A DNA stretch of 64,000 nt, taken from contig NZ_JAHLPU010000022.1 of assembly GCF_018918045.1 (NCBI RefSeq), forward strand, positions 1-64,000, given 5' to 3'. The position numbers were made by a program, and so were the translations under genes. The first letter of the stretch is position 1, and every line of letters starts with the position of its first letter. Of the stretch, positions 1 to 64,000 are shown piece after piece. The notes under the pieces were generated by a model. That model saw only the letters and a list, made by a program, of their open reading frames with translations, was not told the DNA's origin and made no database searches. Source of the stretch: Pseudoflavonifractor sp. MSJ-30 (GTDB lineage Bacteria > Bacillota > Clostridia > Oscillospirales > Oscillospiraceae).

Positions 1-76
1 GGTGGACGATATAGGACTCGAACCTATGACCTTCCGCACGTCAAGCGGATGCTCTAGCCAGCTGAGCTAATCGTCC
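1..76 (-). tRNA. tRNA-Val (anticodon GAC), last base cut by window edge
   Basis: Read on the minus strand the cloverleaf is complete: a 7-bp acceptor stem (GGACGAT with ATCGTCC), a D arm with AGCTGGCTA, an anticodon stem TCCGC/GCGGA closing the loop TTGACGT, and a T arm with TTCGAGT. The anticodon is GAC (Val). The encoded 3' end reads A-CC up to base 1, so the final A of CCA probably lies just outside the window. Confidence 0.95.
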
Positions 77-144
77 ATCTTCCGAAGCACACTCGGAACA
101 GTAGGGATTATAGCGTATTTTGGAAGAAATGTCAAGCACTAATT

Positions 145-675
145 TTAGAAATTTATGTCCGCGTCTGCCGGACTCAGGGTTTCCAGCATGGTATCCATGA
201 TCTGACGGCAGGAGTCTGGCCACGGGTAGCTGTCGGTCTGGAAGTCGGCGCTGTCCATCAGGTCCTGAGCGGTGGAACCGTACAGAATCTCATAGGTGTC
301 CCGAATGAGAGAAAATGTTTTCGCTGTCTCCCGTGTATCCTTTCCCTGGAGCCAGGCCGTCAGAACGGAAGTCATTTCATTTTCCGTAAGGCTTGTTGCC
401 TTGCACCAATCCAGAAGTTTTGCCGTATAGGGCACGGCGGCCATGGTGCAGCCCGCGGTTCCCGGGAACACGTTCTCCTCGATCTGATCCAGCAGCTTCG
501 TCAGGTCCTCCTTTCCCTGGGTCTGGACAGCGGCCAGAGTGGATCTTGTCTGTGCCTCCGGCATGGTAGTGATGGTGGTAGCGGCAGGAGTGCCTCCCCG
601 GGTCTGGCAAGCCGTCAGTCCTGCCGCCAGCAGGCAGGCCAGCAAACCGCCTCCAATTCTTTTCAAAACATCCAT
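145..675 (-). CDS. Small lipoprotein of unknown function
   Basis: A 176-residue protein that begins with a lipoprotein signal peptide: Lys5/Arg6, a hydrophobic stretch and a lipobox LTAC with the lipidated Cys at about residue 23. After that comes a Thr/Ala-rich linker, then a helical, acidic domain rich in Leu, Glu and Asp with scattered Cys and Trp. The start is supported by AGGGAGGAAA seven bases upstream of the ATG. It stands alone between tRNA-Val and the kinase/symporter pair, with its own promoter. I do not recognise the mature domain; it should sit on the outer face of the membrane. Confidence 0.75.
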   Translation of the reverse strand: MDVLKRIGGGLLACLLAAGLTACQTRGGTPAATTITTMPEAQTRSTLAAVQTQGKEDLTKLLDQIEENVFPGTAGCTMAAVPYTAKLLDWCKATSLTENEMTSVLTAWLQGKDTRETAKTFSLIRDTYEILYGSTAQDLMDSADFQTDSYPWPDSCRQIMDTMLETLSPADADINF

Positions 676-737
676 TCCATTTCCTCCCTATCGTTTTCGG
701 TTGCGTCTGGTTACATAACTTTTTGTTACCGTTTGTA

Positions 738-765
738 ATTATACATTCTTTTCCGGCAAAATCAA
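738..765 (-). promoter_or_regulatory. Sigma-A promoter of the lipoprotein gene
   Basis: On the minus strand there is TTGATT (760-765), a 16-base spacer and TATAAT (738-743), about 60 bases upstream of the lipoprotein start. Confidence 0.6.
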
Positions 766-821
766 CCGGCATAAGGAAATCTTAACGCATTTTTAATATC
801 CGCTTCCGGTTCTCTTACAAA

Positions 822-858
822 GAAAGAGCCGCCCGCGCAACACGAGCAGCTCTTTCGC
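822..858 (-). terminator. Terminator of the kinase/symporter operon
   Basis: Inverted repeat GAAAGAGC (822-829) and GCTCTTTC (849-856). On the minus strand, just after the kinase stop, the second arm runs into TTTCTTTG, as in an intrinsic terminator. The loop is GC-rich and may fold further. Confidence 0.55.
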
Positions 859-873
859 TGTCTTTTCTTCTTT

Positions 874-1779
874 TCAGCCCAGTTTTTCGGCGATTCTTAC
901 ACCACCCAAGGCAGGAGACACGGTGTTGACTACCACGGGTGCCAGCTTCTCCATTGCCTCCAGGGCCTGGGCCCGGAAGCAGTCACTTTTAAACAGACCG
1001 CCGGACAGGACAATCTTTAGGTCTTTTTCGCCCTTTTCCCGCAGATTCTCCAGCATCCGTCCCGCATACAGCGTCAGGCTGTCCACGGCGCTCTGGCGCA
1101 ACTTTTTGCACAGAGGGGACTCCGCTGTTTCCAGAACAATGGAGGCATAGGAGGCGATCTCGTCGCCCTTAGTCAGGTTGGACAGGCGATAGAGCATCTC
1201 TTCCCTGCCGCCGCCCTGAGGCAGCAACTTCTTTTCCACTGCCCGGAAGGTAAAGCAGTCCTCCCGGCAGCCATCCAGCCATAGGGTCATTTCCCGCAGC
1301 AGGCGGCAGCTCATCCAGTAGCCGGAGCCAAGATCCGAGAAGGAATAGTTCCAGCCGCCGATGCGCTGGGCATCGCCCTGGCTGTCGATGCCTACCACGA
1401 TGGAGCCTGTGCCCGCAATCACCACCACGCCGGGAACATCCGCGGCCGCCCAGAAGGGCAGCAGGGCATCGTTGACCACTCTGGTTTTTTCCGCCAGAAA
1501 TCCCGCCTGCTGGATCATGGCCTCGTAGACCACCCGATCCCCCGGCGTGTCGCAGCCGGACATGCCCCAGACGCTTCTCTGAATATGCTCTGCCCGGATA
1601 CCGGAGCGCTCCATCTGGCGCACCAACTCCCGCATGTTGGCAAAAGCCGCCGCGTTGCCAACAGACTTGAAGCTGGTAGGCCCGCCATTCAAAGTCAGGA
1701 CGGTCTTGCCGTTTCCGTCCGACACGCACAACTCCGTTTTGGAGCCGCCGCCATCCACACCGAGATAAAACTTGCTCAT
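874..1779 (-). CDS. BadF/BadG-family sugar kinase (N-acetylglucosamine kinase-like)
   Basis: A 301-residue ATPase of the BadF/BadG/BcrA/BcrD (ASKHA) family. The N-terminal phosphate loop is GVDGGGSKT (residues 7-15) and a second conserved loop, VVVIAGTGSIVVG, lies near residue 120; a GGLF motif near residue 270 belongs to the adenosine site. Members of this length phosphorylate GlcNAc or related sugars in the cytoplasm. The ATG at 1779 overlaps the stop of the upstream symporter as ATGA and gives the family's usual N-terminus; the reading frame continues upstream but without homology. Translational coupling to a GPH symporter suggests uptake followed by phosphorylation of the same sugar. The exact substrate cannot be read from sequence. 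Confidence 0.85.
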   Translation of the reverse strand: MSKFYLGVDGGGSKTELCVSDGNGKTVLTLNGGPTSFKSVGNAAAFANMRELVRQMERSGIRAEHIQRSVWGMSGCDTPGDRVVYEAMIQQAGFLAEKTRVVNDALLPFWAAADVPGVVVIAGTGSIVVGIDSQGDAQRIGGWNYSFSDLGSGYWMSCRLLREMTLWLDGCREDCFTFRAVEKKLLPQGGGREEMLYRLSNLTKGDEIASYASIVLETAESPLCKKLRQSAVDSLTLYAGRMLENLREKGEKDLKIVLSGGLFKSDCFRAQALEAMEKLAPVVVNTVSPALGGVRIAEKLG

Positions 1780-3254
1780 TTTTCTTTCCTTTCCCGAAGG
1801 ATCCCCACGATCCGGCTGTATTCCCCTTCGTCCAGAATGTAATGTCTGCAATACAGCGCGTAAGAAATCACCATACACGCCCAGGGCAGAATGCTCATGA
1901 CCACCAGCAGACCGCCGGTCTGGAAATGGGTCGCCTCCGCCACCACGGCGTCGATCTGGCTGAGCTTCTCCGCTTCCGTCACCAGGCCCTGGCTCGCCAT
2001 CTGCTCCAGTTCGGAGATCCGGTTGGTATAGCCGGTCACGCCGAAGGCCAAATAACTCAGCGTGGTCACCAGCACGATCAGCGCCGATGCCAGCTTGGTC
2101 AGGAAGGGCCGAAGGGAGGCGATAATCGCCTCGTCCCGGACACCCCGTTTGTATTCGTTGTATTCCACCGTATTGAGGATGGAAATCATCATCACCAGAT
2201 AGAAGCAATACTGGCCCAGGTTGGTAATCATGTAGCATAGCGTAATCAGCCAGAATTTGGCCGTACCCCCGGGCAGCAGCAACCCGCCCAGCAGCATCAC
2301 GAGATAGGCGGCGCTGGCCGCGAAGACCATGTATTTCATCAGGGTCTTTCTGGGCCACTTCCGGGAAATGGCGGGGTAAAACAGCATCAGAAACGCGGTA
2401 GCCGCCACGCCGATGGTACTGAACAGAGAGTACAGCCCGCCTTCATAGCCGAAAGCAAAATAGATATAGGTAGAGCCCAGACCGCCCATGGCAAGACCGT
2501 TGCCCACCTGCTGCAGAAGAAAAATCAGGGCGATCCACAAAAGCTGGTCGTTGCCCGTCACCGTATTCCAGATTTTCCTGAAGCTGACCGGAGGCGCTGC
2601 CTCCCGCATATAACTTCTGTCCTCTCGGACGCCGAAAATGGTGAAGCAGAGAAACACCGGGCCGATGATGCAGAACATAAGCGCTACCAGTCCGTAGGCC
2701 TTCTGGGCGCTGCCGCCCAGAGTGTGGGTTCCCGTAGTCAGCATAGGCACCAGAATGCCCGCCAATGTGCTGCCCACCCCCGCAAAGAGGGTTGCCCGGG
2801 AGGTGAACTGATCCCGCACCGCACCGTCGCTTCCAAGAGAAGGGATCATGCCCCAGTAGGCAATGTCGTGCATGGTGTAAGCAATGGAATAGCAGAAATA
2901 GATTACGCCAAAGAACACCACAAAGGCCCAGCCCTGGAGCCGCACGTTGAAAGCGGCGTACACCACCACACAAGTCAGCGCGATGCCAATCAGCAGCCAC
3001 GGCGTATACTTCCCCCATTTTGTGCGGGTGCGCTCAATGATATTGCCCATGATTGGGTCATTCAGAGCGTCAAATACCCGGGCAGCCACCATGATAGCGG
3101 TAATGGTCATAAGCTGTGCCGCTGTCAGCTGCCGGGTAAAGAGGACATACACCAGCAGGAAATTGGTAAACAGCTGGTAGAGCATATCCCGCCCCACGGT
3201 ACCCAATGGGAACAGCCAGAGGTTTTGTTTTCGATTACGATCCGCTTCGTTCAT
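1776..3254 (-). CDS. GPH-family sugar:cation symporter (MFS)
   Basis: A 492-residue membrane protein with about 12 hydrophobic helices. The N-terminal part has the glycoside-pentoside-hexuronide (GPH) features: a short hydrophilic lead, GRDMLYQ, the DALNDPIMGNIIERTRTKWGK loop region between helices 2 and 3 (about residues 60-85), and a helix-10/11 region with NTVEYNEYKRGVRDEA. GPH proteins import sugars with H+ or Na+. It is first in an operon with the BadF-type kinase (4-base ATGA overlap), so both likely handle one substrate. The C-terminal 80 residues contain an extra segment with Glu/Ser-rich sequence before the last helix, as in clostridial members. Confidence 0.88.
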   Translation of the reverse strand: MNEADRNRKQNLWLFPLGTVGRDMLYQLFTNFLLVYVLFTRQLTAAQLMTITAIMVAARVFDALNDPIMGNIIERTRTKWGKYTPWLLIGIALTCVVVYAAFNVRLQGWAFVVFFGVIYFCYSIAYTMHDIAYWGMIPSLGSDGAVRDQFTSRATLFAGVGSTLAGILVPMLTTGTHTLGGSAQKAYGLVALMFCIIGPVFLCFTIFGVREDRSYMREAAPPVSFRKIWNTVTGNDQLLWIALIFLLQQVGNGLAMGGLGSTYIYFAFGYEGGLYSLFSTIGVAATAFLMLFYPAISRKWPRKTLMKYMVFAASAAYLVMLLGGLLLPGGTAKFWLITLCYMITNLGQYCFYLVMMISILNTVEYNEYKRGVRDEAIIASLRPFLTKLASALIVLVTTLSYLAFGVTGYTNRISELEQMASQGLVTEAEKLSQIDAVVAEATHFQTGGLLVVMSILPWACMVISYALYCRHYILDEGEYSRIVGILRERKEK

Positions 3255-3287
3255 ATTCGAGCCCCTCCCGGTTCTTCTGATATGTAT

Positions 3288-3316
3288 AATTTATTACACT
3301 TTCCGGCAAAATGCAA
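3288..3316 (-). promoter_or_regulatory. Promoter of the symporter/kinase operon
   Basis: On the minus strand: TTGCAT (3311-3316), a 17-base spacer, TAAATT (3288-3293). It lies about 35 bases upstream of the symporter start and nearly back to back with the apbE promoter. Confidence 0.5.
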
Positions 3317-3337
3317 CAGGGAAATTTGTGCCGGGCC

Positions 3338-3366
3338 TTTACACCCCGGTCTTTCTGGGCTATAAT
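3338..3366 (+). promoter_or_regulatory. Promoter of apbE
   Basis: TTTACA (3338-3343), 17-base spacer, TATAAT (3361-3366), 37 bases before the apbE start codon. Confidence 0.65.
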
Positions 3367-3403
3367 CACGGTTATACGTCAAGAAATGCCCTGCGAGGAT
3401 ATT

Positions 3404-4414
3404 ATGAGAAAGATTTTGATTGTTTTTACCATCCTGACCCTTCTGCTATCCGGCTGTGGAAGCCGGGAAGACGGCGCCGCCTCCACCCGGTATCTGACCA
3501 CCATGGACACCGTCATGACCCTGACCGCCTACGGCCCCAATCGGGAGGATGGACTGGACAAGGCCCAGGCAGAAATTCTGGCACTGAACGCCGCATTAAG
3601 CACCGGTCTCTCTGACAGCGAAATCTCCCGGCTCAACGAAAGCGGCAGCGCCGCCCTGTCCCCGGAGCCTCTCGCCCTGCTGGAGCGGGCTTTGGAGCTG
3701 TACGATTCCACGGATGGACTTTTTGACCCCAGCGTCTATCCTCTGGTAAAGCTCTGGGGCTTCTACGATAAGAATTATCATGTGCCCACAGCCGCCGAAC
3801 TGGGCGAGTCTCTTTCCCGTGTTGGCGCCGACCATATCCGGATTTCCGGAAACACTGTGACCCTTGAAGACGGCCGGCAGATTGATCTGGGCGGCATCGG
3901 CAAGGGCTATGCCTCCCAGCGGGCCTGCGAGATTCTGAGAGAAGCCGGCGTGTCCTCCGCCCTGCTGAGCCTGGGGGGCAACGTCCAGTGTCTGGGCAGC
4001 AAGCCTGACGGCAGCGACTGGAATATCGGCATCCGGGATCCCTGGCAGGAAGGGGCGCTCTACGCCGCCGTCAAGGTCTCCGATCAGGCCGTTATCACCT
4101 CCGGCGGCTATGAGCGCTACTTTGAGGACCCGGACACGGGCGTTGTCTACCGCCACATTCTGGACCCCCGGACGGGCCGTCCGGCAGAAAGCGGCCTCAG
4201 TTCCGTTTCCATCGTCACAACAGACGGCACTCTGGGAGACGGCCTTTCCACAGCCCTGTATATTATGGGTCTGGAGGAGGCAACAGCCTTCTGGCGCACC
4301 CACAGCGAGGAATTTGAAATGATTCTAATCACAGATGACGGCACCTTGTACGCCACCGAGGGACTTCAAAATCGGATCTCCTCTTCCGGCAGAATTCATT
4401 TTTTGTCCCGATAA
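3404..4414 (+). CDS. apbE: FAD:protein FMN transferase, lipoprotein
   Basis: A 336-residue ApbE-family protein. A lipoprotein signal peptide with lipobox LSGC puts Cys18 at the membrane anchor. Family landmarks follow: MDTVMTLTAYG, IDLGGIGKGYAS near residue 165, SLGGN near 190, TSGGYERYF near 230 and HILDPRTG with the metal-binding region. ApbE covalently attaches FMN to Thr/Ser in flavoproteins outside the membrane, for example Rnf/Nqr subunits or extracellular flavin reductases. The ATG at 3404 was chosen because it starts the signal peptide and has GAGGA upstream; an earlier in-frame ATG at 3311 would add 31 residues that spoil the signal and overlap the promoter. No target flavoprotein gene is visible nearby. 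Confidence 0.93.
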   Translation: MRKILIVFTILTLLLSGCGSREDGAASTRYLTTMDTVMTLTAYGPNREDGLDKAQAEILALNAALSTGLSDSEISRLNESGSAALSPEPLALLERALELYDSTDGLFDPSVYPLVKLWGFYDKNYHVPTAAELGESLSRVGADHIRISGNTVTLEDGRQIDLGGIGKGYASQRACEILREAGVSSALLSLGGNVQCLGSKPDGSDWNIGIRDPWQEGALYAAVKVSDQAVITSGGYERYFEDPDTGVVYRHILDPRTGRPAESGLSSVSIVTTDGTLGDGLSTALYIMGLEEATAFWRTHSEEFEMILITDDGTLYATEGLQNRISSSGRIHFLSR

Positions 4415-4485
4415 GCATGGGGCATCTGTAAGAATGCCGTAAAATTATCAATTGTAACATTTTTACGAACACTCCCCCGCCGGGC

Positions 4486-4513
4486 TTGCGAAGATGCGGA
4501 AATGTGCTATAAT
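4486..4513 (+). promoter_or_regulatory. Promoter of the lipid kinase/Nudix operon
   Basis: TTGCGA (4486-4491), 16-base spacer, TATAAT (4508-4513), 45 bases before the start codon. Confidence 0.65.
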
Positions 4514-4558
4514 GATTTCCACACAAGTAGCGTAACATTGAATTGCGAGGGTTTTTTC

Positions 4559-5446
4559 ATGAAAAAAATGCTTTTGGTCGTGAATCCCTATTCCGGCCAG
4601 AAAAAGGCGGCGAAGCTGCTGCCGGAGATCATTGCCATGTTCAACCGGGCAGAGTATGCCGTTCAGGTCTATATTACCGCCGGCCCCGGAGACGCCACTG
4701 TGGAGGTTGCCCGCGTGTGCCGGGACGTGGACCTGGTGGTCTGCTGCGGCGGTGACGGCACCTTCAACGAAACCCTGGCCGGAATTCTGAAAGCAGGTGT
4801 CGATACGCCCATCGGCTACATTCCCGCCGGTTCCACCAACGATTTTGCCTCCAGTCTGAAGCTCTCTTCTGATATACTGGAAGCCACTCAGGATATCATT
4901 CTCGGCTCCCCCGTTGCCTATGACGCCGGCAAATTCGGCGACCGGTACTTCTCCTATGTAGCTTCCTTCGGCGCCTTTACCCGCACCAGCTACGCAACGC
5001 CCCAAAGCATCAAAAACGCCCTGGGCCATACCGCCTATGTGCTGGAGGGCATTCAGGAGCTGTCCCAGATTCGCAAGGAACACATTAAGATGATCATTGA
5101 CGGCGAAGAGGTGGAGGACGATTTCCTCTTTGGCGCTATCTGCAACTCCACCTCCGTGGGGGGCGTTCTGACTCTGGATCCCGAAATTGTAGATCTGCGG
5201 GACAACAAGCTGGAGATTCTGCTTGTCCGCGCCCCCAAGAATCTGGCGGAGATCCATGAGTGCATCGTAGCCCTGAACGCCCAGAAATACAACTGCGCCA
5301 TGCTGACCTTCCGTTCCGCCACCCATATCCGCATCTTCGCTGATCCGGAGATGCCCTGGACCCTGGACGGCGAACGGGAAGAGGGCCATAGCGAGGTAGT
5401 CGTTACCCCGGAGCACCTGGCCTACCGGCTTATGAAGAGGCAGTAA
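4559..5446 (+). CDS. Diacylglycerol/lipid kinase (DagK/YegS/BmrU family)
   Basis: A 295-residue cytoplasmic lipid kinase. The catalytic domain starts with LLVVNPYSGQKKAAK (residues 5-19), then the GGDGT nucleotide motif (64-68) followed by FNE, and the GSTNDFA loop near residue 95. The C-terminal half is the beta-rich domain of the family. Such enzymes phosphorylate diacylglycerol, returning it to phosphatidate during lipoteichoic-acid or phospholipid turnover, or act on related lipids. The ATG at 4559 gives the family start; the open frame reaches back only into the promoter. The next gene (Nudix) starts one base after the stop, so the two form an operon, although a functional link is not obvious. 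Confidence 0.9.
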   Translation: MKKMLLVVNPYSGQKKAAKLLPEIIAMFNRAEYAVQVYITAGPGDATVEVARVCRDVDLVVCCGGDGTFNETLAGILKAGVDTPIGYIPAGSTNDFASSLKLSSDILEATQDIILGSPVAYDAGKFGDRYFSYVASFGAFTRTSYATPQSIKNALGHTAYVLEGIQELSQIRKEHIKMIIDGEEVEDDFLFGAICNSTSVGGVLTLDPEIVDLRDNKLEILLVRAPKNLAEIHECIVALNAQKYNCAMLTFRSATHIRIFADPEMPWTLDGEREEGHSEVVVTPEHLAYRLMKRQ

Positions 5447-5447
5447 A

Positions 5448-5930
5448 ATGGGAATGCGCAACACCACGCTGTGCTATGTGACCCGGGGCGACCAGGTATT
5501 GATGCTCCACCGGGTCAAGAAAAAGAATGACATCAACCATGACAAATGGATCGGCATCGGCGGCAAATTTCTGCCGGAGGAAAGCCCGGACGAGTGCGTT
5601 CTCCGGGAAGCCTGGGAGGAAACCGGCCTGACCCTGACCTCCTGGCGCTGCCGTGGCGTGATTACTTTTCTGAACGCGGGCTGCGACGGGGAATACATGT
5701 ACCTCTTCACCGCCGATGGCTTTGAAGGGGATATGCACGAATGCAATGAGGGTGATCTGGAATGGGTCGACAGGGAATTCCTCTACAGCCTGCCCATGTG
5801 GGAAGGCGACAAGATCTTCCTGGACCTTCTGTGGCAGGATGCCCCCTTTTTCCTGCTGACGTTGCGCTACCGGGACGATGTGCTGGAGGAGGCCGTTCTG
5901 AACGGCGAGGTCATTCACAGATCCATATAA
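5448..5930 (+). CDS. Nudix hydrolase (MutT/8-oxo-dGTP diphosphatase type)
   Basis: A 160-residue Nudix protein. The Nudix box runs from Gly38 or nearby: G-x5-E-x7-REAWEETGL, all catalytic Glu present. The N-terminus NTTLCYVTRGDQVLMLHRVKK and the C-terminal DLLWQD region resemble the clostridial 8-oxo-dGTP diphosphatase group, which removes oxidised dGTP from the nucleotide pool. Other nucleoside diphosphate substrates are possible. It is translated from the same message as the lipid kinase and is followed by an intrinsic terminator. Confidence 0.88.
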   Translation: MGMRNTTLCYVTRGDQVLMLHRVKKKNDINHDKWIGIGGKFLPEESPDECVLREAWEETGLTLTSWRCRGVITFLNAGCDGEYMYLFTADGFEGDMHECNEGDLEWVDREFLYSLPMWEGDKIFLDLLWQDAPFFLLTLRYRDDVLEEAVLNGEVIHRSI

Positions 5931-5937
5931 GCACACA

Positions 5938-5972
5938 TTCCAGCAGGCCAAACAGTCTGCTGGAAATTTTTT
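5938..5972 (+). terminator. Intrinsic terminator after the Nudix gene
   Basis: A 9-bp stem TTCCAGCAG (5938-5946) / CTGCTGGAA (5957-5965) with a 10-base loop, followed by six T. Confidence 0.85.
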
Positions 5973-5979
5973 ATAGGCA

Positions 5980-6008
5980 TTGCGTTTCATCTCCTGATAT
6001 GCTATAAT
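5980..6008 (+). promoter_or_regulatory. Promoter of the C_GCAxxG_C_C gene
   Basis: TTGCGT (5980-5985), 17-base spacer, TATAAT (6003-6008), about 42 bases before the ATG. Confidence 0.65.
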
Positions 6009-6049
6009 CGATTTACATAAAACATGAAAGCAATACTGGGGGACATACA

Positions 6050-6517
6050 ATGGACCATAGAGAATACGCGGCAGAGCTGTTCTGCCGAGGATATAACTGC
6101 GCCCAGGCTGTAACTGTCGCATTCTGTGATAAAACCGGGCTGTCTGAAGAATACGCCGCAAAGCTCGCCTGCTCCTTCGGCGGCGGTATCGGACGGCTGC
6201 GGGAAACCTGCGGCGCCGTCAGCGGCATGATGATTGTTCTGGGACTCCTGTACGGCTACAGTGAGCCGGGAAATGACACTGTCAAAATGGCGCACTATAA
6301 AGTTGTTCAGGAGCTTGCCGGAAAATTCCGGGAGCAGGCCGGAAGTCTTGTCTGCCGGGAAATTCTGAAAAATCCCCCTTCTGATCCTGTCCCCACGCCC
6401 AGGACCGCCGATTTCTACGCCAAGCGGCCCTGCGCAAGGCTCTGCTCCCTGGCGGCAGGCATTCTGGACGACTATATTGCGTCCCGGGAGGGCAGTCATG
6501 CAGACCTACATCTGTAA
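6050..6517 (+). CDS. C_GCAxxG_C_C family protein (putative redox)
   Basis: A 155-residue protein with the cysteine pattern that names the family: Cys12, Cys17 in NCAQAV, ACSFGGG, then ETCGAVSGM with the CGAxxG core, and late CxxxxxxCARLC cysteines. The family is common in Clostridia and other anaerobes; the cysteines are thought to bind metal or a redox centre, but no reaction is established. It has its own promoter, and its last 20 bases overlap the next gene, so the two are translationally coupled. Confidence 0.85.
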   Translation: MDHREYAAELFCRGYNCAQAVTVAFCDKTGLSEEYAAKLACSFGGGIGRLRETCGAVSGMMIVLGLLYGYSEPGNDTVKMAHYKVVQELAGKFREQAGSLVCREILKNPPSDPVPTPRTADFYAKRPCARLCSLAAGILDDYIASREGSHADLHL

Positions 6518-7004
6518 TCAGACAAAAATACCCAAGGACCGCTGGCGTTACGGCTTCCGGTCCTCCGCCAAAACCGGCTGCGGGTGGGTGGCCGTGTACA
6601 ATGCCCTGATTGAACTGGGCGAATCTCCCCTGCCCGAGACCATCATTGACGCCCTGGAGCACCAACTGCCCCTGATCAACGGCAATTTCGGCACCAACGT
6701 CCTCTCCCCTGCCATGCTGCTGAAAAAATGGGGCTACAATGTAACACTTTGCTCCGATGTCGCCAAATTCGACCAGATGTGCCGCATGTCGGACGTTGGC
6801 ATTCTCTTCTACTACTGGCGCAAGGGGGCCCGCATCGGTTCTCATTTCGTCTGCGTCACCGCCGGGGAAGGCGGCTTCTATGGCTACAACACCTATTCCG
6901 ACTCCCACGGGGAGGACTTTTACGGGGGCAGCCTCAGCGCCTTTCTCAAAAATCAAAAGAATTTCGGCTGTGTTCTGACCTGTGTGCGTAAACCGGCAAA
7001 ATAA
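6498..7004 (+). CDS. Small papain-like (C39-like) cysteine protease fold protein
   Basis: A 168-residue protein with the order Cys-His-Asn expected for a papain-fold peptidase: TGCGWVAVYNAL places Cys28 at the start of a helix, GSHFVCV places His116 on a strand, and GYNTYSD places Asn131 a short distance later. The resemblance is to Peptidase_C39_2-type domains. No signal peptide or membrane helix is seen, so it is probably cytoplasmic, unlike ABC-linked C39 proteases. The ATG at 6498 follows GGGAGGG; an earlier in-frame ATG at 6477 lacks a good site. It overlaps the C_GCAxxG_C_C gene by 20 bases. The target is unknown; peptidase activity is inferred only from the motif pattern. Confidence 0.6.
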   Translation: MQTYICNQTKIPKDRWRYGFRSSAKTGCGWVAVYNALIELGESPLPETIIDALEHQLPLINGNFGTNVLSPAMLLKKWGYNVTLCSDVAKFDQMCRMSDVGILFYYWRKGARIGSHFVCVTAGEGGFYGYNTYSDSHGEDFYGGSLSAFLKNQKNFGCVLTCVRKPAK

Positions 7005-7118
7005 GAAACGGCCCTGTCTCATGCTGTAATTTCTCAGAAAAGGTGGTTTACACCGAGAATTACGCCGGGACCGGCCTCTCTTTTGGGTGAATGAATGTAG
7101 TTATGAATTGCGCAGAGA

Positions 7119-7152
7119 ATCCCTCACACTTTTGCTGGTGTGGGGGATTTTC
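7119..7152 (+). terminator. Possible terminator
   Basis: An 11-bp stem ATCCCTCACAC (7119-7129) / GTGTGGGGGAT (7138-7148) with one G-T pair, an 8-base loop and then TTTTC. The T run is short, so termination may be weak. Confidence 0.5.
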
Positions 7153-7265
7153 ATAACCCAACAGTGAAGATCAGTGACGTTGCGGTGATGCTGAACGCTC
7201 AGCAGGATATGCGGTCAAAACACGTGGATACAATATTTCTTAAAAAGAGCACAACCGGAAACAAA

Positions 7266-7298
7266 TCTCTGCGTATATAAGGGTGAAACACGCAGAGA
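7266..7298 (+). promoter_or_regulatory. Leader stem-loop before ECF sigma gene
   Basis: TCTCTGCGT (7266-7274) pairs perfectly with ACGCAGAGA (7290-7298) around a 15-base loop. It ends four bases before the AGGAGGG ribosome binding site at about 7303, so it could influence translation of the sigma factor. Role inferred only. Confidence 0.4.
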
Positions 7299-7317
7299 GA
7301 ATAGGAGGGCCTCTATT

Positions 7318-7872
7318 ATGGAGGATGATCAGATCATCAAACTATACTTTGAACGCTCAGAGCAGGCGATTGAGGAAACGGACACAAAGTATGGCGGCTA
7401 CTGTTACAGCATTGCTTATAATATTCTGACCAATCAAGAGGATGCCGAAGAAAGTGTTAGTGATACTTACCTGTCCGCATGGAATTCCATGCCGCCCCGG
7501 CGTCCCCCGGCACTGGCAGCGTTTCTTGGGAAAATCACCCGGAATATTTCCATTGATCGGTGGAGAAAGTACCGTGCTTTTAAGCGGGGCGAGGGTCAGA
7601 TCGAAATTGCGCTGGACGAACTCAGCGAATGCGTTGGTGGGGAAAGCGCTGAAGACGCAGCTATTCGGAAAGAAATCCTGGCAAGTTTGAACCGCTTTCT
7701 TGGCACGCTGAAAGAAACGGAGCGGAGTGTATTCCTCTGCCGCTACTGGTATCTGGATTCCACCGAGGAAATCGCGGAAAAGTCTGGTTTTAGCGTCAGT
7801 AAGGTCAAGTCTATGCTATTTCGTATCCGAAAGCGGTTATATACGCAGCTGGTGAAAGAGGGATTGCTATGA
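7318..7872 (+). CDS. ECF RNA polymerase sigma factor (first copy)
   Basis: A 184-residue sigma-70 family factor with only regions 2 and 4. Region 2 includes YSIAYNILTNQEDAEESVSDTYLSAW (about residues 34-60) and the DRWRKYRA DNA-melting end; region 4 includes LPETER-like LKETERSVFLCRYWY and a helix-turn-helix TEEIAEKSGFSVSKVKSML. It starts with MEDDQIIKLYFERSEQAI, a lead shared with the paralogue at 35654. The stop overlaps the start of the membrane protein downstream (ATGA), the normal arrangement for an ECF factor and its anti-sigma partner. The inducing signal is unknown. Confidence 0.92.
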   Translation: MEDDQIIKLYFERSEQAIEETDTKYGGYCYSIAYNILTNQEDAEESVSDTYLSAWNSMPPRRPPALAAFLGKITRNISIDRWRKYRAFKRGEGQIEIALDELSECVGGESAEDAAIRKEILASLNRFLGTLKETERSVFLCRYWYLDSTEEIAEKSGFSVSKVKSMLFRIRKRLYTQLVKEGLL

Positions 7873-8738
7873 CAAATATGGATCTGTTGGATATTCTGGG
7901 CGGCGTACAGGGAAAATACCTATTGGAAGCACAACAGCTTCGTACAGGCGGCAGAAAACCGCATCGCCTGCGCTATATGCGGCAGCTGGCGGCAGTGATT
8001 ACTCTGATTCTGATACTGACCCTATTCTTGAACACCGCTCCGGGTGTGGCAGCTGTAGAATATGTGAAAGAAAAGGTTACCAGCCTGATTGAAACCCTTT
8101 TCCCGCCTAAGAAAATGACCATAAATGTTGAGGGAATGGAGTATGCGGGCGATTACGCGGCAGATGGTGTGGAACCGGAAGTCACTGCCGAAGCACCGCA
8201 GCCGGGATTTGCAATTTATTATGATGTTGACAGCTATACGATGGAAAAAGAGGGCGATATCACCTATATTCGTCCGTATTTGAAGCCAATGACACGGAAA
8301 GAAGTACTGGAAATCTATGGGGATTCCCTTTTTTCGCTGTCCGAAGAAGAACAGGAACGGCAGATTGCTTCCCTTATGAATCCTCAGGCAGACCCCTCTC
8401 TGCCGAACTGTGAGATTGAAATTATCCATTTGGACATTCCCTATGAGCAGACAGCTTCTCAGGAACGGGCAGAATTGGAAGGTCAATGGGAGATTACGGA
8501 AGCAGTTGCCGGAAACCGAATCACGTTCTCCATGTGCAATGGTCAGGAATGGGACTCCCCCGTTGAAGTCCGGGACTACTTTTCCGACGAGCAGGGTGGC
8601 TGCTTCCGCATCACCAGTCGGTATTATCTGGAAGCAGCGGAGGGGCATGGTGTCCGGTTTGCAGCGATTGTGAATACATTTGCCGTAATTCCGCCTCAGG
8701 GAAGTGCGGACTCGATATCGAGTGATGATATGCCATAA
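7869..8738 (+). CDS. Membrane-anchored anti-sigma-like protein, DUF4367-like
   Basis: A 289-residue protein with a short cytoplasmic N-terminus (about 38 residues), one membrane helix (about 39-58) and a large extracytoplasmic domain. The C-terminal part (RDYFSDEQGGCFRITSRYYLE... followed by a strand ending in AVIP) resembles DUF4367-type domains. Its position, 4-base overlap with the sigma gene and topology make it the probable regulator of that sigma factor. The cytoplasmic part is too short for a typical zinc-binding anti-sigma domain, so how it would hold the sigma factor is not clear. Confidence 0.7.
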   Translation: MTNMDLLDILGGVQGKYLLEAQQLRTGGRKPHRLRYMRQLAAVITLILILTLFLNTAPGVAAVEYVKEKVTSLIETLFPPKKMTINVEGMEYAGDYAADGVEPEVTAEAPQPGFAIYYDVDSYTMEKEGDITYIRPYLKPMTRKEVLEIYGDSLFSLSEEEQERQIASLMNPQADPSLPNCEIEIIHLDIPYEQTASQERAELEGQWEITEAVAGNRITFSMCNGQEWDSPVEVRDYFSDEQGGCFRITSRYYLEAAEGHGVRFAAIVNTFAVIPPQGSADSISSDDMP

Positions 8739-9202
8739 TATACCTGAGATTGTGCTTGGGATAACAGAAAACGAGCAAGCGCTCAACAACCACCCGCCGT
8801 AACCGTCAAAGCTGTGCCCGGATTGAAAGGCGTTCTCTAATATGAAACAACACTTCTACATGGTAGCAGATAGCATATGGGGCTAGCGTAACAGTGTAGG
8901 GAAGTAAATATCACAAGCAATGTTGTCTTTTTCCTGACTTCCAATGCATCACCTCTCTCTGGCCTCACTGGGAGCCACGCTCATTTTATACGCTGTCAGT
9001 TTTGTCTCTTACTATTGAAAGCTTTGACCGCTGTAGAGCGATTCCATTTTATTCAATAAGGGGGACGGTATTCAAATAACGGTCTCCTAAATTTTAATAT
9101 AGATTTAATATAGAAGCGAAATCACCGAATTGTAAATTCTGAATTTCTGTGATACAATTTTTAATACGAGAACCGAGCAACTAGAATTATGGAGGCTAGA
9201 AT
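8739..9202. other. Gene-free, AT-richer region
   Basis: 464 bases without a convincing open reading frame on either strand. No clear terminator follows the anti-sigma-like gene. A GGGGACGGT/ACGGTCTCC imperfect inverted repeat is present around 9060-9090, and the promoter of the next gene is at its end (9130-9158). Base composition is lower in GC than elsewhere in the window. Confidence 0.55.
9130..9158 (+). promoter_or_regulatory. Promoter of LprI-like lipoprotein gene
   Basis: TTGTAA (9130-9135), 17-base spacer, TACAAT (9153-9158), 44 bases before the start codon. Confidence 0.6.
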
Positions 9203-10273
9203 ATGAAATTACAAGTCATACCAATATGCATGACTGCACTGTTTTTATGCACTTTGTGCGGATGTAAAAATCAAGGTACGCCCTCTGTAGTTCTGGAAAG
9301 CAGGATAATAGAATCTACTGCAGCGGCGGGAACCACAGATCTTCCCCAGAATGCTTCTCAAACGGAACCAATCCAGGATGGTGTAGAAGCGCATCCTCAC
9401 TATATCGCAGAGAAGGGAAAGATTGATTTCCGCTATGCGGATATTCAGGATCTTGAGTTTCAGACTTTATTGGCCACAACATGCGCATGGGTTACGATCC
9501 ACGAAGATGGCAGTATTGAAGGTGTATGTGACCTGGTACTTTCGGGAGAGAACGGGGAAGACGCTCCTCTAAGTCGGGTTTATAATTCGTTTGTAGGACA
9601 GCTGGAAAATTTTCAACAGGATAGCCCCTATTTGGTAAACACCTGTATTAAGAGTCTGTCCCTTGCTGAAGTCCCTGAAGTCATACGGGTTCCGATAAAG
9701 CCTTTGGAAAACGAGTATGGGGATTTGAATGTTGGAGACGAAATACAGATTTTTTTACCTGGTGCGCCGGTTTCTGCACTCCCAGAGAGTTTTCAGCGAT
9801 TGTACCTTGAAAATGGAGAGTTTGACGACTATCTCTTTTATGATGTGAATACGGAATTTGGCTTTCTTCCTGTAAATGATAAGCCTGAACTTCACAGAAA
9901 GGTATTAAAGGCAATGAAACAGGCAGAAATGTGCTACCTGGAATGTGAGAAAGAACTTTCAGCAAACAGGAATTTGTCTCAGGCTGATATAAATTCGATT
10001 ATCCAGCAGGAATATGAAGCTTGGGATCAAGCATTGAATGAGGTTTGGGGAATTTTAAAGGAAATCCTCCCTAGGGATAAGATGGATGCCCTAACGCAGG
10101 TGCAGCTGCATTGGATTGCAGAAAAGGAGGCAGCCGCTGAAAAAGCCGTTGAGGAAGCTGGTGGTTCCAGTATGGCGATTACCGCCTACTACGTAACTGC
10201 ACAGCGGTATACTGAAGAACGGTTGGATGAGTTGAGTAGCATTATCCTGTTAAATCTGTACCCGGAGAGATAA
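9203..10273 (+). CDS. Lipoprotein with LprI-like (DUF1311) C-terminal domain
   Basis: A 356-residue lipoprotein: signal peptide with lipobox LCGC (Cys about 20), a Thr/Ala-rich linker, a middle domain of unknown type (about 70-235), and a C-terminal helical domain from about residue 240. That domain carries YEAWDQALNEVWGILKEIL, a central W in QLHWIAEKEAA, a glycine pair GGSS and a final YTEERLDEL helix, the pattern of DUF1311/LprI-type domains known for binding lysozyme in mycobacteria. Cysteine spacing of LprI is only partly kept, so a lysozyme-inhibitor role is inference. Codon use is more AT-rich than in the housekeeping genes. GGAGG lies before the ATG. Confidence 0.7.
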   Translation: MKLQVIPICMTALFLCTLCGCKNQGTPSVVLESRIIESTAAAGTTDLPQNASQTEPIQDGVEAHPHYIAEKGKIDFRYADIQDLEFQTLLATTCAWVTIHEDGSIEGVCDLVLSGENGEDAPLSRVYNSFVGQLENFQQDSPYLVNTCIKSLSLAEVPEVIRVPIKPLENEYGDLNVGDEIQIFLPGAPVSALPESFQRLYLENGEFDDYLFYDVNTEFGFLPVNDKPELHRKVLKAMKQAEMCYLECEKELSANRNLSQADINSIIQQEYEAWDQALNEVWGILKEILPRDKMDALTQVQLHWIAEKEAAAEKAVEEAGGSSMAITAYYVTAQRYTEERLDELSSIILLNLYPER

Positions 10274-10669
10274 AGTAATCTTGAGGGGATATGTCCGATT
10301 ACACAACAGGAGGATGGGCTCTTATGAAAAATTCTTTAAGCTGAGCCCACTTCCTGCTGTCTGTGTAGTGAACTACTCATCAAGAGAACAGTGAAAAATA
10401 TAAGATTTTCCCGGACAACAGCCTATATGCTGTTGTCCGTTTTTTGTACGAAATGCAATTTATGCATTTCCTTCGGCTTTAATATGCCTAAATTACACTG
10501 CACTCTTTTTGTGTTGTCCAAGTAAGCGTCAAATCCCCCGCAGAGCAAAGCGTCCAAACAGGACGCAGCGTTCCGCCAGACAGCGGGCGGCAGGTTATTC
10601 CGCCTATAGGGAAGCCTGTTTGGCAGCATACTTCTTCATTTTATATGGCTCCTTACAGGCCCCCATCGC
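10274..10669. other. Intergenic region between lipoprotein and uvrA
   Basis: 396 bases. It contains a strong terminator (10412-10445). The rest (10446-10669) can be read as short open frames on the minus strand but without a ribosome binding site or recognisable similarity; I treat it as non-coding or remnant sequence. Confidence 0.55.
10412..10445 (+). terminator. Strong intrinsic terminator
   Basis: An 11-bp perfect stem CGGACAACAGC (10412-10422) / GCTGTTGTCCG (10429-10439), 6-base loop, then six T. It is 140 bases after the lipoprotein stop. Confidence 0.85.
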
Positions 10670-13495
10670 TTATTTCAGATAACTCTTCAGGTACTGTCCT
10701 GTGTAGCTCTTGGGATTTTCGGCTACTTCCTCCGGAGTTCCGCAGGCGACCAATGTTCCGCCGCCGTCGCCGCCCTCGGGACCGAGATCAATAAGATAGT
10801 CGGCGGTTTTGATCACATCCAGATTGTGCTCAATGACCAGCACGGTGTTGCCTGCATCCACCAGTTTATTGAGCACCTCAATAAGCCGGTGTACATCCGC
10901 CGCATGAAGGCCCGTGGTGGGCTCATCCAGAATATAAATGGTCCGTCCCGTGGCCGTGCGGCTCAACTCCGTTGCCAGCTTCACACGCTGGGCCTCGCCG
11001 CCGGATAGGGTGGTGCTGGCCTGGCCCAGCTTGATATAACCCAGGCCCACCTCACAGAGCATCTGGGCCTTTTTTCTGATTTTGGGAAGATTCTCAAAGA
11101 AATCCACAGCCTCTTCACAGGTCATATCCAGCACCTGGGCGATATTCTTGCCCTTGTAGAGCACCTCCAGCGTTTCCCGGTTGTACCGGGCGCCGTGGCA
11201 GACCTCGCAGGGAACGTACACATCCGCCAGGAAGTGCATCTCTATCTTCACCAGACCGTCGCCGGAGCATGCCTCGCAGCGGCCGCCCTTGACATTGAAG
11301 CTGAACCGGCCCGGGCCATAGCCCCGCATTTTGGCGTCCGCCGTAGAGGCGAACAGATCGCGGATGTCGTTGAACAGGCCGGTATAGGTAGCCGGATTGG
11401 ACCGTGGTGTCCGGCCGATGGGGCTCTGGTCGATGTCAATGACCTTGTCCAGATTCTCCAGGCCCTCCACGCAGCGGCAGGCCCCCGGGCGGCACCTGGC
11501 ATGGTTCAGCTTGGAGAGCAGGGTCTTGTTCAGAACCTCGTTGACCAGGCTGGATTTGCCGGAACCGGAAACACCGGTGACACAGGTCAGGGTCCCCAAG
11601 GGGATTTCCACATCGATATTTTTCAGGTTGTTCTCACTGGCCCCCCGGACCGCCAGGATCTGGCCGTTGCCGGGCCGTCTGGTTTCGGGCACGGGAATTT
11701 TTTTCTTTCCGGACAGATACTGTCCCGTAATAGACTCCGGGCAATTCAGAATATCCCGCAAAGTACCGGCCGCCACGATCTTTCCGCCGTGACAGCCCGC
11801 GCCGGGGCCAACGTCCACAATATAGTCTGCCGCCCGCATGGTGTCCTCGTCATGCTCCACAACGATCAGGGTATTGCCCAGATCCCGCAGATGCTTGAGC
11901 GTTGCCAGCAGCTTGTCATTGTCCCGCTGGTGCAGACCGATGGAGGGCTCGTCCAGGATATACAAGACTCCCATGAGGGAAGAGCCGATCTGGGTGGCCA
12001 AACGGATGCGCTGGCTTTCGCCGCCGGACAAGGTCCCCGCGCCCCGGGAAAGGGTCAGATAGCTCAGGCCCACGTCCGTCAGGAACCGCAGCCGGGATGT
12101 GATCTCCCTGATGATCTGCTGGGCGACGACTGCCATGTTGCCCTCCAGCTTCAGGTTTTCCATGAATTTCAGTTCCTGAACCACACTCATGCGGCAGAAC
12201 TGCATGATATTCAGGCCGCCAACCGTCACCGCCAGAGCCAGCTCATTCAGGCGGTCTCCATGGCACTTGGGGCAGGGTGCGGTTGCCATGCACTCCTCCA
12301 GCTCCTTCCGGGCGGCGTCGGACTGGGTCTCCCGATAGCGTCGGGAAATATTGTTCAGGATTCCCTCAAAGGGCTGCTCCAACACCCCCATGCCGTTGCC
12401 CCGGTTATAGGTCATGTGCAGCTTCTCCGTGCCGGTGCCGTAGAGAATCACCTGCATGGCCTCTTTGGAAAGGGTATTGACCGGATCCGTCAGGGAGAAA
12501 TGGTATTTCTGGGACAAAGCCTCGAAATACATCCGGAAAATGGAGTCCGTCCGGGCACTCTGCCAGCCGGAAGCCTGAATGGCCCCGTCAAAAATGGACT
12601 TGGTCTTGTCGGGAATCACCAGGTCTTCATCCGCAATCAGCTGAAAGCCAAGGCCCGTACAATTAGGGCAGGCACCGTTTGGATTGTTGAAGGAGAACAT
12701 CCGCGGCTCCAGCTCCGTCAGGCTGATGCCGCAATCCTCGCAGGCGTAATTCTGGGAGAAGCTCAGCTCCTGGTCCTCCTTGGGCAGTTGGATGGTCACA
12801 AGGCCCCCGGAATGGGTACAGGCCGTTTCAATAGAGTCCGTCAGACGGCGGCGCAGCCCTTCCTTCAGCACCAGACGGTCCACCACCAGCTCAATGGTGT
12901 GCTTCTTGTTCTTTTCCAGCTTGATCTCTTCCGTCAGATCGTAGAGAATGCCGTCTGCCCGCACCCGGGCGAAGCCCTGCTTCCGGGCATCCTCCAGAAC
13001 CTTCACATGCTCGCCCTTTTTGCCCCGAATCACCGGAGAGAGAACCACGAAACGAGTCCCCTCCCCCAGAGCCTCCACCCGGTCCACAATCTGGTCGATG
13101 GTCTGGCGGCGGATCTCCTTGCCGCACTTGGGGCAATGGGGAATACCCACCCGGGCCCAGAGCAGACGCAGGTAGTCATATATTTCCGTTACCGTGCCCA
13201 CTGTAGACCGGGGGCTTTTGGACGTTGTCTTCTGGTCAATGGAAATGGCGGGCGACAGGCCGTCAATGGAATCCACATCCGGCTTGTCCATCTGGCCCAA
13301 AAACTGCCGGGCATAGGAACTCAGGCTCTCCACATACCGCCGCTGTCCCTCGGCATAGATGGTATCAAAGGCCAGACTGGATTTACCGGACCCGCTGAGG
13401 CCGGTAAAGACCACCATTTTATCTCTTGGGATCTCCAGATCCACGTTTTTCAGGTTGTTTTCCCGGGCGCCCCGGACAATGATCTTATCGTTCAT
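10670..13495 (-). CDS. uvrA: Excinuclease ABC subunit A
   Basis: A 941-residue UvrA, full length for the family. It has two ABC ATPase modules: Walker [10 protein letters not shown] near residue 32 and GVSGSGKSS near 640; signatures [12 protein letters not shown] near 490 and [12 protein letters not shown] near 830. Zinc modules are visible as CPKCG near 120, CEDCG...CPNC near 255-280 and CEACSGDG...CEVCHG near 740-770. UvrA finds bulky DNA lesions and loads UvrB in nucleotide excision repair. uvrB and uvrC are not adjacent in this window. The gene has its own sigma-A promoter and a perfect 20-base palindrome in its leader. Confidence 0.98.
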
Positions 13496-13524
13496 AGACT
13501 GCCTCGCTTTTCGTATATCTCATG

Positions 13525-13544
13525 ATTCCGGACATGTCCGGAAT
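13525..13544. promoter_or_regulatory. Perfect 20-base palindrome in the uvrA leader
   Basis: ATTCCGGACATGTCCGGAAT lies between the uvrA promoter and its start codon. It could be a repressor operator or an RNA hairpin. It does not match the Bacillus-type LexA box (GAAC-N4-GTTC). Function is inference. Confidence 0.4.
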
Positions 13545-13562
13545 TCTTGCGGTCACCAGCTT

Positions 13563-13591
13563 ATTATACCACATTCTTTTTCAATTCACAA
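13563..13591 (-). promoter_or_regulatory. Promoter of uvrA
   Basis: On the minus strand: TTGTGA (13586-13591), 17-base spacer, TATAAT (13563-13568), about 70 bases upstream of the start. Confidence 0.65.
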
Positions 13592-13808
13592 CCTGTTTCC
13601 AAACGAAAATTCGCATTAAAAATACATGTTTTGTTTATGTTTTTCCGGTTCTCCGGTCAAACGCTCCGGGTAATTGATAATATCTCCGCACGTAATCCCC
13701 TTGGGGCCGTAGTCTCAGGCTCGGCGGCGGCAGGAGCGGACACAGTCCCAAACAGGCAGACAGCGCACGGCAGCGGAAGCGTGTCGCCGCCCGTCATAAT
13801 TCAGCGTG
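13592..13808. other. Gene-free region with paired GC-rich segments
   Basis: About 217 bases between the uvrA promoter and the pyk terminator with no credible protein gene. A CCCC-TT-GGGG hairpin is followed by GGCGGCG near 13723 which can pair with CGCCGCC near 13788. If transcribed rightward it would end at the hairpin 13809-13843. A structured RNA is possible but I cannot assign it to a known family. Confidence 0.35.
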
Positions 13809-13843
13809 AAAAAGCCTCCCGGCATATGACCGGAAGGCTTTTC
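13809..13843 (-). terminator. Terminator of pyk (works in both directions)
   Basis: Stem AAAAGCCTCCCGG (13810-13822) / CCGGAAGGCTTTT (13830-13842) with one mismatch and a 7-base loop. On the minus strand it follows the pyk stop and ends in a run of T. Confidence 0.85.
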
Positions 13844-13867
13844 GGTTATCTGGTTTTGTCCTGGCTA

Positions 13868-15283
13868 TCAGCCAACCTTCTCCACCTTGATGGTGTTGGT
13901 GTTGCCGGTCTTGCCATTGATAGGGCCGCCGGTGAGGACAACGCAGTCGCCCTTCTGAAGATTCAGGTACTTCTTGGCATTTTCCAGCCCATAGTAGAAC
14001 ATGACATCCATAGAGCTGAATTCATTGGCCAAAACCGGGGTGACGCCCCAGCTCAGGTTCAGCTTCCGCCAGGCTTTTTCGTCGACGGTCATGCCGATGA
14101 TATCGGTGGGGCAACGGAAGCGGCTGACCATCCGCGCAGTCTTACCGGAGACGGAGCAGACCACAATGGCCTTGGCATTCACGTCGATGGCCATGGCACA
14201 GGTGGCGTGGGAAATGGCATCCAGGTTGTTGTTGATCCGGAAGTCGTACTTATAGAAGCGGTCCTTGTAGCCGGTGTGCTCCTCGGTAAACTCCGCAATC
14301 TGAGCCATGGTGCTGACGGCTTCCACGGGGTACTTGCCCGCGGCGGACTCGCCGGAGAGCATAATGGCGGAAGTTCCGTCATAGACAGCGTTGGCCACAT
14401 CGGAGATCTCCGCTCTGGTGGGCCGGGGGTTCTGAATCATGGATTCCAGCATCTCGGTTGCGGTAATGACCCGCTTGCCCAGCAGACGGCACTTGTGGAT
14501 CAGGCGCTTCTGAATGGCGGGAACTTCCACAAAGGGAATCTCCACACCCAGGTCGCCTCTGGCGACCATGACACCCTCACAGGCCTCGCAGATTTCCTCC
14601 ACATTGTCCACGCCGGCGCGGTTCTCAATTTTAGCGATAATCTCGATCTGGCTGCCGCCGTTCTCATCCAGGAAGGAGCGAATATCCAGCACATTCTGCT
14701 TATTGGAAACAAAGGATGCTGCCACAAAATCCATATCGTTCCGGATGCCAAAGAGCAGGTCTGCCTTGTCCGCTTCGCTGAGGAAGGGACCGGTCATGAC
14801 CTTATTGGGGAAGGACATACTCTTGCGGTTGGACAGCTCGCCGCCCACAACGCACTTACAGACAGCATCGCTGCCCTGGAGTTTTTTGACCTCAAAAATT
14901 ACCAAACCGTTATTGACCAGAATTCTGTCCCCTACAGACAGATCCTTTACCAGGCCTTTATAATTGACAGAGACACGGGTCTCATCGCCCTCGACCTCGT
15001 CCACCGTAAACGTGAAGGTGTCGCCTGCAGCAACCGTGACCTTGCCGTCCTTGAAGGTGCGGATACGGTACTCCGGACCCTTGGTATCCAGCATGATTGC
15101 CAGGGGAAGGCCCAGCTCCTGCCGCACCTGCTTGATCAGATCAATTTTCTTCTGCTGCTCCTCATGGGTGCCATGGGAGAAGTTCAGCCGGGCCACGTTC
15201 ATACCGGCCTGGCACATTTTTTTCAGAGTCTCGGCATTTTCAGAAGCCGGACCGATGGTGCAGATGATTTTCGTTTTCCGCAT
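13868..15283 (-). CDS. pyk: Pyruvate kinase
   Basis: A 471-residue pyruvate kinase, the last step of glycolysis (PEP + ADP to pyruvate + ATP). It begins MRKTKIICTIGPAS, with NVARLNFSHG (about 28-37), MLDTKGPEYR (about 64-73), the catalytic KIENRAGVDN region with the active-site lysine near 217, VARGDLGVEIP near 240 and TATEMLESM near 270; the C-terminal regulatory domain follows. It ends after the C domain, so the extra PEP-utiliser-like domain found at the C-terminus of some Firmicute enzymes is missing. Monocistronic, with its own promoter and terminator. Confidence 0.97.
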   Translation of the reverse strand: MRKTKIICTIGPASENAETLKKMCQAGMNVARLNFSHGTHEEQQKKIDLIKQVRQELGLPLAIMLDTKGPEYRIRTFKDGKVTVAAGDTFTFTVDEVEGDETRVSVNYKGLVKDLSVGDRILVNNGLVIFEVKKLQGSDAVCKCVVGGELSNRKSMSFPNKVMTGPFLSEADKADLLFGIRNDMDFVAASFVSNKQNVLDIRSFLDENGGSQIEIIAKIENRAGVDNVEEICEACEGVMVARGDLGVEIPFVEVPAIQKRLIHKCRLLGKRVITATEMLESMIQNPRPTRAEISDVANAVYDGTSAIMLSGESAAGKYPVEAVSTMAQIAEFTEEHTGYKDRFYKYDFRINNNLDAISHATCAMAIDVNAKAIVVCSVSGKTARMVSRFRCPTDIIGMTVDEKAWRKLNLSWGVTPVLANEFSSMDVMFYYGLENAKKYLNLQKGDCVVLTGGPINGKTGNTNTIKVEKVG

Positions 15284-15335
15284 AAAGCATCGCTCGCTTT
15301 CTTTTGTTTTATTTTAGATATCTCAGTTCTGAGGT

Positions 15336-15364
15336 ATTATAGCACATCTCATTTCCCGTTTCAA
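15336..15364 (-). promoter_or_regulatory. Promoter of pyk
   Basis: On the minus strand: TTGAAA (15359-15364), 17-base spacer, TATAAT (15336-15341), about 55 bases upstream of the start. Confidence 0.7.
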
Positions 15365-15475
15365 TCGTTCCAAAAGAAAATATTTTCATATCAAATCCCC
15401 ATGTTTTTGAAACTTTTTTCAAAAAATTTGTATCGATTCATTTTTATTCACTGGAGTCGGCGGACCGACCTTCTG

Positions 15476-15505
15476 TTGTACTGGATTTTTGAGCGCAGCT
15501 ATGAT
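15476..15505 (+). promoter_or_regulatory. Promoter of metA operon
   Basis: TTGTAC (15476-15481), 18-base spacer, TATGAT (15500-15505), about 38 bases before metA. I see no SAM riboswitch or T-box in the 260 bases upstream. Confidence 0.45.
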
Positions 15506-15543
15506 ATATTATACAAAACAGACACGCACCCAGGAGGAACCCC

Positions 15544-16485
15544 ATGCCCATTCAAATTCCCAACGATTTGCCCGCCGCCGGTGTCCTGCAGCAGGAGAAC
15601 ATTTTTGTCATGCGCCAGACCAGGGCCGTTCGTCAGGATATCCGTCCGCTGGAGATCCTGCTGCTGAACCTGATGCCGACCAAGATTGTCACAGAGACCC
15701 AACTCAGCCGTCTGCTTGGCAACACGCCGCTGCAGGTGCATCTGGAGCTGATTCACACCACTTCTCACACATCCAAAAACACATCCGCTGACCATCTGCT
15801 GTCCTTCTATAAAACCTTTGACGAAGTAAAGGACCGGAAATTCGACGGAATGGTCATCACCGGTGCCCCTGTGGAACAGCTGCCCTTTGAAGAGGTGGAC
15901 TACTGGCCGGAGCTGTGCCAGATCATGGAGTGGAGCAAGACCCATGTCCACTCCACCTTCCACATTTGCTGGGGCGCTCAGGCGGGTCTTTACTACCACT
16001 ATGGCATTCAGAAGCATGACCTGCCCCGGAAGCTCTTCGGAGTCTTTGCCCATACGGCAGACTACAAAAAGGCCATTTTGCTTCGGGGCTTTGACGATAT
16101 TTTCTATGCTCCCCACTCCCGGCACACCACCGTCTACCGGCAGGACATTGAAAAGCACCCCGAGCTGCGGATTCTGGCCTCCTCTGAAGAGGCAGGCGTC
16201 TATGCCCTTATGACCAAGCACGGGCGGCAGATTTTCGTGACCGGCCACGCGGAATACGACCCGGACACTCTGGAAAAAGAGTACCTGCGGGACAAAAATC
16301 AGGGGCTCCCCATCCAGATACCCGCCCACTACTATCCGAACGACGACGATACTCAGCCTCCCATGGTCCGCTGGCGGAGCCACGCAAACCTTCTGTTCTC
16401 CAACTGGCTGAACTACTTCGTCTACCAGACCACACCATACGACATCATGACCATCGGTAAAACAGGAGGAACGGAAGATGCATGA
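15544..16485 (+). CDS. metA: Homoserine O-acetyltransferase
   Basis: A 313-residue MetA-family enzyme that acylates homoserine at the start of methionine synthesis. The catalytic Cys142 is in [12 protein letters not shown], and GHAEYD near residue 235 supplies the His and Glu. Residue 111 is Glu (GAPVEQLPF); established work on the family links Glu here to acetyl-CoA and Gly (as in E. coli) to succinyl-CoA, so this is annotated as acetyltransferase even though it is often named succinyltransferase. AGGAGG precedes the ATG. The gene overlaps the following dehydrogenase by 8 bases. Confidence 0.95.
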
Positions 16486-17422
16486 AATACTAGTAACCAT
16501 TCCAACCCAGCCCCGTCACCGGGAAATGCTGGAAAGAATTGCGCCGGAAGCCCATTTCGCCTATGACATGAAGCCTGCGGAGACATCTGTAGAGAATGCG
16601 GACATCATTCTGGGAAATGTCCCCCCCGCCATGCTGAAAAACGCCCCAAAGCTGCGGTGGATCCAGCTGAACACCGCCGGGACAGACGGCTATCCGGAGG
16701 TCCTGCGGGAAGGGTGCCTGCTGACCAACGCCACTGGCGCCTACGGACTCGCCATCTCGGAGCATATGCTGGCCATGCTGCTGGAGCTGATGAAAAAGCT
16801 GAATCTCTATGGGCGCAACCAGCAGGCGCATTTGTGGCGGGATGAAGGCACCGTCACCTCCATCCATGGCTCCAGGACACTGGTCGTAGGTCTGGGCAAT
16901 CTGGGCGGCGAATTTGCCAAGCGGATGCATCTGCTGGGAAGCACCGTCACCGGCATTCGCCGCAGCAAAGGGCAGAAGCCGGAATATCTGGACGCTCTCT
17001 ATCAGATGGACAGTCTGGACATCTGCCTGAAGGACGCGGACATCGTCGCCTCCTGTCTGCCCGGAGGGGCAGACACCACCCATGTTTTCAACGCCGAAAC
17101 CTTCGCCAAAATGAAGCCCGGCGCCTATTTCCTGAACGTAGGCCGGGGATCCGCGGTGGATTCCTACGCGCTGGCTGACGCTCTGAACAGCGGCCATCTG
17201 GCAGGCGCCGGATTGGATGTAACAGAGCCGGAGCCCCTGCCGAAGGACCATCCCCTGTGGGACGCCAAAAATCTGGTGCTGACGCCCCATGTCTCCGGCT
17301 GGTACCATCTGCCGGAGACCCACGAGCGAATTCTGGGCATTGCCGCGGAAAATCTGAATGCCTTTCTGGCAGGAACGCCTCTGCGGAATCAGATTGATCT
17401 GAAAACCGGGCGAAAAATCTGA
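16478..17422 (+). CDS. D-2-hydroxyacid dehydrogenase (NAD(P)-dependent)
   Basis: A 314-residue member of the D-isomer-specific 2-hydroxyacid dehydrogenase family. The Rossmann motif is [15 protein letters not shown] (about 129-143); the substrate and catalytic residues are in NVGRGSAVD (Arg near 226), [10 protein letters not shown] (Glu near 255) and LTPHVSGW (His near 275). It reduces a 2-keto acid or oxidises a D-2-hydroxyacid in the cytoplasm; the substrate is unknown. It is co-transcribed and overlaps metA by 8 bases, which suggests but does not prove a link with homoserine or methionine metabolism. Confidence 0.9.
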
Positions 17423-17431
17423 AAATGCGTT

Positions 17432-17463
17432 AAAAATGCCCCTTGCCGGAACCGGCAAGGGGC
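17432..17463 (-). terminator. Terminator of nagB (convergent end)
   Basis: A 12-bp perfect stem GCCCCTTGCCGG (17438-17449) / CCGGCAAGGGGC (17452-17463). On the minus strand it is followed by ATTTTTAA. It lies between the convergent dehydrogenase and nagB genes and may serve both. Confidence 0.8.
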
Positions 17464-17486
17464 AAAATGCATGTTTTAGAAAGCAA

Positions 17487-18224
17487 TTACAGCATATCCT
17501 TCACCAGAGACAGGGCAGCCTCATCGGCAACCAGGATGAAATCGGGGTGCAGCTGCAGAATGGAGCCGGGAGCTTGAGGCTTGATGGGGCCGAAGAAGCA
17601 ATCCTTCACAGCCTGGGCCTTGTTCGCGCCGTTAACCACCAGCAGGACCCGCTTCGCCTTCATGATGCCGCCGATGCCCATGGTATAGGCATGGGTGGGA
17701 ACATCCTCACGCTTCTCAAAGAAACGCTGGTTGGCATCGATGGTGGAATCGGTGAGCTTGACCTTGTTGGTGTTCTTCACAAAGGAATCAGAGGGCTCAT
17801 TGAAGCCGATATGGCCGTTGGGTCCCAGACCCAGCAGCTGCAGATCGGCACCGCCGAAGCTGTCGATAACGGCATCATACCGGGCGCACTCAGCCTCAGC
17901 ATCGGGATTCATGCCGTTGGGGATGTTGCATTTGGCCTGGTCAATGTTCACATGGTCAAAGAGGTTGGTACGCATAAAGTAAGCGTAGCTCTGGTCATGG
18001 TCCTTGGTCAGACCCACATATTCGTCCAGGTTGACGGTATGGACCTGAGAGAAATCCAAATCGCCGGACTCATACTTGGCGATCAACTGCTTGTAAGTGC
18101 CCACAGGGCTGCTGCCGGTAGCCAGGCCCAGAACGCAGTCAGGCTTCAGCTGGATCTGCGCGGCAATAATATTGGCAGCCTTGCGGCTGACATCTTCATA
18201 ATCCTTGGCGCGAATCAGTCTCAT
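17487..18224 (-). CDS. nagB: Glucosamine-6-phosphate deaminase
   Basis: A 245-residue NagB, converting glucosamine-6-phosphate to fructose-6-phosphate and ammonia. Family motifs: LGLATGSSPVGTY (about 32-44), VNLDEYVGL with the catalytic Asp, LLGLGPNGHIGFNEP with the catalytic His region near 130, and the C-terminal ILQLHPD. It is the short Firmicute form, lacking the C-terminal extension of the allosteric E. coli enzyme. nagA is not adjacent. With the BadF-type kinase near 1 kb it could carry amino sugars into glycolysis. Confidence 0.96.
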   Translation of the reverse strand: MRLIRAKDYEDVSRKAANIIAAQIQLKPDCVLGLATGSSPVGTYKQLIAKYESGDLDFSQVHTVNLDEYVGLTKDHDQSYAYFMRTNLFDHVNIDQAKCNIPNGMNPDAEAECARYDAVIDSFGGADLQLLGLGPNGHIGFNEPSDSFVKNTNKVKLTDSTIDANQRFFEKREDVPTHAYTMGIGGIMKAKRVLLVVNGANKAQAVKDCFFGPIKPQAPGSILQLHPDFILVADEAALSLVKDML

Positions 18225-18444
18225 AATAAATATTCCCTTTCTTCATTTAGTATTTCGAGAATGGAATCAGGGCTTTCCCTACAGGGCCATTATAACACCT
18301 TTTGCGAAATCTGTATACCCCATTCCCATTTTTATCTTTACCAATTTCAATTCATCTGGCCTTGTTTTTCAATACCGTTCTGGTGCTTTTTTTGTGGCCA
18401 GATATTGCTATAATAGCACCATTCAATTCCGGGAGGAACATACA

Positions 18445-19020
18445 ATGGAAAAGAAATCCACATTAACCACCAGAAAAATTGTCTTTACCGCACTGATGGC
18501 CGCCCTGGTCGTGGCCGGTTCGGCGCTGCGGGTCCGGCTGCCCCTCGCCATCGGCAGTACCACTTCGTTCCATCTGGGCAACATCTTCTGCGCCCTGTCC
18601 GGTCTGCTTCTGGGGCCCTGGCTGGGCGGTCTCGCTGCCGGTCTCGGTTCCGCCATCTTCGATATGTTTGACCCCATCTATATTTCCGAGGCCTGGATCA
18701 CCTTCCTGATGAAAGGTATTTACGGCCTGCTGCCGGGTCTCATCATCCGGTTCGGCAAAAAGGACGCGGGCTATGTGAAAGCCCTGTTGGGTTCCGCCGC
18801 CGGCGCTGTTGCCTATGCTCTGCTGTACCTGCTGAAAAGCTACATCAAGGGCACCTATGTCAAGGGCTGGGAGCCCTCCGCCGCCATGCTGGATGTGGTC
18901 GGCAAGCTCCCCGCAACGGTGTTCAACGCCGTTGTCGCCATCGTCTTCGCTCCCATCCTGTTTCTGGCCATCCGCAAGGCTTTGGCAAAGAATCATCTGC
19001 GGATCGACGACGGCCAGTAA
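18445..19020 (+). CDS. ECF transporter S component
   Basis: A 191-residue membrane protein with about six helices, of the energy-coupling factor substrate-binding (S) type. It opens with RKIVFTALMAALVVAGSALRVRL, holding the Ala-rich helix that contacts the shared EcfT subunit, and has a GLLLGPWLGGLAAGLGSAIFDM segment and a LLPGLIIRFGKK helix. S components bind a vitamin or other micronutrient and use a shared EcfAA'T module, which is not in this window. The ATG follows GGGAGGAA. The substrate cannot be decided from the motifs, and no riboswitch is visible upstream. A TATAAT at 18409-18414 is the likely -10. Confidence 0.85.
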   Translation: MEKKSTLTTRKIVFTALMAALVVAGSALRVRLPLAIGSTTSFHLGNIFCALSGLLLGPWLGGLAAGLGSAIFDMFDPIYISEAWITFLMKGIYGLLPGLIIRFGKKDAGYVKALLGSAAGAVAYALLYLLKSYIKGTYVKGWEPSAAMLDVVGKLPATVFNAVVAIVFAPILFLAIRKALAKNHLRIDDGQ

Positions 19021-19038
19021 ACTCCTGTCAGCTGCATC

Positions 19039-19070
19039 ACAAGGGACGGCATCTCGCCGTCCCTTGTTTG
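19039..19070 (+). terminator. Terminator after the ECF S component
   Basis: A 12-bp perfect stem ACAAGGGACGGC (19039-19050) / GCCGTCCCTTGT (19056-19067), 5-base loop and a short T-rich tail. Confidence 0.75.
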
Positions 19071-19189
19071 TTCGTCAACGGAATTCAGCGACGCTGCCGC
19101 CAACCGGCAAAAAGCCGGGTCTGCGTATCAGGCTCAGGAGGAAGCATCATCCGGCCAATAAAAATGTGCCTGCTTTCCAATCTTGCTTC

Positions 19190-20776
19190 TTATCGAATCC
19201 GAATAGAATAACGCTTTCCGTCCAGTCTGAAGCCAATGGACAGGCCGTTGTCCGCCTCCGTCTTTATCTCCTCCGCCCGGTCAAAAAGCCGCTGTACCCA
19301 GGCGTAGCGCTCCCGGTTTTCCGCAGAATACCGCTCCACCGGGTCGGAGCACAGCAGGATCTGGCTGAAGCAGCCGTTGGCGGCGGCCAGCTTCCGTTTT
19401 TCCGCCGGTGTAAGGGTGCAGTTTTCATCCCGCAGCAGAAACACATCCGGGTCATTGCCAAAGGCCCGGCCATTCAGCTGGCGGCGGAAAATGGTGTTGT
19501 CAATGGATTGCCGGGTGGACACACGCTCCCGGTGGATCAGGCGCATGAACCACTTGTCGTCCCAATCAAGGCTCACATCGCAGCCGATGCGGCAGTAATC
19601 CACCACCCCGAAGCAGGGCATCAGCGGCACACCGCAGCCCAGTATCAGTTTGTCCCCGCACCACTGCCGCAGAAGGGCCATAGCACGGGCCATGCGGGCC
19701 GCCCGGGACTCCCGTTCACTCCCAAAAGGCGCTGCGGCATATAGAAAATCCAGCTTCACAAGGTCAAAGCCCCAATCCTCCAGGACCCGATGGAACACAT
19801 TCTTCAAATATGCCTGTACTTCCTGGTTGTCGATATCCAGGGCGTAAAACCCGCTCCAGTTGCAGCCGCAGTACCAGGGCTCCCCGTTGACCCGCAGAAG
19901 CCAATCCGGGTGTTCCCGATAGATGGCAGATTTGCTCTCGCAGACGAATGGCGCAAGCCAAAGCCCCGTCCGAAGCCCATCCCCATGGCATTCCTCCGCA
20001 AAGCCCCTCAGGCCCTCCGGAAACTTGGCGGTATCCGTTTCCAGCCAGTCCCCCACCGCCGGTTCCCAGCCATCATCGATCTGGAAAAGGCCGCCCTTGG
20101 GCAACATCTTCCGGTACCCCTCCAGATCCTCACGGACAGAAGCATCGCTGATATTCTGGTAACGGTTATACCAGCTGGAATAGCCGGTCAGCCTGGGGGC
20201 TTGCCGGGCCCGGCAGCCCATGGCGGCGAACCAGGCGTCAAACACCTCCCGTTCCCCGCCCTGGGCAAAGAACAAATCAAAGGCGTGAAACCTGCCGCCG
20301 TTGTGCCGGACCCCGGCACAGTCCCGGCGGATGGTCAGCTTTTCCGCGGCACTGTCATAGGCAAAAATGGTGTAGCCCGGCGTCTCATCCAGGGAACCGA
20401 TAAGGCGGTAGGTATCGCCCTTGCGGAAATAGCAATAGGAAAAGCCATGGCTTTGGCCCTTTTTGTCGCTGTAGGACACGAAATGGTAGTCCCCGTACCG
20501 ATCCAGGCCGAAGTGCTTCCGAATGGGGCCGGGCACCTGATCCACGCCCCGCATACGATCCCGCTTTCCCATTTCCGGGCTATGGGTCCAGGTCTGATAG
20601 CCATTCATGAATAGCTTTTCGTCCTCAGCCATAGTCCAGGTCAGCTCCGCCACCGCATCCTCCAGAACGCCTGCGGGAAGCTCCGGGCAGAGGTTTACCA
20701 CGCCGCAGTCCGGGGAAACTTCCGTCTGAAGCGAAACCTTTCCGGAATCCGTTCCGGCCAAATAGCGCATATTCAT
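19190..20776 (-). CDS. Alpha-galactosidase-type glycoside hydrolase, GH36 (clan GH-D)
   Basis: A 528-residue GH-D enzyme. The core shows FQIDDGW (231-237), the nucleophile region DLVKLDFLYAA with Asp343, and the acid/base region CRIGCDVSLDW with Asp400. There is an N-terminal beta-sandwich-like domain (1-190) and a short C-terminal sheet. No signal peptide, so it works on imported oligosaccharides. It is shorter than the 700-residue GH36 enzymes, like the group that includes alpha-N-acetylgalactosaminidases, so alpha-galactoside or alpha-GalNAc substrates are both possible. Its ATG directly abuts the stop of the GH2 gene, so they are co-translated. Confidence 0.85.
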   Translation of the reverse strand: MNMRYLAGTDSGKVSLQTEVSPDCGVVNLCPELPAGVLEDAVAELTWTMAEDEKLFMNGYQTWTHSPEMGKRDRMRGVDQVPGPIRKHFGLDRYGDYHFVSYSDKKGQSHGFSYCYFRKGDTYRLIGSLDETPGYTIFAYDSAAEKLTIRRDCAGVRHNGGRFHAFDLFFAQGGEREVFDAWFAAMGCRARQAPRLTGYSSWYNRYQNISDASVREDLEGYRKMLPKGGLFQIDDGWEPAVGDWLETDTAKFPEGLRGFAEECHGDGLRTGLWLAPFVCESKSAIYREHPDWLLRVNGEPWYCGCNWSGFYALDIDNQEVQAYLKNVFHRVLEDWGFDLVKLDFLYAAAPFGSERESRAARMARAMALLRQWCGDKLILGCGVPLMPCFGVVDYCRIGCDVSLDWDDKWFMRLIHRERVSTRQSIDNTIFRRQLNGRAFGNDPDVFLLRDENCTLTPAEKRKLAAANGCFSQILLCSDPVERYSAENRERYAWVQRLFDRAEEIKTEADNGLSIGFRLDGKRYSIRIR

Positions 20777-23137
20777 TTACGCCATCTCCTTTTTCACATC
20801 AAATTCCAAACGGACGCTTTCGCAGCCCGGGGTGCTGACTGTCAGCTTTGCCCTTCCCCCTTCGCCTACGGTACGCAGGTAGGTTCCGCCCATGCCGCCC
20901 TCGGCGGTCTGCACGGCGGGTCCGACCAGGCTCAGAGGTCCTTCCAATGTGTATTGCAGGGGCAGCTGGGCATAGGGCGCCGGATTGCCGTTTTCGTCCA
21001 GAATACGGACCCGGATTGCAGCCATATCGTAGGTATCCCCTTCCGCCAGAGTTTCCGCAGAGGCGCAAACTTCCAAATGGAGCTTCTCACTGGGGCAAAG
21101 GGTCACAGACCCCGCCAGCGCGTCTCCGTTTTTTGCGTCAAACCGCCAGCGGGTGGCTTCGCCGCCCCAGTTGCCCACATATTTTCCGTAGAGGGCAACC
21201 CCGTCCTCAAACTTCATTTTGTAACGCACCATGCACCAGGCCATTTTCAGTTTTTTCCTCAGGGGCATCCCGACAAGACCATATTTCCCGGCAGCCAGCA
21301 GGCAGTCCCGAAGGGCGTCTGCCTTGGGCTTTTCGAAATGCTCCTGGGTCTCCAGCAGCGCTCCGATGGTATCCTCCACGCACAGGGGTGGATGGGGCAG
21401 CAGCCTCCAGGGGCTTTTTTGCAAAGTGGTCACATAGGCATCGTTCTTGTACAGCTCCACCCGCTCCGCATTGGTGAACACATAGACCTTGCCAATCTGC
21501 CCCGCCGGATAGTCGCCGATATCCATGGACGAACTGACCGTTAAAGTGGGTGTCTTCCCCTGAGCGGCATAGACGCCGGCCGCCAGCTTGGGGTTTCGGA
21601 AGCTGTCCAGCACACCATGATAGCAGATTCGATCCCCGGAACCGAAGTCCTTGTGGGTAGCGTAATCAAACATGCACCAGCCAAAACAGCCCGCGTGATC
21701 TCCATCCCCATAAGCGGCGTTCAGAACTCTCGCATGCCGCAAGGCATGCTCCTGTCGGTGGGACGCGTTGTCGAAGGATTTGGTAGGGTACATATGGCCG
21801 CTGTGCTCGGAGATCAGCAGCGCCCTGTCCTTCTCCCGCATGACCTGCTTTTTCCGTTTTGCTCCGGGATTATTGCCCGTATGGGAGAAGTCGTTAAAGG
21901 CGTAGACATCCTCCAGAAGATGGCTCTTTTCCAGATACCGGACGCCGGAGGTAGCACGGCTGGGATCCAGCGCGTGGGCTATGGCATTTGTTCTTGTATA
22001 GAACGCGTCATCGTCCACACTTTCATTTATACGGACGCCCCACAGGATGATGCTGGGGTGATTCCGGTACTGCAGGACCATTTCCTCCACCATTTTGCAT
22101 GCCAGATCCTTCCAGCCGCCATCTCCGATGTGCTGCCAGCCCGGCAGTTCGGTAAATACCAGCAGGCCTGTTTCATCACAAGCATCCAGAAAGTGCCGGC
22201 TCTGCGGATAGTGGCTGGTACGCACCGCGTTGCAGCCCAACTCCTGCTTCAAAATACGAGCATCCTCCCGCTGCAGGCTTTTCGTCGCCGCATAGCCGAT
22301 ATAGGGATAGCTCTGGTGCCGGTTCAGGCCCCGCAGGAACGTCTTTTTCCCGTTCAGATAGAAGCCATCCGGCTGAAAAACCGCCGTTCGGAAGCCGAAA
22401 CGGGTCTCCCGGATGTCCAGAACTTTCCCCTTTTCATCCAGCAGCGCTGCCCCGCAGCGGTACAGCATCGGATTATCCGGCGTCCAGGCCACCGCCTGAG
22501 GATACTCCAAAACGGCGTGAATTTCCGGCTCCGCAGAAACCGTTTTGTTTGCCAGCGTCTCCCCTGCCGGGTCTTTCAGAGAAAACCGCACCTGAGCGGC
22601 AGCCTTCGGCCGATCCAGCTTCAGGCTGACATCTGCCGTCTGCAGAGTCGGCGTATGGACAAACAAATCTTCCATCCGGCATTGGGCCGACGTTTCCAGC
22701 CAGACCTCCCGGTACAGTCCGCCATAGGTCAGGTAGTCGATCACAAAGCCGAAGGGCGGCACCTGGGGATCCTCCCGGGTGTCCAGACAAACAGAGAGCA
22801 AGTTCTCCTGATTCCGGTCCACCAGATCGGTAATCTCCAAGGTAAACGCCGTATAACCGCCCCGGTGCTCCCCCGCCCGCTTTCCGTTGACAAACACCAC
22901 CGCCTGGTGGGCCGCGCCGTCAAATCGAAGGAAAAGCCTGGGAGCATCCGCAGGGACCGTGAAGCGTCTGCGGTAGCCGCAGACCATTTCATAGTCCCTG
23001 GGGGAAGCGTAGTGCAGCGGCACCTCCCGGCAGGTATGGGGCAGACGCACAGACTCCGTTTCCACGGGTTCTCCCCGCAGAAAGGCTTCGGTGCAGGTTT
23101 CCGTGAATTCCCAGGTATTGCACAGACTGTATTGCAT
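20777..23137 (-). CDS. Glycoside hydrolase family 2 protein (beta-galactosidase/beta-glucuronidase type)
   Basis: A 786-residue GH2 enzyme with no signal peptide. The N-terminal jelly-roll domain (about 1-170) includes VNGKRAGEHRGGYTAF; an immunoglobulin-like domain follows; the barrel starts near FYLNGKKTFLRGLNRHQ. The acid/base Glu lies in ILWGVRINES near 370 and the nucleophile Glu in ALLISEHSGH near 445. A C-terminal beta domain (about 690-786) has an Ig-like pattern. It probably cuts a beta-linked galactoside or glucuronide in the cytoplasm. Co-transcribed with the GH36 gene, suggesting a mixed alpha/beta-galactoside-containing glycan as substrate. Confidence 0.88.
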   Translation of the reverse strand: MQYSLCNTWEFTETCTEAFLRGEPVETESVRLPHTCREVPLHYASPRDYEMVCGYRRRFTVPADAPRLFLRFDGAAHQAVVFVNGKRAGEHRGGYTAFTLEITDLVDRNQENLLSVCLDTREDPQVPPFGFVIDYLTYGGLYREVWLETSAQCRMEDLFVHTPTLQTADVSLKLDRPKAAAQVRFSLKDPAGETLANKTVSAEPEIHAVLEYPQAVAWTPDNPMLYRCGAALLDEKGKVLDIRETRFGFRTAVFQPDGFYLNGKKTFLRGLNRHQSYPYIGYAATKSLQREDARILKQELGCNAVRTSHYPQSRHFLDACDETGLLVFTELPGWQHIGDGGWKDLACKMVEEMVLQYRNHPSIILWGVRINESVDDDAFYTRTNAIAHALDPSRATSGVRYLEKSHLLEDVYAFNDFSHTGNNPGAKRKKQVMREKDRALLISEHSGHMYPTKSFDNASHRQEHALRHARVLNAAYGDGDHAGCFGWCMFDYATHKDFGSGDRICYHGVLDSFRNPKLAAGVYAAQGKTPTLTVSSSMDIGDYPAGQIGKVYVFTNAERVELYKNDAYVTTLQKSPWRLLPHPPLCVEDTIGALLETQEHFEKPKADALRDCLLAAGKYGLVGMPLRKKLKMAWCMVRYKMKFEDGVALYGKYVGNWGGEATRWRFDAKNGDALAGSVTLCPSEKLHLEVCASAETLAEGDTYDMAAIRVRILDENGNPAPYAQLPLQYTLEGPLSLVGPAVQTAEGGMGGTYLRTVGEGGRAKLTVSTPGCESVRLEFDVKKEMA

Positions 23138-23153
23138 CGTTTTTCCTCCTCAT

Positions 23154-23235
23154 GGAATCTCTGATAAATCGGCAGGAGCTGAAAGCGAGAATTTTTGACC
23201 GCTCTTCAGCCGCAGACGGTTTATTCAAAGGTTCT
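23154..23235. repeat. Short copy of an inverted-repeat element
   Basis: This 82-base segment matches the two ends of the 161-base element at 30766-30926: the left end GGAATCTCTGATAAATCGGC and the right end with GTTTATTCAAAGGTTC are near-identical, and the AGCTGA(A/G)AGCGAGA and GCTCTTCAGCC inner blocks are shared, while the central part is missing. It occupies the gap between the GH2 start and the ATPase stop codon and ends at the base where that stop codon begins. Confidence 0.75.
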
Positions 23236-25805
23236 CAGGCTCTGCTGCTGTTGCAGACCAGGTAGAGGATCTGGTGATCCTCCGCAACCCCACGCAGCAT
23301 TTCCAGCGCACGTTTGGTATGTTCATCGTCCAGATTCACAAAGGGATCGTCAAGAATCAGGAAGGGTGTTTTCTCCCCGAAAAGAGCGTCTACCAGAGAA
23401 AGACGCATGCACAGCGAAATGCAGTCGGACAGACCCGCGCTGAAGCTTTCCGTCTCTCTGGCCGCCCCCTGGGCATCGATGCGCAGCTTCAAATCTTTAT
23501 CCACCAGCACATTGCTCAGGTCGCCGGGCAGCAGTGTTTCAGCATACCGCCGGAACCCCTCTTCGATCTTTGCCACATAGCTGTTGGCCAGAGAATCCTT
23601 TGCCTGCTCCAAAAGGGCTATGGTGCGGTCCGCCAAAGCGCATTTCCGCTCCGCCTCCTGCAGCTCGTCTTCCAGACCGGAAAGTTTATCCTCCCATGCC
23701 GGGATGCGCTCGACGCTTTCCTGCAAGCTCCGCCGCTGCTGGCGGGCATCCCGCAGGGAATTTTCCAGTTCATCCAGCCGGATTTGGATCTGCTTCTCCC
23801 GGATCTCCAGCGTTTCCGGCTCCGGAATGGGCTGCAATGGGCCGACATCCCCGTTTTTCTCCAAAAACGCGCTCAGGGCCTTCTTTGCGTTTTCCAGTTC
23901 GGCGCAGAACATTTTTCGGTTTTGTATATCATCCGCAGCCTTCTGGATGCAGGCGGCAGCTGTGGGTTCCGAAAGCGCATAGTGGTTCAAAAATTCCCGG
24001 GCTGTCTGGACAGCCTCCTCCGCCTCCTGACGATCCCGCTCATTTGCCTCTTCCAGCAGAGATTGTTTCTCCCGAAGCTGCCGGGTCAGAGAATCCTGGC
24101 TTCTCGCCGCGTCCCGCAATCTTTGAACAAAGCCGTCGTCGTAGGCCTCTCCGGGGTAATAGTACGCAAACGCCTGCCCCAATTCCGCCTGTATCTGCCG
24201 CAACTGGGCATCCGCCTCCCGGCGCTGCTGTTCCCAGGCGGCGCTTCTCCGGGACAAATCCAGATAGCGCTGCCGGTCAGCCCGCAGGTTCGCCAGTTTT
24301 TCCTCCGGCTCCGTCACATCCTCATAAAAGCGCCGCAGGAAAGCATCCCGCTGCCGCTGCAAATCGGCAAGCTCCTGCTCTTCCGCCGTGGGAATGGGAT
24401 CTTCCGTCCTGCCGTCCGGCTTTCTTATCAGCACCGCCCCAAGCGCGGCAGCAGCACCCAGAACCAGAACGCATATGCCGGTCACAGTCAGCTTTATCGA
24501 CGCCAGCACAGCCCCCAAAATCAGCAGCGCCAGTCCGAAAACCAGCAGCGGCAGGCTGGGCTTTTTTTTCGCCCGTTCCGGCTTTGTCCGCTGCATACCC
24601 TGCAGTTCCGCAATGCGTCTGCACTGCCGCTGGGTCTCCCGGATCCGGACTTCCTCCGGAACGCCCCCGGCGAAGGTGCGCTTCAACGTCTGAAAGTCCG
24701 CCTGCTCCCGTTCCGAGAGCCCGCCGGGTTCTCTGCTCCGCAGCAGGAAATCCCGATTCTGCCGCAGCTTTTCCCAGGCAGCGAACTCCGTTTCCCCGGG
24801 CCCCCCCTGCGCGAACAGCCGGTTCAGGGATTCCAGCAGCCGCGTTTCTTCCGCCGAAAGGGAAGCCTTCTCGCCGCGGCCGCTCACACGTCTCTGGGCC
24901 TCCAGCGCCCGGGTCAGGTTCTTTCTCTGTTCATCCAATTCTTCACGGGTAGGATAGCCGTTGGGATACTGTGCGTCCAGCTTCGCAAGCGCCGCTTCTC
25001 TTTCCAGAAGCTGCCCGCGCAGCTGTCCCAGATTCTCCTGCCGCGCACGCAGGGCTTTTTGCTCGTTGGCCTGCCGCAGCTGCTCCCGCAGGGCCTCCTT
25101 TTGGGCGTCTATGCCGTCTTTTTCCCCATTCAGGACGTCTATACGACGGCAAACCGTCTCCAGAGGGGCTATATCCTTCTCCGCCTCCGCAATGTCGCTT
25201 TCCAGACCGCGGCACTCCTGTCGCAGCTGGGCGATCTGTCCACCCTCGCCCTTGAAGAGCTTCAGCTTTTTGCGGTAGTCCTGAAGCCGCTTCATGGCCG
25301 TATCGTAATTGTTCAGATCATTGGTGTCCTCCACCAGATTCGTGAGCTTCGTGCGGATGGAGGTTGTGGCCGTCACATCCCGGCCGGACATCTGGGGCAC
25401 AAAGGTGCTTCTGGCAAAGGCGTCTGCATCCAGTTGAAACAGGTCTTCCCCCAGGTTCTCCGTAAAACGGGTGCTTTCCGTTCGGTTCGTCAGATCATAG
25501 AGGGCAAAACTGTCCTCCTTTTTGCCGAAATACCGGGTCACCCGATATTGGACGCCCTGATACTCAAATTCCAGGAAGCCGCCGTACTTGCCCCCCTGCC
25601 AGGGGTCATAGCGCTTGCGCTCGTTTTCCGTCAGGCTTCTTGTCCGGGACTTGGGCAGGCCGTAAAACATAGCCTTGATAAATGCCGCAAGGGTGCTTTT
25701 GCCGAAGCCATTCTCCCGGCAGAGCACATTCAGGCCCGCCACAAATTCCTGATCAAAGCCGGACAGCACGCCGAAGTTTTCAATATGGCATCTCAAAAGC
25801 TTCAT
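23235..25805 (-). CDS. YhaN/SbcC-like ATPase with an internal membrane hairpin
   Basis: An 856-residue SMC-like ATPase. The N-terminal ATPase half begins MKLLRCHIENFGVL, typical of SbcC/Rad50/YhaN, with Walker A ENGFGKST (31-38); the usual first Gly is Arg30. A long coiled coil (about 170-750) is interrupted by two adjacent hydrophobic helices at about 412-458 (LPLLVFGLALLILGAVL, ICVLVLGAAAALGAVLI). The C-terminal half has a signature-like FSAGLSDCISLCMRL and Walker B PFLILDDPFVNLDD. It overlaps the upstream nuclease by 4 bases, as YhaO-YhaN in Bacillus. The membrane hairpin would hold the complex at the membrane. Role in DNA end processing is inferred from the family. Confidence 0.85.
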   Translation of the reverse strand: MKLLRCHIENFGVLSGFDQEFVAGLNVLCRENGFGKSTLAAFIKAMFYGLPKSRTRSLTENERKRYDPWQGGKYGGFLEFEYQGVQYRVTRYFGKKEDSFALYDLTNRTESTRFTENLGEDLFQLDADAFARSTFVPQMSGRDVTATTSIRTKLTNLVEDTNDLNNYDTAMKRLQDYRKKLKLFKGEGGQIAQLRQECRGLESDIAEAEKDIAPLETVCRRIDVLNGEKDGIDAQKEALREQLRQANEQKALRARQENLGQLRGQLLEREAALAKLDAQYPNGYPTREELDEQRKNLTRALEAQRRVSGRGEKASLSAEETRLLESLNRLFAQGGPGETEFAAWEKLRQNRDFLLRSREPGGLSEREQADFQTLKRTFAGGVPEEVRIRETQRQCRRIAELQGMQRTKPERAKKKPSLPLLVFGLALLILGAVLASIKLTVTGICVLVLGAAAALGAVLIRKPDGRTEDPIPTAEEQELADLQRQRDAFLRRFYEDVTEPEEKLANLRADRQRYLDLSRRSAAWEQQRREADAQLRQIQAELGQAFAYYYPGEAYDDGFVQRLRDAARSQDSLTRQLREKQSLLEEANERDRQEAEEAVQTAREFLNHYALSEPTAAACIQKAADDIQNRKMFCAELENAKKALSAFLEKNGDVGPLQPIPEPETLEIREKQIQIRLDELENSLRDARQQRRSLQESVERIPAWEDKLSGLEDELQEAERKCALADRTIALLEQAKDSLANSYVAKIEEGFRRYAETLLPGDLSNVLVDKDLKLRIDAQGAARETESFSAGLSDCISLCMRLSLVDALFGEKTPFLILDDPFVNLDDEHTKRALEMLRGVAEDHQILYLVCNSSRA

Positions 25806-26875
25806 AGTCCGATCTCCTCCCCTGCCAGTGCCTGGAGTCCCGCGCGGATCATAGCCGCCTTGTCATTGTCGTCTTCCGGCCCCGCCAGAACCAGACGGAT
25901 AAAGGCACCCTTCAGGGACACGTCGTTTTTGTATTGATTCGGGTCCAAAGAGCAAGTCGTCTCGTCCTTGACTTTAACAAAATAAAAGCTGCTCTTCATC
26001 AGCTCCCGCAGATATATCAGAGAAAGATCCGCCTCCGGCTCACAGCTGCCTGTCAGCAGAAATTCCACCATATCCCCGGCACTGATCGTTTGGGCCGCCT
26101 GCTTCATGGCCTGGGCGATCTGGGCACTTTTTGTCAGACCCGTGATGTCCACAGGAACACGGTGCAGCCGACGGCTGGCAAAGGGCACGAACGCAGGCGT
26201 CACCTTTCCATCTTCTACATCCAGCAGCACGAAGCCCTTGTCGCCGCACTCGTCAAAGCCCCGGCCCTCCAGACAGCCGCAGTAGCAATAGATTCCCCGA
26301 TCATCCAGCCGTTCCAGAGTATAGGAATGGATATGGCCCAGAGCCAGATAGTCAATGCCCTTGTATTTCAACAGGCTCAGATTCACAGCGTCCTCGCCGC
26401 TGACCGTGCCGATCTGCCCATGGAGCACCGCGATGTTCACGCGCCCAGCCGCATGAGGCACCGCCTCATAGATGGCTTCCCCATTCTCCCGGCAGAGCTG
26501 CACGCCGGAAACCGCCACATTTTCATATTGAAAGGTGGTCCATTCCCGGCCGAACTGCCGCAGATTTTCCGGCAGTGTTCTGTCCGAAAAGGCTCTTGCC
26601 GCACCGTCGTGGTTCCCCGGCAGATAGAGATAGTCCACCTCCGGCGTCCGCTCCATGGCGGCCAGAATTTCGTCCACCGTCCGCCCCCGAACCCGCTCTC
26701 CATCGAACAGATCTCCGGCGATAATGACCGCCCGGACGCCGTTGGCCGCGGCATAATCCGTCAGGCGAAGAAAGGAATCGATGATCTGGGCGTTCCGCAT
26801 GGACGCCTGGGCAGCGGACATATGGGTCAGCATCGGGGAATCCAGGTGGATATCCGCGCAATGGATCAGTTTCAT
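25802..26875 (-). CDS. YhaO/SbcD-like metallophosphoesterase (DNA repair exonuclease)
   Basis: A 357-residue calcineurin-like phosphoesterase. Metal-binding motifs in order: CADIHLDSP (6-14), AGDLFDG near 60, PGNHDG near 94, HGQIG near 160, GHIHSY near 194. A C-terminal capping domain follows. The family includes the Mre11/SbcD nucleases that work with a Rad50-like ATPase; the partner gene overlaps by ATGA. The ATG at 26875 was chosen for its AGGAGG site and the family's MKLIHCADIHL start; the frame remains open 23 codons upstream. First gene of a run that continues into the ATPase and two glycosidases. Confidence 0.9.
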   Translation of the reverse strand: MKLIHCADIHLDSPMLTHMSAAQASMRNAQIIDSFLRLTDYAAANGVRAVIIAGDLFDGERVRGRTVDEILAAMERTPEVDYLYLPGNHDGAARAFSDRTLPENLRQFGREWTTFQYENVAVSGVQLCRENGEAIYEAVPHAAGRVNIAVLHGQIGTVSGEDAVNLSLLKYKGIDYLALGHIHSYTLERLDDRGIYCYCGCLEGRGFDECGDKGFVLLDVEDGKVTPAFVPFASRRLHRVPVDITGLTKSAQIAQAMKQAAQTISAGDMVEFLLTGSCEPEADLSLIYLRELMKSSFYFVKVKDETTCSLDPNQYKNDVSLKGAFIRLVLAGPEDDNDKAAMIRAGLQALAGEEIGL

Positions 26876-26964
26876 GCTTGCCTCCTGTTTTTCCGGAAAA
26901 ACTCCGGCGTTTTCGCTTTTTCCTCCATTATACCGGATTTCCACGGAAAATCAATGGTCTGCAG

Positions 26965-26996
26965 CAGCCCCACGGACCAAATAATCCGTGGGGCTG
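26965..26996 (-). terminator. Hairpin at the end of the ABC exporter operon
   Basis: A 12-bp perfect stem CAGCCCCACGGA (26965-26976) / TCCGTGGGGCTG (26985-26996) with an 8-base loop, directly after the last ABC gene. The following T run is poor, so the terminator call is moderate. Confidence 0.55.
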
Positions 26997-27001
26997 TTGC
27001 C

Positions 27002-28858
27002 TTATGTGTAATATTGCGCCTGGGCGTTCCAGAGTTCGTAATACTTGCCATATCTATTCTTCAGCAATTCCTCATGGGTGCCCTGCTGGATCACGGTGCC
27101 GTTGTGAAACACGGCGATCTCATCGCAGAAAACACAGGAGGACAGCCGATGACTGATGTAAATGGCGGTCTTGTCCCCGACAATCTCATTGAGCTTGCTG
27201 TAGATCTCCGCCTCCGCCAGGGGATCCAGGGCCGCCGTTGGTTCGTCCAGAATGAGAAATGGCGCGTTCTTGTACAGCGCCCGGGCGATGGCCACTTTCT
27301 GGGCTTCGCCGCCGGAGAGTATAACGCCGGCCTCGTCCAGCTCTTTATAAAGGTAGGTATCCAGGCCACTTCCCATAGACGCCAGCCGCTGGCCGAAACC
27401 CGCCTTTTTCAGGCAGTCCTCCGCCCGGTCCCGGTCATATTCCCTGCTTGCCCCAATATTTTGGCCCAGAGGCAGGGCCAGGAGCCGAAAATCCTGAAAT
27501 ACCACGGCAAACACGTCCAGATAATCGTCATACCTGTATTTGCGGATGTCAATGCCATTGAGCAGGATCTGCCCCTCCGTAGGGTCATACAATCGGCACA
27601 GGAGTTTGATAAAGGTGGTCTTTCCGGAGCCGTTCATGCCAACAACCGCCAGCCGGGAGCCGATTTTGAATTTCATATTCACATGGCGCAGCGCCCAGCT
27701 TTCGCTTCCGGGGTACAGGAAGGACACGTCCCGGAATTCCACCTCATACTCCCGGTCGTCCCGCTTTTCCGTAGGGAGGCTGCCCTGATACATGTGGTTC
27801 GGCAACTCCAGAAAGGCCCGGATGTCCCGCAGATAAGCGGCGTTGAAGGGCAGGCGGCCGATGGTGCCCAGCATTTCCGAAAGCCCGCCGCAGAGCTGGG
27901 TTACGGCCCCCACATACTGGGTCACGGAGCCTACGCCAAAGGCCCCGCCCCAGGCTTTCAGGCAGACAAATACATAGACGATACCGGTCAGCACCGCGTT
28001 AACCACCCGTCCGGCGGCAGTATAGGGGGCGACCCTTCCGCAGAGAATGGCAATTGCCGGGGCCCCTTTTCTGTACATGGCCGCCCGCTCCATGGTCGGC
28101 AGCACCACCTTTTGCTGCTCATACATCCGTATATCCATAGCCCGTCGGCTTTCGCCGCAGAAGTTGGGGTAATAGCTCAGCACCCGGTTATAGATATTGC
28201 TGCAGGGCCAGAGCTGCGCACTGTTCTCCGAAGCTTTGGCAGACAGGACAAGGGACAGCACCGTCATTCCCAACAGCAGAACGACAACCCCGGCAGCAGC
28301 CAGCGGATGATTCAGCCACTGAAGCGATCCCGCCGTCACGGGACGCGCAAACATACTGACGGTCAACGCCGCCGCACCTGAAGCGGAGGCGCAGCCGCCG
28401 ACAATGGACTCTGTAAAAGCCCCGTGGATATCCACAAAGCCATAGAGGTTGCCCATCATGTGCTTGCGCATAGCGTGCAGCAAGTTTTCCGTTTCCGGGG
28501 ATTCCACGGTTGAAAAATCCATATCCAGCATTTTTCTGGTCTGCATCCGGTTTTCCAGCTCCCACTCCGCTCCGTGAACTGCCTGCCGCCAATGATACAG
28601 AACCGCGGTCAGCAGCTGCAGGGCCGCCGTCAAGGAAATCGTCAGCAGCACCCAGAATTTCAGCCTTTCGGGATCTCTGGTCCCTGCCAGTTCGTTAATC
28701 AGCTGGGCGGAAAGCCAGATGGTCACATAGGGGGACAGATGCTTGGCCAGAGTATAGGCGCAGGTGGAGAGGAATAGCTTTGGCTCCACATCCCACCACT
28801 GTCTGACCGCCCACCAGTGCAGAGAAATGGCTTCCCGCATGGATATCTCATGCTTCAT
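27002..28858 (-). CDS. ABC exporter half-transporter (permease + ATPase), second of pair
   Basis: A 618-residue fused ABC exporter subunit. The N-terminal part has about six membrane helices (to about residue 320), the C-terminal nucleotide-binding domain has Walker A GMNGSGKTT near 415, signature LSGGEAQKVAIARAL near 520 and Walker B FLILDEPTAAL. The ATG at 28858 follows GGAGGGG and gives the start; it overlaps the first subunit by 11 bases, so the two probably form a heterodimer. The neighbouring LytTR regulator and GHKL kinase suggest a regulated peptide or drug exporter; no peptidase domain is present. Substrate unknown. Confidence 0.88.
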   Translation of the reverse strand: MKHEISMREAISLHWWAVRQWWDVEPKLFLSTCAYTLAKHLSPYVTIWLSAQLINELAGTRDPERLKFWVLLTISLTAALQLLTAVLYHWRQAVHGAEWELENRMQTRKMLDMDFSTVESPETENLLHAMRKHMMGNLYGFVDIHGAFTESIVGGCASASGAAALTVSMFARPVTAGSLQWLNHPLAAAGVVVLLLGMTVLSLVLSAKASENSAQLWPCSNIYNRVLSYYPNFCGESRRAMDIRMYEQQKVVLPTMERAAMYRKGAPAIAILCGRVAPYTAAGRVVNAVLTGIVYVFVCLKAWGGAFGVGSVTQYVGAVTQLCGGLSEMLGTIGRLPFNAAYLRDIRAFLELPNHMYQGSLPTEKRDDREYEVEFRDVSFLYPGSESWALRHVNMKFKIGSRLAVVGMNGSGKTTFIKLLCRLYDPTEGQILLNGIDIRKYRYDDYLDVFAVVFQDFRLLALPLGQNIGASREYDRDRAEDCLKKAGFGQRLASMGSGLDTYLYKELDEAGVILSGGEAQKVAIARALYKNAPFLILDEPTAALDPLAEAEIYSKLNEIVGDKTAIYISHRLSSCVFCDEIAVFHNGTVIQQGTHEELLKNRYGKYYELWNAQAQYYT

Positions 28859-30668
28859 GGTCCGCCCCTCCTTCTCGGTAATAACGGCTCTGGACCTCAA
28901 AAAGCGCGGCATACTCCCCGCCCAGGGCCAGCAGCTCTTCATGGGTGCCCGCTTCCAGGATCTTCCCGTCCTTCAGAAACAGCACCCGGTCACAGAATCT
29001 GGTAGATGCCAGCCGGTGGGAGATGTAGACGGCGGTGCGGCCCCGGGTAATGGCATCGTAGCGCAGGTACATGTCGTTTTCGGCAATGGGATCCAAAGCC
29101 GCTGTCGGCTCGTCCAGCAGCAGGATGGACGCGTCCTTGTAAAGCGCCCGGGCCAGCAGCAGCCGCTGCTCCTGACCGCCGGACAGTTCGATGCCGTCGT
29201 CGTGGAGGGCTTTTCCCAGGTTCGTGCTGAGGCCATCCGGGAATTGGGGAATCGTCTCTTCCAGTCCGGCGTTTTTGACGCATTCTTTTACCCTTTCCAT
29301 GTCGATATCCGTCTCCGACTGGGCAATATTTGCCGCCAGACTGGCCGAAAACAGGGAGTGCTCCTGAAACACGGCGGTGAACAGGCGGTAATAGTCCCGT
29401 CTGTCAAACTGCCGGATATCTTCCCCGTTCAGCAGCACCCTGCCCTCGGTGGGGTCCAGCAGGCCGCAGAGGAGCTTCACCAGCGTCGTTTTTCCCGCGC
29501 CGTTGAGGCCCACAATGGCCAGCTTTTCTCCCGGATGGATGGTCAGATTCATACCGCAAATGGTGTCCTTTTCCGCCTTGGGATAGCGAAAGGACACATT
29601 TTCCAGCCGCAGCGCATAGCCCTTGAGACTGCGGGGAACTGCCTCGCCCTCTTCCATTCGAAAGGGCTCCGGCCATTCCAGAAATTCCCGAACGCCGCAT
29701 AGCTTCCTGCTCTCCCGGTGCAGCGCGATCAGGCTGTCCAAAATGGTGGTAATCCAGACGGTAAAGCCTGTCACCGCCGAAAATTGCAGCAGGAACAGCG
29801 ACGCGCTCTGTCCCCGGGTCAAGGCAGTATGGACAAGATAGGCATAGGCAATGCCGTTTCTCGCCAATGTCAGCAGCACGTCCGCCGCCTTTGCTCCCAG
29901 GAAGCGCCGCTCCCGGCGGCCGCAATAGCCCCGGTATAATCCCAGAGCCTTGTCGTAAATCTCCATAAGCCAGGGCTGCATGTGGAACAGACGGATGTCC
30001 TTGGGCATCTCGTTGGACATGGCGGTATTGGTCACAAAGAGCATTTCGTAGCGGTATTTCGCCGCCTCCTCCCGGGTCTGAAACTCCCAGCGGCCCGCGT
30101 ACTTGCCCGCAAAAAAGCCGCTGGCCGTTGTCCCCACCACCAGAGCCAGCAATATCGGCGGCAGGCCCTTGAGCAGCAGCAGATACAGCCCAAAGCCCAG
30201 CACCGCCGTGCAAAGCTCCCCCGTCAGGGTCACCATGGCCACTGGGGGCGTCTGCACATTGGTTCCGCCCATGACCCGGTAGGCCAGCTCCTGCATCCGG
30301 TGAAAGGCCGGATCCAGAGTATTGGGGTAGGATGTTTCCGCGGCTTTTCTTGCCTGTGCCCGGTCAAAAGCATCGTACAAGCGGCTGCGGAAAACATGGA
30401 TTCCGTCTCGCAGATAGGAAAGCCCCGCAGCAAAAACGGCCAGTGCCAGGGTGTAAAGAAGGATCGTCAGCAGCATCTGCGCCAAAGGTGCCCTTTGCTC
30501 CACCTTCTGCAATATGGCAGGACCGATGGTGATCCCCGCCAAACTGTTCAGAAGCTCCAGCGCCACCAGGCCCGCCGTACAGACCGGCAGTGCCTTTGTT
30601 TCCCTTCGGCAGACCCGAGACAGATAGATCAGGTTCTGTCCCAGACTGTATTTTGGTTTTTCTTTCAT
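28848..30668 (-). CDS. ABC exporter half-transporter (permease + ATPase), first of pair
   Basis: A 606-residue fused ABC exporter subunit with about six N-terminal helices and a C-terminal ATPase: Walker A GLNGAGKTT near 390, signature LSGGQEQRLLLARAL near 495, Walker B ILLLDEPTAAL. It overlaps the second subunit by 11 bases. The ATG at 30668 follows AGGAGGTGG. About 35 bases upstream lies a strong hairpin ending in a T run, so expression may depend on read-through from the regulator genes. Both ATPase domains look intact, with no degenerate site of the kind common in heterodimers. Confidence 0.88.
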   Translation of the reverse strand: MKEKPKYSLGQNLIYLSRVCRRETKALPVCTAGLVALELLNSLAGITIGPAILQKVEQRAPLAQMLLTILLYTLALAVFAAGLSYLRDGIHVFRSRLYDAFDRAQARKAAETSYPNTLDPAFHRMQELAYRVMGGTNVQTPPVAMVTLTGELCTAVLGFGLYLLLLKGLPPILLALVVGTTASGFFAGKYAGRWEFQTREEAAKYRYEMLFVTNTAMSNEMPKDIRLFHMQPWLMEIYDKALGLYRGYCGRRERRFLGAKAADVLLTLARNGIAYAYLVHTALTRGQSASLFLLQFSAVTGFTVWITTILDSLIALHRESRKLCGVREFLEWPEPFRMEEGEAVPRSLKGYALRLENVSFRYPKAEKDTICGMNLTIHPGEKLAIVGLNGAGKTTLVKLLCGLLDPTEGRVLLNGEDIRQFDRRDYYRLFTAVFQEHSLFSASLAANIAQSETDIDMERVKECVKNAGLEETIPQFPDGLSTNLGKALHDDGIELSGGQEQRLLLARALYKDASILLLDEPTAALDPIAENDMYLRYDAITRGRTAVYISHRLASTRFCDRVLFLKDGKILEAGTHEELLALGGEYAALFEVQSRYYREGGADHEA

Positions 30669-30701
30669 TGCTCCACCTCCTGGCACCATCTTACACCATT
30701 C

Positions 30702-30762
30702 GCAAAAAAGAAGCGCAATTCCCGCACGAACGGCACTGTTTCGAACGCGAATTGCACTTCTT
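30702..30762 (-). terminator. Terminator or attenuator between the regulators and the ABC genes
   Basis: AAGAAGCGCAATTC (30708-30721) pairs with GAATTGCACTTCTT (30749-30762), 13 of 14 positions, around 27 bases. On the minus strand the stem is followed by TTTTTTGCG and then, 33 bases later, by the ABC start codon. No promoter is evident between, so it may act as an attenuator. Confidence 0.65.
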
Positions 30763-30765
30763 AAA

Positions 30766-30926
30766 GGAACCTCTGATTAAATCGGCAAGAGCTGAGAGCG
30801 AGAGATTTTTTGACCGGTCAAAGCATCGAAAGCAGTGGAATACTTTGTGTATTTCCTGCTTTTGATGCTGAAGAGCGGGCGAAAAAGATCCGCTCTTCAG
30901 CCACAGACGATTTATTCAGAGGTTCC
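30766..30926. repeat. 161-base palindromic element with 19-base terminal inverted repeats
   Basis: The ends GGAACCTCTGATTAAATCG (30766-30784) and CGATTTATTCAGAGGTTCC (30908-30926) are inverted repeats matching at 18 of 19 positions. Inside, AGCATCGAAAGCAG and CTGCTTTTGATGCT form a second inverted pair. The structure is that of a MITE or a palindromic intergenic repeat; a shortened copy is at 23154-23235. The right end touches the stop codon of the histidine kinase, with one base shared. No coding capacity. Confidence 0.8.
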
Positions 30927-31600
30927 TATTCTTCCAGTGGCAGCATAACCTCTGTGGCGAAGGCTCCCTCCTCGCTCTGCCGGTTCACATAGCCGCCGTA
31001 CTTCTCCGCCAGGCGATCAATGCGCAGCAGGCCCAAGCCGTGGTTTTCTCCGGTCTTGGAAGAGAGATAGATCTTCCCGCTTTTTCGGGGCTTCCCATCT
31101 GCGGAATTGGTCACACAGATATAAAGCTGCTGCTTTAGAACACCGATATAGACCCGGATAAACCGCGTCTCCCCCTCCGTCTGCCGCAGGCATGCCTCCA
31201 TGGCATTGTCCAGCAGATTGCCAAGAATGGCACACAGGTCGATTTCCGAAATGGCCAGCTGCGCCGGAACAGTCGCCTTGGCGTTGACGGAAATATTCCT
31301 GCTCTTGATCAGGGACAGCTTGGAATTCAGGATGGCATCCACCATAACGTTGCCCGTCTTCAGCACCGTATCCACAGTCGTCAGGTCATCGTTCAGCTCC
31401 CAAAGGTATTTCCGCAGAGCCTCCGGGTCTTCCGTCAGGGCCAGAAGTGTTTGGATATGGTTGTGGTAATCGTGCCGCCAGCCCCGCATTTTCCGGTAGA
31501 TGTTGTCCACCTCGTCGCAGTGCCGGGTAATCAGATCATTCTGAAATGCCGCTACCCGGCGGTCAATGGCCCCGGCGAAGAGGAAATCAAAAAGCTTCAT
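30926..31600 (-). CDS. GHKL-domain sensor histidine kinase without membrane segments
   Basis: A 224-residue kinase. A coiled helix (about 10-35) leads into the phosphoacceptor-like box RGWRHDYHNHIQTLLAL; the ATPase domain has the N box LGNLLDNAMEA and G box NHGLGLLRIDRLAEKYGG, as in the AgrC/CitA-like GHKL group. No membrane helices are present, unlike most kinases of this group, which use six or seven; the signal may be cytoplasmic or come from a partner. The ATG at 31600 lies inside the end of the LytTR gene (14-base overlap), giving the usual start MKLFDFLF. Likely partner of the response regulator upstream. Confidence 0.85.
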   Translation of the reverse strand: MKLFDFLFAGAIDRRVAAFQNDLITRHCDEVDNIYRKMRGWRHDYHNHIQTLLALTEDPEALRKYLWELNDDLTTVDTVLKTGNVMVDAILNSKLSLIKSRNISVNAKATVPAQLAISEIDLCAILGNLLDNAMEACLRQTEGETRFIRVYIGVLKQQLYICVTNSADGKPRKSGKIYLSSKTGENHGLGLLRIDRLAEKYGGYVNRQSEEGAFATEVMLPLEE

Positions 31601-32312
31601 GGCTGTCTCCCGTATAGTACTGTACAAAAGCCCGGTGAACCTGCCGGGCCGCTCCTCTGGACAGCGGCAGGCGCTTTCCGCCATCCAGGATGACCTCCGT
31701 TTTCGAAAGCCGGGAAATATAGGCCAGATTTACCAGATAGGACCGGTGGCAGCGGACAAAGCCCTCACCCAGCTGTCTTTCCAGTTCGCCCATGGGCAGC
31801 TTCACCGGATAGGTTTCCTTTTCCGTAACAAGTTCCACCGTGTGAGAAAAGCTCTCCGCATACAGGACTGCCCTGGCGGCCAGCCGCACCGTCTCCCCTT
31901 CCACCGTCAGAAGCAGGAACCGTTCCCGCCTTTGCGGCGCTCCGGCGGCCCGGTCCAGAACCGCGAAAAGCTGCCCCTCCCGGACGGGCTTCATGAGATA
32001 GTGCAATGCCGCTACATCATACCCCTGGGCCATATGGTCCGGGTAGCCGGTGACAAAAACGATCTGAACGGTATCATTGTCCTTCCGGATCTGTTTTGCC
32101 AGGGAAACGCCGTCCATGGCTCCCATTTCAATATCCAGCAGCAGGATATCCCATGCCTTGTCCTCGGCATAGCGGAACAGGAAGCTTTCCGCGGAGGGGA
32201 ATCGCTCCACGGAAACGGCGCAGTCCCGGGCATCTGCCCAGCGGCGCAGAATATTCTCCACATATTCCGCATCCGCTGCGCTGTCCTCCACAATTGCGGC
32301 ACAAAACGGCAT
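31587..32312 (-). CDS. LytTR-family response regulator
   Basis: A 241-residue regulator of the AgrA/LytR type. The receiver domain (1-125) has the acidic pair IVEDS, the phosphorylation Asp60 in ILLLDIEMG, and the conserved Lys in MKPVREG near 113. The LytTR DNA-binding domain (about 135-235) has FVRCHRSYLVNLAYI, its hallmark. Such regulators bind direct repeats upstream of target promoters; the kinase and the ABC exporter pair downstream are probable targets. A TATAAT on the minus strand near 32340 could be its -10. Confidence 0.92.
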   Translation of the reverse strand: MPFCAAIVEDSAADAEYVENILRRWADARDCAVSVERFPSAESFLFRYAEDKAWDILLLDIEMGAMDGVSLAKQIRKDNDTVQIVFVTGYPDHMAQGYDVAALHYLMKPVREGQLFAVLDRAAGAPQRRERFLLLTVEGETVRLAARAVLYAESFSHTVELVTEKETYPVKLPMGELERQLGEGFVRCHRSYLVNLAYISRLSKTEVILDGGKRLPLSRGAARQVHRAFVQYYTGDSHEAF

Positions 32313-32354
32313 GGCGTCCCTCTTTTCTCTCGTTTTGATTCATTATAGCCCATT

Positions 32355-32807
32355 CTACTCCGCAAACACGACCTCGAACTCCTCCAGCACGCAGAGGCCG
32401 TGCTCGTTGAAGGGCTGGCCTGCCTCTTCATAATCCGGCGTGAAGAACGATCTGTGGACGCTGCGCCAATAGGCCAGGCTGCGGTCGCCCTCGCCCTCTT
32501 TCCAGGCGTGCTCCGGGCTGACCTGGTCAAAGGGGACGACGGATACCTTCGTATCCCGGATAACGCAAGCCGCACGTTCATCGTCAAAGAGGACTACACT
32601 ATAGCAGCCAGCCTCCGGAATAGGCTCCTTTTCAATCTCATAAGCGATCATCGCACCGGCCGTGGCGGTCTTTTTGCCCTCCAGCACCAGCTCCGCAAGC
32701 TCGTCCGCCGCAGGGCCGCCGCCGCAGAATTTCCAGATATCGCAGGGTATACTGGGATCCAGTTTTTCCTTTTCGCAATAGAGATTCCACATTTCTTTTC
32801 CGGTCAT
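32355..32807 (-). CDS. ASCH-domain protein
   Basis: A 150-residue ASCH-domain protein, a PUA-related beta-barrel thought to bind RNA or modified nucleosides. Visible landmarks are ELVLEGKKTATAG near 45, a short core with CYSVVLFDDERAACVIRDTKVSVVPFDQV and EGEGDRSLAYWRSVHRSFF. The ATG at 32807 starts five bases after the preceding small gene and has GAAGG upstream; an ATG 14 codons earlier lies inside that gene. Some ASCH proteins of this kind hydrolyse N4-acetylcytidine, but that is only a possibility here. Confidence 0.85.
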   Translation of the reverse strand: MTGKEMWNLYCEKEKLDPSIPCDIWKFCGGGPAADELAELVLEGKKTATAGAMIAYEIEKEPIPEAGCYSVVLFDDERAACVIRDTKVSVVPFDQVSPEHAWKEGEGDRSLAYWRSVHRSFFTPDYEEAGQPFNEHGLCVLEEFEVVFAE

Positions 32808-32812
32808 AGCAA

Positions 32813-33052
32813 TTACCTTCCCTTCTTTTGTATCTGTTTCTGCATACATTTGTCCCGCAGCGCCAGGATTCCCAGCATCTCGTCCGCCACCTCTTCCATG
32901 GTTTTCGGCTGGGCATCGCGCAGGTAGCCCAGCATCATGCGGGCGGTGAAATCCGTGTTCATCTGGGTGCCTACCAGATAGGCAAACTCCGTCGGGAATC
33001 CCATTTCCGCCAGACGGGTCGAAACCTCATAGCTCAACGCGGTGCGTGCCAT
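32813..33052 (-). CDS. Small conserved-looking protein of unknown function
   Basis: A 79-residue, mostly helical protein without membrane segments or cysteine motifs apart from one Cys near the end. AAAGGAGG stands before the ATG, and the ASCH gene begins five bases after its stop, so the two are one operon. I do not recognise the family. The C-terminus is basic (KQIQKKGR). Confidence 0.65.
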   Translation of the reverse strand: MARTALSYEVSTRLAEMGFPTEFAYLVGTQMNTDFTARMMLGYLRDAQPKTMEEVADEMLGILALRDKCMQKQIQKKGR

Positions 33053-33341
33053 GGCGCAAGCGCCTCCTTTGTGACGATTATAGCACTATGGATGTACGGA
33101 TGCAATCTCAACCGTGGAAAACGATGGCAATTGCATGCGTTACAAATTTGTGGACACCATGTGGAAACAATATTGTAGGGAACGGCCTGTGTGCCGTTCC
33201 AAAGCCACAGATTTGTGAAAATACGAACCGAGTGCGAAATGCAAAACCGGCGGAACGGCACGCAGGCCGTTCCCTACGTTTGTATGTACTTTATCGCTTA
33301 CAAAATAATTACTCATGCAATTGTTGTGGCGGAAAACTGGT
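33053..33341. other. Gene-free gap carrying an inverted-repeat element
   Basis: 289 bases with no credible gene. The middle is the 103-base element at 33175-33277. Short open frames across it come from the repeat and have no ribosome binding site. Confidence 0.6.
33175..33277. repeat. 103-base element with 26-base terminal inverted repeats
   Basis: The left end (33175-33200), starting GTAGGGAACGGCCTG, and the right end (33252-33277), ending CAGGCCGTTCCCTAC, are inverted copies identical at 25 of 26 positions. Each arm also holds GGAACGGC/GCCGTTCC in itself. The 51-base centre has no coding potential. It looks like a MITE or a palindromic repeat; I see no clear target-site duplication. Confidence 0.8.
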
Positions 33342-33908
33342 TTATTGCCTGTTTTCATGTGCACACGGCTCCCAATCCTCCCGGCATTGCAGGAAGCTCA
33401 AATACTCCAAAACTTTCTCTCTGTCCGCGGTATAGCCATCGTAAATGATTTTCCCTGTAACATTTTTGCGCGTATCTTTCGCCGTTTCAAATCGCAGATA
33501 GGCGCTGGAAAGCGGATGCCTGGTTCTGCAATAAGTCATCGGGGCCAGCTTGCAGATGTAGTTTGCTTTTCTGGGATAGATCAGCAGCCCAGGGCCCCGC
33601 TTATCGCTGCCATAGAATGAAAAATTGCGCGCATTGCATAGCCGGACTGTTAACGCACTCCAGGCATATTGCTTCCGAAATTTTCCTATGGAAAAAGTAC
33701 ACCCTTCCATATCAAGATCAATCGTTCGCAGAAAATACAGCAGATCACGAATCGTAAACACGCCCACAAATGCATTCAGCAGCGCGATTCCCGCGGTGAA
33801 AAAAGCGTTCCTTTCTCCAAGCAGAAGGAAAATGACTTCGGCTATGATGATCACGGGCCAGATCCCGATCACAGAAATGATGTCGTCCGTACACGGTTTT
33901 ATCTTCAT
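33342..33908 (-). CDS. Two-helix membrane protein of unknown function
   Basis: A 188-residue protein with two N-terminal membrane helices (about 10-30 and 35-60) followed by a cytoplasmic beta-rich domain of about 120 residues with scattered Cys and Arg, in size like a bacterial PH-type domain. I do not recognise it. It lies with two other small accessory genes on the same strand, away from housekeeping genes. Its lower GC and rare-codon appearance (Ile ATA, Arg AGA) differ from neighbours. Confidence 0.6.
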   Translation of the reverse strand: MKIKPCTDDIISVIGIWPVIIIAEVIFLLLGERNAFFTAGIALLNAFVGVFTIRDLLYFLRTIDLDMEGCTFSIGKFRKQYAWSALTVRLCNARNFSFYGSDKRGPGLLIYPRKANYICKLAPMTYCRTRHPLSSAYLRFETAKDTRKNVTGKIIYDGYTADREKVLEYLSFLQCREDWEPCAHENRQ

Positions 33909-33994
33909 GGCATTTTCCTTTCTGATCCGCTAAAGAACATAAACGTGTGATATTATCGCAGACAATATTTCCGAAACGCCCGCAGTATGACTTA

Positions 33995-34309
33995 CTATTG
34001 GTTCTCCAAGCGCAGCAACGGATTATAAATTCTGGTTACAGTTGCGTATCCAACAATCCGCCCGCCTTCCTGCATCCTGATCTTTTTCCCGATCCACAAA
34101 CAATGAGGATACGATTCAGGAGACAAGAATGTAATGGTCCCCTTTGCTGTTCCATTTGGAGCAACAAACTTAACACCGTAGTAATGGTGAATCCCTGTCG
34201 TCAAGTAAGTATCCGTTACCAAATGCGCCGGTCTGTAGCCATCATTTGCGGGTTTTTTCCTTGTGGCATTGAATTCAAATATAGCTTCAACATCCGGTGA
34301 TCGCTCCAT
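33995..34309 (-). CDS. Small beta-barrel protein resembling EF-Tu domain 3
   Basis: A 104-residue protein. After a 30-residue lead it has the strand order of translation-factor domain 3: GYRPAHLVTD, a TTGIHHYYGVKF hairpin, GTITFLSPESYP, GKKIRMQEGGRIVGYATVTRIYNP. The last block mirrors the EF-Tu FAIREGGRTVGAGVV motif. There is no GTPase domain. Stand-alone proteins of this type occur in Firmicute accessory regions and are of unknown function. The ATG at 34309 has GGAGGAG six bases upstream and is preferred to the ATG 39 codons earlier, whose extra segment is Asn/Ser-rich. Confidence 0.65.
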   Translation of the reverse strand: MERSPDVEAIFEFNATRKKPANDGYRPAHLVTDTYLTTGIHHYYGVKFVAPNGTAKGTITFLSPESYPHCLWIGKKIRMQEGGRIVGYATVTRIYNPLLRLENQ

Positions 34310-34436
34310 AACGTTCTCCTCCACACTGTTAGAACTATTCTTGCCGGATGATTCGTTTCTTTGATTGAATTCGTTTTGATAATTTACAATATTGATGTCA
34401 AGACAATTAGAATCATTTCTCCCCACTATTCTATCC

Positions 34437-35297
34437 TCACAATTTCACATCGCGCCAGGCAAGGTACTGGTCAATAACATAATGCTCAAATTTACTGTTG
34501 TACTTACCCGATTCCCATCCAACCGGGTAGTAACCAGTCCAGCGGTCATGGCCTTGAAACGGGAGCATATCCTCCCCGGGCAAATTTCCCAGGCAGGTCA
34601 GGTTCTCTTTTGGGATCGCCTTTTCGGATTCGGATATCAGAATAACTCTGTATTCCATCTTCATATCCGGATAGTTTTGGAATGCCGCAGGCTTGTAGAA
34701 AGCCGGGAGCAGTTCAAAACCAGATAGCTCCTCCATGGAAGGGATCTCCCCACCTATCCATTTGTAGATCTGAACAACGGGTACGATATGGCCGGGCCAC
34801 CACATGGCCTCCGTGACTTTGCGGAAAACGACATATTTTCCCGCGAAGCCCATTTCTTTGCTGTAATCACCAGTAAACCGGTACGCGAAAACATCGCCCA
34901 ATTTCCATTTGCACTGATAAAGGCGGTATTTGGACACTTTTTTGATCGGCGGCTGAGGCGACTCCATTTTGCTTTTGAGTGCTTCCAGCGTTCTTTTCCA
35001 GGCGGACAGTTTCTTCTGCCCGGCCTCTTCCCAGCATGCCCATTCCTGATCCTGTGAAAGATAAGACATGGCTTTTTCTTTTACGTCCGAAAGCAGCCTT
35101 CCGTAGTTCCACTGTGTATCCGCCAAGGCAAGCCAGAATAAGGGTTCTTCATCCGCGCCAATATCCTTAGTATACCCATCAATAAGTTCCCGCGTGATCT
35201 CTTCGTTTGTCTTTCCTCTTTTCAGTCCATCCACATAGTCCCCGCGGATATCACTCGTCAAATCGTTCGCGTACAGCGACGTTCCCCATGTCCCCAC
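34437..35297 (-). CDS. Unknown protein with DUF4259-like N-terminus, GTG start
   Basis: A 286-residue protein. The start GTG (35295-35297) gives MGTWGTSLYANDLTSDIRGDY, which matches the MGTWG...ND opening of DUF4259-like proteins, and AAGGGAAGG lies seven bases upstream. A helical domain follows (about 20-110), then a beta-rich domain from about 120 with WKLGDVFAYRFTGDYSKEMGFAGKYVVFRKV and WPGHIVPVVQIY. No signal peptide or membrane helix. It is at the head of the group of three accessory genes 33342-35297. An immunity or stress role is possible from the setting but unproven. Confidence 0.65.
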   Translation of the reverse strand: MGTWGTSLYANDLTSDIRGDYVDGLKRGKTNEEITRELIDGYTKDIGADEEPLFWLALADTQWNYGRLLSDVKEKAMSYLSQDQEWACWEEAGQKKLSAWKRTLEALKSKMESPQPPIKKVSKYRLYQCKWKLGDVFAYRFTGDYSKEMGFAGKYVVFRKVTEAMWWPGHIVPVVQIYKWIGGEIPSMEELSGFELLPAFYKPAAFQNYPDMKMEYRVILISESEKAIPKENLTCLGNLPGEDMLPFQGHDRWTGYYPVGWESGKYNSKFEHYVIDQYLAWRDVKL

Positions 35298-35653
35298 ATG
35301 ATCACCTTCCCTTGCAACTGTCAAAAAGGGCTGCATATCTTTCCTATTGCAATTCTACACCAATACGACAGAATGCGCAACACCTGTTTCTGCGGCATAG
35401 CTGTTTTTCATCGTATTATACTGTTCTTTTGCCAATCATCGGATTTTTCCTGATAAGGAAATCACCCATTCGGGTACTGGGCGTCTGCATCATAGGGAAG
35501 CATGCTTTTCCTGTGCCCCTCCTTGCATTTTCCGCGCGGATACGGCATAATGAGAAAAAAGTTTTTCTCTTCCGGGAAATATATGTGAGATTTCCCTCTC
35601 GAAATCCGTTTAACAGGGTGAGGAAACAAATACACAAGCGAGGTGAACCCTAC
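35298..35653. other. Divergent intergenic region
   Basis: 356 bases between the DUF4259-like gene (leftward) and the second ECF sigma gene (rightward). It contains a promoter for the sigma gene at 35523-35551 and AT-rich sequence; no other gene or repeat is apparent. Confidence 0.55.
35523..35551 (+). promoter_or_regulatory. Possible promoter of second ECF sigma operon
   Basis: TTGCAT (35523-35528), 17-base spacer, CATAAT (35546-35551), about 100 bases before the sigma start. Confidence 0.45.
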
Positions 35654-36208
35654 ATGGAAGACAGCAAAATCATCGAATTGTTCTTTGCCAGGAATGAAGA
35701 CGCCATCCGGCAGACAGACAGCACCTACGGGCGGCGGCTTTTCCATCTGGCCGACGGCATCGTCCGCAACGCGCAGGACGCCGAAGAAAGTGTCAGCGAT
35801 ACCTACATGAAGGCATGGGTCACGATTCCTCCCCATAAGCCCCAATATTTCTTTGCTTATATCGCAAGGATATGCAGGCACTTTGCCCTGGACAAGCTGG
35901 ACTGGAACAATGCCGCCAAGCGAAAGGCCGAGGTTGTCAGTCTGACCCAGGAAATGGAGTTGTGTGTCCCGGATCCCCAGCGAGAACGGGAGATGTCCGG
36001 GCGGGAACTGGGCATGGTCCTGGATTCGTTTCTGCGGACCTTAACCCCGGAAAATCGTGTGGTATTCATGCGCCGGTACTGGTATGCGGACAGTATTGGG
36101 GAAATTGCCGCCCGGTACGGCATCGGTGAAAGTGCCGTACAGATGCGGCTGAATCGAACCAGAGCGAAGCTCTGTACTTATCTGGAAAAGGAGGGTATCC
36201 GTGTATGA
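35654..36208 (+). CDS. ECF RNA polymerase sigma factor (second copy)
   Basis: A 184-residue ECF sigma factor, equal in length to the one at 7318 and clearly a paralogue: MEDSKIIELFFARNEDAI against MEDDQIIKLYFERSEQAI, and the shared DAEESVSDTY in region 2. Region 4 has LTPENRVVFMRRYWYADSIGEIAARYGIGESAVQMRLNR. The ATG at 35654 has GAGGTG upstream. Its stop overlaps the start of the membrane partner (ATGA). GC content is higher than in the first copy, so the two pairs do not look like a recent duplication. Confidence 0.92.
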   Translation: MEDSKIIELFFARNEDAIRQTDSTYGRRLFHLADGIVRNAQDAEESVSDTYMKAWVTIPPHKPQYFFAYIARICRHFALDKLDWNNAAKRKAEVVSLTQEMELCVPDPQREREMSGRELGMVLDSFLRTLTPENRVVFMRRYWYADSIGEIAARYGIGESAVQMRLNRTRAKLCTYLEKEGIRV

Positions 36209-37764
36209 ACGGAAAGGATATTTTTCTCGGACTGCAATTCGTTGGGGACGATCTGGTAGAGGAAGCGGAGGTTTTCCATTTCTCCGCCCGGACAAGAAGC
36301 AATGCCTTGGCCCATGAAAAAAAATGTGGCGCGTTTGAAGAGAAGACCTACGCAAAATCCCGGCGCACCCTGCTGGTCGCCATTGTCTGCCTGCTGGCGC
36401 TGCTGCTGGCCGGATGCTGCGTGGCCTACATGCTCAGCCTGCGGCAGCTGACCCTTGGCACCGAAACGGTCCCTATTCCCGAAAGCAGCCCCATTTCTGA
36501 AAGCAGTCCCGAAGACAGCGCTTCCGAAACGCAGCTGACCGTATTCTCCCTCCAAGGCATAGAGGGGACGCCCAACTATCAGGCAAGTCAGGAGTGGCTG
36601 GCGTTCACCCAGAGCTACACACGCTCCGGCGGGGACTACTGGGACAGCGACCCGGCTTACTGGGCGTACAGCGTTCAGGATCAGACAATGGTGGACAAAC
36701 TGGACGAGATCTGCACCAAGTACGGCCTGAGCGTCATCGGGAAGCCCTGGCACGAACAGGTTGACTGCAACAAGTTCCTCCCCCTGCTCGGCATTGACAG
36801 CCTGTTGAAGCCCGATACCGATGCAGTGCTCTCCATCCCCGCAGGACGCTATTTCCCGGGCGGCTCCTTTACCATTTACGGCACGCTGAACCTGGGGGAC
36901 GCGGCGGAGATGTTTACCTACCAATGCGTCAAGAAGGACGTTTTCTACGATGTGTTCGGTTACACGAATCCGGATACCGTTACAGAAAGAAACTATACCA
37001 CATCGGACGGTGTCCCTCTCCTGTTTCTGGAATCGGACCAGAGCGGCATGATTCTGGCCGACCGGGAGGACTGCTTCCTGAGCCTGAGCTTCACGCTGGA
37101 CGGAAATGTCCGTCTCGAGGAAATCGCCGAATGCTTTGACTTCATGATTCAACCCCAAGCGCCGGAGCCCGCTGCGGCGGATGCCCGGGAGCAGGCTTCC
37201 AATACGGAAATCAGCAGCGCACAGGACGACCCCAACAGGTTCCGGCGTGCCACCTATGCCGAGTATGTAGCGGACCTGCTTCAGGGCGACGAGCGGCTCC
37301 GTGCTGATATGCCGGAGTATACGCCCCCTGTCAAAACCTATGCGTTTTATGACGCGGACGGTAACGGGACGGACGAGCTGCTCATTTTCTACGGCGACTA
37401 CATTGGCAGCATCGTAGGCATGAAGGACGGCATCACAGACGAAGGCAAAAGCTACCATCTGCTGCCATATGAAGATCATGTTTTCATCCACTGGCCAGGG
37501 GATGAACCAAATGTCCCTGGAGAGTATTGGTACCACATCTTCCGCTTTGCCAACAATGACGATCCGGTCTTCTCCAACCCGAAGGAGCGAAGCATTGTCC
37601 GGCTGAAGAAGGATGCGGACGGAAACTGGTGGCGCACCTCCTCCACAGACCATTACGCGGAATTCGACACGCAGATCACGGAGGATGAGGCGCAGGCCAT
37701 TCTGAATTCCTACAAGCCCATTACCCTGGAACCACATCCGCTTTCGGAGTTCCGAGAGCCGTGA
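36205..37764 (+). CDS. Membrane-anchored probable anti-sigma partner with large outer domain
   Basis: A 519-residue protein. A 54-residue cytoplasmic N-terminus with one Cys precedes a membrane helix (about 55-77). Outside the membrane come a Ser/Pro/Glu-rich linker (SSPISESSPEDSASE), a domain around 115-310 with several aromatic strands, a second Ala-rich linker, and a C-terminal domain (about 350-500) with YDADGNGTDELLIFYGDY, a DxDxNGxxE calcium-binding-like loop. Overlap with the sigma gene marks it as the likely regulator. The outer part may sense an extracellular signal; no known sensor domain is recognised. Confidence 0.7.
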   Translation: MNGKDIFLGLQFVGDDLVEEAEVFHFSARTRSNALAHEKKCGAFEEKTYAKSRRTLLVAIVCLLALLLAGCCVAYMLSLRQLTLGTETVPIPESSPISESSPEDSASETQLTVFSLQGIEGTPNYQASQEWLAFTQSYTRSGGDYWDSDPAYWAYSVQDQTMVDKLDEICTKYGLSVIGKPWHEQVDCNKFLPLLGIDSLLKPDTDAVLSIPAGRYFPGGSFTIYGTLNLGDAAEMFTYQCVKKDVFYDVFGYTNPDTVTERNYTTSDGVPLLFLESDQSGMILADREDCFLSLSFTLDGNVRLEEIAECFDFMIQPQAPEPAAADAREQASNTEISSAQDDPNRFRRATYAEYVADLLQGDERLRADMPEYTPPVKTYAFYDADGNGTDELLIFYGDYIGSIVGMKDGITDEGKSYHLLPYEDHVFIHWPGDEPNVPGEYWYHIFRFANNDDPVFSNPKERSIVRLKKDADGNWWRTSSTDHYAEFDTQITEDEAQAILNSYKPITLEPHPLSEFREP

Positions 37765-37897
37765 AGCCACAAAAAAAGAATTTGCAGATTCCCGTTTTCC
37801 TCCCCCTCCCTGCGTAATAACAACGGAGCCATGGCTTTGTAAACCTGCGTATTGTCGGAAATTTTCAGGATCGTAAATGTGCGTATTGTCTTTTAAC

Positions 37898-37937
37898 GCA
37901 AAACGCCCTGGGCACACAGATGCTCAGGGCGTTTTGC
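37898..37937 (+). terminator. Terminator after the second sigma operon
   Basis: A 16-bp stem GCAAAACGCCCTGGGC (37898-37913) / GCTCAGGGCGTTTTGC (37922-37937) with one G-T pair and an 8-base loop. It carries A and T runs on both sides, so it can act in both directions. Confidence 0.75.
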
Positions 37938-38018
37938 TGCCAGCTACTCGCCGCCCCACCCCGTTCATGGCAGCAGGGCTGGACAGCGCCGCAGGAATGC
38001 AGAGATTCTATGAATCCA

Positions 38019-38318
38019 TAAGGGAAACAAGTTCTTCCCAATAAGGGAAAACACAAAACAGCGAAAAACCGGGTGGCGAAAATCGAACTTTTGATACGGC
38101 AAAAGCAATCAAAAGAAATCAAAAAAGAAGATCACCGAACAAAATCTGTTCGGTGATCTTGGCAGGGGCACAAGGATTTGAACTAGCCTTCCTCAATGTT
38201 ACCGACTGTTAAATCGGGCATTTTCATGTTATTTCACACGTTTTCAGAACTTTTATATGCTGTTTTTTACCACCGTATACCGCCACATTTTACTCCCGTA
38301 AGGGAAAAATAAGGGAAA
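38019..38318. repeat. Four TAAGGGAAA repeats around the left attachment-like repeat
   Basis: TAAGGGAAA occurs at 38019-38027, 38042-38050, 38299-38307 and 38310-38318, two on each side of the 38121-38183 repeat. Short direct repeats near a core site are typical of arm-type binding sites of tyrosine recombinases. No recombinase gene is present. Confidence 0.5.
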
Positions 38319-38380
38319 ATTTGAACATCGAAGCGCCGCACAGCAGGTACAGTAGGCTAAACTCAGGGCGCTCAGCTTTT

Positions 38381-38698
38381 TTACGATTCACGACACACAA
38401 TAATGTTTCTGCATTCTTTCTGTAAATCGGAAAAGATACCCCACATTGGTTTACAGTATTCCTGTAATTCATTTGGCATCGACTGGAACCCCCTTATCTG
38501 AATTGTCCTGCTCTCATTCTCATCAAAGTATCCATCGATGCAATCCCAAACTGCATCCCAGTTTTTTCCGCAGCACGCTGGAAATCCGAAACTTTTTCGG
38601 ATGCGTTCATGTAGATCATCCAGATATTTGCATCCAGAAAAGTCAACAACAATGGGATTATCTGTTACCAATGTATATGCATAATAGTCCATTTTCAC
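38381..38698 (-). CDS. Barstar-family ribonuclease inhibitor (immunity protein)
   Basis: A 105-residue barstar-like protein. The family core is visible: a first strand ending VVDFSGCKYLDDLHERIRKSFGFP, then CCGKNWDAVWDCIDGYF, which aligns with barstar's YYGENLDALWDCLTGW; Asp48 and Asp52 correspond to barstar Asp35 and Asp39, which fill the barnase active site. A final helix and strand (FSDLQKECRNIIVC) match the barstar end. It begins 14 bases after the barnase-like gene and is co-transcribed with it, so it should protect the producer. It is cytoplasmic. Confidence 0.93.
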   Translation of the reverse strand: MKMDYYAYTLVTDNPIVVDFSGCKYLDDLHERIRKSFGFPACCGKNWDAVWDCIDGYFDENESRTIQIRGFQSMPNELQEYCKPMWGIFSDLQKECRNIIVCRES

Positions 38699-38712
38699 AC
38701 CTCTTTACACGT

Positions 38713-39219
38713 TTACACGATTTCTGACAAAGTTTGATAATGATCGTATGTTACAAAAATTAGCCCGTCGTTTGAATACAGAATACGCGATATTCCACGA
38801 TATCCACTGGTATAATCGATATCTGCCTCGTACCACACACGATTAGAAGCAGACGGAAGATGCCCATTTCGATTTTCGTAGATACCTTTTGCAAGCATTT
38901 TTCCTGGGGCAACCGAATTAAGGTTGCCAAGTGTGCTCTTCCAACCAAGCTTCTTTGCCTCTGAACTAGAGATATAGTAGGGTGGCAGCTTTCCAAATTC
39001 TTTTAGCCACAAATCCGCCCCCAAAGAACCATTTTTCGTAGCGTTGCCAGCAATAATTGTTTTTAGGCGATCAATGATGCACCGGCAATACTCATGTATC
39101 GGAGGCTTGGGAGCTACAAGTTCATCAAGTAGATAGATTTTACCATGGTTCTTTCCGCATGTAACGCACCTTTTCAAATCCTCGATAGACTTCCAATACT
39201 TATAATGTTTACTTTCCAT
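38713..39219 (-). CDS. Barnase-like ribonuclease toxin with N-terminal Cys/His motif
   Basis: A 168-residue protein. Residues about 66-168 match barnase closely: GKLPPYYISSSEAKKLGW, GNLNSVAPGK, RVWYEADIDYTSGYR, SRILYSNDGLIFVTYDHYQT. The catalytic set is intact: Lys77, Glu131, Arg141, Arg145, His160 (barnase Lys27, Glu73, Arg83, Arg87, His102). The N-terminal 60 residues carry CVTC (18-21) and PPIHEYCRC (39-47), the pattern found at the C-terminal end of phage Mu F/SPP1 gp7-type head proteins. There is no signal peptide, so unlike barnase it is not secreted by the general route. AGGAAAGGAAA lies before the ATG. Confidence 0.93.
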   Translation of the reverse strand: MESKHYKYWKSIEDLKRCVTCGKNHGKIYLLDELVAPKPPIHEYCRCIIDRLKTIIAGNATKNGSLGADLWLKEFGKLPPYYISSSEAKKLGWKSTLGNLNSVAPGKMLAKGIYENRNGHLPSASNRVWYEADIDYTSGYRGISRILYSNDGLIFVTYDHYQTLSEIV

Positions 39220-39255
39220 TCTGTTTTCCTTTCCTGTATAGCATTATTTATGGAT

Positions 39256-39284
39256 ATTACAAGGATAACAGATTAATTGTCCAA
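39256..39284 (-). promoter_or_regulatory. Promoter of the barnase-barstar operon
   Basis: On the minus strand: TTGGAC (39279-39284), 17-base spacer, TGTAAT (39256-39261), about 37 bases before the toxin start and just inside the cassette. Confidence 0.5.
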
Positions 39285-39305
39285 AAAAACGGACTTATTC
39301 ATCCC

Positions 39306-39344
39306 AAAAAAGAAGATCACCGAACAAAAGCTGTTCGGTGATCT
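39306..39344 (-). terminator. Terminator of the tRNA-Met/Ile and tRNA-Trp transcript
   Basis: A 12-bp perfect stem GATCACCGAACA / TGTTCGGTGATC with a 5-base loop (39315-39343). On the minus strand it follows tRNA-Trp and ends in TTCTTTTTT. The same hairpin is duplicated at 38130-38158. Confidence 0.85.
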
Positions 39345-39420
<76 letters not shown>

Positions 39421-39457
39421 ATGTCATATATTCAAAAAAGGAAAAACCTTGGCTTAA

Positions 39458-39534
39458 TGGTGGGCCTTCAGGGACTCGAACCCGGGACTATCCGGTTATG
39501 AGCCGGAGGCTCTGACCAACTGAGCTAAAGGCCC
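39458..39534 (-). tRNA. tRNA with anticodon CAT (Met, or Ile2 after lysidine modification)
   Basis: Minus-strand cloverleaf with acceptor GGGCCTT/AAGGCCC, anticodon loop CTCATAA, T arm GGGTTCGAGTCCC and encoded CCA. It is not an initiator (its first base pair is G-C and the anticodon stem lacks three G-C pairs in a row). The GGGCCTTTAGCTCAGTTGG start and CTCATAA loop fit either elongator Met or the Ile2 isoacceptor. Confidence 0.9.
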
Positions 39535-39670
39535 GTTCAATCAAGTGACGCTCGTCACTACGGGTGATATAATAGCACAGATTCCGCCATCTGTCAAGAA
39601 TTTTCTTTCCGGAATTCACCATTTTACATTTCAGCGGCGGATTGCTCCGCCGCTGAAGGAAATTCAGAAA

Positions 39671-40168
39671 TTACTGGTCTTCCTCGTCGTCGAAGGAGAA
39701 CTCCAGAGTCTCGCCGCACTTGGGGCAGACGATGCTGCCGGACTCCAGGACTTCCTCGTCAAAGTCGATGACGTTGCCGCAGGCGCACTCTACCTCATAG
39801 ATGGTGGTGTCCTCATCGCCGAAGTCGAAGCCTTCCTCGGGCTCATCCTCATCGTCCTCTTCCTCGTCCTCTTCCTCGTCCTCTTCGGGGTCGTAGTAAT
39901 CGTCGTCGTCCTCGTAATCCTCGTCCCAGTCGTCATCGTAGTCGTCTTCATCCATGATGAAGTCCTCGATGGCGTCCAGGTCCTCTTCGATCTCGTCCAG
40001 CTCGTCGGAGATGGCAATGGTGGTATCCTCAATGTCCACCATACGCTTGGACATATCGCCGAGCAAATCAACGATGGCAGCGATCATCTTTCCTTCATTG
40101 GTCTCGGTGTCCAGCTTCAGGCCGTCCATGAGCCCCTTCAGGTAGGCGGATTTTTCAGAAATCGTCAT
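39671..40168 (-). CDS. CD1247-type protein with acidic linker and zinc ribbon
   Basis: A 165-residue protein in three parts. Residues 1-65 are a helical domain (MTISEKSAYLKGLMDGLKLD...) typical of the clostridial CD1247 N-terminal domain; 70-120 is an extremely acidic run of Asp, Glu and Tyr; the end is a zinc ribbon with CACG and CPKCG. The ATG at 40168 follows AAGGAGAAC. It sits just downstream of efp with a 32-base gap and may share its transcript. Function is unknown; the ribbon suggests nucleic-acid or protein contact. Confidence 0.8.
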   Translation of the reverse strand: MTISEKSAYLKGLMDGLKLDTETNEGKMIAAIVDLLGDMSKRMVDIEDTTIAISDELDEIEEDLDAIEDFIMDEDDYDDDWDEDYEDDDDYYDPEEDEEEDEEEDDEDEPEEGFDFGDEDTTIYEVECACGNVIDFDEEVLESGSIVCPKCGETLEFSFDDEEDQ

Positions 40169-40200
40169 ATTCGTTCTCCTTTCAGCCAAGACGGCTGTCC

Positions 40201-40764
40201 TTAGACCTTGGAACGGCCCAGGTACTCGCCGGTGCGGGTGTCGATCTGGATCTTGTCGCCCTCGTTGATGAACAGAGGCACCTTGATCTCAGCGCCGGTC
40301 TCAACGGTGGCGGGCTTGGTAACGTTGGTAGCGGTGTTGCCGGCGAAGCCAGGCTCGGTCTTGGTGACCACCAGGTCCGCAAAGTTGGGAGCTTCCACGC
40401 CAAAGACGTTGCCCTTGTAGCTCATGATGGTGCAGGTGTCGTTCTCCTTGACGAACTTGAAGGAGTCATCCAGAACGCTGGCATCAATGGGGGTCAGCTC
40501 GTAGGTCTCGCCGTCCATGAAGTAGTACAGGTTGCCGTCATTGTAGGAGTACTCCATCTTCTTGCGCTCAATATAAGCGGTGGGGTACTTGGCAGAGGGG
40601 TTGAAGCTGGTTTCGGTCACGCCGCCGGTAATCACGTTCTTCATCTTGACACGGACGAAGGCAGCGCCCTTGCCGGGCTTGACGTGCTGGAACTCGATGA
40701 CCTGCATGACCTTGCCATCCATTTCAAAGGTCACGCCGTTTCTAAAATCACTTGCAGAAATCAT
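40201..40764 (-). CDS. efp: Elongation factor P
   Basis: A 187-residue EF-P of full length with three beta-barrel domains. It frees ribosomes stalled on consecutive prolines. The tip loop [12 protein letters not shown] holds Lys32 (aligned with the residue modified in other bacteria). The C-terminal domain III ends [13 protein letters not shown]. It has its own promoter upstream and follows the peptidase gene pepP-like on the same strand. Confidence 0.97.
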
Positions 40765-40828
40765 TGGTTTATCCTCCTAATTTATGTTCCCTTGGGGGGA
40801 TACAAGAATCTATATCCTTAACTATGCT

Positions 40829-40857
40829 AGTTTACCCTATAATACGTTATTTTGCAA
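40829..40857 (-). promoter_or_regulatory. Promoter of efp
   Basis: On the minus strand: TTGCAA (40852-40857), 17-base spacer, TAAACT (40829-40834), about 65 bases upstream of the start. Confidence 0.6.
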
Positions 40858-40875
40858 GGGGGTTTTATAAATTTT

Positions 40876-41940
40876 TTAGATGATCAGCAAATCTTTGGGG
40901 AGATTGGTGATATCTTCGCAGCCATCGGCGGTGACAATTGTCACATCCTCAATACGAACACCGAACTTTCCGGGCAGATAAATGCCAGGCTCCGCGGAAG
41001 TTACCGCACCGGCGGGGATCTCCTTGAGGTAGCGGAAGCTCATATTGGGGCCCTCGTGGATCTCCAGACCCACGCCGTGGCCGTAGCTGTGGCCAAAGTA
41101 TTCGCCGTAACCGGCATCGGTAATAACCTTCCGGGCGGCGCCGTCCACCTGAGCGCCGGTGACACCGGCCTTTGTAATGGCGATACCGGCCTTCTGGGCT
41201 TCCAGAACGGTATCGTAGACCTTCTTCATTTCCTCGGTGGCGTAGCCCACGGCGAAAGTCCGGGTGGTATCGGAGCAGTAGCCCTGATAAAGAACGCCAA
41301 AGTCCATGGTCACAAAGTCCCCCTCCCGGATTACCCGGTCACCGGCCACGCCGTGGGGCATACTGGTATTGGGGCCGGAAACCACAATGGGGTCAAAGGA
41401 CAGGCCCTGGGCGCCGTTTTTATACATGGCGTAAATCAGCTCCGCCTGGGCTTCCAGCTCGGTCATGCCGGCATGGATCCGGGGCAGGGCCTCCTCAAAG
41501 GCCTTGTCGGCGATTTTCTGGGCTTTCCGCATCAAATCCAGCTCCCAAGGCTCCTTTACATCCCGGAAACCGTTGATGCGGTCGTTCATGGGGACCAGCT
41601 TGGCGTTCAGATTCTTTTCCAGGTTCATAAACTCCGCCACGGTGAGATACTTTTCTTCATACCCCAGAGTGGTGACCCCAAAGTCCGCAATGGCATCGTT
41701 GAGGCACTTGGCGTAGTTCCGGTCGGCGTTCACATCCAGCACCTCAAAGCCCCGGATGCCCGCCTGAGCGGACTCAATATAGCGGCTGTCAGTAAAATAG
41801 CGGCAGCCCTTTCTGGTGACGATGGCCATGCCCTCGGCAATGTCGAACTCCGCGCCGTAGTGACGGCTGTAGCGGGAGGTCAGCAGCAAGCCATCTGCCT
41901 CGCCATCCAGAATGGACAGGAATTTTTCAATGTTTTTCAT
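40876..41940 (-). CDS. M24-family Xaa-Pro aminopeptidase
   Basis: A 354-residue peptidase with a creatinase-like N-terminal domain (1-125) and a pita-bread catalytic domain. Metal ligands are visible: MDFGVLYQGYCSDTTRT (two Asp near 215-226), GHSYGHGVGLEIHEGP (His near 290) and SAEPGIYLPGKFGVRIED (two Glu near 320-334). It removes N-terminal residues in front of proline. The ATG at 41940 overlaps the yqeG stop by 4 bases; an ATG 23 codons earlier lies inside yqeG. Placement just upstream of efp is common in Firmicutes. Confidence 0.93.
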   Translation of the reverse strand: MKNIEKFLSILDGEADGLLLTSRYSRHYGAEFDIAEGMAIVTRKGCRYFTDSRYIESAQAGIRGFEVLDVNADRNYAKCLNDAIADFGVTTLGYEEKYLTVAEFMNLEKNLNAKLVPMNDRINGFRDVKEPWELDLMRKAQKIADKAFEEALPRIHAGMTELEAQAELIYAMYKNGAQGLSFDPIVVSGPNTSMPHGVAGDRVIREGDFVTMDFGVLYQGYCSDTTRTFAVGYATEEMKKVYDTVLEAQKAGIAITKAGVTGAQVDGAARKVITDAGYGEYFGHSYGHGVGLEIHEGPNMSFRYLKEIPAGAVTSAEPGIYLPGKFGVRIEDVTIVTADGCEDITNLPKDLLII

Positions 41941-42440
41941 AGCTTGATTCTCCTTTTTCTGGCCGCAAAGATAAAGGGCAGTTCCAAAACATGCCTTGCT
42001 TTCAGCCAAATCGTATGATTATCAATGGCCTTTACCAGGATGGGTGTGACCCCAGCCAGGTTGCCGGCCAGTGTATCCGTAAATATCTGGTCCCCCACAA
42101 TGGCAGAGTGTTCCTGGGTAAACCCGAAGCGCTGCATGCATTCCAGCAGGCCCTTGGGTCTGGGCTTGTGGGCCCGCATAATGTAATCCAGGTGGTACGC
42201 CTCGCAGAAGCGGATCAGGCGGTCATTTTTGCTGTTGGAGACGATGGCGATTTTCACCGGGGAAGCATTCATAGCTTCCAGCCAGGCACGCATCTTCTCC
42301 GTGGGGATATCCGTGGTATAGGGCACAATGGTATTGTCAAAATCCATCATCAAAAGCCCGATCCCGTGAGCCATCAAAAATTCAGGGGTCAGATCTGTCA
42401 GCTCCGGCGTCATCATTCCGGGAAGGAAAGAAAGGGACAT
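41937..42440 (-). CDS. yqeG: YqeG-family HAD phosphatase
   Basis: A 167-residue HAD-IIIA phosphatase. Motif I is MMDFDNTIVPY (Asp near 33 and 35), motif II VSNSKND with Ser near 69, the Lys in HKPRPKG near 91, and motif III VGDQIFTDTLAGN near 115. YqeG is conserved in Firmicutes; some members dephosphorylate phosphatidylglycerophosphate-like substrates. It is coupled with the peptidase (ATGA overlap). Confidence 0.9.
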   Translation of the reverse strand: MSLSFLPGMMTPELTDLTPEFLMAHGIGLLMMDFDNTIVPYTTDIPTEKMRAWLEAMNASPVKIAIVSNSKNDRLIRFCEAYHLDYIMRAHKPRPKGLLECMQRFGFTQEHSAIVGDQIFTDTLAGNLAGVTPILVKAIDNHTIWLKARHVLELPFIFAARKRRIKL

Positions 42441-42603
42441 ATGCTTTTCTCCTTATTCTTATACTTGCGGAGAAAGGCCCTGACACGGCTGCCGCTCCAC
42501 GATGCACTGGAATTATACCACGGAACAGAGGATTTGTCCATGGGCAGACCGCAATATCTGGCCGTGACGGAATCAAAATTCACGGCAGTCTCCCCCGGAA
42601 ACG

Positions 42604-42634
42604 CAAAAAACCGCCCCGGAAACTTCCGGGGCGG
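42604..42634 (-). terminator. Terminator of rpsU
   Basis: An 11-bp stem CCGCCCCGGAA (42611-42621) / TTCCGGGGCGG (42624-42634) with a minimal 2-base loop; on the minus strand six T follow. Confidence 0.9.
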
Positions 42635-42656
42635 CTAGCGCACAACTCAAGAGGGA

Positions 42657-42839
42657 TTAATAGAACTTTCTCTTGTTCTTACGGGCAGCTTCAGACTTCT
42701 GCTTACGCTTCAGGCTGGGGCTGACGTAATGCTCGCGCTTCTTAACTTCGGCGATAACGCCCTCCTTGGCACAGCTGCGCTTAAACCGACGCAGAGCGCT
42801 CTCCAGAGACTCGTTTTCCTTTACGCGAATTTCAGACAT
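42657..42839 (-). CDS. rpsU: Ribosomal protein bS21
   Basis: A 60-residue bS21: [21 protein letters not shown], then a Lys/Arg-rich tail ending RKNKRKFY. It binds the small ribosomal subunit near the anti-Shine-Dalgarno region. The ATG at 42839 has GGAGGGAAAAC upstream; the longer frame begins inside the leader. Single gene with its own promoter and terminator. Confidence 0.96.
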
Positions 42840-42904
42840 TGTTTTCCCTCCCTCCGATGCATCCGGCTCTATCCAGGATGCGTTCAGGGCCATACGGCTT
42901 AATT

Positions 42905-42933
42905 ATTATATGGTCTCTTTTTCAAAAAGTCAA
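42905..42933 (-). promoter_or_regulatory. Strong sigma-A promoter of rpsU
   Basis: On the minus strand: TTGACT (42928-42933), 17-base spacer, TATAAT (42905-42910). Confidence 0.8.
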
Positions 42934-42967
42934 GAAATAATTCCGGTTTTTTCAAAAAAATTCAAAA

Positions 42968-45391
42968 TTATTTCACGATCAGATTGGCCAGCTTGTTCTT
43001 GACCACAATGGTCTTCACAATGCTGCCGCCCAGCTTCTCCAGGAAGCGGGCGATCTTCTCATCGGCCAGCACGTTCTTCACCACGGTATCGTTGTCCAGG
43101 TCCGCTTCCATCAGGACAGTGCCCCGCATTTTGCCGTTGATCTGGACGGCAATGGTGACTTCGCTGTCCTTGCACTTGGCCTCGTCATAGGTGGGCCAGG
43201 GTTCAAAGGCAATGGTCTTATCGTGGCCCAGGATCTGCCACAGTTCCTCGCCCACATGGGGGACGATGCAGGAGATCATCTTGATGAAGCCCTCGGCATA
43301 CTCTCTGGGGCAGGTGCCGTTCTTGTAGACCTCGTTGACAAAGACCATCATCTGGGCAATGGCGGTATTGAAGGCCAGAGCCTCAAAGTCGGAGGAGACC
43401 TTCTTGACCGTCTGGTGGTAAATCTTCGTCAGCTTGCCGTCATCCGTCTCGGTAACGTTGGCAGGCTCGGAGAAGAAATTCCACACACGGTTGATGAACT
43501 TCTTTGCGCCCGCCACGCCGGTAGAACTCCAGGGCTTGGAGACCTCCAGGGGGCCCATGAACATCTCATACAGCCGCAGGGTATCCGCGCCGTAGTCCCG
43601 AACGATGTCGCTGGGATTCACAACGTACTTGGGGAACCGCTTGCCCATTTTGATGCCGTTCTCGCCCAGGATCATGCCCTGGTGGACCAGCTTCCGGAAG
43701 GGCTCCTTTACAGGAGACAGGCCCTTGTCGTACAGGAAACGGTTCCAGATACGGGAGTACATCAGGTGGCCGACGGCGTGCTCCGGGCCGCCCACGTACA
43801 GGTCCACAGGCATCCAGTGCTTCAGCAGTTCCTGATTGCAGAACTCCTTATCGTTCCTGGGGTCGATATAGCGCATGTAGTACCAGGAAGAACCGGCGGA
43901 ACCGGGCATGGTAGAGGTCTCCCGGGTGCCATGGATGCCGTGGGCATCGTACTTCTTCCACTCGGTGGCATTCTCCAGCGGCGCCTGGCCGTTCTTGCCC
44001 TTGTAGTCCTCCAGCTCGGGCAGGACAACGGGCAGCTCCTCATCGGGGACAAAATAGGTTTTGCCGTCCTGGGTATATACGCAGGGCACAGGCTCACCCC
44101 AGTAGCGCTGACGGGCGAAGATCCACTCCCGGAAATGGTAGTTTACCTTTCTTCTGGCAACACCCATCTTTTCCAGCTTTTGGGTAATGGCCTCCTTGGC
44201 CTCCTCCACCGTCAGGCCGGTGAACTCCTCGGAATTGATGAGCTTGCAGCCCTTGCCCAGGTAATCCTGCTTTTCAAAGGCGCACTCAGACACGTCCCGG
44301 CCCTCAATGACCTGGATCATGGGAATGCTGTGGGCCACGGCGTACTCGAAGTCACGCTGATCGTGGCTGGGCACGGCCATGACCGCGCCGGTGCCGTAGT
44401 TTGCCAGCACGAAGTCACCGATGAACACGGGAACCTGCTTTCCATTGACGGGGTTGATGGCGTAAACGCCCTTCAAGGGGCAGCCGGTCTTGCCTTTGTT
44501 CAGCTCGGTGCGGTCCATATCGCTCTTCTTGACGGTCTCGTCAATGTAGGCCTGAACCTCTTCTTTATTCTCAATGCGGTCCATCAGGTCCTGTACAATC
44601 TTGCCGTCGGGGGCCAGAACCATAAAGGTGATTCCGTAAATGGTTTCGATACAGGTGGTGTAGATGGAGAAATCACCGCCGCCCACCAGCTTGAAGTCCA
44701 CTTCCACGCCGGTGGACTTGCCGATCCAATTGCGCTGGATCTCCTTGGTGGACTCCGGCCAGTCGATCTCGTTCAGGCCCTCCAGCAGCTTTTCGGCGAA
44801 GGCCGGCTGATCGATGACCCACTGCATCATGTTCTTCTTCACAACGGGATAGCCGCCCCGCTCGGACTTGCCGTCGATGACCTCGTCGTTGGAAAGCACT
44901 GTGCCCAGCTCTTCGCACCAGTTCACGGGCATCTCGATCCGTTTGGCATAGCCAGCCTCATAGAGCTGCTTGAAAATCCACTGGGTCCACTTGTAAAAGC
45001 TGGGGTCGGAGGTGGCGATCATCTTGGACCAGTCGTAGTCAAACCCCAGCTCCTTCAGCTGCTTGGAGAAGGTCTCGATGTTCTTCTGGGTAAAGCCTTC
45101 GGGATGATTGCCGGTGCTGATGGCGTACTGTTCGGCAGGCAGACCGAAGGAATCATAGCCCATGGGGTGCAGCACATTGTAGCCCTGCATCCGCTTCATA
45201 CGGGACATGATGTCCGTGGCGGTATAGCCCTCGGGATGGCCCGCATGCAGACCCACACCGGAGGGATACGGGAACATATCCAGCACATAATACTTTGGCT
45301 TGGAGAAATCCCACACATCGGTGTGGAAGGTGTTGTGTTCCTCCCAGTACTTGTGCCATTTGGCCTCAATGGCGGCAAAATCGTAATTCAT
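42968..45391 (-). CDS. leuS: Leucyl-tRNA synthetase
   Basis: An 807-residue class I synthetase. HIGH-type motif: FPYPSGVGLHAGH (about 41-53); the CP1 editing domain (about 220-420) keeps the Thr-rich and DFVLANYGTGAVMAVPSHDQRD motif; the second signature reads NGIKMGKRFPKYVVNP, that is KMGKR in place of KMSKS. The C-terminal anticodon and extension domains end in LANLIVK. The ATG at 45391 is preceded by a GGAGAT site. Last gene of the smc-to-leuS run, 17 bases after rsfS. Confidence 0.97.
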   Translation of the reverse strand: MNYDFAAIEAKWHKYWEEHNTFHTDVWDFSKPKYYVLDMFPYPSGVGLHAGHPEGYTATDIMSRMKRMQGYNVLHPMGYDSFGLPAEQYAISTGNHPEGFTQKNIETFSKQLKELGFDYDWSKMIATSDPSFYKWTQWIFKQLYEAGYAKRIEMPVNWCEELGTVLSNDEVIDGKSERGGYPVVKKNMMQWVIDQPAFAEKLLEGLNEIDWPESTKEIQRNWIGKSTGVEVDFKLVGGGDFSIYTTCIETIYGITFMVLAPDGKIVQDLMDRIENKEEVQAYIDETVKKSDMDRTELNKGKTGCPLKGVYAINPVNGKQVPVFIGDFVLANYGTGAVMAVPSHDQRDFEYAVAHSIPMIQVIEGRDVSECAFEKQDYLGKGCKLINSEEFTGLTVEEAKEAITQKLEKMGVARRKVNYHFREWIFARQRYWGEPVPCVYTQDGKTYFVPDEELPVVLPELEDYKGKNGQAPLENATEWKKYDAHGIHGTRETSTMPGSAGSSWYYMRYIDPRNDKEFCNQELLKHWMPVDLYVGGPEHAVGHLMYSRIWNRFLYDKGLSPVKEPFRKLVHQGMILGENGIKMGKRFPKYVVNPSDIVRDYGADTLRLYEMFMGPLEVSKPWSSTGVAGAKKFINRVWNFFSEPANVTETDDGKLTKIYHQTVKKVSSDFEALAFNTAIAQMMVFVNEVYKNGTCPREYAEGFIKMISCIVPHVGEELWQILGHDKTIAFEPWPTYDEAKCKDSEVTIAVQINGKMRGTVLMEADLDNDTVVKNVLADEKIARFLEKLGGSIVKTIVVKNKLANLIVK

Positions 45392-45408
45392 CAGATCTCC
45401 ATCTCCTG

Positions 45409-45780
45409 TTAATTCGCGGGTTCTTCCACGATAATATCTCTCAGGTCCGCACGCTCCGCATCCGCCCACAGGCGCTCCAGAGCGTAAAACTGCCGGGCCT
45501 CTTCCGTAAACACATGGACGACCAGGGTTCCAAAGTCCAGCAGCTCCCAGCTGTTGCCCCGGTGGCCCTCCCGGCCCAGCATGGGCTCACCCAGCTGCTC
45601 CATGGTGTACTCGGCATAGTCGCAGAGGGTCTTGACATGGGTATTGGAGGTGCCGGTGCAAATCAGGAAGTAGTCCGCCAGAGAGCTGACCCGGTCAATC
45701 TTCAGCAACTGGATATCCATACCTTTCTTGGAATCCAGAGCCTTGGTAACTTCATAAGCGATTTCTTTCGGTGTTAGCAT
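45409..45780 (-). CDS. rsfS: Ribosomal silencing factor RsfS
   Basis: A 123-residue RsfS/YbeB. The family signature is LADYFLICTGTSNTHVKTLCDYAEYTMEQ and GREGHRGNSWELLDFGTLVVHVFTEEARQFYALERLW. It binds ribosomal protein uL14 and keeps the subunits apart when nutrients are short. It lies between nadD-yqeK and leuS as in many Firmicutes. Confidence 0.96.
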   Translation of the reverse strand: MLTPKEIAYEVTKALDSKKGMDIQLLKIDRVSSLADYFLICTGTSNTHVKTLCDYAEYTMEQLGEPMLGREGHRGNSWELLDFGTLVVHVFTEEARQFYALERLWADAERADLRDIIVEEPAN

Positions 45781-45808
45781 GCATTCGTTCCTTTCTGGGA
45801 ATAACGTT

Positions 45809-46987
45809 TCAAATTGAATTTGCGTTCAGATACGCCAGGGCCTCCCGGGAGGCGGGGGAAACCTCGCCGCCCTGCTCCTTCAGGTGGTCCAGGGTCATTT
45901 CCAGCCCCAGCTTCAGCGCCGCCCGGAGATCGGTAAAGGCCAGGGCACGCAGCTTTTCCACCCCCGGGAAATCCCGGTTGGGCTCCATGTAATCCGCCAC
46001 ATAAATAATGGTTTCCAATAAATTCATATTGGCCTTGCCCGTGGTATGGGATTCAATGGCGGAGACAACAGCTTTATTTTCTCCAAAGATCCGCTCCGCA
46101 ACCAGACTTCCTGTGAGAGCGTGGAGGGTTTTGGGATATTTTCTGGAAAAATCGTCTAGTATTCTACCATAGGCCCGGCACAATGTCAATTGCAGGGGGC
46201 CGTCCAGAGCCTTGGTAATGTCGTGCAGGATTCCCGCCCGGGCAGCGTCCACCTCGTCCGCTCCCCATTTTTTCGCCAGAGCCACCGCCGTATCCCGGCA
46301 GCCCAGCACATGGTTCACACGATTGGGATTCAGCAGGCGGACTACAACCGGCTCCAGCTGCGCCATGGGAAGATTCACAAACCTCGCTCCCGTGTCGTAG
46401 AGCTTTTCCTGCCGGATAAATTCATAAACCCCGGGATTCAGAAAGTCAGCCCCGGCCTGAAAGGCCAGAAGTCTGCGGACTTGGGTCGAGGAAATGGGCA
46501 GCACGGGATTGTCCAGAAGGAGCGCCTTTCCGCCCCGCTCTGTAAGGATTTTCGCTTCGCCTTCCAGCGCGGACGTTTCCTTCTTGTCCCCCCGGCGCAG
46601 AGCTGCCAGGGTCACAGTCCTCAGAAGCTCCGGGGCATGGCGCCATTGCCGGAATTTCAGGAACATATCCGTCCCCAGCAGCAGATAAATTTCCGCGCCG
46701 GGATACTGGGCCTGAACCGTGCGTACCGTATCACAGGTGTAGCACTCCTGCTCCTGCCGCAGCTCCAAATCGGAAACCGTAAGTTTCTCCTGTCCCCGGA
46801 CTGCCAGTCTCAGCATGGCAAGCCGCTGTTCCGGCGAGGCATCGGGCATATTCTTGCCCGGGGTCTGCCAGGTGGGCATCAGCAGGAGCCTGTCAAGCCC
46901 CAGCTGTTCCGCCGCGTAGACCGCGCTCTGGATATGCCCCACATGGGGCGGATTGAAAGAACCTCCGAAAATGCCGATTTTTTTCAT
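45809..46987 (-). CDS. nadD: Fused nicotinate-nucleotide adenylyltransferase (NadD) and YqeK HD phosphohydrolase
   Basis: A 392-residue protein joining two enzymes that are usually separate neighbouring genes. Residues 1-195 are NadD: GIFGGSFNPPHVGH (6-19) and PISSTQVRRLL near 165; it makes nicotinate adenine dinucleotide in NAD synthesis. Residues about 205-392 are a YqeK-type HD domain: RVNHVLGC, GILHDITKAL, HALTGS, SAIESHTTG and YVADYMEPNRDFPGVEKLR; YqeK homologues split diadenosine tetraphosphate. No stop or frameshift separates the parts, and the linker is short (RQEKLYDTGARFVNLP). It shares the run with yhbY and rsfS. Confidence 0.93.
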   Translation of the reverse strand: MKKIGIFGGSFNPPHVGHIQSAVYAAEQLGLDRLLLMPTWQTPGKNMPDASPEQRLAMLRLAVRGQEKLTVSDLELRQEQECYTCDTVRTVQAQYPGAEIYLLLGTDMFLKFRQWRHAPELLRTVTLAALRRGDKKETSALEGEAKILTERGGKALLLDNPVLPISSTQVRRLLAFQAGADFLNPGVYEFIRQEKLYDTGARFVNLPMAQLEPVVVRLLNPNRVNHVLGCRDTAVALAKKWGADEVDAARAGILHDITKALDGPLQLTLCRAYGRILDDFSRKYPKTLHALTGSLVAERIFGENKAVVSAIESHTTGKANMNLLETIIYVADYMEPNRDFPGVEKLRALAFTDLRAALKLGLEMTLDHLKEQGGEVSPASREALAYLNANSI

Positions 46988-47074
46988 TTCTCTCTCCCCC
47001 TCTTATAGCTCTCGTGAAAGGAGAATGTATTTTGTCATTGCCGCGGCAGCCTGAGGGCTGTCGCGCAACAACAG

Positions 47075-47548
47075 TTACCGCTCCTTCTGCCGCAGCTGCT
47101 TTTCCCGATCCCGCTCAATGGCTCTTTCCACAGCCTTTTCCTTGAAGAAGGCGTTGCGCTGCTCCCGTACCAGTTTGGCGGCATGACGGCGGGCGCGGAT
47201 GCCCTTGCGCACGGGGTCAGACTTGCTGACAGGAGTCTCCTTCCGCTTTGCCCGGCCGGTCATATTCCGCTCGGCCTGCTTCTTCTCGCTGAAGCGGTAG
47301 ATCACGAACTTGGAGCCAACACAGGCCACGCCGTCCGCGCCGGTAGCCTCACAGATGGCGTCACTGACCTCCCGGGGCGTCATGAGCGCCCCTTCCAGCA
47401 CTTTTCCCTTTACCAGTTCTCTCGCGGTCAGCTGATTTTCCGCCTCCGCGATGACGGCCTCCGTAACGCCGCCCTTGCCCACCATAAGGGTGGTATCCAG
47501 CTCATTGGACTGAGCCCGCAGCTCTGCCCGCTGTTTACTGTTCAGCAT
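47075..47548 (-). CDS. yhbY: YhbY-type RNA-binding protein with basic tail
   Basis: A 157-residue protein. The first 95 residues are a CRS1-YhbY (CRM) domain: MLNSKQRAELRAQSNELDTTLMVGKGG with the GKGG loop, TARELVKGKVLEG, and VGSKFVIYR. YhbY associates with the pre-50S ribosome. A 60-residue Lys/Arg/Glu tail (RKGIRARRHAAKLVREQRNAFFKEKA) extends beyond the usual 97-residue form. Overlaps rdgB by 14 bases. Confidence 0.93.
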   Translation of the reverse strand: MLNSKQRAELRAQSNELDTTLMVGKGGVTEAVIAEAENQLTARELVKGKVLEGALMTPREVSDAICEATGADGVACVGSKFVIYRFSEKKQAERNMTGRAKRKETPVSKSDPVRKGIRARRHAAKLVREQRNAFFKEKAVERAIERDREKQLRQKER

Positions 47549-48140
47549 AGCCTGCCTCCTTTAGTTTCTCGTAAAAAATCTTCAAAGCCTCCGCCCGGTG
47601 GGACACCTGGTTCTTCTCCTCCTGAGGGACCTCTGCCAGGGTCTTGCCGAAGGGCGGGTAATAAAAAATGGGGTCATAGCCGAAGCCGCCGTCCCCCGCC
47701 GGAGCGTGGGTCACAAAACCGTGAACCTCGCCTCTGGCCTGGATGGTTTTTCCGTCCGGCGTCACCAGGGTGATCACGCAGACAAACTTCGCCTGCCGCT
47801 TGTCGTCCGGCACATTTTCCATATTTTTCAGCAGCAGCCGCACCCGGCCCGCATCGTCCAGACTCTCGTCAAAGCCGTAGCGGGCGGAGTAAATACCCGG
47901 CTCGCCGTTGAGGGCATCCACCGCGATACCGGAGTCGTCCGCCAGTGCGGGCAGACCCGTAGCCTGCATAACGGCGTTGGCCTTCAAGAAGGAATTCTCC
48001 TCAAAGGTTGTGCCGGTCTCCTCCACGTCGATATCCACGCCCAGCTCCGATTCCAGAACCAGCTGCATATCGAATTTCTCCGTGATCTGGCTGATTTCCA
48101 CCAGTTTGTGCTTGTTTTTGCTTGCCAGAACTACCTTCAT
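47535..48140 (-). CDS. rdgB: XTP/dITP diphosphatase (Ham1/RdgB)
   Basis: A 201-residue non-canonical purine NTP pyrophosphatase that removes ITP and XTP. It begins MKVVLASKNKHKLVEI, with the SxNxxK substrate loop, TFEENSFLKA, ADDSGIAVDALNGEPGIYSARY near 68-90 and GGFGYDPIF near 152. Between ftsY and yhbY in the same transcript. Confidence 0.96.
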   Translation of the reverse strand: MKVVLASKNKHKLVEISQITEKFDMQLVLESELGVDIDVEETGTTFEENSFLKANAVMQATGLPALADDSGIAVDALNGEPGIYSARYGFDESLDDAGRVRLLLKNMENVPDDKRQAKFVCVITLVTPDGKTIQARGEVHGFVTHAPAGDGGFGYDPIFYYPPFGKTLAEVPQEEKNQVSHRAEALKIFYEKLKEAGYAEQ

Positions 48141-48158
48141 CTCTCTGCCTCTTTCTCC

Positions 48159-49064
48159 TTAAAACAACGCGTCTACAAAATCCGCCGCCACGAAGGGCAT
48201 CAGGTCTTCCGCCTTTTCACCCACGCCGATAAACTTCACGGGAATCTGTAGGCTGTCCGCCACGGCGATGACAATGCCGCCTTTGGCGGTCCCGTCCAGC
48301 TTGGTGACGGCCAGCGCCGTGACCCCGGCGATCTCTTTGAACTGTTTGGCCTGAATCAGGCCGTTCTGACCCGTAGTGCCGTCCAGCACCAGCAGAACCT
48401 CCCGGGAAGCGCTCGGCAGCTCCCGCTCCACAATGCGGCTGATCTTGTTCAGCTCGTTCATCAGATTGGTCTTATTATGCAGCCGTCCGGCGGTGTCGAT
48501 GATGATGACGTCTGCATCCCTGGTCTTTGCGGACTGGATACCGTCATAGACCACGGACGCGGGGTCCGCGCCCTCATGCTGGCGGACGATATCCGCCCCG
48601 CTGCGCTGCGCCCAGATCTCCAGCTGATCCGCCGCGGCGGCCCGGAAGGTATCTCCCGCCACCAGCAGAACCTTTTTGCCCTGGTCGCAGAGCTGCTTGG
48701 CGATCTTGCCGATGGTGGTGGTTTTCCCCACACCGTTGACGCCGATGACCAGAATCACGCTGGGATGGGTAGAGAGGTTCAGCTCCGGCTCCCCCACGCT
48801 GACCATACCGGTCAGGATCTCCTTCAGTGCGTCTCTGGCCTGGTCTGCCTGGGTCAGGCGTTTTTCCCTGACGGTTTTGCGCAAAGCCGCTGTGGCCCTG
48901 GTTGCCGTTTCCACCCCCAGATCCGCCAGAATCAGGCTCTCTTCCAGTTCGTCATAGAAGTCGTCATCGATCTCGGAACCGCCGGAAAACAGGTCGTTCC
49001 AGCTATCGCTGAGGGCATCCCGGGTTTTGGCCAGCCCGGCTTTGATTTTGTCAAAAAATCCCAT
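48159..49064 (-). CDS. ftsY: Signal recognition particle receptor FtsY
   Basis: A 301-residue FtsY containing only the NG domains, without the acidic A domain of E. coli. G1 is GVNGVGKTTTIGK near 105, followed by GDTFRAAA, DTAGR, TKLDGTAKGG and GVGEKAEDL. It docks ribosome-SRP complexes at the membrane. The ATG at 49064 (MGFFDKIKAGL) is the family start and has GGAGATAAT upstream. 87 bases separate it from smc. Confidence 0.97.
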   Translation of the reverse strand: MGFFDKIKAGLAKTRDALSDSWNDLFSGGSEIDDDFYDELEESLILADLGVETATRATAALRKTVREKRLTQADQARDALKEILTGMVSVGEPELNLSTHPSVILVIGVNGVGKTTTIGKIAKQLCDQGKKVLLVAGDTFRAAAADQLEIWAQRSGADIVRQHEGADPASVVYDGIQSAKTRDADVIIIDTAGRLHNKTNLMNELNKISRIVERELPSASREVLLVLDGTTGQNGLIQAKQFKEIAGVTALAVTKLDGTAKGGIVIAVADSLQIPVKFIGVGEKAEDLMPFVAADFVDALF

Positions 49065-49151
49065 AATTATCTCCTTTGTGGTATTCCAAAACAGCGATTC
49101 CATTGCGGCGCCGGTATGGTGACCGGCACGCAATACCCGTGCTGTTCTTCC

Positions 49152-52100
49152 TTATTCACCGATGCCCAGATATTCCTCCATCTGGTTCAGATCCAGCCGC
49201 AGCAGCTTGGAAACGCCCTGCTCCTGCATGGTAACGCCGTAGAGCACGTCCGCGGCTTCCATGGTGCCGCGCCGGTGGGTGATGACAATGAACTGCGTCT
49301 TTTTCAGGTTGTGCAGATAGCCGGCGAATCGGTCAACGTTCCGGTCGTCCAGAGCGGCATCAATCTCGTCCAGCAGACAGAAGGGCGTAGGCCGTACCTT
49401 CAGAATGGCAAAGTACAGCGCCGTTGCCACAAAAGCCTTTTCGCCGCCGGACAGCAGCGTAATTGTCTTGACCTGCTTTCCGGGGGGCTGCACCCGGATC
49501 TCAATGCCGCAGGTCAGCGGATTCTCTGGGTCCTCCAAAATCAGCTGACCCTTGCCGCCGCCGAACATCTCCTCAAACACCTGGCCGAAATAGTGGTTGA
49601 TTTTTCCGAATTCTTCCACGAAGATGGAGGTCATTTCCTTTGTGATATCCCGGATGATGCTCTCCAGTTCCCGCTTGGATGTCAGCACGTCGTCCCGCTG
49701 TTCGGCGAGGTAGCTGTACCGCTCATTGACCCGGGCATATTCATCAATGGCGCCCAGATTGGGGGTGCCCAGAGCGGCGATTTTCCGTTTCAACTCTCCA
49801 ATGCGTTTGTTGCCCGCGGGCACGGAATCGATCTCACCCCGGGCCTCACCGGCGGTGCCGGGGGTCAGGCCATAGGAATCCCACAACTTGTCCACAATCT
49901 GCCGTTCCTCCATGGAGGATGTGACCTTCTTCTGCTCCAGCAGAGCGCAGGCCCGCTCCATATTGAGGATATCCTTATTCTTCTCCTGGGCATCGTGCTC
50001 AGCCCTGGTCTTGCCCGCTTCCGTATCCGCCCGGTCCATGAGCATTTTCTGCAAGGTGTCATTCATTGCCGCGGCTTCGGCGTCATTGTCCTTCTGCCGC
50101 TGCTCCAGAGCCTGAATCTCTCCTGCGATGCGGTCATTTTCCTGCCGCATGGCGTCCATCAGCGCCTGCTTTTTCTCCCGGTCGCCCTCCATGGCGGACA
50201 TCAGGCCCCGGAGATCTTCCATGTGGGAAAGGGCGGTGGTACGCTCGGCGTCCAGCGCCGCTTCTTTTGCCCGCAACTCGGTCATGCGGCCCGTGATGGT
50301 ATCCATGGCCTGCGCCGCCTCGGACTGGCTGCCCTCCAGGCTTGCCGTCTGCTGCTTTGTCTGGCGCAGATCCTTCTCATAAACCTGGATCTTCGCCTTC
50401 TGCGCCGCCATACGTTCCGCGTCGCCCCGGTCCCGGGTCAGCAGTCCTTCCCGTTCCTTCCCGGCAGAGCCCGCCGCCTCGCAAATGGCATTGTAGAGCA
50501 CCTCATACTGCTTTTCCTGCCCCTGCAGGCGAAGAACCTGATCCTCCGCCTCCCGGAGCTGATCCCGGGCAGTGCTCAGCTGGAACTCCACCTGATCAAA
50601 CAGTCTCTGGGCCTCCTGCAGCGACGCCTCTTCCTGCTGCCGTTGGGCCGTCAGCTGATTTTCCTGGGCCGTCAGCTTTTCCAGCTCATTGGCCCGGGAT
50701 AGAATGCCCGCGTCCTTGTTCACGGAGCCACCGGTCATGGAGCCGCCGGCGTTCATGACCTGGCCGTCCAGCGTCACAATTCGGAAACGGTTCTTAAACT
50801 GCTTTGCCATGGCGATAGCCGCGTCCAGATCCTCAGCGATTACCGTCCGGCCCAGCAGATTCTGTACAATATTTTTATACCTGGGATCGTATTTCACCAA
50901 ATCCGCCGCGATGCCCACGAAGCCCCGGCTGTGCTCCACCCCTGGCTCCTGCAGATTCTTGCCCCAGATAGAGGACAGAGGCAGGAATGTGGCCCGGCCG
51001 CCGCCGGTGCGCTTCAGGTAGCCGATGGCCGCTTTGCCGTCGGCCTCGCTGTCCACAACAATCTGCTGCATGGCCGCGCCCAGCGCGATCTCGATGGCCA
51101 CGGCATATGTGTTATCCGTGCGGATCAGCCGGGATACGGGCCCGTGGATATTCCGCAGACCGCCCCGCTGGGCTTCCCGCATGATCATCCGGACGGACTT
51201 CTGGTAGCTCTCATAGTCCCGCTCCATGGCCTGGAATACCCTGACCTTAGCGGAAACACCCTCCAGCTGGGCAGTGAGCTGCCGCAGCCGCTCGGCAGAA
51301 ACGTCTCTGCTCTTGCGGCGGCTGTCCTGCCGCAGAGCAAAGCCGGAGATGATGTTGTTGGAAGCGGTGACCTGCTCCTGGGCATCCTTCAGCGCCCTGC
51401 GGCTATCCTCCAGATTTTTCTTTGCTTCTTCCCGCCGGGCTTCGCCGGAGGAAAGGTCCTCTTCCAGCTGGGAAAGGCGCTGCCGGGTGCTCTCCCGGTT
51501 TTCTTCCAGTGCCCGCACGTCTGCCTCACAGCCGGCGATCTCCGCCTGCAGATCCGTCTCTTTGGTTCGCAGCTCCAGAAACTGTTTGCTCAGGCCCTGG
51601 GCGGAAGCGGTCATTTCGGAGAGCTTCCGCTGGGAAGCGGCAGCGGACTCCCGGACGTCGGCCAGATCCCTGTCGATCTGGGCCACCCGCCGCTCCGTCT
51701 GGGCGATCTGACTTTCCAGGCCTCCGGAACGGTCCTGCTGGCCCTGGATTTCCTCTTGAATGCGGCTCAAATTGGCATTGTTGTTCTCCACATTGCCCCG
51801 GAGCACCGCCATCTGCCCTTCCAGTTGCTGGTGGGTGCTCTGGAACATGGTGGTCTTTACCCGGACAGATTCCAGCGAAGCGTCCTTCTCCCGCAGAGCC
51901 GTGCCCAGTTCCTCCGCCTGACGGTAAAGTCCGTCCAGATCATCGTGCGCCTGCTGCAGCACGAAGGATGCGGACTTATAGTCCTCCTCCGCCTTTTTCG
52001 CCGCGGCGGAGAGCTTATCCAGCGTATCCAGCCATACGGCTACCTCTACGCCTTTCAGCTCTTCCTTCATTTCCAGATATTTCCGGGCCTTTTCGGACTG

Positions 52101-52721
52101 GACCTTCAGCGGCTCCAGCTGCAGCTCCAATTCCGAGACCTTATCGCCAATGCGAAGCAGATTGTCTTCTGTACGCTCCAGCTGGCGCTCGGTCTCCTCT
52201 TTTCTGTGGCGGTATTTGGAGATACCGGCGGCTTCCTCGAAGATTTCCCGGCGGTCGCCGCTTTTCAGAGAGAGAATTTCGTCAATACGGCCCTGACCGA
52301 TGTTGGAGTAGCCCTCCCGGCCCAGGCCCGTGTCCATCAGCAGTTCATTGATGTCCTTCAGGCGGGCAGACTGGCGATTGATATAGTATTCGCCGTCGCC
52401 GGAGCGGTAATACCGCCGGGTGACCACCACCTCATCGGCATCATATGCCAATGCCCTGTCGGAGTTATCCAGAGTAAGGGTTGCCTCGGCAAAGCCCAGC
52501 TGGGGACGCTTGGCGGTACCGCCGAAGATCACGTCCTCCATCTTGGCGCCCCGGAGGGTCTTGGTGCTCTGCTCACCCATGACCCACAGAATGGCGTCGG
52601 AAATATTGGATTTTCCGGAGCCGTTGGGGCCTACAATGGCGGTGATATCATCGCCGAAGCGGATCACCGTCTTATCCGGAAAGGACTTAAAGCCCTGCAA
52701 TTCCAGTGATTTTAAGTACAC
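49152..52721 (-). CDS. smc: Chromosome segregation protein SMC
   Basis: A 1189-residue SMC of full length. N-terminal ATPase half with Walker A GPNGSGKSNISDAI (32-45); two long coiled coils around a hinge at about 510-640 (GGRATFLPL, GRTVIAEDLDAA, GGSMTGGS); C-terminal half with signature LSGGEKAFVATAL and Walker B PFCLLDEIDAALDD. It compacts and separates the chromosome with ScpA and ScpB, which are not in this window. Translation starts at GTG (52719-52721) after a GAGG site. First gene of the run down to leuS. Confidence 0.98.
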   Translation of the reverse strand: MYLKSLELQGFKSFPDKTVIRFGDDITAIVGPNGSGKSNISDAILWVMGEQSTKTLRGAKMEDVIFGGTAKRPQLGFAEATLTLDNSDRALAYDADEVVVTRRYYRSGDGEYYINRQSARLKDINELLMDTGLGREGYSNIGQGRIDEILSLKSGDRREIFEEAAGISKYRHRKEETERQLERTEDNLLRIGDKVSELELQLEPLKVQSEKARKYLEMKEELKGVEVAVWLDTLDKLSAAAKKAEEDYKSASFVLQQAHDDLDGLYRQAEELGTALREKDASLESVRVKTTMFQSTHQQLEGQMAVLRGNVENNNANLSRIQEEIQGQQDRSGGLESQIAQTERRVAQIDRDLADVRESAAASQRKLSEMTASAQGLSKQFLELRTKETDLQAEIAGCEADVRALEENRESTRQRLSQLEEDLSSGEARREEAKKNLEDSRRALKDAQEQVTASNNIISGFALRQDSRRKSRDVSAERLRQLTAQLEGVSAKVRVFQAMERDYESYQKSVRMIMREAQRGGLRNIHGPVSRLIRTDNTYAVAIEIALGAAMQQIVVDSEADGKAAIGYLKRTGGGRATFLPLSSIWGKNLQEPGVEHSRGFVGIAADLVKYDPRYKNIVQNLLGRTVIAEDLDAAIAMAKQFKNRFRIVTLDGQVMNAGGSMTGGSVNKDAGILSRANELEKLTAQENQLTAQRQQEEASLQEAQRLFDQVEFQLSTARDQLREAEDQVLRLQGQEKQYEVLYNAICEAAGSAGKEREGLLTRDRGDAERMAAQKAKIQVYEKDLRQTKQQTASLEGSQSEAAQAMDTITGRMTELRAKEAALDAERTTALSHMEDLRGLMSAMEGDREKKQALMDAMRQENDRIAGEIQALEQRQKDNDAEAAAMNDTLQKMLMDRADTEAGKTRAEHDAQEKNKDILNMERACALLEQKKVTSSMEERQIVDKLWDSYGLTPGTAGEARGEIDSVPAGNKRIGELKRKIAALGTPNLGAIDEYARVNERYSYLAEQRDDVLTSKRELESIIRDITKEMTSIFVEEFGKINHYFGQVFEEMFGGGKGQLILEDPENPLTCGIEIRVQPPGKQVKTITLLSGGEKAFVATALYFAILKVRPTPFCLLDEIDAALDDRNVDRFAGYLHNLKKTQFIVITHRRGTMEAADVLYGVTMQEQGVSKLLRLDLNQMEEYLGIGE

Positions 52722-52752
52722 AGCATAACCTCATAAAAGAATGAATCAGTTT

Positions 52753-52781
52753 ATTATACCCGCTTTCCCGGGCAAATGCAA
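52753..52781 (-). promoter_or_regulatory. Promoter of the smc operon
   Basis: On the minus strand: TTGCAT (52776-52781), 17-base spacer, TATAAT (52753-52758), about 30 bases upstream of the GTG. Confidence 0.7.
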
Positions 52782-52924
52782 TGGCTTTTCGGCTTTTCTC
52801 CGTTTCTTTTTGCCTCGCTCGCCCCGCAATACGCTTCCTTGGCAATTGTGCCCAGTTTTTCCCGGGCGGATGGAGAAACGCGTTGGTCTTTCGTTGTGAT
52901 TTCCTCCAAAGATTTTGTCCCTGA

Positions 52925-52953
52925 TTGACATTTCTCCCGCTCTGCGATAGAAT
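52925..52953 (+). promoter_or_regulatory. Consensus sigma-A promoter of the NahK-like gene
   Basis: TTGACA (52925-52930), 17-base spacer, TAGAAT (52948-52953). The best -35 match in the window. Confidence 0.75.
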
Positions 52954-52957
52954 AGGA

Positions 52958-52991
52958 CAGTTGCCGGAGTACGGAGATGCCCCGGCAGCTG
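52958..52991 (+). promoter_or_regulatory. Stem-loop at the predicted transcript start
   Basis: CAGTTGCCGG (52958-52967) pairs with CCGGCAGCTG (52982-52991), ten pairs with one G-T, 14-base loop. It begins about five bases after the -10, so it would form the very 5' end of the message and could stabilise it. Confidence 0.45.
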
Positions 52992-53057
52992 ATTTATCGT
53001 TTTGGGTAAACATTTCCCTTTCCGATTTTCTATTTGGCGAGAAAGGATGTATATATC

Positions 53058-54152
53058 TTGGATTTAACTGAAAAACTGGAGCAGGTCAGTCGGCTCTTCC
53101 GCATCGAGGACACTTACTTAGGCTACGAAACCATTCAGATGGGCAACGTCAACCACACCTACAAGGTCAATTTCCGTCTGGCGGATGGAAGCCCCAAGTC
53201 CTTCCTGATTCAGAACGTCAACACCTACGCCTTCCGGGATCCCGTGGGCCTGATGGACAACATCGACAAGGTGACGGAGCACATCCGGGCCAAGTCTCCC
53301 GGGAAAACCTGCCTGCATTTCCACCATACCGCGGACCGAAAAACCTATGTTGCCGACGGCAGCAACTTCTGGCGGATGACCAACTATATTCCCTCTGTTA
53401 CTTACAACTCCGTTCGCGACCCTCAGGTTCTGCGCAACGCGGGCAAGGCTTTCGGAGAATTCCAGCGGCAGCTTTCGGATTTCGACATTCACTCTCTGAA
53501 GGAGACCATTCCGGGCTTCCACAATACCCGGCAGCGGTATGCTCACTTCCGGCAGGCCATTGCCGAGGATAAAGCCGGGCGCGTCCGGGAGGTCGGAGAA
53601 GAGATCCGGTTCCTGCTGGATCATGAAGAACTTGCCTGCACTCTGACGGATCTGAACGCCGCCGGCAAGCTGCCCCTGCGGGTCACCCACAACGACACAA
53701 AAATCAACAATGTTCTCTTCAGCGATAAGGATCACAGCGCCCTTGTGGTCATCGACCTGGACACCGTTATGCCCGGCCTCATGGGCCACGACTTTGGCGA
53801 TGCCATTCGGTTCGCCGCCAACCGCTGCGAGGAGGACTGCAAGGATCCCGCAAAAGCCGGGGTGGACATGGACGTGTTCCGGGCCTTCACCGAAGGCTTT
53901 CTGGAATGCACCGGCAACACCATGACGAAGGAAGAGGCCGATACCCTGGCTGTCAGCTGCTTCTGTCTGACTGCCGAGCTGGCCACCCGCTTTCTGGGGG
54001 ACTACCTGGAGGGCGACCCCTATTTCAACATTCGCTATCCCCAGCACAACCTGGCGCGCACCCGCTGCCAGATTGCTCTGGCAAAGGATATGCTGGCCCG
54101 CCGGGACGAGATGGAGCAAATCGTCCGGGAATGCCTGGCAACGCAAAAGTAA
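53058..54152 (+). CDS. APH-fold kinase resembling N-acetylhexosamine 1-kinase (NahK)
   Basis: A 364-residue kinase of the aminoglycoside-phosphotransferase fold. The catalytic loop is RVTHNDTKINNVLF (Asp and Asn of the Brenner motif) and the metal-binding Asp is in VVIDLDTVMPGLMGHDFGDAIRF. The N-lobe has QMGNVNHTYKV and FLIQNVNTYAFRD. These blocks fit the NahK-like group, which phosphorylates GlcNAc or GalNAc at C1 during use of host-type disaccharides; no GNB/LNB phosphorylase is nearby. I take the TTG at 53058, eleven bases after GAAAGGA; an in-frame TTG at 53034 would add 8 residues without a binding site. Confidence 0.75.
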   Translation: MDLTEKLEQVSRLFRIEDTYLGYETIQMGNVNHTYKVNFRLADGSPKSFLIQNVNTYAFRDPVGLMDNIDKVTEHIRAKSPGKTCLHFHHTADRKTYVADGSNFWRMTNYIPSVTYNSVRDPQVLRNAGKAFGEFQRQLSDFDIHSLKETIPGFHNTRQRYAHFRQAIAEDKAGRVREVGEEIRFLLDHEELACTLTDLNAAGKLPLRVTHNDTKINNVLFSDKDHSALVVIDLDTVMPGLMGHDFGDAIRFAANRCEEDCKDPAKAGVDMDVFRAFTEGFLECTGNTMTKEEADTLAVSCFCLTAELATRFLGDYLEGDPYFNIRYPQHNLARTRCQIALAKDMLARRDEMEQIVRECLATQK

Positions 54153-54161
54153 ATCTTTCCA

Positions 54162-54199
54162 TTCCGCCCGCGGCAGCCGCCGTGGGCGGAAAACTTTTT
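54162..54199 (+). terminator. Terminator after the NahK-like gene
   Basis: A 13-bp stem TTCCGCCCGCGGC (54162-54174) / GCCGTGGGCGGAA (54179-54191) with one G-T pair and a 4-base loop, then ACTTTTT. Confidence 0.85.
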
Positions 54200-54200
54200 G

Positions 54201-54229
54201 TTGCTGATTGGTGCCGCTTGTGGTATACT
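54201..54229 (+). promoter_or_regulatory. Promoter of the polysaccharide gene cluster
   Basis: TTGCTG (54201-54206), 17-base spacer, TATACT (54224-54229), about 70 bases before the first gene. No other promoter is obvious through 64 kb, where genes are tightly spaced, so this probably drives the whole cluster. Confidence 0.65.
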
Positions 54230-54301
54230 AAAGAGAATCAATGTGTAATGTGTGTTTTTCTGCCTTATTAAGAAAGCACCTCCAGAAAGAGGGAATCGGT
54301 T

Positions 54302-54919
54302 TTGTATCGAAAATTTGGAAAACGGGCGCTGGACATTTTTCTTTCCGGCTGCGGGATTGTGATTCTGTCCCCGCTGTATCTGATTTTATCCATTGCCATC
54401 AAGGCGGACGATCCCGGCCCCATTTTCTTCCGGCAGAAGCGGGTGGGCATCCACAAGACCCATTTCCAGATTCTGAAATTCCGCACCATGAAAATGTGCA
54501 CGCCCCACGATGTACCAACCCATCAGCTCCAGAATCCGGAGCAGTATATCACCCGGACAGGAAAGCTGCTGCGTAAGACCTCTCTGGACGAGCTGCCCCA
54601 GATTTTACAGATTTTCACCGGAAAAATGTCCATTATCGGCCCCCGGCCCGCCCTGTGGAATCAGTTTGACCTGATTGCCGAGCGGGACAAGTACGGTGCC
54701 AACGATATCCGCCCGGGCCTTACCGGCTGGGCCCAGATCAACGGCCGGGACGAACTGCCCATTGACGTCAAAGCCCGGCTGGACGGCGAATATGCCCGGA
54801 AGCTCAGCTTTGCTTTCGACTGCCGCTGCTTCTTCGGCACCATCCTGGCCGTACTGAAGCATGACGGCGTGGTGGAGGGCGGCACCGGCGCTCTGGCGGA
54901 AAAGGAGCGCAAATCATGA
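54302..54919 (+). CDS. Priming sugar-phosphate transferase (WbaP/PglC family)
   Basis: A 205-residue bacterial sugar transferase that attaches the first sugar phosphate to undecaprenyl phosphate. One N-terminal membrane helix (about 12-34) is followed by the PglC-like core: PGPIFFRQKRVG, FQILKFRTM, KTSLDELPQ with the Asp-Glu catalytic pair, GKMSIIGPRPAL and RPGLTGWAQINGRD. The start is TTG at 54302 after AGAGGGA. The next gene overlaps by 4 bases. It is the first gene of the polysaccharide cluster. Confidence 0.92.
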   Translation: MYRKFGKRALDIFLSGCGIVILSPLYLILSIAIKADDPGPIFFRQKRVGIHKTHFQILKFRTMKMCTPHDVPTHQLQNPEQYITRTGKLLRKTSLDELPQILQIFTGKMSIIGPRPALWNQFDLIAERDKYGANDIRPGLTGWAQINGRDELPIDVKARLDGEYARKLSFAFDCRCFFGTILAVLKHDGVVEGGTGALAEKERKS

Positions 54920-55788
54920 GGCGGGTGCTGATCACCGGCGTCCACAGCTATCTGGGGCAGAGCCTTCGGGCTTTCCTTGCCCAATGGCCGGAGGAATTTC
55001 AGGTGGAATCCCTCAGCGTCCGGGACAGCAACTGGAAAGAAGCCGATTTTCACGGCTTCGACGCCATCTATCACACTGCCGCCCTGGTGCATATGGAGCA
55101 GAACAAACACGATCCTGACCAGGCGGCTCTCTATGACGAAGTGAATGGGCGTTTGCCCGTGCTTCTGGCGGAAAAGGCCAAGGCGGAGGGCGTTTCCCAA
55201 TTCATCTTCCTCTCCACCATGGCGGTCTACGGTCTGACCGCCCCGTATGGCAAAACCGTGTCCATTACCGCCGATACGCCCTTGCGGCCCGCGGATAACT
55301 ACGGCCGCAGCAAGCTGGCGGCGGAGCAGGGACTGCGGGCTCTGGCCGGGAACGGTTTTTCCGTTGCCATCCTGCGGCCGCCCATGATCTATGGCAAGGG
55401 CTGCAAAGGCAACTTCCGTACTTTGGAGGCCATGGCCGCAAAGCTCCCCTGCTTTCCTGCCGTTCAGAATCAACGCTCCATGCTCTATGTGGGCAACCTG
55501 AACGCGCTGGTAAAGTGTCTGCTTGAAAGCCGCGAAGGCGGTGTTTTCTGCCCGCAAAACGCTTCTTATGTCAATACAAGCGAGCTTGTCCGGGAAATCG
55601 CCCGGGCAAAGGGCAAAGAGCTTCCCCTGATTCCCGGCTTCGGCTGGGTCCTTTCCCTGCTGCGGCACATGACTCCCGCGGTAGACAAGGCGTTTGGAAG
55701 TCTGTGCTATGATCCTGCCCTGAGCCAATACAAAACCGATTACTGTCTGTGGGATTTCCCCGCATCCGTGAAAGAATCCGAGGCATAA
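54916..55788 (+). CDS. NAD-dependent sugar epimerase/dehydratase (extended SDR)
   Basis: A 290-residue extended short-chain dehydrogenase. The N-terminal cofactor loop is TGVHSYLGQSL (7-17), a variant of GxxGxxG with the first Gly kept, the YxxxK pair is in DNYGRSKLAAEQG (Tyr near 132), and a STMAVYG strand holds the catalytic Ser/Thr. It resembles UDP-glucose 4-epimerase-like or GDP-sugar enzymes, probably supplying a nucleotide sugar such as UDP-GalNAc or UDP-QuiNAc for the first transferase. Overlaps both sides tightly in the cluster. Confidence 0.87.
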   Translation: MRRVLITGVHSYLGQSLRAFLAQWPEEFQVESLSVRDSNWKEADFHGFDAIYHTAALVHMEQNKHDPDQAALYDEVNGRLPVLLAEKAKAEGVSQFIFLSTMAVYGLTAPYGKTVSITADTPLRPADNYGRSKLAAEQGLRALAGNGFSVAILRPPMIYGKGCKGNFRTLEAMAAKLPCFPAVQNQRSMLYVGNLNALVKCLLESREGGVFCPQNASYVNTSELVREIARAKGKELPLIPGFGWVLSLLRHMTPAVDKAFGSLCYDPALSQYKTDYCLWDFPASVKESEA

Positions 55789-55811
55789 ATCCGAGAGGAG
55801 CTGCATCTTTT

Positions 55812-57038
55812 GTGAAACCCAAAAAGGACGTGCTTTTCCTGTGTCAATTTTTCCATCCGGAATACATTTCCTCCGCGCAGCTTCCCTTTGACACCGCCAA
55901 AGCGCTGCAAAAAAGCGGGCTGACCGTAGATGTCCTCTGCGGTTATCCCCGGGAATACTATTCCGGTCCTCCCGTCCCGGATGAAGAGGTCATCGAGGGT
56001 ATTTCCGTTCAGCGGCTGCACTATCTGCAGCCCAGCCGCAGCCATACTTTGGGGCGGCTGATCAACTATTTTTCCTTTACGCTGTCAGTCTTTCTCCACA
56101 TGGGAAGGCTGAAGCAGTACCGTGCCGTGCTGTTCTATTCCAATCCGCCGGTGCTCCCCTGGGTTGCCTCCTGGGCCAAGAAGCGCTTCGGCTGTAAGCT
56201 GGTGTTCGTCTCTTACGACCTGTACCCGGAACTGGCGCTACAGACGGGGGCTTTGAAGCCCGGCAGCAGCGTTTCCCGGCTCATGAAGCACATCAACGAG
56301 GCGGTTTACCCAAAACTGGACGCTGTTGTGGCCCTCTCCTCGGAGATGAAGGCCTTTCTGACGGGAAACCGGACCATTGATCCGAAGAAGATCACCGTGA
56401 TTCCCAACTGGTACGCCGACAACGGCGAGCCCTGCCGGGATCTGACCGGAAACCGTTTTGCCCGGGAACTTGGAAATAAGTTTGTGGTCTCCTATTTTGG
56501 CAATATGGGCACCGTTCAGGATGTGGATACCATTCTTGACGCCATCCGGCTTCTGCGGGATGACAGGAGTATTTTCTTTCTGTTTGCCGGTCACGGCAAT
56601 AAGATGGAGGCTCTGAAAAAGGCCATCTCGGAGGAGAATCTCCGCAATGCCAAGGTCCTGGATTTTCTGCACGGGAAAGACTATCGGGACGCCTTGCAGA
56701 TCAGCAGCGCCGCCCTGATCTCCCTGGAAGCAGGCACCACAGGCCTTTGCGTTCCCAGCAAAACCTACAGCTACATGATGGAGGGCATTCCGCTGATTGC
56801 CATTATGGACGACAGCGATATTGTGTCCGATATCCGCAGCGGCGCGGGTGTAAGCCTGAAGAACGGGGAATCTCAGCGTCTGGCCGCATTGATCCGCGGC
56901 ATGGCGGCGGACCCCCAAGGCCGGGAGGCCATGTCCCGAAAGTGCCGGGAGCTGTATCTCGGCCATTACACACCGGAGATCTGCACAGGGCAATATGTAA
57001 GCCTCTTCCGGCAGCTGCTGGGCAGGGAGGAAACATGA
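55812..57038 (+). CDS. Glycosyltransferase family 4 protein (1)
   Basis: A 408-residue GT4/GT-B transferase. N-terminal acceptor domain: VLFLCQFFHPEYISSAQLPFDTAKALQKSG; donor domain: VVSYFGNMGTVQDVDTILDA, then FAGHGNKMEAL and the C-terminal EAGTTGLCVPSKTYSYMMEGIPLIA, typical of WbuB-like transferases. The start GTG (55812) has GAGAGGAG about twelve bases upstream and leaves 23 bases after the epimerase; the earlier in-frame ATG at 55749 is inside that gene. It adds one sugar to the lipid-linked repeat unit in the cytoplasm. Confidence 0.85.
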   Translation: MKPKKDVLFLCQFFHPEYISSAQLPFDTAKALQKSGLTVDVLCGYPREYYSGPPVPDEEVIEGISVQRLHYLQPSRSHTLGRLINYFSFTLSVFLHMGRLKQYRAVLFYSNPPVLPWVASWAKKRFGCKLVFVSYDLYPELALQTGALKPGSSVSRLMKHINEAVYPKLDAVVALSSEMKAFLTGNRTIDPKKITVIPNWYADNGEPCRDLTGNRFARELGNKFVVSYFGNMGTVQDVDTILDAIRLLRDDRSIFFLFAGHGNKMEALKKAISEENLRNAKVLDFLHGKDYRDALQISSAALISLEAGTTGLCVPSKTYSYMMEGIPLIAIMDDSDIVSDIRSGAGVSLKNGESQRLAALIRGMAADPQGREAMSRKCRELYLGHYTPEICTGQYVSLFRQLLGREET

Positions 57039-58144
57039 AATATCTCTTCATCAACTCCGTGGCAGGCTACGGCAGTACGGGAAAAATCGTTCTCTCCGCC
57101 TGCCGTGGGCTGGAACAGCAGGGGCATACCTGCCGCATCGCCTACGGGCGGCGCTGCACGGACAATTCCGTCCCCACCATGGCCATCGGAAATGTCTGGG
57201 ATTACCGGCTCCACGCCCTGCAGCATCGCGTCTTCGGCACCGGAGGCTTCGGTTCCAAAACCGCCACCATCCGGTTTCTCCGTCAGGTACGAGACTACGA
57301 TCCGGACGTGATCTGGCTGCACAACCTCCATGGCTACTACATCCACGTGGGGCTGCTGTTCGACTATCTGCGCACCTGTGGGAAAAAAATTATCTGGACC
57401 CTCCACGACTGCTGGGCTTTTACGGGCAACTGTCCCTATTTTACCATAGCAGGCTGTGACAAGTGGAAGCGCTGCTGCGGCGGCTGCCCCCAGAAGGGCA
57501 GCTATCCCAAGGCCCTTCTGGACGCTACGGGAAAAAACTACCTCCGCAAAAAAGAGCTTTTCACCGGGATTCCCGATCTGACCCTGGAGGTACCCTCCCA
57601 ATGGCTGGCCGATCTTGTCCGGGAAAGTTTTCTGAAGGATTACCCCATTCGGGTGGTCCCCAATCAGGTGGATTCCTCGGTCTTTAAGCCCACTTCCGGC
57701 GACTTTCGGAAACTCTGGAATCTGGAGGATGCCTTTCTTGTGCTGGGCGTTGCCAACGTATGGGAACCCCGAAAGGGTCTGGCAGACTTCATTCAATTGG
57801 CGACCCTTCTGCCTGCCCCCTGCCGCATTGTGCTGATTGGACTTTCCCCGGCGCAAATGCAGGGACTGCCTGCCAATATTCTGGGGCTTCCCCGCACCGG
57901 CAGTGCCCGGGAGTTGGCCGAAATATATACGACCGCCGATGTGTACGTCTGCCCCAGTCTGGAGGAGACCTTCGGCATGACCGTTCTGGAAGCCGCCAGC
58001 TGCGGCACCACACCTATCGTCTACGAAAATACCGCCTGTCAGGAGGTAGCCGCCGCCCATGGCGGCATCAGCGTCCCCCCGGGTGCGGAACACTTGGCCA
58101 AAGCCATTCTTGAAATTCTGGAACGCAAACAGGAGGAAGCATGA
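57035..58144 (+). CDS. Glycosyltransferase family 4 protein (2)
   Basis: A 369-residue GT4/GT-B transferase starting MKYLFINSVAGYGSTGKIV, with HNLHGYYIH near 108, WTLHDCWAFTGNCPYF with a Cys-rich stretch CDKWKRCCGGCPQKGSYP (probably structural), RVVPNQVDSSVFKP, GVANVWEPRKGLADFI and the EX7E-type ETFGMTVLEAASCGT near 320. The Cys-rich insert is typical of this subgroup. ATGA overlap with the preceding transferase and 4-base overlap with the polymerase. Confidence 0.88.
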   Translation: MKYLFINSVAGYGSTGKIVLSACRGLEQQGHTCRIAYGRRCTDNSVPTMAIGNVWDYRLHALQHRVFGTGGFGSKTATIRFLRQVRDYDPDVIWLHNLHGYYIHVGLLFDYLRTCGKKIIWTLHDCWAFTGNCPYFTIAGCDKWKRCCGGCPQKGSYPKALLDATGKNYLRKKELFTGIPDLTLEVPSQWLADLVRESFLKDYPIRVVPNQVDSSVFKPTSGDFRKLWNLEDAFLVLGVANVWEPRKGLADFIQLATLLPAPCRIVLIGLSPAQMQGLPANILGLPRTGSARELAEIYTTADVYVCPSLEETFGMTVLEAASCGTTPIVYENTACQEVAAAHGGISVPPGAEHLAKAILEILERKQEEA

Positions 58145-59400
58145 TCGATCGTTACCCATTCCCCGAAAAGACGGTTTACAAAGTCCTGCTTGCCGCCTAT
58201 CTGTTTCTGATTTTATATTTCACCCGGGTCAGTCAGGTCTCCCATTATCTGATCGGGTTTTACAGGGCGCAGTTCGTCTCTCTGCTGCTGACCGCCGGGG
58301 CGGCGCTGTTCTTCCTGATCTACAGGCGAAAAGACTTCAAGCGCATCGTCCTCAACTACCGGGTGGCGCTGGCGCTTCTGTTCGCCGCCGCCATTCTGAT
58401 TCCCATGGTTTGCAAGCGGGATTGGCAGATGATGTATTTCAGCATTCTGTTCAGCATCCTCATTGGGGTATTCCTCTCCTATTTTGTCACCTGCTGCCAG
58501 GCGGCGAAAGTTTACACACTGATCCTTACCGCGCTGGCTGCCTATTCTCTGCTGACCTTTTTCCTGCTGCGTCCCCTGGCGGACCGGGGAATTCTGCCGC
58601 CTCCCGTTTTTGTAAACGACTACGGCGGAGAATTCTACAATTTTCTCTTCGCCTTTGTCCCTAAAACTCTGGTGCGGGAACGGAATTTCGGTATTTTTCG
58701 GGAGCCGGGCGTATATCAGTTCTTCCTGGTTCTTGCCCTGTATCTGAGCTTTTATCATGTCGATTGGGAGAAGCATTGGCATATGTGGCTCTGCACCGGG
58801 ATCCTTTGTGTGACGATTCTCAGCACCTTCTCCACCGGCGCCGTTCTGGCCATGGGACTGCTGCTGATCACTGTGTATTTTGAGCGAAAGCTCTACCGGG
58901 AAAAGTCGGGCAGGATCCTCACCATCGCCGCCCTCGTCCTGACCGCGGCAGTGCTGGGCTATCTCGTCATTTGCAAACCGCCGCTGTACACAACACTTGT
59001 GTATATGTTCCGGAAGGTCACCCCGGGCAACCCTTCCTTTGACGACCGGTTTGAGAGCATTCGGGTAAATCTGCACTTGCTGTCCTTTAATCCCAAGGTA
59101 GGCCGGAACGTCTCCTATATTCTGGAGATCATTCAGGACAACACCAGTTCCACCACCATTCTCTTTGCCATTCTGGGCGTTATCAGCGGCTGGCTCCATG
59201 TTATCGCCTGGGCCTGTCTGGTCTTCCGGGGCAAAGGACATGTTGTTTACAAACTGGTCTGCCTGCTGGCTTTGGCCATCACCTTCAATACGCAGAATCT
59301 GATCTCCGAACCCTACCTGTGGATTTTCCCCATCATGGCGCTGGTCGAATGCGTTGGGGAGCTTCCTGCCCGGATCGCATCCAAAAAGAAAACCGCTTGA
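58141..59400 (+). CDS. O-antigen polymerase-like membrane protein (Wzy type)
   Basis: A 419-residue protein with about 11-12 hydrophobic helices and one larger outer loop (about 150-200) before a helix with FGIFREPGVYQFFL, the place and pattern of Wzy/O-antigen ligase family catalytic loops (Arg and Glu). Such proteins join repeat units on the outer face of the membrane. Sequence families of Wzy are highly variable, so the call rests on topology, that motif and cluster position. Confidence 0.75.
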   Translation: MIDRYPFPEKTVYKVLLAAYLFLILYFTRVSQVSHYLIGFYRAQFVSLLLTAGAALFFLIYRRKDFKRIVLNYRVALALLFAAAILIPMVCKRDWQMMYFSILFSILIGVFLSYFVTCCQAAKVYTLILTALAAYSLLTFFLLRPLADRGILPPPVFVNDYGGEFYNFLFAFVPKTLVRERNFGIFREPGVYQFFLVLALYLSFYHVDWEKHWHMWLCTGILCVTILSTFSTGAVLAMGLLLITVYFERKLYREKSGRILTIAALVLTAAVLGYLVICKPPLYTTLVYMFRKVTPGNPSFDDRFESIRVNLHLLSFNPKVGRNVSYILEIIQDNTSSTTILFAILGVISGWLHVIAWACLVFRGKGHVVYKLVCLLALAITFNTQNLISEPYLWIFPIMALVECVGELPARIASKKKTA

Positions 59401-59418
59401 AGAAAGCCGGAGGGCGTT

Positions 59419-60579
59419 ATGCACGTTATCTATGCCGTAACCACCTGTTCTGAACGGGCTTATCGGGCACTGTTTGCGGATACCCCGCAGAAGCCCGCCT
59501 TTCAGTCCCAAAAATACCACCGGCTGCTGATTGAGGGTCTGGCCGCCCACACAAAAGTGGACGTCGTAGCCTCGCTGCCCCTGAACCGCAGCCTGATGAC
59601 GGAAAATAAGGTCTCTCTCCCCCCCGAGCAGGAGGGCGGCGCCGCCTATCACTATGTCACCGCCTACCGGAACCCCCTCCGGAAAATTCTCTCCGGCGCA
59701 TGGCAGGTCTATACCATGGTCTCTGCCCTGGCGCAGCCGGACAGCGTGGTCTTTGTGGACTGCCTGAACTGCACCACCGCTTTTTTTGCCCAGCTGGCGG
59801 CCCGGAGAAAGGGCTGCCGCTGCGTGGGCATCATTACGGACCTTCCGGATATGCTGGACTACAACCGGCTCTACCGGCATCTGACAAACAAGGTCATTGC
59901 CCGGTGCACAGACTATGTTCTGCTGACCGAGCAGATGAACAGCCGGGTCAATCCCAACGGCAAACCCCATGTGATTCTGGAGGGCCACGCGGATATTGCC
60001 ATGGCCAAAGAACAGCCCTCCCTTTCCCGGAAACGCAGCCCCCGCGCCTGCCTGTACGCCGGAAGCGTCCGGAAAATCTACGGGCTGGAAACGTTGGTGC
60101 AGGGCTTCCGGCTGGCAGATCTGCCGGACACCCAGCTGCTGATCTATGGACCGGGGGACTATGTAGAAGAGCTGAAGCGCATCGATGACCCACGGATCGT
60201 CTACGGCGGTATGCTGCTCAGCAGCGAAATCGTGGGGAAGGAAATGGAGGCCGCTCTTCTGGTGAACCCCCGGCCAACAGACGCGGAATACGTCAAATAT
60301 TCCTTCCCTTCCAAAACCATGGAATATATGGCTTCCGGCACCCCCGTGCTGACGACCAATCTGCCCGGTATGCCCCGGGAATATCTTCCCTATGTGAACC
60401 TCATTGAAGAGGAGACCCCTCAGGGCATCGCCAACGCTCTGAAAAAAGTGCTGGCGCAGTCCGATGAAGCTCTGATGGAGCAGGGGATCAGGGCAAGACG
60501 CTTCGTGCTGGAACAGCGAAACAACCTGGTTCAGGCGAAGAAAATACTCACCATGCTGGAATCCACCGAAAGGATCTGA
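59419..60579 (+). CDS. Glycosyltransferase family 4 protein (3)
   Basis: A 386-residue GT4/GT-B transferase: MHVIYAVTTCSERAYRALFAD at the N-terminus, ITDLPDMLDYNRLYRHL and LLTEQMNSRVNPNGKPHVILEGHAD in the middle, then the donor half YAGSVRKIYGLETLVQGFR, IYGPGDYVEELK, NPRPTDAEYVKYSFPSKTMEYMASGTPVL. The EX7E-like glutamates are replaced by the KTMEYMASG version seen in several EPS transferases. AGCCGGAGG stands before the ATG; 18 bases from the polymerase. Confidence 0.86.
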   Translation: MHVIYAVTTCSERAYRALFADTPQKPAFQSQKYHRLLIEGLAAHTKVDVVASLPLNRSLMTENKVSLPPEQEGGAAYHYVTAYRNPLRKILSGAWQVYTMVSALAQPDSVVFVDCLNCTTAFFAQLAARRKGCRCVGIITDLPDMLDYNRLYRHLTNKVIARCTDYVLLTEQMNSRVNPNGKPHVILEGHADIAMAKEQPSLSRKRSPRACLYAGSVRKIYGLETLVQGFRLADLPDTQLLIYGPGDYVEELKRIDDPRIVYGGMLLSSEIVGKEMEAALLVNPRPTDAEYVKYSFPSKTMEYMASGTPVLTTNLPGMPREYLPYVNLIEEETPQGIANALKKVLAQSDEALMEQGIRARRFVLEQRNNLVQAKKILTMLESTERI

Positions 60580-60583
60580 GACC

Positions 60584-61849
60584 ATGCGGCTTTTGTGGCT
60601 TTGCAATTTGATACCCGGCACCATCCAGCAGGCCATTACCGGCACCGCCGGAAACGGCCTGTGGATTGACCACACGCTGGAAGACCTGCACGGTATGCCG
60701 GAAACGAATCTGCGCGTCCTGTGCCGGGGGCAGAAGGCTGCCGAGGGCACTGCCGATGACCGGCTGAGCTACCGTGTCTTTGAGGAACCGGTAATGCACC
60801 GGTATGAGCTTTCTCTGGAGCCGCTGTTCCGGCAGGAGCTTCGGCAGTTTAAGCCGGATATAATCCACATCTGGGGCACGGAATACAGCCACACCCTGGC
60901 AATGCTGCGGGCCTGTCGGGAGGAAGGACTGCTGGACCGGACCATTGTGGGCATTCAGGGTCTGTGCGGCATCTGCGGAAAGCACTACGGCGAGGGTCTG
61001 CCGAAGGCAGCCCTCCGTAGCTTCAGTCTGCGGGATCTGCTGCGGCTGGACAATGTGCCCATGCAGCGCCGGCACTACCTGCAGCGGGGGCAAATGGAGG
61101 CAGCCGCCCTCGCCATGACAAAGCATGTTTTGGGCCGCACCCACTGGGATGAGGCCGCCTGCAAAATGCTGGCCCCTCAGGCAAAGTACCACTTCTGCGG
61201 CGAAACTCTGCGGCAGAGCTTCTATTCCGGCACCTGGGAATACAATGCCTGCCGGAAGCACACCATCTTCGCCTCCGGTCCGGACACCCCCATCAAGGGC
61301 TTCCACCATCTTCTGGAAGCTCTGGTCCTGGTTCTGAAGCAGTACCCGGACGCCTGCGTCACCGTTCCCGGGCCGGATATCTTCCGGTCTTCCGGCAGAG
61401 CGCGGCTTCTGGAACAGACCTATCATCAGTACCTGCGCCGCTATGCCGCCCGGTACGGCCTGACAAATCATGTCCGCTTTCTGAACCGTCTGGACGCGGA
61501 GCAGATGAAGCAGGCCTTTTTAAGCGCCAACGTCTTCGTGCTGCCCTCCGTCATGGAGAACTCCCCCAATATTCTGGGCGAGGCCATGCTTCTGGGGCTT
61601 CCCTGCATCGCCGCGGACGTAGGCGGCGTGTCCTCCATGCTGCACGCCCCTGAGGAGGGGCTGCTCTACCAGTCCTCCGCCCCTTATGTGCTGGCGCAGG
61701 ATATCTGCCGGGTCTTTGCCATGGAAGCGGACGCCTCCAATATGGGCGCCGCCGCCCGGCGCAGAGCGCTGCTCACCCACGATCCGAAGCAAAACCTGGA
61801 CACCCTTCTGGACATCTACCGCAGCCTCTCCCAGGCTGACGAACCCTAA
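60584..61849 (+). CDS. Glycosyltransferase family 4 protein (4)
   Basis: A 421-residue GT4/GT-B transferase starting MRLLWLCNLIPGTIQQAI. An acceptor-domain block IIHIWGTEYSHTLAMLRAC and a Cys-containing IQGLCGICGKHYGEGLP stretch precede the donor half with TIFASGPDTPIKGFHHLLEAL, VTVPGPD, HVRFLNRLDAEQMKQAFLSANVFVLPSVMENSPNILGEAMLLGLPCIA, the latter holding the EX7E pattern (ENSPNILGE). It is 4 bases after the previous gene. Confidence 0.87.
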   Translation: MRLLWLCNLIPGTIQQAITGTAGNGLWIDHTLEDLHGMPETNLRVLCRGQKAAEGTADDRLSYRVFEEPVMHRYELSLEPLFRQELRQFKPDIIHIWGTEYSHTLAMLRACREEGLLDRTIVGIQGLCGICGKHYGEGLPKAALRSFSLRDLLRLDNVPMQRRHYLQRGQMEAAALAMTKHVLGRTHWDEAACKMLAPQAKYHFCGETLRQSFYSGTWEYNACRKHTIFASGPDTPIKGFHHLLEALVLVLKQYPDACVTVPGPDIFRSSGRARLLEQTYHQYLRRYAARYGLTNHVRFLNRLDAEQMKQAFLSANVFVLPSVMENSPNILGEAMLLGLPCIAADVGGVSSMLHAPEEGLLYQSSAPYVLAQDICRVFAMEADASNMGAAARRRALLTHDPKQNLDTLLDIYRSLSQADEP

Positions 61850-61863
61850 CAGGATCTCATTTC

Positions 61864-63252
61864 ATGAAAAAACGAACCCGTGTCGGCTTTTTGAATATTT
61901 TGAGCACCTGCCTGCTCTACGGCATTTCGATCATCACAGCCCCTCTGTTCTCCCGGCTTTTGGGCACAGGCGGCTACGGAAACGTGTCCAATTACAATGT
62001 CTGGGTCAGCATTCTCTCCATCGCTGCCACTCTGCAGACCCAGGCCACATTGGCAAACGCCATGGTAGAGTACCCGGAAAGCCTGCAGGACAAATACCAA
62101 TCCAGCGTGCTGAGCCTGTCCTTTCTGGCCTTTGCCATTGTCTCCGCTCTGATTCTGCTGTTTCTGAATCCTATCAGCCACGCCCTGAATCTTTCCAAAT
62201 TCTTTATTCTTCTGGTGCTTTTCCAGTCCATCGGAACCTACGGCGTGAACTTCATGAACCGGAAGCTTACCTACGAGATGAAGGCCGGCCGGAATATGCT
62301 GCTGTCCCTAGGCACAACCCTGGCGACCCTGGGGCTTTCCCTGCTGTTTGTACTGATGCTTCCCCAGGAACTGCGGTATTACGGGCGGATTGTGGCCATC
62401 GCGGCGGTCTATGGGCTTCTTGGCCTGGGGCTGTGCGTCTTCATCTGGGCCAAGGGCAGAACCTTTTACAACCGGGAATTCTGGCGCTTCTGCATTCCTC
62501 TGGCCATTCCCTATGTGTTCTATAACCTTGCGGATCTGCTGCTGGGCCACTGCGATGTGATCATGCTCCGGCAGATGATTGGAGACAGTGTCAGCGGCAT
62601 CTATTCCATGGCTTTCCAGCTGGGGACTGTGCTCTACACCATTTTCACCGCTCTGAATAACACATGGGTACCCTTCTTCTATGAGGACACCAAACAGGGA
62701 AACGGAGATGCCGTCCGGAGCAGCGCCAAAAATTATCTGGAACTGTTCACCGTCCTCTCCGCCGGATTCATCCTGCTGGGCACAGAGGTCTACCATCTCT
62801 TCGCCGACCGGAGTTTCTGGGGCTCCACCAATTTGGTCCCTTTGTTCGCTCTGAGCCACTATCTGAATTTTCTGTGCACCTTTCCCATTACCTATGAGCA
62901 ATACCATAAGCAGGTGAAAATGGTAGCCGCGGCCACCATCGTCTCCTCTTCCATCAATATTCTGCTGAATTACCTGCTGATCCCGCCCTTGGGAATGCTG
63001 GGCGCGGCTCTGGCGACGGTTCTGTCCCACGGACTGCAATTCGCCGCCCACTACATCGCCACCCGATTCTTCCTGGGGAAAGGGGACTACCCCTTCGGCA
63101 TCACATTATGCGGGAAGTACGCCCTGTGCTTTGGGGCGGTGCTTCTGCTCGTGTACCTGCTGCCCAACGCCTGGCTGATCCGCTGGGGGCTGGGTGCGGT
63201 CATCGGCATCTGGGAGCTGCTGCGCATCCGCAAGCGCAAGGCTTTGATATAG
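61864..63252 (+). CDS. Polysaccharide flippase (Wzx-like, MOP superfamily)
   Basis: A 462-residue integral membrane protein with about 12-14 helices of the oligosaccharide flippase type. N-terminal signature RVGFLNILSTCLLYGISIITAPLFSRLLGTGGYGNVSNYN, the first two helices of the family; later NNTWVPFFYEDTKQG and LGMLGAALATVLSHG. It moves lipid-linked repeat units to the outer face, where the Wzy-like protein polymerises them. RBS-like AGGATCTCATTTC before the ATG is weak. Confidence 0.88.
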   Translation: MKKRTRVGFLNILSTCLLYGISIITAPLFSRLLGTGGYGNVSNYNVWVSILSIAATLQTQATLANAMVEYPESLQDKYQSSVLSLSFLAFAIVSALILLFLNPISHALNLSKFFILLVLFQSIGTYGVNFMNRKLTYEMKAGRNMLLSLGTTLATLGLSLLFVLMLPQELRYYGRIVAIAAVYGLLGLGLCVFIWAKGRTFYNREFWRFCIPLAIPYVFYNLADLLLGHCDVIMLRQMIGDSVSGIYSMAFQLGTVLYTIFTALNNTWVPFFYEDTKQGNGDAVRSSAKNYLELFTVLSAGFILLGTEVYHLFADRSFWGSTNLVPLFALSHYLNFLCTFPITYEQYHKQVKMVAAATIVSSSINILLNYLLIPPLGMLGAALATVLSHGLQFAAHYIATRFFLGKGDYPFGITLCGKYALCFGAVLLLVYLLPNAWLIRWGLGAVIGIWELLRIRKRKALI

Positions 63253-63264
63253 GGAGGAATTCTT

Positions 63265-64000
63265 TTGACCGGAAAAAAAGTGCTTTTTGTTGCCACGGTG
63301 GTCAAGACCCACATTGTACAATTTCATATTCCCTATCTCAAAATGCTGCACGATGCCGGCTGGGAGACTGCCGTCGCCGCCAAAAACGACTACGATGATC
63401 CCAAGGACTGCGTTATCCCCTATTGCGACCACTATTTCCCCGTCTCCTTCGGCCGCTCTCCCTTCACCCGGGACAACCTCCGGGCCTATCGGGAGTTGAA
63501 GCGCATTATCAATACCGGGGACTTTGACATGATCCACTGCCATACCCCAGTCGCCGCTTTTCTCACCCGTCTTGCCGCCCGGGGCGCCCGGAAAAAGGGC
63601 TGCAAAGTGCTCTACACCGCCCACGGCTACCACTTCTACAAGGGTGCGCCCCTTCTGAACTGGCTGCTGTTCTTCCCGGCGGAGTGGTTCGCCTCCTTCT
63701 TCACGGATGTGCTCATCACCATCAACCGGGAAGACTACGAATTCTCCAAGAAGTACTTTCACGCCAGGCGCCTGGAATATGTCCGGGGCGTTGGCGTCCG
63801 GCTGGAGCGCTTCCAGAACCATTCCGGAGAACGGGACGCCGTGCGTACCTCCTTGGGGCTTCAGGAGGATGACTTTGTCCTGCTGTCCGTTGCGGAAATG
63901 ACAAAAAACAAGAATCACCGCATGATGCTGGAGGCCCTTGCCCGGATCCCGGACCAAAAGGTGCATCTGCTCTGCGCCGGACGGGGACAGGAGCTGGAAA
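63265..64000 (+). CDS. Glycosyltransferase family 4 protein (5), incomplete at window end
   Basis: Translation from TTG at 63265, after GGGAGGAA, gives MTGKKVLFVATVVKTHIVQF... and stays open to base 64000 (245 residues). The N-terminal domain has MIHCHTPVAAFLTRLAARGAR near 92, VLYTAHGYHFYKGAPLLNWLLFF near 116, VLITINREDYEFSKKYF near 150 and VRGVGVRLERF near 173, matching the EpsD-type GT4 group of Bacillus-like EPS clusters. The donor domain is only partly inside the window. No ATG is near the start, so it is easy to miss in automated calling. Confidence 0.85.
   Translation, partial: MTGKKVLFVATVVKTHIVQFHIPYLKMLHDAGWETAVAAKNDYDDPKDCVIPYCDHYFPVSFGRSPFTRDNLRAYRELKRIINTGDFDMIHCHTPVAAFLTRLAARGARKKGCKVLYTAHGYHFYKGAPLLNWLLFFPAEWFASFFTDVLITINREDYEFSKKYFHARRLEYVRGVGVRLERFQNHSGERDAVRTSLGLQEDDFVLLSVAEMTKNKNHRMMLEALARIPDQKVHLLCAGRGQELE

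Follow-up and report, generated by a model that had tools for sequence, protein, structure and literature searches.

The palindrome at 30766-30926 of the window, the 64,000-nucleotide stretch of Pseudoflavonifractor sp. MSJ-30 analysed here, is one copy of a family of miniature, non-coding transposable elements (MITEs) of 'Candidatus Faecousia'-like genomes. Very probably, this family is non-autonomous and mobilised in trans by a DDE transposase of the IS5 group that inserts into YTAR, and its persistence at gene ends reflects the stop codons that such insertions leave intact. The elements of the window and the genes flanking them are the following:

30766..30926, plus strand: MITE copy of 161 bp, palindromic over its full length, with a GATT-type end on the left and a GAAT-type end on the right.
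30766..30784, plus strand: left terminal inverted repeat of the 161-bp copy, GGAACCTCTGATTAAATCG.
30908..30926, minus strand: right terminal inverted repeat of the 161-bp copy, GGAACCTCTGAATAAATCG; its first 17 bases are the left end of the insertion sequence (IS) in locus L268, described below.
30867..30901: inner inverted pair of the 161-bp copy, with arms at 30867-30878 and 30890-30901.
30926..31684, minus strand: GHKL-domain sensor-kinase-like gene, ending as its homologues do; its TAG stop takes in the last base of the element.
30700..30765, minus strand: hairpin with a T run after it, immediately next to the 161-bp element (z = -5.2); probably the sensor-kinase gene's own terminator.
23154..23235, plus strand: MITE copy of 82 bp with an internal deletion.
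23235..25805, minus strand: SMC/Rad50-like ATPase gene, ending as its homologues do; its TGA stop takes in the last base of the 82-bp copy.

A sequence-only reading of this DNA had described a 161-base element with 19-base terminal inverted repeats, an inner inverted pair and a shortened version of the element elsewhere. All three are confirmed. The terminal repeats match at 18 of 19 positions; in addition to the inner pair, the whole element pairs end to end; and the 82-bp copy aligns to the two ends of the longer one and lacks its centre, the ends of the 82-bp copy matching each other at 12 of 19 positions when aligned ungapped. The same reading had placed both right ends at stop codons of minus-strand genes, in the same orientation relative to the adjoining gene, and this holds as well: the open reading frames end at 30926 and 23235, with one element base within each stop. 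The TAG of the sensor-kinase gene is made of TA from the flank and the first G of the element end, and the TGA of the ATPase gene of TG from the flank and an A, where the element end usually has G. Folding of the 161-bp element gives -92.1 kcal/mol on the plus strand (z = -13.3, none of 200 shuffles as stable) and z = -10.2 on the minus strand, while the 82-bp copy folds more weakly (z = -2.7 and -3.35, 2 of 200 shuffles per strand being equally stable). Neither window copy has an exact target duplication and the shorter one has lost its centre, hence both are probably old.

A genome-wide search, as proposed in the sequence-only reading, shows what that reading had not noted: the family is present throughout the genome from which the window comes (G000, 75 contigs totalling 2.46 Mb). 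This genome holds 11 full-length copies of 160-161 bp, with 75-100% identity to the 161-bp copy, itself counted, and about ten partial or variant copies. The element thus has the properties of a MITE, being short, non-coding, bounded by terminal inverted repeats and present in many copies. Among 60 genomes searched, family matches occur in 27 of the 37 belonging to the genus, own included, against 1 of the 23 outside it. A pattern search in named genomes gave at least 113 stretches and, among the matches listed, the genus where given is Candidatus Faecousia, the rest being assigned to Bacillota, Clostridia, Clostridiales, Eubacteriales or Oscillospiraceae. In G001, whose genome measures about 2.1 Mb, the family is strongly expanded, with 129 MITE ends at up to one mismatch (68 forward and 61 reverse). 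Blastn against phages and plasmids gave no match to the element, nor did the exact end pattern in IMG/VR, and Rfam had no match above the gathering score between positions 22900 and 31300 of the window.

The fetched loci gave 129 end pairs, or 128 unique on both strands once one duplicate was removed. As a copy was taken only if neither end had more than 3 mismatches, decayed copies are under-represented in this set, in which 100 of the 128 measure 159-163 bp. Target duplications were assessed in 124 copies, the other four being too long or having too short a flank. We found an exact duplication of 4 bp in 75 of the 124, compared with a mean of 13.1 and a maximum of 24 in 2,000 shufflings of the right flanks. 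Controls on the length of the duplication gave agreement over 5 bp in 2 copies and over 3 bp in 1, and in 0-2 when the windows were shifted outward or inward. YTAR targets, which mark the IS5 group, account for 56 of the 75 exact duplications (TTAG 25, CTAA 19, CTAG 7, TTAA 5); a passage of PMC10359306 gives this motif for IS5. The 19 others include CTTG (4) and CAAG (4). Forty-nine copies have no exact duplication, including the 161-bp copy of the window and a twin that is 98% identical to it (L002), target site duplication being a property of the family that is absent in this window copy.

A candidate autonomous relative with the same ends was reached through the end motif, which occurs in 17 of 394 genomes in an order-wide search, own included. 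In one of them (G334), a 1,289-bp segment with such ends carries a decayed transposase, and an open stretch of this protein served as query for the partner. Relatives of it occur in 13 of 136 genomes of the genus and in 24 of 394 of the order (own included in both). The candidate partner is in G495, of the same genus: a 1,224-bp insertion sequence (L268) with an open frame of 332 amino acids (327 from its ATG). Its left end, GGAACCTCTGAATAAAT, is identical to the GAAT-type end of the MITE over 17 bases, and its right end, GGAACCTCTGATTAA, to the GATT-type end over 15 bases, after which the end is partly repeated. The MITE and the L268 IS have only these consecutive bases in common. The flanks of the latter are TTAG and CTAG, not an exact duplication. 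The L268 protein matches the NCBIfam model of IS5 family transposases (NF033581) with 314.6 bits, for a cut-off of 140, and the domains PF01609 (99 bits) and PF05598 (74.5 bits), as expected of an IS5-family DDE enzyme. Judging from the shared ends, a transposase of the L268 type would mobilise the MITE in trans. The matching-end IS was found in G495 and not in G000, whose own IS5-group IS has other ends (GGCAAYACCG). In G282, local short paired ends have the variant CACTGA in common with a local IS5-type IS, as would be the case if every IS mobilised small elements of its own. When 37 genomes, 24 of them of the genus with the own one counted, were searched with PF05598 (DUF772) and PF01609 (DDE_Tnp_1), no same-end IS came up among the loci fetched.

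Short, palindromic and multi-copy elements are also found among the REP/BIME-like or IS200/IS605-type palindromic repeats, which would be moved by a tyrosine transposase. Elements of the REP/RAYT or IS200/IS605 type have such a transposase as partner and no target duplication; tyrosine-transposase elements are not known to make one. Here, the 4-bp duplication is present and the IS with which the ends are shared encodes a DDE-domain transposase, which leaves this origin with hardly any probability.

Several other transposase-bearing loci came up in these searches. A DDE match 357 bp after one MITE copy of the window's genome (L007) was rejected as parent: the MITE lies at its 5' side and there is no such end opposite within the locus. 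Two 56-59% relatives of the transposase (L269 and L270, in G032 and G005) showed none of these ends. In the window's genome (L233, G000:C2:33187-34102), a MITE copy lies directly 5' of a transposase frame of 284 codons, which reads out of the element's end. A separate IS5-group IS of the same genus (L091/L215 in G000:C49, L093/L216 in G001:C59) has ends like GGCAAYACCGCACA and is flanked by CTAA or CTAT. Finally, longer elements with similar ends occur in another genus of the family (L261, L262 and L263, in G405 and G341), with a stretch similar to CAAGGGGTATGCC, or its reverse complement, in mid-element.

The position of both window copies had suggested that the element inserts precisely at stop codons. 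We assessed this in 56 exact-duplication copies, 72 of the 128 being left out (46 without duplication, 19 with short flanks and 7 by size). Gene calls are approximate and come from a codon-usage caller, for which 27 ORFs of the window served as training set, in place of an earlier longest-ORF caller that put many copies inside ORFs. Twelve copies overlap a stop codon, another 36 are between genes and the remaining 8 within called genes; by comparison, random hits on YTAR sites would place 29.2 of 55 within genes. Copies at random positions or with ends within genes are what the sequence-only reading itself had named as speaking against its proposal; 44 of the 56 lie away from a stop, 8 of them within genes. 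The common orientation is no rule, as the touching end is of GAAT type in 9 and of GATT type in 5 of the 14 exact abutments. The idea of a site preference is supported where YTAR is concerned, not for stop codons in themselves: the 12 overlaps among 48 non-genic insertions are no clear excess over the 7.2 (pooled) or 9.2 (per locus) expected from YTAR (P = 0.13, with usable background for 47 of the 48). The coincidence with stops arises mainly because YTAR contains TAG or TAA on either strand. The motif includes TAR and its reverse complement is again YTAR, hence a TAA or TAG stop becomes a target whenever the base before it is C or T, and the duplication then rebuilds the stop.

One might still argue that the transposase prefers stop codons beyond YTAR, for example via access at the ends of translated regions. 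The 12 stops among 48 non-genic insertions go in this direction, as do 14 of 99 facing 3' gene ends that lie exactly at the element border, and the cruder longest-ORF caller does find an excess (10 of 25 against 5.8 expected, P = 0.018). But with the codon-usage caller the excess is not significant, nor is it when only YTAR targets are counted (11 of 40 against 6.1-7.7 expected, P = 0.08). We thus regard an added preference for stops as unlikely. Target motif plus loss of harmful insertions is the simplest reading of the stop-codon pattern.

Did the insertions shorten the genes that they adjoin? Our comparison is with homologues, which are not strict empty sites; 20 loci were fetched for the sensor kinase and 8 for the ATPase, own included, from 36 and 8 matching genomes. 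In the 19 sensor-kinase homologues (49-57% identical), the stop is 2-7 residues past the end of the match, and in 6 of the 7 ATPase homologues (34-46% identical) 0-12 residues past it, the seventh being cut off. None of the 19 has an element end after the stop (400 bases inspected in 18) and neither has any of the 7 (400 bases inspected in 5). As homologues end near the same point without the element, the insertions did not visibly shorten the window genes at their C-terminus.

The 90 copies with a called gene on both sides show a bias towards 3' ends, and this could also mean that the hairpin is a host transcript end signal, kept at gene ends for that role. Within 20 bases of the element border we found 37 of 99 facing 3' gene ends and 5 of 81 facing 5' ends, and convergent gaps are over-represented (22 of 90 copies; for the other gaps of these loci, 33 of 255). 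The great stability of the palindrome would suit such a role. Yet, a 3' bias would also arise from avoidance of promoters and genes, and divergent gaps hold 13 of the 90 copies, the same share as among other gaps (36 of 255). In the bases inspected, the homologues of both window genes have no element end past the stop. An intrinsic terminator has a GC-rich stem with a T run at once after it, and a terminator scan, restricted to loops of 3-8 bases, gave no terminator-like site at the 161-bp or the 82-bp copy. Directly past the 161-bp copy and on the gene's strand, a T run follows a hairpin of -29.7 kcal/mol (z = -5.2, a stability reached by none of 200 shuffles); the simple scan calls this site too, though it averages 0.9 sites per shuffle. 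Given this hairpin and the copies between divergent genes, the use as transcript end signals put forward from the sequence alone is not supported and seems very improbable. At single places, the element may have a regulatory role.

We therefore return to mobilisation by an IS5-group transposase. The enzyme would recognise the MITE ends, GGAANCTCTGAWTAAATC, act in trans and insert the element at YTAR, duplicating the four bases. A gene stop preceded by C or T would be a good target in itself and, because the duplication leaves the stop intact, insertion there would be nearly neutral and would persist. Insertions within genes would be lost, presumably purged by selection. Gene ends also fall inside the element: among the 99 facing 3' ends, 5 coincide with the TGA that the element ends carry at base 11 and 3 with their TAA at base 15, the third reading frame being open. 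One might speculate that the element is adapted to land on stops, with ends that mostly leave a clean stop, and that it forms a two-layer system with a 54-bp cassette, the palindrome offering a safe landing site to the smaller one. If so, YTAR targets would rebuild the TAR stop, and the TGA at base 11 and TAA at base 15 would close two of three frames. We find this unlikely.

The cassette itself, CCCGCAAGGGG..GCCGCATCCGTAA followed by a variable hairpin and AACGGCTGCGC, is structured and forms the tip of the hairpin in some of the MITE copies. It occurs at G000:C22:51401-51462 (L086) and six more places in that genome, and in L311-L321 from G484, G490, G460, G002, G510 and G496. Five of the G000 places are identical over 62 bases, with MITE arms that match at only 79-89%. 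Since four of the five are contig ends and their arms pair best two by two (15/20), these places are probably three copies. In G002 and G510, unrelated inverted repeats also have the cassette at their tips, judging by eye. An alignment of 12 sequences shows changes on both sides in 4 of 15 predicted pairs. Rfam gave no match to the cassette in L086 or L317, and a cassette model had 11 matches in 249 sources (L001-L101 left out), all in cassette-fetched loci. Its spread may reflect either mobility of its own or gene conversion. About 400 bases from the cassette-bearing MITE of G000:C22, there is a SAM riboswitch (L086:1983-2071, minus strand).

These results describe a family of mobile repeats, together with the element that probably moves it, in a genus represented here by metagenome-assembled genomes. 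They also show that a short target motif spelling a stop codon can make gene-end insertions look deliberate, and the same caution applies to other elements with YTAR targets. Our literature search, limited to open-licence papers, gave none on this MITE family or on IS5-type MITEs at stop codons. Nevertheless, IS5-type MITEs are already known from other bacteria, and the Faecousia element is a further family of that ordinary kind, in a gut bacterium. With the IS5 group of the IS5 family it has in common the 4-bp YTAR duplication and a same-end partner IS encoding a transposase of the NF033581 type; it differs in having no transposase gene and in being palindromic throughout. The IS5-type MITEs of Porphyromonas gingivalis are likewise small, and passages of PMC4596501 describe terminal repeats that match or nearly match those of full-length IS5-family elements in the same genomes. 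Their ends are different, however, and the duplications of BrickBuilt vary in length according to the same passages, whereas those of the Faecousia element are of 4 bp. Further small repeats of bacteria, RUP and Correia among them, are also shorter than 200 bp, with terminal inverted repeats and target duplications, and stop codons occur in every frame of RUP and of the 155-bp Correia repeat, as stated in PMC2229807. Most repeats of this type have TA at their ends in that account, whereas the duplication of the Faecousia element is YTAR.
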